A DNA stretch of 33,956 nt from Jaapia argillacea MUCL 33604 (taxonomy: Eukaryota; Basidiomycota; Agaricomycetes; Jaapiales; Jaapiaceae), in NCBI GenBank assembly GCA_000697665.1, contig KL197788.1, forward strand, positions 14,450-48,405, written 5' to 3'. A program made the position numbers and the translations under genes. Of the stretch, positions 1 through 33,956 are shown piece after piece (position 1 is the first letter of the stretch; each line of letters starts with the position of its first letter). The notes beneath the pieces are model-generated. The model saw nothing but the letters and a program-made list of their open reading frames with translations, did no database searches and was not told the DNA's origin.

Positions 1-24
1 CCTAAGGCGAGATATATTGAACCA

Positions 25-1165
25 TATTATGGGCCCAGGTTCACATGGTACCTTTTGTGACTGTGGGCCCATGTCAAAGATGTATAGTAGGTTATTATTG
101 AATGCTATGGGCTCTCTGATGCAGTATGTATGGGCCCATATAGTGAGTGTTTAGTGCCATTCTTGTGGGCCCATCGTTGCTGAAAATCCGTGATTCCCTG
201 ATGAGCTCAATTTATGGATGGGCCCATACAAGGGATTGATGGCATGGATCACACCAGGCCCACATTGAATATAAGACCCATTCATATTGCCAATGTAGTT
301 TACAGAGGTCATGGTAGAATATTCAGTCTTGACTGTGTTTAATCAGTGGGCCCAGAATCCTGATTGGTGTGAAATGCTAATAGCATATCTGTGGGCCCAT
401 GGTCCACTGCATATCTGGGCCCATCTTCAAATGATTTTTCATCCTAGTAGTAGATCCATGGGCCCATGTTCCATTCCTAAATGACACATATAGGCCCAGA
501 GTACTAAATCTCTATTTCTATTGATGGGCCCATTTTTGCTGAACAATGATCAACCCATGGGCCCAGATAGTTCCTCCTCTTACTATGCCCATGGGCCCAC
601 AGTACTGGTTTGCAATTTCTATATACTGGGCCTGTTCTCAAGCCATGTGCCCCACCCATGGGCCCATTATCAATGGTCTGTAATCAACCTATGGGCCTAG
701 ATTTTCCTGCCTCTTATTCATCCATGGGCCTATATTTCATGTATAAACTGCTCATATTACGGGTGCACATTTTCTACCTGTGGGTCCATGTTGAATTACA
801 CATGGTCAACTCATGGGCCCAGTGTTTTTCTCCTCTTAATGTATCCATGGGCCCATGGTCTGGCATCATACCCCATGCATGGGCCTGTCATAAATAATCC
901 CTACTATGCATATAGGCCCAGTGTACTGGGGCTCAATGTTCATCTATGGGCCTATGCTCTAGCCTTATACTGTATGTCTGGGCCCATCTTGAATAATCCA
1001 TGGTCAACATATGGGACCAAACTTTCCCTCCTCTTGATATACCTATGGGCCCACAGTTGATCTACAGACTACACATATGGCCAGAGTACTGGCACTCAAT
1101 TTTGAATCCAGGGGCAAATTTGACTTATATGTTATATATGAGCCCATATCAATATGTGCCAACAT
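25..1165. repeat. Complex minisatellite built on the palindrome TGGGCCCA
   Basis: The perfect palindrome GGGCCC, usually inside ATGGGCCCA, recurs at positions 31, 65, 132, 167, 220, 348, 393, 417, 460, 526, 559, 593 and 660 and onward to about 1050. About ten one-base variants (AGGCCC, GGGCCT, GGGTCC, GGGACC) lie between them. Spacing is irregular, mostly 25-65 bp. From about 545 a higher-order block appears: CAACCC-ATGGGCCCA, a CCTCCTCTTA spacer, then a second ATGGGCCCA. It is recognisable near 550, 685, 805 and 1005. No reading frame is conserved across it. Function is unknown. Confidence 0.8.
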
Positions 1166-1560
1166 AGATATGATGAATTCAGACCCACACAAAATAAATT
1201 GAAATTATTGAAATTTATGTTGAAATTATTTTGAATATTGTCCATATTGGCAGATTTGTAGCTGTTTCTCGATGGACTCCAAAATATGTTGTAGTTATCT
1301 CAATCCAATCACATAGAGATGAATTAATTTCAATATTCCTGAATTTGAAAGGATTCTACCACTTATTGTTACATTTCTAACTATCTCCGGTGATTTATTC
1401 CAATTTGTTTCAATTTATATTCATTTATTTCAGTTGATATTGATTTATTGGGATTTTATTGAGTTATCAGGATTTTATTGATTTACTGGGATTTTATGGT
1501 CTTAGCGAACATTTCTTGCAGACATTTTGGCAAACATTCCAGCTGACACGTCTGGGAGAA
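1166..1560. other. AT-rich intergenic stretch with a short ~20-bp repeat
   Basis: No gene is visible. From 1441 to 1498 about three imperfect copies of GATTTAYTGGGATTTTATTG follow one another. The rest is AT-rich sequence with no RNA gene or element ends that I can recognise. Confidence 0.5.
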
Positions 1561-1784
1561 GATTCTGGTTGAGAAGGCACACATATCATCACTGGAGATG
1601 AAGTTCATGTAGGAAGCAAACAATCTGTTTGGGATATTGAGCACTGACTACCAATTGAGCAGACGATGTTGTCATAGCCCAAAAAGTGGACTTGCTGCAC
1701 GGAGATTCCACGTAGGTAGCGTAGAAATTCCATTGGACAGGAATGAGCTGCTATGGAATTATAGGAGTAGCAACAGCACTGCCA

Positions 1785-2830
1785 AAACCAGCAATCTGGT
1801 TTTGGCAGTGCAAAGCAGAGCTTTCAAGCAGAGTTTCCACTTATCGTCTGCCCGAGGATATAGAGCTGGAATCGGAGCAAAACTATATAAGAGAGTAGGA
1901 TTCAAGCAGGAAGAGTGGACGTACTGGCAAATGATTGCCCATATTGGAGATTGCAGGTGTCGGCAGTATAACGCGGAGTTCCTGCTTGACCTCCGCTCGA
2001 GGATATGGAGCTGGAGATTGAATGGAACACCACAGGAGTTTGAGATTGGAATGCATAGCGTGAGCGAATTGCGAATGATTACTAAATTATCAGACATTAC
2101 AGGTTGTGTGAGTTCCAAGCGGACTTTCCAAGCAGACTTTCCGCTCGAGGATATGGAGCTGGAATTTGAATGAAACAGCACAGAATTGTGACATTAAGGC
2201 AAGGAGAGAGTCAGCGCATTGCAAATCACAATGAAATGATCCGACATTTCAGACATTACAACTTGTGGGAGTTAAGAGTGGACTTTTCAAGCAGACTTTC
2301 CACTCGAGGATCTGGAGCTGGAAGTTGAATGAAATAGGACAGGAGTATGAGATTGGAGCAGATAGAGTCAGCGGAGTGCAAATGACTACCAAATGAGTGA
2401 CCAAAGGAGGTTTGGGGGGTTCAAAGCGGACTTTCCAAGCAGACTTTCGGCTTACCCTCTGCTCGAGGATATGGACCTGGAATTTGAACAAAACTACACA
2501 GAGGCATGGGATTTAAACAGGAAGAGTGGAGAGATGAGTGAGTGACTGCCCATATCTGACATTGCAGATTTTGGCAATACAAAGTGGAGTTTCCACTGAG
2601 CCTCTGCTCAAGGATACGCAGCTGAAATTTGAGTGAAATAGCACAGGAGTGTTGGAATCAGAACTGAAAGGGTGGGTGAATTGCAAACAACTACCAAATA
2701 ATCTGACATTGCAGGTTTTGGCAGTAGCAGGCAGAGCTTCTGAGCGGAGTTTCTGCTTAGTTTCCACCCACAGAAACCGAGCTTGAATTTGAAGTAGGCA
2801 ACGCTGGAGTGTATGATTCGACAAGTAATA
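1785..2830. repeat. Degenerate ~150-bp tandem repeat, about seven units
   Basis: A core close to CTCGAGGATATGGAGCTGGA recurs near 1850, 1993, 2142, 2303, 2460, 2603 and, most decayed, 2765, giving spacings of roughly 143-163 bp. Each unit also carries a GCAGACTTTCCGCT-like block before the core, a TTTGAATGAAA-like block after it, and an upstream phrase like GACATTGCAG-TTTTGGCAGT. The stretch near 1897-2010 pairs best with 2512-2620, which suggests higher-order duplication. Both strands stay open over several hundred bases, as expected when a repeat length is compatible with triplets, so I do not call a gene here. Confidence 0.7.
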
Positions 2831-2926
2831 TTCCCGACAAGCCAAATACACTGTAAGACGTTGAATTTTACACAGCCAGAGGTAAAGGAATGCTGCATGG
2901 TCGTCATGCACCAAAATGAGTGAGAA

Positions 2927-5530
2927 CTACGCGCCATCCTCCAAATCCCGGATCAGCTCTCGCAAGTTGTTGATCTTTGACGTACGCTCTTCCAAAGACC
3001 AAGCTATCCTACTTAGAAGATGCATGCCCTGGGTGGCCTCAAGAATTACTTGTTTGTGGGCATCATGGAGATGCAGACAGGAATGAGATGGATAGTCTCC
3101 AGGAAATTTCCAGCCAGGCCGAGGAGGCAGCTAAGGCAACAGAGTGAATAAAAGGAATTGAACATGGAAATACCATCTCACCTGCCACAGAGATTCTTCA
3201 TTTGGAACATTCCCCGCTGGCATCGATGGCCCAGCGATATTGGTAGCATCAACTGATGGGTCACTTGGCCTGTCATCCATCTGAGGTGTTTGGGTGATTT
3301 TGTCAATGGGAGCGGTGGTTATGCCTTCTGATAGTCTCGTGGCGGCTCCTTTGTCCTCACTTGCAGGGATCGAAAAATGAGGAATTGTTTGAACGGATTT
3401 GGAAACGTGTGAGTCAGGTAACTGGTGTAAAGTTGTGAATGTGGATATCATCTCATCAAGGTCAACAGGAGGGGGAGGCGAACTTCCACTGGCGTCAATC
3501 TGACAAAATGTAGGGTTCTGGACGGAAGTAGCTAGAGGGATGCTAAGGACATGGAGGTTGCAGGGTTGATGGAACTTACGAGATGGTTGGGCTTGATCTT
3601 GGGGAGGGTGTCAAATTACCATCACGACAAGAGGATACATACTTACCATAATATGTTGCTACCGCTCTCAGGGGATCCTAGCCAACAATGGGACATTTGG
3701 ATTCAGGGTAGACCGTGAAACACATACCAGTTCCAAGCCAGTCTGGCACGACAGGCTGAGGCGATACCAGACTCAAGTCCTTATCTGGCCTATTAATTGG
3801 AGATACTGGATAACGATGCATGAATATCTCATCCACAAACTGCGTGGCAATACATACCGGAAGGCGGGAGAAGTTTGTATCGATTGATGGGAGTGAACTC
3901 CAGCGTAGATCATGAGCTGGTTGAGGGAGCACCTGCGGCCTCTGCCGACTCAACAAAGATCATGCGTTGCTGATGAGTTTTTGGTGGTGGGGGAGCTGGA
4001 CTGTCCAAACTGGGTGTGCCATTTGAAGGCATTGGTGGTCAAGGTGTTGGGAGGATGGCCCATCGTTTCCTATGTCGATGGAGGTGAGGTGTTGGACTGA
4101 TATCATCCAATGGCATGGAGGGCTCAGGCAACTGAGGAAGTGTGGGGTTGTCATTTTGCGCAAGTGCCTCAGACCCAATGCGACCTGAAAGAAGTCATGC
4201 ATGGACAAACTAACAGAGAACAGGATTAGGAATAAAACTCACCATTGTCTACCTCCATTGCTTCATCAGTCGTACCCTGGACTGCATTGTTGGGGGCGGG
4301 AGTGCGGTTATGGGGGAGATTGGTGACTTTCCTTCTGGCAAAGGTGACTGGAGCAGTCTTTGTAGGGTTCTCAGATGACACATTGTCACCTATCACCAAG
4401 AATTTTGAACAAATAAATCTGATTGAGAAGCGATAAGGAAACTGACCTGGGTTATCCACATCCATCCTAGTAGGATGGTTGACATCTTGATTTGTGCGAG
4501 GAGGTGGTGGTGCTGCATGTACGTCCCTGAGTGTGTGATGTGCGGGGTATGAGAGGAACCTACTCACCAATAACTGGCAGCTTCGCAATAACTCTCCTCA
4601 AAAATGTTGGTCGAGAATGCTGGCCAACTTCAGATGTCAGCGTGTCGATTTCAGGGAGGGAGACAGGCTGAGCAGGAATGACTCCTGAGCTTGTGACGGA
4701 GAGTGGAGCTGTAAGGAACGTGACTAAGTAGGGAATCATTTGACTTGGGAAAGTCTACACACCAACAACTGGAAGTGTGGCAATCGTCCTCCTTGCAACG
4801 ATGGGGTGGGCCAGGGCAATTGCATCTGATTGTGGGACTGAAACTTTAGTTTGGGAGGATGGAGAAGGGACTGCAGAGGATGCGCATCAGCTCACTGGGC
4901 GCCAGGAATGACAACATGAACTCACGATGCACCACCTGCTTCACAACTGTTCTCCTCAGGAAGTTTGGTTGAGACTTGGGAACTGGTTGGGCTGGGCCAG
5001 TGTCCTGAGTCACAGACGGAAGCGCTGCTGCATGGGAGCTAGGTGAGAATATAGTCCAACAGACATGGGGATAGATACTCACTGATTGGTTCCAACTTGA
5101 CAACACTTCTCTTTGCAAAGGTTGGATGTGACTTAATGGCAACTGCTGTGGAGGCCAGAGCAATTGTTTGAGCTGGAGCTGGAAGCTGCGCTGGGACACC
5201 TTCCACAGGTACAGATGGAGACGGAGCTGCAAGGGATGTGAGAACATTGCCATTCATTAGAAAGGGTATGAACTCACTTGCTACCAACTTGATGACTGTT
5301 CTCTGTGCAAACCTGGGCTGAGACTCTGGGATAGGCGTAGCACTGTCAACAGTTTAAATCACACCAGACTTTCATCAAGAGCAAGATGGCTACATGTGAC
5401 TCGTGAGAACTACATGAGCAAGTCATGTACTACTGTCAGCGGATTCTCCACACCTATGAGGCACAAGCGGTGCCCAGCTGGGATCAACGATAACACCTTT
5501 CTAACAAATGTTGTCCAAGAATGGGTGTGT
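2927..5530 (-). CDS. Multi-exon gene with tandemly duplicated motif exons (unrecognised family)
   Basis: I do not recognise the family. Reading the minus strand, exons with good GT..AG borders are 5278-~5350, 5083-5226, 4926-5038, 4763-4870, 4568-4708, 4447-4526 and 4243-4389. Less certain exons lie between 3580 and 4200, then come 3182-3499 and 2927-3130; the intron 3131-3181 is clear and the stop is at 2927. Six or seven exons each encode a Pro/Ser/Thr-rich lead followed by one motif: RFAQRTVIKL, TFAKRSVVKL, NFLRRTVVKQ, VARRTIATLP, TFLRRVIAKLP, TFARRKVTNLP and a weaker TFVRKVLSLIP near 5490. The last exon ends in an amphipathic, Leu/Arg-rich helix (LEERTSKINNLRELIRDLED). No membrane segment or enzyme motif is visible. 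Some joins around 3600-4100 need frame changes, so decay is possible. The start was not found. Confidence 0.5.
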
Positions 5531-5581
5531 TTGCTTTTACTCTCACCATGTAATCTCCACATTGAGCAATTTTAGGACCAT

Positions 5582-8017
5582 ATGAATGATGCACGAACTG
5601 AGTATGCCACTGTGACGGGGTCTGCACCGCCCGTTCCAAGGCTCATTCAAAGTTTTGACCAAGAAATCACCTCTGAGCCAGGACAACAAAACCTCTTGAG
5701 GGTCTCAGTGGATGATCCTCGCATCCCATTCACGGAGAATACCCTGGAGTCCATCCTTCTGGGCATTGACCTTGGTGAAAATCGGTGGTGGGACGATCCA
5801 AGTGAGTTTTGACACCAGGTTACTGGGAGCTAACATCTCATTGTGAATTCTAGAGCCTACCTATGACGCGGACCCCACCGAAGATGGAGAGTCGGAGATC
5901 GATGGTATGCTTGACCTTAGGTTTCATATGTGTTGAAATATCTAACTTGTGCAGTTCCGCTGAGGTCCACATTGAAGGAATCGACCTCCGAAAGCCTTCC
6001 TGGATTCACTAGCAAGAAAAAGATGTCTCAATCCAAGAGGAAGGGAAAGGGCAAGAAGGTGGTCGTCGAATCCCCTCAGAAGAAACTCACGATCACAATC
6101 CCACCAGCACCCAGTGTTGATGCTGGACCAGGTGCAGCTGCCACGTCGAATGCATGAGTGACAAGTGTTGGCGCTCAATCAGATGCCACAGTGTCAGATG
6201 GCACTGCATCAGAGGCAGCAACCGACTTCACCACAGCAGACCAGTCCGATGCCGAGGGGATGTACAACCACGTCTTGATGATGAAGGAGAAAGCCAAGAT
6301 TACAGCGTATCAGGCAAGTGGACCAATATCTGGAAAGTAGCTCTCTAATGCAACTCATCTAGGCACAGCCACCATGCCACCACTGCAGGGATACTGATAA
6401 GGCCTGCATTTACCTCAATGGCACGAGGTTGATTGCTTGCCTCAACTGCAGGAAGCTACATCAGGGATGCACGAACAACAACACCATCACCAAATTGTTA
6501 CTCACAGCTGAGGAACTCGAGGAGCTGACGGTACAGGTGAGAAGATCGAAGCGCAAACCTCAGAAGTCAAGGAGAATGACTCAGGAGGCATCAACACCCC
6601 TGCCTCCAAAACCAAAACCGACCCGTCGAAAGAGATCTCAATCAATTGTGTCTGCAACTCCTGCTCCTCCCCAGAAGCATTCTTGCAAGAACATTGTCTC
6701 CCACGAATATGTTGAGGTCTCGGACGAGGAGATTCAGCATGAGCCCATTGCCCTTAACCAACACTTATGTCTAACTATTTGATAGCCGGTTCATCATCAG
6801 AAGCTTATGCAAATGCAGCTGGTTCTTCCTCACAGCTTCAGCCTGTAACAGACCTTCTGGGTGAGCTCGTTCCTGTTTGGTTGGCATCGAAGGTTGATCA
6901 CATGATGCAGATTGCCAGGTGACCTCACGTGATTAAAGGCAGAGCTCTCCAAGATTAGACGACTGCAAGCAGAAACACAAGCCACCCTCAAGCGTGTTCA
7001 GATTGACCATGGGAGGGTTTTGGCTGACAATGAGGGTATTAAGGCCTACCTTGAGTCAGTCTGGAGTTTGTTGCTGCATCATCCAGTGCAACCATCTCTA
7101 GCCCCACGCTACATGCCTCCTCCCAGCTTCGTACAAACGTCCCTCCATACTTCCATGCACGCAAAAACAAGTCATCATAAGTGTCACATTGGTTTTTACA
7201 ACTTGTCCAGACCTTTGAGAGGATTTCAGATTTTGACGGCCCTTCAGCATCTTTCTCGTTTGAACCACGTTGCCAGCTACTCAACAGCAGCCATGACTGG
7301 GACGTACCACAACCGACACCTGGTCTCACCCCAAGAATTTACTCAGAAGCCCCAATCCACCAGCTCTCGCCAGTTGCAGAGAGTCCGAACCCGCAGGTGC
7401 AGCCCACGCCACTCGCAAACTCACCCACGACCCACACTGAGGTTGTAGCAGAGAGTCCTACTCCAGCAGATGTTCCGTCCGCAGATGTTCCATCCACAGA
7501 TGTTCCGTCCATGGATGTTCTGACAGCGGACTTTCCACCAGCAGACATTCTGTGAGTAGCAGGATTAACACCCTCCCATACAGCGGATATTCCGCCCTTC
7601 CTTGAAGGAACTGCTGCTGGTGAAGCGGAGTTTCCACCGGTAACTGGAGGATCACCCCCAGATACTGGAGCAGACTTTCCAGTGGACCTTCCTGTGGACT
7701 TCCTGGTGGACATTCCTCCCCCACTCTGTCGAAGTCCCGGCCCCTCAATTCCCTTCACTTCAACTCCCTTGCATCCAGCTGTCGCACCAACAGGATGGGT
7801 TTCTCCAATTATCCTCCCATCAACAACGCCGGTTGGCTCACTACCTGTTTCGACCCTTCTGGATATCTCCGTTCCAACGATACTCAAACCTCTAGTCACA
7901 CCTATTTCACCAATCGCTTCTCCTTCTTCTCAGCTTGGTAGGGTCGCACCACTTCTCACATTTGGAGCAGATGGTCAATCATCTGAGCAACCAGACATTG
8001 CTAGGGATGATGGTTGA
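5582..8017 (+). pseudogene. Zn2Cys6-cluster protein with pentapeptide-repeat tail, broken
   Basis: An ATG at 5582 opens an acidic exon (5582-5801). Two good introns follow (5802-5853 and 5905-5954, the latter with a CTAAC branch site), then a Lys-rich stretch. A TGA at 6155 interrupts an otherwise continuous frame, consistent with CGA to TGA. After a likely GC-AG intron (6314-6362), residues encoded at 6375-6470 have the exact spacing C-x2-C-x6-C-x10-C-x2-C-x6-C of the fungal binuclear zinc cluster. Here it is internal rather than N-terminal. A basic segment, a heptad-like helix (about 6945-7060) and a repeated xDVPS/xDFPx tail (7455-7555, resumed after a GTGAGT..CAG intron at about 7585-7725) follow. 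Some exon joins do not keep frame. DNA binding is an inference; no transcription-factor regulatory domain is visible. Confidence 0.5.
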
Positions 8018-8110
8018 AGCAGCAGGTAGATAACATGTACAGCCCATATATACAACGAACAATTAAATGACCATTATTTGAAACATACGAATACGATTAC
8101 CAGAATGCAT

Positions 8111-8637
8111 CTATGACTTCACCAGGCTCTTTCCCCAGTTCCAAGCAGTGGCACTAACTTTGTTTTTCCCATGGGTGGACTTCTTCTCATTTGATTTGCC
8201 AGACTTCACAGAACAGTGAGGCTTCTTCTCCTTAGATCCGCCAGCCTTAGGAACACGTTTTGCTAGTGGCTCAGCTAACTGCTCCCCAGCTCATTTCTTG
8301 GTCTGGTTTGATTGGCTTGGTCTGGCAGCAGGTTCCTTAGCAGGCTTACTCCCCTGCTGTTCCTGATCCGTCTTCAAATCGGATTTTGCTGTGCAAGACT
8401 GAGTCACCTTCAGACTGATGTTGGTAGATTGTGCTATAAGGGTGTTATATCAGTCACATTCCCACACTGTTCAGCTATCTTGACCCAATAGTAATGTCTA
8501 GCAGACATTGCATATCGACCCTTGTTAATGTGCCAGTGGACCTTGGCTGACAGGTGTCCGCTGCCTATTACGATTCCTGAGGAACGAGGAAAGAATTGTT
8601 TATCGCAAAATTTCAGATTGAGACAACTCGCGACCAC
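8111..8637 (-). pseudogene. Broken Lys-rich hypothetical gene, cut by the hairpin-array unit
   Basis: On the minus strand a 67-codon frame (8637-8434) encodes an aromatic, His-rich segment (ARHYYWVKIAEQCGNVTDIT). One base out of frame, a Ser/Lys/Gln-rich tail runs to a TAG at 8111, itself containing a TGA. The first 20 or so residues (8571-8637) lie inside sequence that is repeated at 12137-12200, the left end of the T1/T2 units. The true 5' part of the gene therefore seems to have been replaced or cut at about 8565. I cannot assign a function. A frameshift between the two frames is the simplest reading; a short intron is the alternative. Confidence 0.4.
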
Positions 8638-9559
8638 CTTACTGCGTCAAACACTCTCACGGACTTTGTCTCACGGTTTCACTTGAATTGACTGTGAGAC
8701 CGTTGTTTATTATTGCTGACGTCAGGGTGCCTGTTCCCACACTCAGTTGGGATCACAAGTTTTCGCCGCGTGTCGTTTTGGTCTTCATTTTCTCTGGGTG
8801 TCACAAGTGTGACACTGCTCATCCGACGACTACAGACCCTCCCCTCCTTTCTTTTCTATCACATTCACTTCTATCCTCCATTTTTACTGTTCTTATGACT
8901 TTTTTCAACTCCCAACGATCCCCAACGACCCCTTCAAGTAACCAACGCTTTTTCAATCCGAGCAGCCAAACCTGCCTAACAACCAACCACCCTACCCCCC
9001 TCCCCTAAGAAGCACTCATGCAGCCTCTGCGGCAGCCTGGGTGTTCTCTTTTCGATTTCTTATCACTCCCATGACCCAAAAGACCGTATCGCGCCTACAC
9101 ATGCCTGCCTCCTGACCCACAAACTCAAGCCAGCCCAAACCCCCTCAGCCACCACTCCCCCCTCAAAATTACAGAGCGCCGGCCTTGTGAGTGACCAAAC
9201 ACCGCCGAAAATACCTAGTAAACCACTCAGCAGGCCATGCAAAGCAGTTGCTCTTTGCTCGGCATCCGTTGATTCACCCAACACAGACCCACTCCCTCCC
9301 CAACCTATCAACCTCGCAATCACTACAAGAGCAATTGCAATTGGTTATTTACTCAAATGTACGACCCCACACCACTCATGTGAACCGGTGCCCTAACTGA
9401 GGGTGCTGGTTTTGCTCAGACTTTTGACTTCGCGCCTCACCATCCAACCCCACCCCTCCTCGAGTCAAACCTCCTCACGTTCGATCAAAATGGCATGTGT
9501 TTGCTATTAGGATGTAGGGAAGGATCTAGGAGGGTCACAGGACAGGTCCACAGGCCCAT

Positions 9560-9620
9560 GTAAGTAAAAAAAATCGATTCTAAATATTACATTGACTAAT
9601 TCGCTTTTTTCCACTTTCAG
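9560..9620 (+). other. Intron 1 of T1
   Basis: GTAAGT at the 5' end, TTGACTAAT as branch site 20 bases before the 3' end, a pyrimidine tract and CAG. At 61 nt it has the size of the introns in the protein genes of this window. Confidence 0.6.
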
Positions 9621-9767
9621 ACCTTTCTACCCACCCCACCACCTCATCCCCACCTTCCATATCCACTCCTCCATGCTGCAAGGCAGACCCGTCACCCACC
9701 AGCCCATTCAAAACACCCCAAACCACCCACAAGCCACCCCTGCCAACCAACCCCCCCACCTTAGATC

Positions 9768-9798
9768 AAGTCAGGCTGCCTCCACAGCAGTCTGACTT
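9768..9798 (+). ncRNA. Conserved stem-loop A, exon 2 of T1
   Basis: Arms AAGTCAGGCTGC and GCAGTCTGACTT pair over 12 positions with one G.U. Homologous stem-loops occur at 10360-10392 and 15064-15096. Across the three, individual pairs change between U-A, U.G, G-C and G.U while the helix persists. Confidence 0.5.
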
Positions 9799-10151
9799 TA
9801 TTCTATCACTCTAATGACCCCAAGCGACCCTATTGCGCCAACACACACTTGTCTCCCAACCCGCAAACTCAAAATTGGCCCCACCCCTTCCCCTCCCTTA
9901 CCACCCTCGCGAATGCTTTTATAGTGATCGCATTGGGTTATTTCTTGCCTCAACCACCATCCCACACCTCACACCAACCGGCGCCCTCACTGAGGACGTT
10001 GGTTTCATTCCATATCTCGACTTCGCGCGCCACCACCCAGTTCCCTCCCCTCTACTCAAACTTCCGCGCCCTCGTCCTAAACGAGTCGTGTTCATTGTAG
10101 GACTGTAGTGAAGGGTTGAGAGGAGTCAGAGGACAAGTACCTGGGTCCTCG

Positions 10152-10210
10152 GTAAGTAAATATTTGATTCTAAACATTATATTTACTAATTCGCTTTTTT
10201 CCCCTCTCAG
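10152..10210 (+). other. Intron 2 of T1
   Basis: GTAAGT, TTTACTAAT branch site, pyrimidine tract and CTCAG; 59 nt. It is clearly the same intron as 9560-9620 (shared TTTGATTCTAAA-like and TAATTCGCTTTTTT blocks), as expected if the exon-intron unit was duplicated in tandem. Confidence 0.6.
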
Positions 10211-10359
10211 GCCTTTCTACCAGCCCCACCACCTCATCCCCACCTCCCACAATTGACCCAATACGCTGCGAGACAGTGCCACCATCCACAGGCCAATTCG
10301 AAGCACCTGAAGCCACCCACATGCCCCCCTTACCCCCCACACCACCCCCTCTCCCAGAT

Positions 10360-10392
10360 CAAGTCAGGCTGCCTCCACGGTGGCCAGACTTG
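10360..10392 (+). ncRNA. Conserved stem-loop A, exon 3 of T1
   Basis: CAAGTCAGGCTGCC pairs with GGTGGCCAGACTTG: 13 of 14 positions, two of them wobble, around a TCCAC loop. The single A.A mismatch is an A-U pair in the T2 version (15064-15096). Confidence 0.5.
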
Positions 10393-10505
10393 TTTCTTTT
10401 CGACTGTCTATCACTCTCACAACCCCACCAACCCTCTCCCACCACCAGCCTCGTCTCAACCCCCCGCAAACTCAACTTCGGTCAACCTCACCTCCCCCCT
10501 CCTTC

Positions 10506-10545
10506 GAACCATCACAAACGCTGCAAGAGCATTTGTGAATGGTTC
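10506..10545 (+). ncRNA. Conserved stem-loop B, exon 3 of T1
   Basis: GAACCATCACAAA pairs with TTTGTGAATGGTTC over 13 positions with one bulged A. The T2 version (15211-15248) keeps 12 pairs with the bulge in the same place, using U.G and G.U where T1 has C-G and A-U. Related stem-loops sit at 9310-9346 and 11110-11144. Confidence 0.5.
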
Positions 10546-10753
10546 TTTCGTCTTATTTCTGACTATCTGCATCTTAGAAAGCCAACCTGTGCTTTGCGCC
10601 ATCGGTTTCATTCCGATTTTCAACTTCGCGGCTGTCAACCTCCCCCCTCCAATCTCGACGCGAACACCCCCACGCTCGCATTTCATGAAGCACGTTCAAC
10701 TTAGGAAGGTATGGATTGCTAGGAGAGTAGAATGTAGAGGTCAGGGCCCCAAG

Positions 10754-10821
10754 GTAAGCAAAACAAATTGATGGTTTGTTAGTTTTTTACTTAATCGCTT
10801 TTTTTCGCTTTTTGGGACTAA
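10754..10821 (+). other. Intron 3 of T1, weak 3' end
   Basis: GTAAGC donor and a pyrimidine-rich end homologous to the previous introns. The expected AG is GG here (TTTTTGGGACTAAG), so splicing would have to use the AG at 10820-10821. In T2 and T3 the corresponding site is TTTTAG and TTTTTTAG. Confidence 0.4.
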
Positions 10822-10863
10822 GTACCAGCCTCACAACCCTACCCCTACCCCCATCTATCACTC

Positions 10864-10881
10864 CAGCACCACGAAGTGCTG
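10864..10881 (+). ncRNA. Conserved stem-loop D, exon 4 of T1
   Basis: CAGCAC and GTGCTG close a CACGAA loop. In T3 (16978-16995) the arms are CAGGAC and GTCTTG: the fourth pair has changed from C-G to G-C and the third to G.U, so pairing was kept through a double transversion. T2 (15572-15589) keeps five of the six pairs. Confidence 0.55.
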
Positions 10882-11025
10882 CCTCACCACGAGCAAACCC
10901 TTTCCCAGTCCCCCAATGAATCAGACACCACACCCAACTCACCCCCTCCCACGAACGACCCAAGCAGCCACACCGGCTGCTTAGGTTGTTTGTATTTGAC
11001 ATCTCAATCTCCTGCAACCCGGACG

Positions 11026-11057
11026 ATGCAGAACACAGCTGTAGCTGTGTTCTGTAT
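11026..11057 (+). ncRNA. Conserved stem-loop E, exon 4 of T1
   Basis: ATGCAGAACACAGC pairs with GCTGTGTTCTGTAT over 14 positions (one G.U) around a TGTA loop. The T2 version (15742-15773) keeps 11 pairs. It replaces one C-G with U-A and the G.U with G-C. Confidence 0.5.
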
Positions 11058-11180
11058 GACCATTTCTTCGACGCCAGCCCTCGACTTCATCCTCCCTCCC
11101 CCGACCTAGCCAGTCACGATCACATCAAGAACGATCGTGATTGGTTCTTTGTGTTCTCCAAACCCATCCCCACCTCATCC

Positions 11181-11211
11181 GAGACTGATGCCTACCCTCA
11201 GCATCGGTCTC
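11181..11211 (+). ncRNA. Conserved stem-loop C, exon 4 of T1
   Basis: GAGACTGATGC pairs with GCATCGGTCTC, 11 of 11 positions with one U.G. Earlier exons carry the equivalent at 9383-9411 (12 pairs, three wobble) and at about 9978-10006. The T2 version near 15879 is weaker (about 9 of 12). Confidence 0.45.
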
Positions 11212-11330
11212 CTCCCCACCTCCAACTTCTCGCCTCGTGACCAAGTGCACCTCTCTCTCCCCTCAGGTTTCAAACAAGACCGGTGATACAGCTGCTTCAA
11301 TAGTGGCTGTATTTATTACTTTGAGCTATG

Positions 11331-11422
11331 GTAAGTAGTCGGACATCGCGTTTGCGATGCCCATTCTCTTTTTCTCATCTATCCAAGTATACGGACTTAT
11401 TCCATTTCAATTCCTCTCACAG
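11331..11422 (+). other. Intron 4 of T1 with internal stem-loop
   Basis: GTAAGTAG to CTCTCACAG, 92 nt, present at the same place in T2 (16027-16107) and T3 (17226-17317). All three contain a 9+9 nt stem-loop with the same GTTT loop directly after the donor (11341-11362 in T1). Confidence 0.6.
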
Positions 11423-11468
11423 AATACACCCACCACCCTCCCCTCTCGTCACCACCACATGCCGTTAG

Positions 11469-11498
11469 AGTGGAGCAGGGCTTCGGCCTTGCTCTGCT
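11469..11498 (+). ncRNA. Terminal-exon stem-loop with UUCG tetraloop (T1)
   Basis: AGTGGAGCAGGGC pairs with GCCTTGCTCTGCT over 13 positions and is capped by TTCG closed by C-G, the exceptionally stable cUUCGg tetraloop. In T3 (17370-17399) the closing pair is U-A with a GTCA loop, and the outer U.G has become U-A. In T2 (16154-16183) two G.U pairs have become A-U. It lies 46 nt into the terminal exon. Confidence 0.6.
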
Positions 11499-11624
11499 AT
11501 TCTCTATCCCCCTCCAAGTCACCTTGCACCATATCAATGTGGTGCGAGGGTCTTTATGTTCTTCTATTATACTTAGGCAGTACTATTATATGTACTTTGT
11601 TGTAACTTAGGTAGTATACAATCA

Positions 11625-11630
11625 AATAAA
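11625..11630 (+). terminator. AATAAA poly(A) signal of T1
   Basis: AATAAA is followed by TGTTTTATGA. The same position holds AATAAA in T2 (16328 and 16333) and T3 (17545), after the shared phrase TATGTACTTYRTYRDAGCTT-like and a small AGTAC/GTACT hairpin. Confidence 0.5.
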
Positions 11631-11718
11631 TGTTTTATGATTCCCAGTTGCACCACACAGCACAAGTCCATAAGCGAGAGACGGGTATATAGAGCAATAA
11701 ATGCAATAAGATTTCACA

Positions 11719-11794
11719 GCATAATGGTCTAGTGGTGAATATGCCTCATTGTGTGTTGATGCTGTGAGTGAGGGTTTGAACCTTGGCTATGTCA
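11719..11794 (+). tRNA. Degenerate tRNA-like sequence, possibly the head of a SINE
   Basis: TGGTCTAGTGG fits the pol III A-box consensus TRGYNNANNGG exactly. About 45 nt downstream, GGTTTGAACCT is a C-to-T-like variant of the B box. The ends pair weakly (GCATA with TATGT). No convincing anticodon arm forms, so this is not a working tRNA. T2 has no counterpart: sequence before (to about 11683) and after (from about 11915) is contiguous in T2 at about 16384, so T1 likely received an insertion of roughly 230 bp here. No target duplication is evident. Confidence 0.35.
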
Positions 11795-11914
11795 GGCATT
11801 ATTTATATGTGGTAAATCTTTATTTTTGCCTTGATTGTCTTTCCACTTTTTTCCACCAAGTCAACTGATGATGAACTTGAATATCACACAATGTGTATGA
11901 TTATGTATGCCTGC

Positions 11915-12136
11915 AAAAAGCAAACCTGTGCAGTGTCATACAACAACTTTCAACATGAATTCCACCAAGTCTTACATGAATGTTGGCACAATTTGACATC
12001 ATTTTCAAATGCTTTTTCTAGCATTAGGGCTGCCTAATTCTTACAGCTCAACTTGCTGCTTGACTCAATTGCCCAATTCCACCCTAATGGGGTATTGTCA
12101 CTGTCAGAGAAGTGGTTGTGGCTAAAGTTATGATTC
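11915..12136. other. T1 downstream flank
   Basis: 11915-12025 is still homologous to T2 downstream sequence (about 16385-16455), so the duplicated segment extends past the poly(A) signal. The remaining bases up to the T2 5' block show no gene or repeat that I can identify. Confidence 0.4.
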
Positions 12137-12343
12137 TCAAGGAATGAGAAAAGAATCATTGATTGCAAAATTTGAGATTGAGAACACTTGCAACCACCTT
12201 ACTGTGTCAATTTTTCTCACAGACTTTGTCTCACGGTTTCAGTGCATTGACCATGAGACCATTCTTTATTATTGCCCATTTCAGGTTGTCCCTTTCTACA
12301 CTCAGTTGAGATCACTGATTTTTGCCACATGTCACCTTGCTTT
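12137..12343 (+). ncRNA. T2: 5' block of second hairpin-array copy, CpG-decayed
   Basis: It aligns base for base with 8571-8780 of T1. Most differences are C-to-T or G-to-A at former CpGs: T1 CGCGACC is TGCAACC here, and GCCGCGTGTCG is GCCACATGTCA. The block ends exactly at the target-site duplication GCTTT of an inserted LTR element and resumes at 13895. Confidence 0.55.
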
Positions 12344-12538
12344 TGTTGGAACAAACAGTGCATTGTTCCTGCATTTAGCTAGAGTAGGGAAAACTCATTG
12401 TAAATGTGTAAGGTACAACCACAGGAATACAGAAATTATATACAAAATCCCCCCCCCTCTAGCTATGACTCACTCCTGAGGCGGCGTCCCGTAGCCTCGA
12501 GCTCCCAACACTTGCAGACCTGATTTCCAATTCCCACA
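12344..12538. repeat. LTR 1 of the TRIM-like element
   Basis: 195 bp, TG..CA, with a C9 run near its middle. It keeps CpGs where LTR 2 has CpA or TpA, for example GGCGGCGTCCCG here versus GGCAGCATCCTA. Confidence 0.8.
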
Positions 12539-12896
12539 CACTCCCTCGAGTGGAGTGGAGCTCGACATCAACACCAACATCAACAGCAATAGAGAAAGAA
12601 AGAATTCCATCACTGAAAACAGCACTCCCTCAAGCAATAATTTCTTGAGCCCTCAACATCCAGCCCAATCTGACAGTCCAACAACCTCTCAACTGCATCT
12701 TGGCAATGCATCCACCCCTCCTCAACACCCAATTCCAGCTCTGACATCCAAACGGGGTCCATGCCCAGAGGCTCTGACCAACAAATCTTAGGCAACGAAA
12801 GAGTGTGATGGCAACATACAATGATAAGGGATTCAGCCCTTGAATGGACTCTGCAACAATTCAGCTCTCAACAAGCGACAGCAACAACAACAAGGG

Positions 12897-13374
12897 TGTT
12901 ATGAGTGCCTTAGTGTTAGCGTAAGGTAGCGAATAAGGCTTGTAAGTCCTTTGGGTATTTCTTGCTAACTAGTACTCAGGCTATGATGTTGAAGAGTAGA
13001 GGATGACGATGAGGGAGCGAACCGGTTGAAGGATACAACTAAAGTGCTGTATTGTTCAAGTGGACAAGCTACCGAATACAAAGTAGCTAGGTGTCCTTAT
13101 ATACTACAGGAACAATGAAGAGTCGAACAATGTACTATGGACAATAACAAGTGAGACAATGTATTTGTACAATGGCGAACGAGTTAAGGTTTGAGACAAT
13201 GACGAAGAACAATGATGAGGCTGTACAAGGCTGTACAGGATCTGAGATAAGATAAGATAAGGATGAGTCGTACTGGGTATCATAGACAAGGGAAATGATA
13301 CTAAGACGAATGAAGTCTGAGGAAAATACAAACAATACAAATGGAAATATACAAGTCCAAACGTGTTCACAACA
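12897..13374. mobile_element. Solo LTR nested inside the TRIM-like element
   Basis: A 478-bp block starts TGTTATGAGTGC and ends GTGTTCACAACA, imperfect inverted ends with TG..CA. It is bordered on both sides by AAGGG (12892-12896 and 13375-13379). No internal domain is present, so it is read as a solo LTR left by recombination of a larger element. It contains a TATATA-like box (13097) and a short GATAA repeat near 13247. Confidence 0.75.
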
Positions 13375-13697
13375 AAGGGAACTTGGCCTTCAACAGGCAA
13401 ATGACTTCAGTTAGCTCATCTTGGTGACAGCAACAGGTGGTGACAATGACAACGGTACGGTACGATGGTGATAACGATATGGTGGTGACAGCAATTGGAT
13501 ATTTGACTCTCCTGGGTGGATACAAAGTGTGGCAGCAGGTAGATAGAGTCAATAGCGATGAATAATAATATTTGATCTGACTAGTGCGGTGATGACAAGT
13601 GATTCAACATGTGACAATGAACAAAGTTGCAGCGAGAAGATGGATTTGGTCCCATCACAAACTGCTTGGTAAGACCCCCAAGCAGGCAACACATTTA

Positions 13698-13894
13698 TGT
13701 TGGAACAAACAGTGCATTGTTCCCGTGTTTAGCTAGAGTAGGGAGAGCTCATTGTAAACACATGAGGTACAACCACAGGAATACAGAGATTATATACAGG
13801 ATCCCCCCCCCCCTCCAGCTATGACTCACTCCTGAGGCAGCATCCTATAGCCTCAAGCTCCCAACACTCACAGACCCAATTTCCAATTCCAACA
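13698..13894. repeat. LTR 2 of the TRIM-like element
   Basis: 197 bp, matching LTR 1 over its full length, followed directly by the target duplication GCTTT. Confidence 0.8.
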
Positions 13895-13899
13895 GCTTT

Positions 13900-14849
13900 T
13901 GTTTTTCTATGTACATCACATGTGTGATACTTCAATTGTTTGTTACCTTGGGCACCTTCTCTGTTGCTCTTGCTCCTGTTGATCTTGTTCTGAACACTAC
14001 CTTCCCATTGTCTTTGAGAATATGGCTCACACTTTTAATTCAGTTGGTTTAACTGTGAGTTTGGATGACATGATTGGTGATGGTGTTATCATGCCCACCT
14101 ATTGTCAACTTAGGCAATATCAGATTGTCATATGTTTTATATATTATATATTTATATGTCTTTACATCTGACACAGTGACTTCAAGTGGATTGGCACCAT
14201 GCATGTGTTCAAGCTCACCCAGCATTGAGTGCTTACAAGTGGTCTCTCAAACTTATTTCTCTGGAACAATACTGATATAGGCTAGAGAAGGTGTATCAGT
14301 CAATCAAAGTAAACTACATTGGGTGGCTGCAAACAAAATAAGATTCGGCTTTTGATTTGAATCAAGTACTTCTGGATGGATATGGATTTAAATGATAGTA
14401 TGAATAAGTCAATTGAATGGATGGATGTGAGTGAATAAGGCCCATCACAACAAGCCTTCCCTCCAACCAGTGTACAGGTTAGTGGTATTGTATGATTGAC
14501 TTATTGAGAGAAATGAAAACATTTAATTTGGCAGCATATGCTTGGATGCTACAGATAAGCATGGCATCCAAGTCATCCCACCATTCTGGAGTGGTTGTTG
14601 GGAAAGACCGTAAACTAAAGTAGCTACAACTTCAATGGGAATAAGAGTTAGTTTCTGACTTCAATCAAGCAAACACTGACTGAATAAGATGGAATTGAAT
14701 CCTCTGTCTGATCATCTGTCTGGAAACCTCTGATAGTCTCTCATCCTCTTGTCATTCTACTTCTGCAGCTGTAGCCTAGGTAACATCAGAGAAGCTTCAA
14801 AGTCTTACATCGTATACTTTGTTGAAGTAACAATCTTAACAGGTCCTTA
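13900..14849. other. Unassigned AT/TG-rich stretch inside T2
   Basis: 13900-13950 continues the T1-homologous 5' block, including a stem-loop with ATCAC and GTGAT arms where T1 has GTCAC and GTGAC. From about 13950 to 14830 the sequence has no T1 counterpart, is poor in CpG and rich in TpG/CpA, and shows no convincing frame. It looks like a decayed insertion that I cannot identify. An AT-rich near-palindrome lies at about 14130-14162. Confidence 0.4.
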
Positions 14850-15063
14850 GTAAGGAAAACTTTGATTCTAGGCATTATATTTAGTAATTCGCTTTTTTTC
14901 CCCTTTCAGGCTTTTCTACCAACCCAATCAACTTATCCCCACCTACACCAATCACTATAACACACTGCAAGACTACCATCACCTGCTGACCCATTTGAGA
15001 CACCCAAAGCCATACACAAGCCCCCTGCCCCCCCTGCCCCCCACCACCTCCCTCTCCCAAGTA

Positions 15064-15096
15064 CAAGTCAGGCTGCCTCCATGGCAGGCTGACTTG
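15064..15096 (+). ncRNA. Conserved stem-loop A (T2)
   Basis: CAAGTCAGGCTGCC pairs with GGCAGGCTGACTTG at 13 of 14 positions around TCCAT. It uses U-A and G-C where the T1 exon 3 version uses U.G and G.U. Confidence 0.5.
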
Positions 15097-16153
15097 TTTC
15101 TTTTCGATCCCATATCACTCTTGGGACACATGCCAACCCTCTCCCACCACCAGCCTTGTCCCAACCCCTGGCAAACTTAACTTTAGCCAACCCAACCTCC
15201 TCCTCCTCCAAACCATCATGAACACCACAAGAGCATTTGTGATTGGTTCTTTCATATCATTTCCTACTACCCCACATCCTACAAAGCTGATGTGCTTTTT
15301 GAGCCATCAGTTTCATTCCAATTTTTGACTTTGTGGCCCTCAATCACCCCCACTCCAATCTCACCTTAATCGCCCTCACTCTCTTCATTAATGAAGTGTG
15401 TTCGACATACAGGAGTAGAGGGTAGATAGACAAGTAGGAGGACGAGGTCAGGGTCTCTTACAGTGGGTCAAAAAATTGACTCTTTGTTTCTTTTTTACTT
15501 ACTTGCTTTTTTCACATTTTAGGACTCTCTACCAGGCCAACAATCTCCCCTCTCATCTCCATCTACCACTCCTGCACCATGGAGTGCTGCCCCACCACCA
15601 GCCTACCCTTTCCCATCCCACAAACAAGTCCAACACCAACCCCATCTCACCCCCTGCCACAAATGAGCCATGCAGCCATGCAGCCACACCAGCTGCTTGG
15701 GTTATTTGTATTCAATATCTCCATCTTCTACAGCCTGAATGATGCAGAATTCAGCCATAGCTACATTCTGCAATGCCATTTCTTTGACGCTGGCCCTCCC
15801 CTCTTAGCTAGTCATGATCGCATCAAGAGCAATTGCAACTGGTTTTTTGTGTTCTCCACAACTGTCCCCATCTCACCTGAGACCAATGCCTTTCCTGGGA
15901 ATCAGTCTCCTCCACATCCCTGACATCTCACATCACACCCAAGTCTGCCCCTCGCCCCTTGGGTTTTGGCCATGACCCATGATACAGCTGCTTCAGTAGT
16001 GGCTGCATGTATTACTTTGAGCTATGGTAAGTACTTGGACATCATGTTTGCAATGTCCATTCTAATTCTCTCATTTATACCTCATTCTGTTTTGATTCCT
16101 TTCACAGAATACACCTACCACCTTCCCCTCTCGTCATCACAACACACTATCAG

Positions 16154-16183
16154 AGTAGAGCAAGTCTTTGGCCTTGCTCTGCT
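16154..16183 (+). ncRNA. Terminal-exon stem-loop (T2)
   Basis: AGTAGAGCAAGTC pairs with GCCTTGCTCTGCT at 12 of 13 positions around a TTTG loop, at the same place as the UUCG hairpin of T1. Confidence 0.5.
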
Positions 16184-16526
16184 ATTCTCAATCCTCCTTT
16201 CACATCCAACTCTAAGTTACCTTACACCATATTGATGCAGCATGAGGGGTTCAATTTTATTTATGTTCTTCTATTATACTCTCAGTAGTACTGTTATATG
16301 TACTTCATTGTAGCTTAGGTAGTATGCAATAAAATAAATGTTGCATGAACCTCAGTAGCAGGAAATGGCACAAGTCTGTAAGTGAGAGATAAAAGCAAAT
16401 TTGTGCAGTGTCATATCACAACTTGAAGTCATTTTTGAATGCTTCTTCTGGCATTGTTTTCATAGGTATTCCAAGTGGTTTCCTGAGTGATATGTGAAGT
16501 GAATGGGTACCATTTGAACCAATGTG

Positions 16527-16775
16527 GACTGACTTGATGATACATAAGCCAACTTGACGATAATTGAATCAACTGGATAATACATACAACTCAATGACTT
16601 GTAAACGAACTCAGTGATATGTAAACTGACTTGGTGATAAGGGAGGTTACTCTATAATAAGTAAGTCAAGTCAATAACACATACAATGCAATACCTCATA
16701 AACCGACTCAATGATATGTAAGATGATACAATGATATAGAAACCAACTGATGCATAAACAAACTTGTACATAAAC
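16527..16775. repeat. Degenerate 20-bp minisatellite
   Basis: About twelve imperfect 20-bp units near CARTGATATGTAAACYGACT, for example CAGTGATATGTAAACTGACT, follow each other between T2 and T3. They hold no gene. Confidence 0.65.
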
Positions 16776-17235
16776 ACCTCTCCTCCAATCTCGCATCAAA
16801 CCACCTCACCCCTGTCTTCAATGAAGGGCGTTCAACACACAAGACTAGGGGATGGATAGAAGAGTAGAACTACAAGGTTAGGGCCTTGTGATGAGTCAAA
16901 CAATTGACTCTTTGTTTTCATTTTTTAGGACTTTTGTATAAGCTCAACACCCTCACCCCTACTTCCATCTACTACTCCAGGACTACAAGGTCTTGCCCCA
17001 CCACCACCATACCCATTCCCAGCCACGAACAAACTCAACACAATGCCCAGCTGGCCCCACCCCCTTGTGACTCACCCAGTCACAATCACATCAAGAGCAG
17101 TTGTGATTGGTCTTTTGAGCAACTTCTCACCTCCCAACCAAGTCCACTCCTCTCACCCATTGTTTCAAGCAAGACCAGTTACACAGCCACTTCAATACCA
17201 GCTATGTTTCTTACTTTAAGCTATGGTAAGTGCCC

Positions 17236-17257
17236 AGATGTTGTGTTTGTGATGTCT
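17236..17257 (+). ncRNA. Intronic stem-loop (T3)
   Basis: AGATGTTGT and GTGATGTCT pair at all nine positions around GTTT, with five wobble pairs. In T1 (11341-11362) the arms are GGACATCGC and GCGATGCCC with the same loop, eight of nine paired. T2 (16037-16058) keeps the outer six pairs. Confidence 0.5.
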
Positions 17258-17369
17258 GTTCTATTTCTCTCATTTATATAAGTATACTGACATATTCTGA
17301 TTTGATTTCTTTCACAGACAATTCCTACTACCCCCCTCCTTCTCTTGTCATCATCACACACACTGTTAG

Positions 17370-17399
17370 AGTAGAGCAGGGTGTCAACCTTGCTCTACT
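17370..17399 (+). ncRNA. Terminal-exon stem-loop (T3)
   Basis: AGTAGAGCAGGGT and ACCTTGCTCTACT pair at 13 of 13 positions (one G.U) around GTCA. Compared with T1, the closing pair changed from C-G to U-A and an outer U.G became U-A. Confidence 0.55.
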
Positions 17400-17599
17400 A
17401 TTCTCAAACCAGTCCCTACTCCCAACAAATCTAAGTCACCTTGCACTGTGTTGATACAGCACAAGGCTTTCAATTTTATTATGTTATTCTCTTATAGTTC
17501 AGTAGTATTGTTCTATGTACTTCATCAGAGCTTTAGTAGAATGCAATAAAAAATATGTCTTATGAGTCAGTGGCACGAAACAGCACATGTCTGTAAGTG

Positions 17600-18037
17600 A
17601 GAGATGTATCAATTATGCTGGCCCTGCTTCTAAAACTTTATCTTTCTTGTCTTTACTGGCTCAACCACTCATAAGTTTGATGGTGCTGCTACCCAAGTTG
17701 CAATAGAATTAGGTCAAAAAAAAGGGAATCGTTCATGCCACGCCATGCGGTGGCCCACTCTCTGACTAGTGATAATGTGCCAATGGCCATGCCATTGTTA
17801 ATGTATCAGCCAACCTTGTACACATACTATGTATCTCCAGAAATCAGATGCGGAATGGATTTCATTGCAGCTCCCAGGTTACGACACAGGAACAGCCGCA
17901 TTGACCTGCTCATCCGCAAGTGGGTTTGGACACTTGCAATCGTACATATTAGGCAGTTGATCACTCCGCATCCAGCCAGCACGCCATATAAGTTGACTCA
18001 GATGACCGAGATTGCTTGATCAATATCAACCACCAAC
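17600..18037 (+). other. Spacer between T3 and the tandem paralogues
   Basis: A 94-codon open frame (17735-18019) exists, but it has no recognisable motif, no paralogue before the second copy of the following family, and no clear splice context. I treat it as unproven. Confidence 0.3.
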
Positions 18038-19115
18038 ATGTCCATGGTAGACACCCTTGAGAAGCTTGATCGCACCATCCTATAATATCGAAACCTGCCT
18101 GCCCGAGCTGAGGAGCTCATATCTGACTCACGGCCCATCGGAAATATCTGGGATTATAACAAGTGGATCGAGAAGGCAAAAGAGTTCCTCGTAAGATCCT
18201 GCTGTGCAGCTGACAGCTCAGCGGATCGCTGACAGATCCAATTTTCAGGTCGACCAGTCGATGATCGAATATGCCTTAAGACCACTCCTTGGCAAGTCCA
18301 TCAAGGAGAGCAACTACGATTGGAGGCCTTTTGAATGACTATTTAATTGGATGGTGGAGAAAAGGGATGCAATTGAGGAAAGTCGTCGCAAGGCGGGGGG
18401 GACTTGAGAGACACCGCGCTTGCAGGTACGAACAATTCATGCCATTGTAAATTTCAATACCACTTTGCCTGGTCTGTGCGATGTGTGAACTGAGTTGCTG
18501 CCCCCTTGCATCCAAGCTTATCCTGGCATATACCGGCATCACCGGCAATCCACGCAACACACTGGCAGTGCTGCAGCACCTCGTTTCTTCAATTCCATCC
18601 TTGCTTGTCTTCTATCATGGCCAAGATCGACCTTGTGAAAATTGGCTCTCTCATCATCCTCTATGAAGGACTTGACAAGCGAGCTTGCCGACTCAGAATT
18701 GCGGCCTTGCAAGGCACGATGTGTGCCTATCTCAGGCAATGGCTCAAGAAAGCCGGTGTTATACTTGTATGTACCAAGTGACTTCATCAGGAATGCTGTG
18801 ATTCAATCCTATATCTAGAATGACAAGCAGTTGTGTGAATTAGAACTTGGCATCCTCATCAGCTCCTCCGTCAGACGGAGTCCCTTTGCATGGCACATGT
18901 TCCAGAAGTTGATTACGGTAATGGAATGGCAAGAAGAATGTCAAATGAAGGAGGAAGTGATGGAAGAGGAAGATGACAAGCTCTCATCAGTAGGGACGTC
19001 AGCTGTTTGGGATACCACTGATGATGAGAGTGGCAACGACAAGGATGTTGATTTTGTTAGGAGTGCCAGCTCTGCATCCCGGCACGTCAATGATCCCATT
19101 GTCGTCGATGAGTAG
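18038..19115 (+). pseudogene. Decayed first copy of a tandem paralogue pair (unrecognised family)
   Basis: The family is unknown to me. ATG at 18038 opens a segment reading LEKLDRTIL-stop-YRNLP, matching LADLDRTLLLYRHLP of the copy at 19290. Likely introns follow, at about 18190-18248 and 18766-18818 (GTATGT..CTAG). The middle exon reads YEGLDKRACRLRIAALQ, and after the last intron the frame NDKQLCELELGILISSS corresponds to EEQKLCSRVLNLSAQ in the second copy, with the intron in the same place. The tail is acidic (MKEEVMEEEDD) and ends at TAG 19113-19115. A TAA and a later in-frame TGA (about 18337) break it. The mostly helical, Leu-rich character suggests a structural or protein-binding role, but nothing more can be said. 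Confidence 0.45.
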
Positions 19116-19289
19116 ATTAATGTGCCTGCCGCAGTGTATTACAACTTTATGCGACCGTGCGCAGACAACACCAGATCGATGAGATTAGATTGTGCCTGGC
19201 CTCAGCATATCACAACTCTGCAGACTTGTACTGTTCAGTCTGAAAAGATGCACGAGAATCTGGGGCATTCCCACAAGTCATCTTTCACT

Positions 19290-20010
19290 ATGCCCAACAC
19301 ATCCAACATCACCAATCTTGCAGACTTGGATCGAACACTCCTACTGTATCGGCACCTGCCCAAGCATGCCAATCAGCTTCTGAAGGAGTCCGCAGGGCTT
19401 CAGACCAACACTGAGTATGTTAAGTGGCATGGAGAGGCCGAAATGATGCTGGTGAGTGTCATCGAAATTGAAACAATTCAATGCTCAGAAGTGCCGCAGG
19501 AGGATAGGGAGTGCTGGCAGGCTGATTTGAGACCTCTCTTGGAAGCTGATGCGATTGAACAGGCCATATACAACTGGGGGAAGATCAGGACATTGATGGC
19601 CAAGGCGAAGGCAAGAGGTGGAATTGAAAGCAATGATGAGGATTCAGAAGATACAGGTTCAGAGCAAGCTCACAAGGTGAAAAGAATCCTCCTCCAATAC
19701 CAAGCTCTTTGTGCTCAAGGGGAACATTTGTATTCACGCAGATTTTTGCAGAAGAGCGAAGGGGAATGCGACGCTTGGATTGGTGAATACAACGATATCG
19801 TGGTGAGTGATACGTTCGCGCAAATACATCTGGGTCAGCATTGACATAAGCATTCAGGAGGAGCAGAAACTGTGCTCCAGAGTTCTCAATCTCAGCGCAC
19901 AGGCTCTTCACATCTATTTGTGGTTCAACTGGGAGCTTCTGGCTGAGAGAGTCCTAGGCATCATGGAGCTGAAACATCAGTTTGCAGAGGCGTTGACTGC
20001 TGAGGCATAG
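19290..20010 (+). CDS. Second copy of the tandem paralogue pair (unrecognised, helical)
   Basis: ATG at 19290 begins MPNTSNITNLADLDRTLLL. The frame is open to 19802, where a GTGAGT donor leads to an intron ending CATTCAG at 19857; the second exon (19858-20010) reads EEQKLCSRVLNLSAQALHIY and stops at TAG. The product would be about 220 residues, rich in Leu, Glu and Ala, with a polar acidic insert (SNDEDSEDTGSE) near the middle. A possible additional 37-nt intron at the position used in the first copy (GTGAGTGTC..CTCAG, about 19453-19489) would change frame, so I keep the read-through. An upstream ATG at 19122 is in frame, but similarity between the two copies starts only at 19290. It is convergent with the gene ending at 20126, with 115 bp between them. 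Confidence 0.5.
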
Positions 20011-20125
20011 GGATAAGGGTAGTCAGTCCCGCGATTGGTGTAATTATATTCATGGGCTGAATTAAACCACCGGCAACTCATGCTACTCCATTGCAAAATT
20101 ATATACGTACATTACATGCATCCTC

Positions 20126-21318
20126 TCACTCCTCAGCATCAGGATAAGTCTTGTACGTGACCTTCTCATAAACAGTCAACGCCAAATGACATCGCAAACA
20201 GTCGACACCAAATGACATCACAAACAACTTGTCCTGGAAGACTCGCTTCACCTCCAGCACCGCATTGTACTGGTCCAGATAATTCCTTCTCATGAGCTGG
20301 AGGGCATGGCCATCACTGCACTTGGGATAGGCAAGTTCTGGCATGTAGGGCTCCATCGCTTTGAAGAGATCAGAGGGGAGGGGCGACAGATCGCCTTCTC
20401 ATGGATGGTATCCATAGACGAATGTGCAAGCCTCTTTCAGCTCACCATCGAGTTCATCCAGCTAAACACGAAGAAAATGAATAAATGGAGAGATGGGTAA
20501 GAAGGGCGACAGACTGTAGATCCATAGATTGCACCATTGAAGGGCAGGCTACCAGGATTGCTCAGGATCGGCAAGGCCGCGATCACTTGGCTACACTCGT
20601 CAATAGAAGCTGTAATCTTCCTAATTGTTCGAAGCTAGCAAGAATGAACTGAATGCCGGAAGGAAAGAGAAGAAGAGACATACCTGTACATTTAGACAAG
20701 CGGCTACACTGCTGACCACGTCGAGAAGATCATCGTCGTCCCACCAGTGATTAAGGTGCAGATTGGAATGAGCAGCCTGCAAGACGAGGTCTTCTGAAAT
20801 GCAGGCAATTGCATTGACAACCACAGACCAGTCCTTCTGTGGAGGCTGGCAGTGACAGAGAAACTTATGTATATCTTGAACCGTGGGGTGCGGTAAGGCA
20901 TCGACTATACCAGACTCAGAAGCGTATCCCCAGTTCAGCTGGTAAATAAACTGTGGAAGTGTTAGCATCCTGACAAATGAGAATGAAATGAACTCACCAA
21001 CTCAGTCTGAATGCCTAAGGACCAGTCGATCAAGTCAGCCTGGGATATGGTCTCTCCTTGGCCATGCCACATGACATACGCTTGGATGGCCAACGACAGG
21101 CGACCAACAATGGTATCCAGGATGAGTTGATTCTCTGCCTGAAGCTGATTGATCACCTCCCAGTCAGCAATCGCCTCCGTGTCCAAAGGGGAAGCGCCCT
21201 CTGGATAGTCGTCATTGCGGCCATCGACAATACGCCGGACGTTCATCCACAGCATTCTGCGGCGTTCGCAACATCTAATATCCTTGGGTGCCTGTGCAGT
21301 GGTTGAGGAAGAAGCCAT
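20126..21318 (-). pseudogene. Third gene of the KDZ-1 block, unrecognised, with internal TGA
   Basis: Exons on the minus strand: 20998-21318 (start at MASSSTTAQAPKD), 20684-20950, 20634 to about 20520, and about 20462-20126. The 47- and 49-bp introns have clean GT..AG borders; the last one uses a weak GTCTGT donor. The protein, about 340 residues, is acidic and helical with a WWDDDDLLDVVSSVAACLN segment and a C-terminal part MEPYMPELAYPKCSDG. A TGA at 20399-20401 interrupts the last exon (GYHP-stop-EGDLS), again consistent with CGA. It lies directly downstream of, and co-oriented with, the KDZ transposase (112 bp away), so it may be element cargo. I recognise no enzymatic motif. Confidence 0.5.
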
Positions 21319-21429
21319 CAAAGTTTGAGTAATTGGGATGGGATGAGGTTGCATGACACACGGTTCAAGTCCAATGTGGCTTTCCCAACAGTGACAAATA
21401 CTCAGAGTCAAACAGATTGCAACACTATG

Positions 21430-24400
21430 CTACAAGTGATAATGGAGCTCCAGAGGGGGTGGATATGCTCTCTGAGTCTCCACAAATCGAGCATCAGCTC
21501 TATCAGCAAACATTTTCCAGGTGTGAGACTGTTGCGCGGCATAGCAAGAGTGACCTGAGAGGTCGGCAGCCAAGGCTGAGTCTGCTTGGGTCCGCCAGAC
21601 TGCTTCCTGCTGGCGGAAGAACCTCACAACCCAATCCATCTTGTGAATGAGTAGAGTGAATTCTTCCGCCCATCTTGCCCTCATAGCTCTCGCACACAAC
21701 CAATGGACCCAGTAAACTGGAGACTCTCAGCAATGATGCAAAACAACAAAGACTTACTCACAGTCATCCAGATAGTCGTTCTTCTCCTTCTCATCTGCAT
21801 TAGCGGCCAGGTTGACAGTCCAAAACCAAGCTAAAGTGTTTTGTCTTGTGCCGCGAGCGGCGGGATCATCAACAACCCCAGTGTGCATCTTCAGATCTTC
21901 CGGTTTAAGGTCTTTGTATTTCGCGAGTAGGTCCTCGTCGGCCCGTCCTCGTCCCATTGCCTTCCTACATTGTTTGTAAAGCTGGGAGTTCTTCTGCACC
22001 GTCGCCTCGACATGACCTACCTGGGACCAGGACCGTGTCTTTTTGCTTTGAGACTTGTTATGTCGAATCTCTGTGCGGTACAGGAAAGATTTATGGCCAA
22101 GTGCTATGTGAATTTGCTGCAGGAGATCATTTGCCTGTCCAATGCGAAGGCTCACTTCCTCCTCCAAAATTTCCTTTAAGCCTCAGTGAGCGCATTGGTG
22201 AAGTCCCAGAGTGGTTGGCAGGGATATGTGTCATTTTTAAGCATCGATTGGCCCATTGTCAGGGTTGGCTTGATCCTGAACTGCATCATAGTCAAAGTCG
22301 TCCTCCCAGAGAGCATTCTCATCCTCATCGAACACAATCTCATATTCATCTTCTCCAGCAGCACCCTCGGCATTCACACACACAATGCTGGGATCGTCGG
22401 CAGGCTCTGCATCGGGCAACGAGGCATCCTGAACAAGGTAGCGAGCTGCTGATCTTTCAAAAGTGTCAATTTGACCATCCAGCCTCCGCCTCCTTTCCTC
22501 AATTTGATTTAGTTGCTCAACAGTGGGCTGGCGACCCATCTTCCTGACTGCAGCAGCAAGTTCAACTCTGAAGAACGGTCAGCGTCGGAACCATGGAACT
22601 TGAATACACCGCACTGGGCCTCCTGGATTGCAATACCAGATGCCAACCAGCTTGCAGACCCTTTGATTGGAACAACTCTGCCTTCCTTCTGGGACAGGTT
22701 GTGTTGAATTTCAGACTGTGTTGGGGCTATGAATGTGTCAGGATTGAAGCAAGGCAGGCATAGCGGGATTAGTACCTTTTTTCATGATAGGCGCGTAAAC
22801 ATCCATGGCTGATACGTCGTCCTGACGGTTTTCGGCAGCGGCCTTCTCCATCTTTCTCCAGTTATGGACCTGTGTTTCTGTTGCGACACTATTGAGGTCA
22901 GCAAATGCCTCAGCACTTAGCCTAACGTGTTTGTGGGCTCTCTTCAACTTGCGACAGAGGGAAGAAACTGTGGGGATTCAATTGAGTGCCGCAAGATGAA
23001 TAGGTGCAACTTACCCATGCCGATTGTCTTTTGCCAATTAGAATTCAAAATATGGAAATCAAGCATCTCTGTGCGATGCCCATGGCCCATCGGCCAGCAA
23101 CTGACAGCGATTTCATTCAGCCTAGCCCACAGGGTTTCGATAACCTCTCCATCCACTTGACCAGCACTAATCATGTAATTTGGAGAGTACCTGAGTCTGC
23201 ATGAGTCTTGGTGACCATGAACATGGAAGAGTCCAATTCCCATAATCAAGTTGAGGGCTGATGAGAGGCCAAGGTATTGAGCATTTTCAAGGAACCTCTT
23301 CGTGACATGCACGCCATATTGACAAATGATGTCATAGAGGACCATAGTTGGAGTAATGCCAGGAATTTTGGTCAGGTTGAGAGCTTGAGCCAATATGTAG
23401 TCCATGTTGATTTGCCTATTTTGCATTGTGTAGCAGAGGTTTGGCAAGGTCAGAAGATACGCCCCTCACCTTTCCCCTTTTTGCAAGTTCACACAGGACC
23501 CAGGACAGAACCAACCATGTCGGGCACACACGACAGCAACAATGCTGGTGATCGCAAGGTGCTTCACCTGAGTATTTGCTTGACTTTGAGCCTTGTGGTC
23601 ATGACAAGTTGGTTTCTGCAAAGGGGGCCATCAACACCAGAATGACAGCTGCTTCAATAAAGCTTACCTGGGGTCATTCAACTGCTCCAGCAATGTACTG
23701 ATTGTACCGCGTATCTTCACACAAGAACAGGCTACCTCGCGTCAGGGGAAGGCCATCATCTGGATACTTGTGATGCATCTGCTCAGCTTTGAAGTTCCCA
23801 TCCATATTCAATTGCCGAGAGAAGAGCCAGGGTAATCTAAGGGAGATGACTATGTGAAGTTAAGTAGACACTGAACACCTCGCACCTTTCCGCCTCTTCC
23901 TCCCAATTGTCAGGCAAATTTACTCCCACCTGAGGACATGCCAGACAAAAGAGGGTGAGCTCTCCTGGACCTGGCTCGCGAAAGGGGCCATAGCCAAATC
24001 CCTGCCACTTGAGTGTCTTCAGGTGTCTCCATTGCCAAGAGCATCTCATCATCTCCCTGTAGCAATCCTTGAATCACAACAGTTAAGTGGCAATCATGAC
24101 AAGCGATGTACGGCGTACTGGCACAGTTTGAGGAAATGCTGGTCGAGTTACTCTGCAGAGTGTTTCATAGTACTCTTGAGTATTCATCTTGCATTCGACA
24201 TTATGCTGGGTGAAGTCATCCAGCACCTTGAATGTGAATGTGGTCGCAGGTCGTTTGACACTACCAGGATAAAGGCCCAAGTCTAGAAGTTGAATCGTCT
24301 TGTCAGCACAGCTGCAGAAGTTCATGGTCAGCTCGTGCACTCCCAAGGTGTCGACAACAATCATGGTTCGACCGCAAAGTTTGGGCCGCAGCCTGTTGAA

Positions 24401-25324
24401 GTTTGACTTCTCAGAAAGAAGAGCTTCATCCAACTCATCCCTCCAGTTTATTCCTTCCTCATCGTCATCATCCTCAACAACAAATGGATTGCTTTTGTCG
24501 ACAGGTGCTGATGGGTGACCCTCCATAGATCCTGCAAATCGAGAGGGCCCAGCATCTTGATTTGAATCACCTGGAATTTGTTCAGAGCTGGAAGGCATTG
24601 GAGGCACCGGCTGGGACTGATAAGGATCTTTATATCTTGCTGAAGATGCGTGTGGCTGCCGAAAGAGGTCATCGTCTGGAAAATGACATTGATTTGTGGG
24701 GCATATGGCTCCACCATGTCCCAAATGAATTTTGATCCCAAGGCTCGATAGCCAACCTGGTTGGAAAAGGCCACCCAACCATTGCTCCACCCGATGAAAT
24801 GGAAGATGCTGGTGAGCGGCGCGGCAACATGATGCACATAGCAAAGGTCTGCTGAGACAGTCGCCGCAGTGCCAGATTCCATCACCAGCACACATTACGC
24901 ACGTTCGCAGATCTGGGGGCGACTTTCCCTTGAGCAGTGTGTTCAGGAAGACTTCCCTGACGTCAAGCCACTCATGCATGAAATTGTTTGGAGTCTAAGT
25001 CTGACAATCAGGGAGCGTTACAGGCGACTTGCAATGACCACATACCTTCTGGGTTTTTCTCGGCAGAGGGAAGTCTTCGTTACTTCCCCCATAAGTCATG
25101 TCAAAGGGTGCTAGATGCAGACGTTGCGGGGTCCCCTGAGGTGTTTTGGAAGGTGTCCTAGGCTCTGGCAGTGGTTGCCTTGGTTTCAGCTGAATCCTGG
25201 CATCAACAATATGCTTGCAACAAATTCCATCCTTGTCAAGATAGGCTGAAATAGTCTTCTTCTTTGGTGTCAGATCAATATCATCGACATTTCGACCGCG
25301 TTTGGCAGGGGCGTGGGATCGCAT
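21430..25324 (-). pseudogene. KDZ-family transposase with CxC2 cysteine cluster (KDZ-1), decayed
   Basis: Exons (minus): 25046-25324, 24119-24994, 23886-24067, 23668-23836, 23470-23615, 23015-23415, 22776-22967, then from 22715 down to 21762 (borders less sure), and 21430-21716; introns are 45-60 bp. Domains in order: a basic N-terminus (MRSHAPAKRGRN), the CxC2-type zinc cluster (CVMCAGDG..CGDCLSRPLLCASCC, then GLFQPGWL and LGHGG), a CARHGWF half-site, then the RNase H-fold core with NMDYILAQAL, YDIICQYG, HVHGHQDSC and GEVIETLWARLN, and a long helical C-terminus. KDZ proteins are basidiomycete-expanded DNA transposases. TGA at 23674, TAA at 22237 and TGA at 22231 and 22183 break the frame, each explained by C-to-T in CGA or CAA. 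A DRY-to-DCY change (CGC to TGC) fits as well. An alternative start at 25426 would overlap the dioxygenase gene. Confidence 0.88.
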
Positions 25325-25413
25325 AACAGCAAAATGAAGCAGATGAGCTCTATTGATTCCCAAGGAGCGCAGTGTAATCACAGTTCTAGGTATCCAGCAG
25401 TTGCTGCCTGGCT

Positions 25414-26690
25414 TCAGGTATGACATGCACCAAATCGGTCCACTCTAACTGGAGGGGCCGTGGGAACTCCTAATCTACACAACACCCTATCCTCCATGAA
25501 ATACGTGTAGCAGACCCTCTCTCCATCGCTGGGCAAGACACTGTGCTTGATCACATATCCACTGAGTGCACAAAGCGTTCCTGGCATGTAAGGGAACCTT
25601 AGTCTGAGACCCCTCAACTCCAGTTCCGCATATTGATATGGTCCAATGGTAGCGAGAAGGTCGAACCAGCCCAATCAGCAATTGGGATCCCTATGAATGG
25701 GTGTCTCTCAATTCGCAATGACCGCGACGCCTGAGTAGACAGAATTCCAATGCTCCATCACCGCGGAGTGGGAATCTGATTCACTCAGTAGACCGCAGGC
25801 GACGGTCCCTGCAAGATAAAGGTCAGGATGAATCACGCTCAAGACGGCATTCATCACGGCGTTCCCCTCAAGCATGGACTTCAGCCAAGGTTGGGTACCC
25901 ATAAGCATGGCCTTGCTCTGCATGGTCTTGGAGGTGCATAGGTCATTGTCGATGCCCTGAAACTGCTTGGACAATAGACGGCTGGCAACAATGACACCAC
26001 ATACCTGCCACCCAAGCTGAAACCAGGCTGGAGCAAAGTTGAGCAGCCCAGGTTCAATGTGTGGACATTCGTCCTTTGGTCTAAAGAGTGTGGGTGAACC
26101 TCTCCAGCCCGCGGTCTTCTCACAAGATCCTGTTCTGACGAGCTGAGGATTCAAATGGGCCGCAGCATGAAACATATCATTCTGTGAATAGTCAATGACA
26201 TGCCAACAGTCAGAACAGGCTTCAACTGACCTGGAGCTCTGGGTGCAACAGGCCCAGAAGAAACCAGAACAGAATGTACCCTTCGGCGTCGATGATCGTG
26301 CAGGGTTTTGTGATAATTGGGAAATCGGGACCATAGATAGGGCCGTATTGAGAGTCCACAACTTGTTCTGATTTAGATTGAAAGCCGTCAGCCTTGACAC
26401 CCAAATGGCGTGTGTAGTCGGTCGCCGTCCAGTCAAGATCGACTGCAAAGGGTTGGTGAGAGCAATGCGGAGAACTGAGGAGGCTTACCGTGGCGTAGAA
26501 ATGCCTCTGCTAGAATGGAGGACATTCGCTTGCATTCCTGTTGCAGGATCTGAGGGATTCGCAGTAAAGGAGTCGCAGGAACTGCATTATGGCCTAATTT
26601 GACCCGGAATTGAAAGTTCAGGTGCCTGGAAATTTCATGTTCCAACTTTAGGGCCTGATTAACATCAGTCCGATCTAAAAAGAGAGGCAT
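25414..26690 (-). pseudogene. TET/JBP-type 2-oxoglutarate/Fe(II) dioxygenase of the KDZ-1 block, inactivated
   Basis: Exons (minus): 26489-26690, 26231-26442, 26005-26181 and 25414-25962, with 42-49 bp introns. Landmarks: KPCTIIDAEGYILFW (the early strand typical of these enzymes), HWNSVYSGVAVIAN, then TPIHRDPN carrying the HxD iron ligands, AELELRGLRLRFPYMPGTL, GYVIKHSV with the second iron His, and GERVCYTYFM with the 2-oxoglutarate-binding Arg. TET/JBP enzymes oxidise 5-methylcytosine or thymine in DNA; in basidiomycetes they are expanded and travel with KDZ transposons. Two TGA codons (25708-25710 and 25675-25677) flank the HRD motif in a frame that is otherwise continuous. The first sits where an Arg (NRET) is expected, so CGA to TGA is likely. 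It lies head to tail with KDZ-1, 12 bp overlapping its longest possible frame. The 5' end may be incomplete. Confidence 0.75.
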
Positions 26691-27420
26691 GATGGGGAGA
26701 GTGGTGATAAACGAGTGTGGTGAAAGGTGGAAATGAGTGATCGGCTAGTGTCTCACATGGATGAAGGATGCTGTCTGTGTCGCGCTAGCTCCAGCCGCAT
26801 GCATATTTCATTGGGTTGGGGTGTTGCTCCCTCCCTCAGTCCACTAATGGGCTTCAAACCAACCATTACATGAGCTGAGTTGAAAAATTGTTGTCCTCGA
26901 CACAACTACGAATGTCAGAGTAAACACAAACCTTTCAAGACATAGTTGACCATCGAATACACCACAACCTTTCCTGTCCTCTTTCCGGTGTCTTGCAGTC
27001 TCTTCTTGACTTTGATGGCTAGGTTTTGGATGCTTTCGAGCAGACTTCAGGCCATTATGCTGCTCTGGCCAGAGTTAAATTTTGCTTGACAACTCTGCTG
27101 ACTGGTGTATAGCCAGATTGAAATGTTTCAACGTCTGGTTTCCTAGAAACTATGTACGATCTGAGCCATATTCTTCGAATGGCCAGACAGTTAGACATAT
27201 CCAGACATCTCAATGTCCTGCTCAGAAGCGGTGTCCTCTGTTACCATGGCCCCATTATATGGTCCTCAGGCTGTGCCCCAGCTATGTGAAGGTCTTGTCA
27301 AGGGGGACTCCTGTCTTTGAGCCCATCAATTGCCCACAGACCATTCAAGCTCATGGCAAGCAGCTTATCTGACTGATGGGAAGTTGTGAGCTCAAGATCC
27401 AGAATAAATGTCATGCTTTG
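26691..27420. other. Divergent intergenic region
   Basis: It separates the minus-strand dioxygenase from the plus-strand gene at 27596. It holds short inverted words such as CTGGCCAGA (27065-27074) and ATGGCCAGACA, but no gene, LTR or RNA gene that I can support. A 96-codon frame at 27082 has no motif or splice context. Confidence 0.4.
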
Positions 27421-27426
27421 GGCAAT

Positions 27427-27512
27427 GCGACTGCAATTACTTCATGTGATGGCGACGCGACTGTAATTACTTAGCGCGACGCGACGTGACTGTAATTACT
27501 TCATGCGACGCA
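27427..27512. repeat. Three 30-bp repeats with CGACTGTAATTAC core
   Basis: CGACTGCAATTACTTC, CGACTGTAATTACTTA and TGACTGTAATTACTTC lie about 30 bp apart and are joined by GCGACGCGA-like spacers. They are dense in CpG. They end about 85 bp before the ATG at 27596, so they could be promoter-proximal repeats or the subterminal repeats of an element. Confidence 0.6.
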
Positions 27513-27595
27513 ATGCACCTCTCGTGATGGTGACAATCATCACGATTTCCAAAAATTTCCTTTGTTGATACACCCCTCTCTGCCTTCCCACACTC

Positions 27596-30204
27596 ATGCC
27601 TCCCCGACAAGAAGCACCCAGTTACGACCTCACTGACCCCGACATCGATGTTCTCATAGGTTTCCACGAGAGGTACAAAGCCGCCAAACGGCATCAGCGT
27701 AAGCCCCTTCTAGATGAAGCTACCCAGACCATCGTCATGCATTTGGAAGCTGTCGGTCCAGTGACGACAAAGGTCAAGATGAGCATCACGAAGGTAAGAT
27801 TTTAAATCACTTCCCAGCCAATGTTTGACCCTGTGCTTGATGAATATGGCAAGTGGTATCCAACTGGATGTTGGGTGAGGTGCCAAACTCGGTCAGCGAT
27901 CTCATTGGCTTTTTCATGAGGAAGTGGAGTCCCATATCTGTTCTTGAATACCTCATGTTTGAAGACATCAAGGAGAGGCAGCAGGAGAAGAAGTGCGAGT
28001 CAGATGATCCCAAGGGAATGTTCAAGTATTACCAGATTGTGGTCAGCGAACTCATGAGAGGTCTCGACACCGACGTGAAGAGAGAGTATGAAAAGCTTGC
28101 CGCAGAGGGGAATAGGCTGGGTCCTCCTCCCACTGTGCAACAGAGGTGAGACGCACAGCTTTAATCGAGGCTGGTATTAACAGTCTTCTAGGGCAGTGGA
28201 GAAGCGTGTGATGGTTCAGTCACCAAGTTTCTGCGGCTCATGTGGGAGAAACTGGGAGTTTATGCAGTAACTCTATTTGGATATAAAGGGTCAGATGGGA
28301 AGATTATTTACTTCTGGTTTGTTGCTTCCTCTCAATGCGGTCCATATGGTGCTAAATGCGATGTACCGTCGACACGCCGGGTTGCGGCTTTCTTTGCGAG
28401 AATGAAGCTTTTGAGGAGAGTGAGGCTTTGGTCCATTGGGCTCAATGGTTAAAGACAGAAATTAGTATGCCATCCCGTTCACTGACTCTGACTTACCTGA
28501 CTACAAGGCTCAGATCAAGACAAGAATTTTGACACCGGCGATCCCAGGTCGATGCCCAGTCGTAATAAAAAGGTGAAAGAGAACCCGCAGTTAGAAATAG
28601 ACGACGATAACTACCCCATATTGCTAGATCCCCTCCCAAACAAGAAGGCTGTGTGCAAAGTGGTCCTCCAAGATTTCCTCAACCTCACTTGGAGTAAGTC
28701 TGGCACTCTGGAGGGTAAAGCCTCACTGAATGTATGCAATCAGTGCAGCAATCATGTGGAAAGTCTGGGGTACCTTAGGCGCAGGTGTCTCAAGAGCCCG
28801 AGCTTTGGATGGACCCAAAGTGGATTCCTAGCAGCGGAGTGCTGCGGGACCCATCGCGGATGCACAGGGACCATTCTCACGACATGCTGATGAAGCTCAA
28901 CAACACAGCACGGAACAGTGTTTTCAGGTGGACACGGACGTCCAAGACACTGGAAGGTGACTTGATTTGGTTTATCCAACACTCCCAGATTGCTGATTGT
29001 ATGTGCAGAGGCCTGGAAGGCACCGCCATTCAACCCAAAGGCCAAGAAGGGTAGAGGGAATGAGAAGTGGATCAGAAAGACAGAGTCAACTTCCAAGCCA
29101 GCTCATTCCAATTCAACTGGCTCCAGTCATGGTATCACAACTAGATCCAAAGGTAAGTCAAAGGCTAAAACTTTCCCAGAGGACGATACTGAGGACAAGA
29201 TCACCTCAACAGAGGAAGAGGATTACCGCACCAGTAAGGCTACTCATATTTCTGGCCTGGATATGTCTGATGGATGAATAGGCGATGAGGAAGGCGATAA
29301 GGGCAACGGATCTGACATTGCAGGCTCTGATTGCGAAGGTAGATAATGGTCAACTCTCACATTGACTCCATGTACTGACCAGCTTCCATCGCAGAGTGAG
29401 ATGGGGCCTCCCTCCCCAACGGCGATACCTTGACGGGTGTCTCAGCACAGAGCAGTATGTCCTGGCATCTGTGGAAGGTATGTGCTGACGGTATTGCAGT
29501 CGCTTCACTGCAAAATGTCCTGAATGCTGCTCACTATTCATTGACAGATCATGCCAATTTCAAGCCTTATCCAACAACCCTTCCAAAGTCCACCAGTGGT
29601 AAATCAACTGAGCCCAGTACCTCCAACCTCCAGGCAAATGAACCTAGTCTTCCGACAAACTCTCCCCCTCATACAGGTAGGTTTTGCCTCTTACTGCAGT
29701 TTGTCGAATGACTCTCCAGAACCCGGACTCACGATGTACACTCAAGATGCATTGAAAGGGAATGCGATGGATGTCGGTGCCCCCACTGCTAGTCCTGAAG
29801 TTCTAACCTCTTCACCTCCAGCTGCAAGTACCGGTAAGCCGTGTATCTCAATTATTCTCTGATGTTTTAATGATTCAGATGGTTCTGTATAGCCACGCAA
29901 AGTCCACTTGCAGATGCTGGTAACCTACCACTGTCTTTACCAGTCCACATTGAGAAACACAAGAGGGCGGAGAAGCAATGGTCTACACCCACGGAGCCTA
30001 CTTTGAGTGAGTTTGTACAAATTTGTTCCAGCTTTAACTAACCATCTGTCAGAGACAGGTCCTCCTAAGAAGAGGCCCAAAGTGTCAGAGGGATTTGACG
30101 CGACTCTGGCAACACAGTCGTACATCTTGCATAGCCCATGTCCAACACAGCCCGCACCTAAGAGGTCTGCTGTGCCAAGGACGCAAGATTGTCAGCTCGT
30201 TTGA
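27596..30204 (+). pseudogene. Decayed copy of an agaricomycete repeat-associated gene family
   Basis: ATG at 27596 opens a 66-codon acidic/basic exon ending at a GTAAGA donor (27794). The next segment reads MFKYYQIVVSELM, then REYEKLAAEGNRLGPPP (about 28020-28140), and intron 28146-28191 follows. After a frame change comes VTKFLRLMWEKLGVYAVTLFGYKG, and further on LEIDDDNYPIL and ELWMDPKWIPSSGVLRDPS. This order (tyrosine-rich helix, YEKLA..GPPP, MWEKLG..LFGYK, MDPKW..DPS) fits a large uncharacterised family I associate with agaricomycete genomes; its function is not known to me. The first join and the 28200-28230 region need frame changes, so this copy is broken. The tail (29040-30204) is Ser/Thr/Pro/Lys-rich low complexity with several short introns. 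Confidence 0.5.
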
Positions 30205-30767
30205 TTAAACCAAAGCCACGCATTTGTGGCAGGCCTGATTATCCTTTGCCACCAAGTCCTGTACTTGGTATAAACTCTTGTATGGATTTATTGTGAAGAA
30301 TCGGATACTTTGGATCTCCAGAGGCAGCTTGTACCAGAGGTCTATGAATTTATCTGATTATCTTGAATCCCCATAAACAATTGGATCATTTCCCAGAGTC
30401 TTCTTACACCCCCAAATAAGAATTCAAGCTGTTGACACTCCGTATCAACTGAGTGCTGGATGCTCTCGAATAAACAGATTCTCAAGAATAATGCAAACGA
30501 TGACAATGACGATATCGTCCAGTAAAGATGCCAGACAAAAAAATCTACTCAACTGTGAGAATCAGATTAAATCAACCTCAACACGTCTTGGGAATGAGCC
30601 ATCAAACGAGGAGCTATCTACACCCAACAGATTGTCCAGTAGAATCTGATGAATAAAATCTATAAGCCAAGTCAACAAATCTGATGCACAAAAAAATCAG
30701 ATGCGAACTGGATGAGTTGAAGAAATCCAACGTACAATTTACCAGGCCTGAAAATCATTCGAAGAGT
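30205..30767. other. Convergent intergenic spacer
   Basis: The plus-strand gene remnant ends to the left and KDZ-2 ends to the right. The sequence is AT-rich with CAGATT/AATCTG-like words repeated around 30470-30700. I see no gene or element end. Confidence 0.4.
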
Positions 30768-33700
30768 TTAGCAGAGGGGCAACGTCTCCAGCTCCACCTC
30801 AGCAGCTACCATTTGTTTCAGACACCCCTCGGCCATCTGCTCATACATCCGCGATTGTTTCAAGGCATAGGCACGCTTTCCTTGGGCAAGAAGTGTTGAG
30901 GAGTCGGCGGATTCCCCAAGCTGTTTCCAAGCATCCCGCCATCGAATCAGTGACCTGTAGGTTCGGCATAGCTCTTCTTCCAACATCTCTACCTCCTCTT
31001 CCCAGCGATCTCGTTGGGCACAGGAACGAAACCACTGAACACGCAAAACTGACCGCATATTGGTTAACGAAACATGCCAACCGAAGTATGAGGATCAGAC
31101 TCACCTTCCTGACTCCAATCGGTGCCGTTCGAAATGGATCCCGCTCCAACGCCAACAGACCAATACCAGGGCTCAGGTTCACCTCCAGTACCAAGCTCGT
31201 GAGCTATGTGCTGGCTTCGCATCCACAAATCAGTGTGAACGAGTCGTTGTAAGGAGTTCTTACCAGTGGGAGTGGGGTCCTCCTTGACTAAACCTAAGTT
31301 CACAAGAGATCGCCAAGCCACATTATAGCGATTGGCACAGCGTTCTGCCTCCCGACTAAGACCTGCCAATGCCTTCTTTGCCTGTGTGTTGTCCTTCTGT
31401 CCACGGATATTTCTCCTCTTCTCCAATGTATTGAAGGTGTTGGCCTGGACAGCCTCTCGAGCCTCTTGAAGTAGCTGGTGAGCTTGAGCCAACCAAAGCT
31501 CTCCTTCTTGTTTTGCAGCAGCATCGAGACCGAACTGAGTTCGCTTTGAGGTGTTGTGGAAGTGGGATGGAGTGTATAGAGGTTCCTTCTCTGGTTGGTC
31601 ACTGACTAATCGAGTCTCGAGGAGTGATCGCATGGATGGGTATCGGGCAACTTGGTACTGGTGAAGGAGTGAGATGTCATCTCTCAAGCGAGAATGAGTG
31701 GCTTCGAGAGAGGTTAATAGCTCGGGGGTGTCGTTATTATCCTTCAAGAAATGCTGAATTCAAATTCTAGGTAATTTTGTTAGAATATAATGGTGAGCAT
31801 CGATCTGTGCGTCACGTACTGTTCCATCTCGACAACAAGGAGTTTGTCCAAGAACACAGTGGTGGTGGAGAAGATTGCCACCTCCTCACACAACACAACT
31901 GCAGTCCAGTTCTTCAACTCCAGATCACATACTCTTTTGAACACCTGATCCTGAGTTAAAACTACAACGTTGTCAATCCAGACGGAACCCTGATGAACAT
32001 GATGGTAAAACCTACCTGTAGCAAGGTTTGGTCTGTATACACTAGTATTCTCGTCAGGCTTCCTGTCCAACAGAGAGCCCATGACGTCCTTGAGCCCCGC
32101 CTCCTCCTCAATCCAAGAAGCAAGCCCTTGAGGGTTGGTGTAGGAGGCAACCTCATCGAGGCCCTCACATACACCAATGCACATCTCTCTTTTGATGCGA
32201 GCCTTCTTCAAATCTCGTACCAAAACCGTCACTAAGGTTATGATATTAGCCGGGTCGACTGCGTTTGAACTGGAGGCACTCACATAGCTCTTGATTCTTG
32301 CGAAAATTCCCAGTATTGTGATCGTCGTGTAGGGTATCGTGTCGATGACCTCCATTCATCTCCTGTGTACTTCCCCGTAACTCCTTACCAGGGGCCCAGA
32401 GACTCTCGATCTTCTCACCATGCGTTCGGCTGACGCACTTTGCGTAGTTCAATGAGAATGCGTATTGGCAGTCGTCCTTGTGGCTGTAGAGATGCATCTT
32501 TGGAACAAGGATACGGATTACCCACTCCCAAAGGGCGGCATCGTCTGGCCACTCTTCGATGATACGCTTGATGAAGTTAATACAATACTGACAGCCGATG
32601 TCGTAAGTCAGAAGGATCCAAAGAAGATCTTTTCTGTCTTGTAGCGCATTCATTACTGCATAGTCTGTATTGGCGTAGCTGAAGACCCGTCAGTGTCATG
32701 CCCGTAACCAAGCATGTTGATCAACATACCGTTCACCCCACTGGAGATCCACCATGCTACAAAAGCATCCATGACGACAACACACACCGACCACTCCAGT
32801 GATAACCATCCCCTTGAGCTTCTTCTTCTTCTGCATCACGACGGCTTTCAACTTCGAGCAAGTGCTTTTCTGTCGAATACCTCGTGTCAAACATTTTCAT
32901 ATCAACAGAATAAAGATGAACATACCTCTGCGTCATGGTCGTGTGCCCCTTGCTTTGTCTTCCACACCAAGTACTCCTGGAATCTGTCCTCCTGCGGAAA
33001 TATCCCATTGCCGTTGAACAACAAGATGTCATCTGGATCGCCATGCTTGCCGTCCTTGCAGGTCAAAGTATGGTTACCGTCAACGTGGATGGCGAGGGTG
33101 TGAATGTGGCTGAAGCGACGATCAAATGAGATGGATTCACAAATGACAGGTGGATTCAACACTTACCACTTGTTGGGGGGAGTATTTTCCCAGTTTGGCG
33201 GCATGTTGAAATGAGGCTCAGGGCAAGCATGACATTTCGTCACCAGTGACCCCTTCTTATGATGGTCAAACACAGTGTCAATGCCGTGGACTTGACCTGA
33301 ACGTTTACAGGATGTGAGGTATCTCCAGACGTGAACCACACGAAGTAGTTCACGGTATCGCTCCTAACAACCAGCCGTTAGCTGGAATCTGAAATGAATG
33401 AGGCAAAACCTTACTGGAACCAACTCAGGAAACACATTGTTTGATAGGTGCTTGAGAACGATGAAGTAATCATAGGCGGCGACTTTTGACTGCAGGGTTG
33501 AGAGGTGGAAATGATTGAGAAGGGAAAATGTGAAGACGGTGGATGGTTGAGAAAATTTCGCTGGGAAGTATTGAGCCTTCAGAAGTTGATGATGAAATGG
33601 AGGACAATGAGTGCAATGACAAGGCACCAATCATCGATGATGGACTCTGTTGACATGGACAATCACAACATCCTTACTAGGGTCCACCTTCGGGCGGTGA

Positions 33701-33956
33701 GGACACAGTCCCCCCGTGTCCCAACCCAATCACCATCCCCAGTTCGTCAAGCCCCCTCCGCTCAAAGAACGACCCATTCCACTCCTCTACCTGATGCAGT
33801 GGCGAGCTTCGGTGAGAATCAACGGTACAACCTGCACACCGATAGACATCGTCGAGGCAATCAAGACAGCGCACGGTGGGAGCTTGGCCACATTCACACT
33901 GAGGTTGCGAGGGCTTGTAGGCATCAGACTCGAGCAGAAAGTCTTCGAGCTCCGGG
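30768..33956 (-). pseudogene. Second KDZ-family transposase (KDZ-2), 5' end outside the window
   Basis: From the right edge on the minus strand: a CxC2-type cluster (CECGQAPTVRCLDCLDDVYRCAGC), EWNGSFFERRGL, LGHGG, the LQSKVAAYDYF segment, ERYRELLRVVHVWRYL, CHACPEPHFNMPPNW, KSTCSKLKAVV, CRHGCF, then the catalytic region NTDYAVMNAL, LTYDIGCQYC, LYSHKDDCQYAFSLN and THGEKIESLWAPG. A helical C-terminus ends at TAA 30768. The last intron is 31049-31104. Introns are about 50 bp. Two lesions lie near the N-terminus: a run of six G (33710-33715 as C on the plus strand), where five would give GHGGLCPHRPKVD, and a TGA at 33631-33633 before LVPCHCTHC. The catalytic core looks intact. It is oriented like KDZ-1 but clearly diverged from it. 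Confidence 0.87.

Follow-up and report, generated by a model that had tools for sequence, protein, structure and literature searches.

Helitrons transpose as single-stranded DNA (PMC5148889). Descriptions of their cargo usually concern captured protein genes or pieces of these (e.g. PMC4289320). The HELPO1 Helitrons of Pleurotus ostreatus hold captured genes (Castanera et al., 2014; PMC4289320), which are predicted gene models downstream of RepHel. In Fusarium, non-canonical, Helitron2-like Helitrons repeat their 5' end in inverted form 20-50 nt upstream of the 3' end (Chellapan et al., 2016; PMC5148889). Here we describe a Helitron-like element with an apparently noncoding cargo in a 33,956-nucleotide stretch of Jaapia argillacea DNA (the window).

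Positions 8568-17769 (+) are a 9.2-kb non-autonomous Helitron-like element that holds three related stretches, T1, T2 and T3. Direct repeats and the unit profile confirm the three diverged, same-strand copies of the original prediction, which had not seen that all three make up a single Helitron-like insertion. We treat T1-T3 as one insertion because its left and right flanks are adjacent at four empty sites elsewhere in the genome (C1, C56, C8 and C66), which read [G/A]CTGCCTA^TGATAATG (CTGCCTA^TGAT). The left flank used for this comparison (8453- or 8463-8567) matches at 17 places, and the empty-site reading covers the four that also match the right flank, up to 18555 at C1 and over segments of 41-71 nt at C56, C8 and C66. 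In the alignment of the four sites the element lies between A and T with no target-site duplication, as is canonical for Helitrons. An 8-bp duplication, first inferred from overlapping matches, was ruled out by this alignment, the element end CTGACTAG being merely similar to the target CTGCCTAT. Among other copies, a T follows the six distinct 3' ends found without requiring it, but A, G or T may precede the 5' end. The empty-site test of the C82 copy gave a precise 5' junction; the 3' host flank was not found behind this copy.

The 5' terminal module (8568-8837, +), which starts TTACGATTCCTGAGG..., includes a hairpin (8668-8700, +) and is the probable promoter region. Its edge is sharp: TTAYNATTCC stands at the 5' end of all 18 aligned copies, picked for holding the module, while their flanks differ. 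The module occurs at at least 23 places in the genome, and elsewhere it also lies upstream of a protein gene. Because the 5' end lacks the TC of Helitron1, we do not file the element as a canonical Helitron1. The 3' terminal segment (17607-17769, +; ending GGGAATCGTTCATGCCAC...GTGGC...CTAG) finishes with a short hairpin, GCCACGCCATGCGGTGGC, 11 nt and then CTAG at 17769, in line with the canonical CTRR; this pattern was found at seven places including the window copy, and at none in a backwards control. An asymmetric terminal inverted repeat as in Helitron2 is present, although only 8 bp long (ACGATTCC at 8570-8577 and GGAATCGT at 17725-17732), and no terminal inverted repeats were seen at the extreme ends.

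No RepHel was seen inside the 9.2-kb element. A partner sharing its end, as expected in the Helitron superfamily, was found on two other contigs: C46 carries a RepHel gene with Helitron_like_N and PIF1 helicase frames, its match broken by three stops, with the same 3' end directly downstream, and on C66 a 79% RepHel match, also with stops, is likewise followed by this 3' end. A search of 8 kb on C46 found no 5' module. Of the three natures originally suggested for these sequences, that of a non-autonomous element is thus supported by the empty sites, the 3' end and the RepHel partner, and we hold the mobile-element part of our explanation with high confidence.

Within the element, T1 (8838-11660, +) is a hairpin gene of tandem exon-intron units with an AATAAA tail: a partial unit at 8947-9193 is followed by units at 9276-9617, 9625-10204, 10215-10811 and 10823-11255. 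T2 (12128-16360, +) has a second 5' end and a chimeric 5' part ahead of a hairpin body with units at 14838-14904, 14914-15514 and 15528-15952. The chimera joins 12128-12343 and 13895-14175, which match the 5' part of protein-gene cargo, to 14173-14294, which resembles a third type of sequence on C36 at 88%; the rest of the chimera matches that type only weakly and in pieces. A segment of C23 is 90% similar to 14699-14841. An LTR-type element of 1.55 kb (12344-13894, +; LTRs 88% alike, TG...CA ends) interrupts T2 and is bordered by a 5-bp duplication, GCTTT, at 12339-12343 and 13895-13899. T3 (16770-17600, +) is a truncated hairpin body with units at 16774-16918 and 17050-17126. Both T2 and T3 are heavily CpG-decayed (observed/expected 0.13 and 0.12, against 0.67 in T1). 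Elsewhere in the genome, the arrays at C24:438385-443013, C27:355146-358414 and C35:178100-181600 are CpG-intact.

The predicted introns common to the copies hold at the level of signals, with GT...AG at 9560-9620, 10152-10210 and 11331-11422 (the first, second and last introns of T1, all +). Across units the 5' splice site reads GT[A/G]AG in 29/33 cases and the 3' site YAG in 29/38 by eye or 30/38 by script. The T1 intron from about 10754 ends in TTTTTGGG where others have TTTCAGG, and has therefore lost its 3' site. A terminal AATAAA is present in the tails of T1, T2 and T3, as had been proposed; the C24 copy diverges upstream of this point. To judge from these signals, the hairpin genes would be transcribed, spliced and polyadenylated.

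We found 14 strong stem-loops in 8561-11700, including the one in the 5' module, compared with a mean of 0.7 and a maximum of 3 in 60 dinucleotide shuffles. This excess and the composition of the linkers (G 7-11%, C 35-48%) agree with the predicted chain of short stem-loops on G-poor linkers. The stems are mostly 9-17 bp, and three classes, A, B and C, sit in exons at fixed places of the unit, their arm sequences varying between copies. In T1 (all +), class A hairpins lie at 9011-9045 (first unit), 9764-9802, 10360-10392 and 10951-10993 (the strongest of T1), class B at 10512-10538 and 11108-11146, and class C at 9382-9412, 9976-10004 and 11181-11211. Further hairpins occur at 11026-11057 (a perfect 14-bp stem), at 11285-11313 in the 3' part, and at 11469-11498 (aligned in T2, T3 and C24) and 11522-11549 in the 3' exon. 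Strong stems reach 4.5 per kb in T1, whereas the flanks within the window have 1.1 and 0.4 per kb. The 13 remaining array stretches all lie below T1 (0.7-3.3 per kb), and stretches of protein-gene cargo (1.0-1.7 per kb) overlap their range. Rfam 15 covariance models gave no match in the window at the gathering score; at E up to 1 there was one, sR53 (E 0.28), below its cut-off and on the opposite strand.

Base pairing, rather than reading frames, had been predicted to be kept between copies. Arms of one sequence pair better with each other than with arms of different sequences in hairpins A (13.77 vs 12.77; 0/20000 permutations), B (11.49 vs 10.43; 0/20000) and C (9.00 vs 8.72; 453/20000), in a test that uses no pairing filter and whose permutations ignore relatedness. 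With rows prefiltered, cells changed on both sides number 70 vs 37.4 shuffled for B and C together and 38 vs 20.4 for A (0/500 each), covariation scores are 0.339 vs 0.251 and 0.262 vs 0.162, respectively (0/500 shuffles each), and paired cells make up 84% at the true partner position but at most 45.5% once the partner is shifted. The exchanges include C-G to G-C (14 and 10) and U-A to A-U (16 and 11). The arms thus co-vary with compensatory changes, but stricter measures of covariation were not significant: of the two least inflated by relatedness, neither pairs changed on both sides (14 vs 11.9, 73/500 shuffles; 9 vs 6.5, 34/500) nor further pair types (37 vs 36.8, 297/500; 20 vs 19.7, 272/500) reached significance, and no pair was significant when all were tested for covariation against a tree-based null (best E 0.35). 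All copies compared stem from one genome. On the + strand G-U is slightly favoured over A-C in all three hairpins (48, 27 and 38 of 2000), and pairing shows only a weak positive correlation with CpG intactness (rho 0.28, p 0.056, n=46; rho 0.23, p 0.09, n=54). On short alignments RNAalifold predicts hairpins A, B and C in part, at low energy; on the whole-unit alignment, where many rows are fragments, it gave no useful fold.

Hairpin units were examined at 16 loci: seven have the window-type 5' module, three the different end of a second, inverted-repeat element, and six neither end in the sequence examined. The hairpin genes are cargo common to the Helitron-like and the inverted-repeat element. 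No target duplication of the second element was seen, and a tRNA suspected by eye in its 5' part was not found by ARAGORN.

The explanation we favour, and consider rather likely as a whole, is a 9.2-kb non-autonomous Helitron-like element with noncoding RNA-gene cargo whose RNA would form a multivalent hairpin scaffold. The element would be mobilised by the RepHel protein of a full element that shares its 3' end, and the 5' module would supply the promoter. The cargo gene would be a tandem array of exon-intron units of about 590 nt each; splicing would join the exons into one long RNA with about three short hairpins per exon on C-rich, G-poor linkers, each folding independently. That the gene yields a noncoding structured transcript is probable. 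The hairpins are kept by pairing and not by sequence, as would suit a multivalent RNA, which may present one stem-loop many times over to a protein that binds it and either benefit the element or arise as a by-product of its spread. This function of the RNA we infer, and a role as scaffold or sponge for a protein is tentative. Selection on the RNA fold we regard as evenly balanced; this and our overall confidence were set lower because the two stricter covariation measures were not significant.

A reading in which mutation, not RNA function, keeps the hairpins has a smaller but real chance. Template switching during replication, a process set out in PMC8794818, perfects inverted repeats and inverts loops, would be frequent in single-stranded rolling-circle intermediates, can generate compensatory changes alone, and sits well with the non-significant stricter measures. 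The hairpin B loop occurs in both orientations, as an exact inversion (CTACAAGAG in four units, CTCTTGTAG in three); B also has near-inversions, and A has one. Template switching therefore also shapes the hairpins. However, it leaves unexplained the G-poor linkers, the fixed places of the classes, the small one-strand G-U excess and the splice signals kept in most units. It is unlikely that the structure matters instead as single-stranded DNA, the hairpins folding the displaced Helitron strand in transposition. Such a role would suit the way Helitrons move, the stems in protein-gene cargo and some intronic stems (e.g. one of score 9.0 that the C24 copy has in its last intron), and in DNA, too, G-T is a milder mismatch than A-C; yet the arrays also ride in the inverted-repeat element, T1 far exceeds protein-gene cargo in stem density, and classes A, B and C are exonic.

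Many hairpins in a putative Pol II-type transcript could point to a multi-hairpin small-RNA precursor, as the original prediction had also suggested, or to an RNA-silencing decoy. We consider both improbable: arm sequences differ between copies, and the precursor is not favoured because most stems (9-17 bp) do not reach the length of a single Dicer product. Decay of protein-coding genes, to which the module upstream of a real protein gene might point, is very improbable. As predicted, reading frames are not kept: 23/160 indels are multiples of three (counted where eight pairs of copies align, with introns and part of the flanks), and 19 exons have stops in all six frames, save one frame of one T1 exon, whether insertions are kept or not. 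No homologous protein was found for the longest T1 frame, nor a Pfam match for two T1 frames, and on these grounds we rejected a protein reading.

Returning to the hairpin scaffold, a literature search (titles and starts of abstracts) gave no description of such an RNA among the matches listed. The claim that no fungal element of this architecture has been described thus holds for the cargo within the literature searched, but the carrier is of a known type. As cargo, dispersed hairpin arrays that look spliced, encode no protein, are held by pairing and occur in two types of element would be of a new kind. With dozens of natural variants of three hairpins, this single genome also allows selection on RNA structure to be told apart from mutation by template switching, an issue taken up in PMC8794818. 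More speculatively, the arrays may represent a class of transposon-borne structured noncoding RNA genes, moved between unrelated elements (Helitron and inverted-repeat) and acting in trans by way of a repeated stem-loop; titration of a host RNA-binding or silencing protein would be one example.

In the Xist A-repeat and the roX RNAs, which belong to spliced and polyadenylated noncoding transcripts, short stem-loops recur redundantly between unstructured linkers; for the putative fungal RNA they are an analogy of working only. Compared with HELPO1, the window element has no visible RepHel and its cargo is a noncoding hairpin array. Like the Helitron2-like elements of Fusarium, it holds an inverted copy of its 5' end (ACGATTCC/GGAATCGT), 37 nt from the 3' end; unlike them, it starts with TTAC and ends in CTAG behind a hairpin, as canonical Helitrons do.

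The sequences flanking 8568-17769 on either side adjoin on contigs C1, C56, C8 and C66 of the same genome, and alignment gives the empty site as [G/A]CTGCCTA^TGATAATG, with no target duplication at the insertion. The 9.2-kb insert starts with TTACGATTCC and ends with CTGACTAG; upstream of the 3' end lies GGGAATCGTT, which repeats the 5' end in inverted orientation, and a hairpin then follows. The 3' end pattern occurs seven times in the genome, window copy included (backwards control, 0). On C46 the same 3' end lies directly behind a Helitron transposase (RepHel) gene that has Helitron_like_N and PIF1 matches and contains stops, and on C66 a 79% copy lies behind another broken RepHel. Together, the empty sites, the 3' end pattern and the RepHel neighbors place the three diverged plus-strand hairpin-gene copies, T1 (8838-11660), T2 (12128-16360) and T3 (16770-17600), within one non-autonomous Helitron-like element; a non-autonomous element was among the options of the original prediction. 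A second 5' end lies inside the element, at 12128 in T2, and T2 and T3 are CpG-decayed relics. Inside T2 (12344-13894) sits a 1.55-kb LTR-type element with a 5-bp duplication (GCTTT), whose inner part has stretches found at other loci. On the minus strand at 22944-24994, a KDZ transposase (PF18758) with a CxC2 cysteine cluster (PF18803) marks a KDZ-type DNA transposon next to the Helitron. Diverged direct repeats occur at 487-1118 (four to five, centered on motif ATGGGCCCA; D4, D6) and at 1798-2788 (75-242 nt; D3, D8, D14).

Scanning 8561-11700, across T1, revealed 14 strong stem-loops, one of them in the 5' terminal module (8568-8837), against an average of 0.7 and a maximum of 3 in 60 dinucleotide shuffles. 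Their density is 4.5 per kb in T1 versus 1.1 and 0.4 per kb in the window flanks, and 0.7-3.3 per kb in 13 other array stretches. Within the repeated exon-intron unit (~590 nt), hairpins A, B, and C keep the same positions and are balanced in composition, unlike the linkers separating them, which are rich in C and poor in G (G 7-11%). Introns of ~60 nt recur with the same signals (GTAAGT, then a branch sequence of CTAAT type, a pyrimidine tract and a final CAG), and a purine-rich stretch lies ahead of the 5' splice site. That site reads GT[A/G]AG in 29 of 33 units, and the 3' splice site reads YAG in 29 of 38 by eye (30 by script); the T1 intron starting at ~10754 has lost its 3' splice site.

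The hairpin arrays are noncoding. Stops occur in all six frames across 19 exons, bar one frame of one exon, also with insertions kept, and only 23 of 160 indels are multiples of three in aligned stretches of eight related copy pairs, which take in introns and some flank. The longest T1 frame had no homologue in a search, and two T1 frames had no Pfam match. The G-poor linkers, the intron signals and the loss of reading frames between copies had all been predicted, and all three hold.

In the genome searched (43.7 Mb, 95 contigs), window 8500-11800 gave at least 74 matches, a count that rests on scoring 40 of its 60 candidates. With a unit profile, 86 unit matches emerged from an initial set of stretches, 56 of at least 250 nt; with further stretches added, units were present at 16 loci, leaving out a short match on C29. 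A T1 sister copy (C22:528901-538947; loci L011, L012, L023), 87-89% alike, is split in intron 1 by an insert of ~8.2 kb whose own ends are 92% similar.

The 5' module also lies upstream of an intron-containing protein gene (MAHNFNSVGL...) with 16 genome matches, including C82:42500-46500 (L038); at least nine of these are just downstream of the module among the module matches listed. Searching 5.8 billion proteins with the cargo protein (31 candidates) found one protein, JAAARDRAFT_200980 of Jaapia argillacea, parts of which match C82 at 93-99%, so the genome very probably belongs to that species; the multi-copy family has no Pfam match. On C36 the module is followed by a third type of sequence, and on C82 it interrupts, at a precise point, a multi-copy gene whose versions on C8, C15 and C40 are uninterrupted.

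The Helitron 5' module is absent from the hairpin arrays on C24 (438-443 kb), C27 and C35; a different 5' end, (G)CATCAGCATTCTCACAAA, is common to all three and was found at eight genome places (one a short match). In the C24 and C16 copies (C24:438385-443013; C16:122322-126396, L067) its inverted version lies at the far end, forming an imperfect inverted repeat of ~27 bp; the ends of this second mobile family are GCATCAGSATTCYCACAAA, and neither copy shows a target duplication. Three of seven examined copies hold arrays, and the C16 copy has one weak unit match. The C24, C27 and C35 arrays have the highest CpG content and perfect A and B stems in 4 of 17 scored units versus 2 of 37 elsewhere; 3 of the 17 fall below 0.6. 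Neither element end appears in the stretches examined around array loci on C11, C23, C28, C7 (~350 nt upstream only), C21 and C34, and at C58 the inner part of the 5' module alone is visible.

The hairpins pair in excess. With gapped and identical rows dropped and no pairing filter, left arms formed more pairs with their own right arm than with right arms taken from other units: out of 17 pairs, 13.77 vs. 12.77 in hairpin A (n = 30); out of 15, 11.49 vs. 10.43 in B (n = 41); and out of 13, 9.00 vs. 8.72 in C (n = 36). The observed value was reached in 0, 0 and 453 of 20000 permutations, respectively. Compensated cells numbered 70 vs. 37.4 shuffled for B+C and 38 vs. 20.4 for A (0 of 500 shuffles each) in MAFFT alignments of 30 of 40 and 29 of 30 rows, each row having first passed a filter of at least 60% pairing in A or B. 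A small preference for G-U over A-C on one strand was present (48, 27 and 38 of 2000) once rows with less than 65% pairing had been removed (n = 26, 33 and 23). Of the measures taken on the MAFFT alignments, the two with the smallest inflation from relatedness were not significant for B+C (73 and 297 of 500 shuffles) or A (34 and 272), nor was a tree-based all-pairs covariation test (best E 0.35). The prediction that base pairing is kept is upheld by arm swaps and compensated cells but not by the stricter tests. The main rival explanation is that template switching maintains the hairpins without function; the hairpin B loop occurs in different units as exact reverse complements, as template switching is expected to leave (PMC8794818). 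These loops, the stricter measures and the tree-based result argue against a simple reading of the pairing excess.

The likeliest function, which we advance tentatively, is that of a multivalent hairpin RNA: the 5' module would supply the promoter, splicing would yield a hairpin chain, the hairpins might bind protein, and selection would act on the RNA. No Rfam family matches at its own cut-off, and the portions of the literature reached by our searches contain no description of a structured noncoding array as Helitron cargo. The view that no described fungal RNA or element has this architecture stands, within the reach of those searches, for the cargo but not for the carrier, which is a known kind of element: fungal Helitrons carrying expressed cargo genes have been described (PMC4289320).
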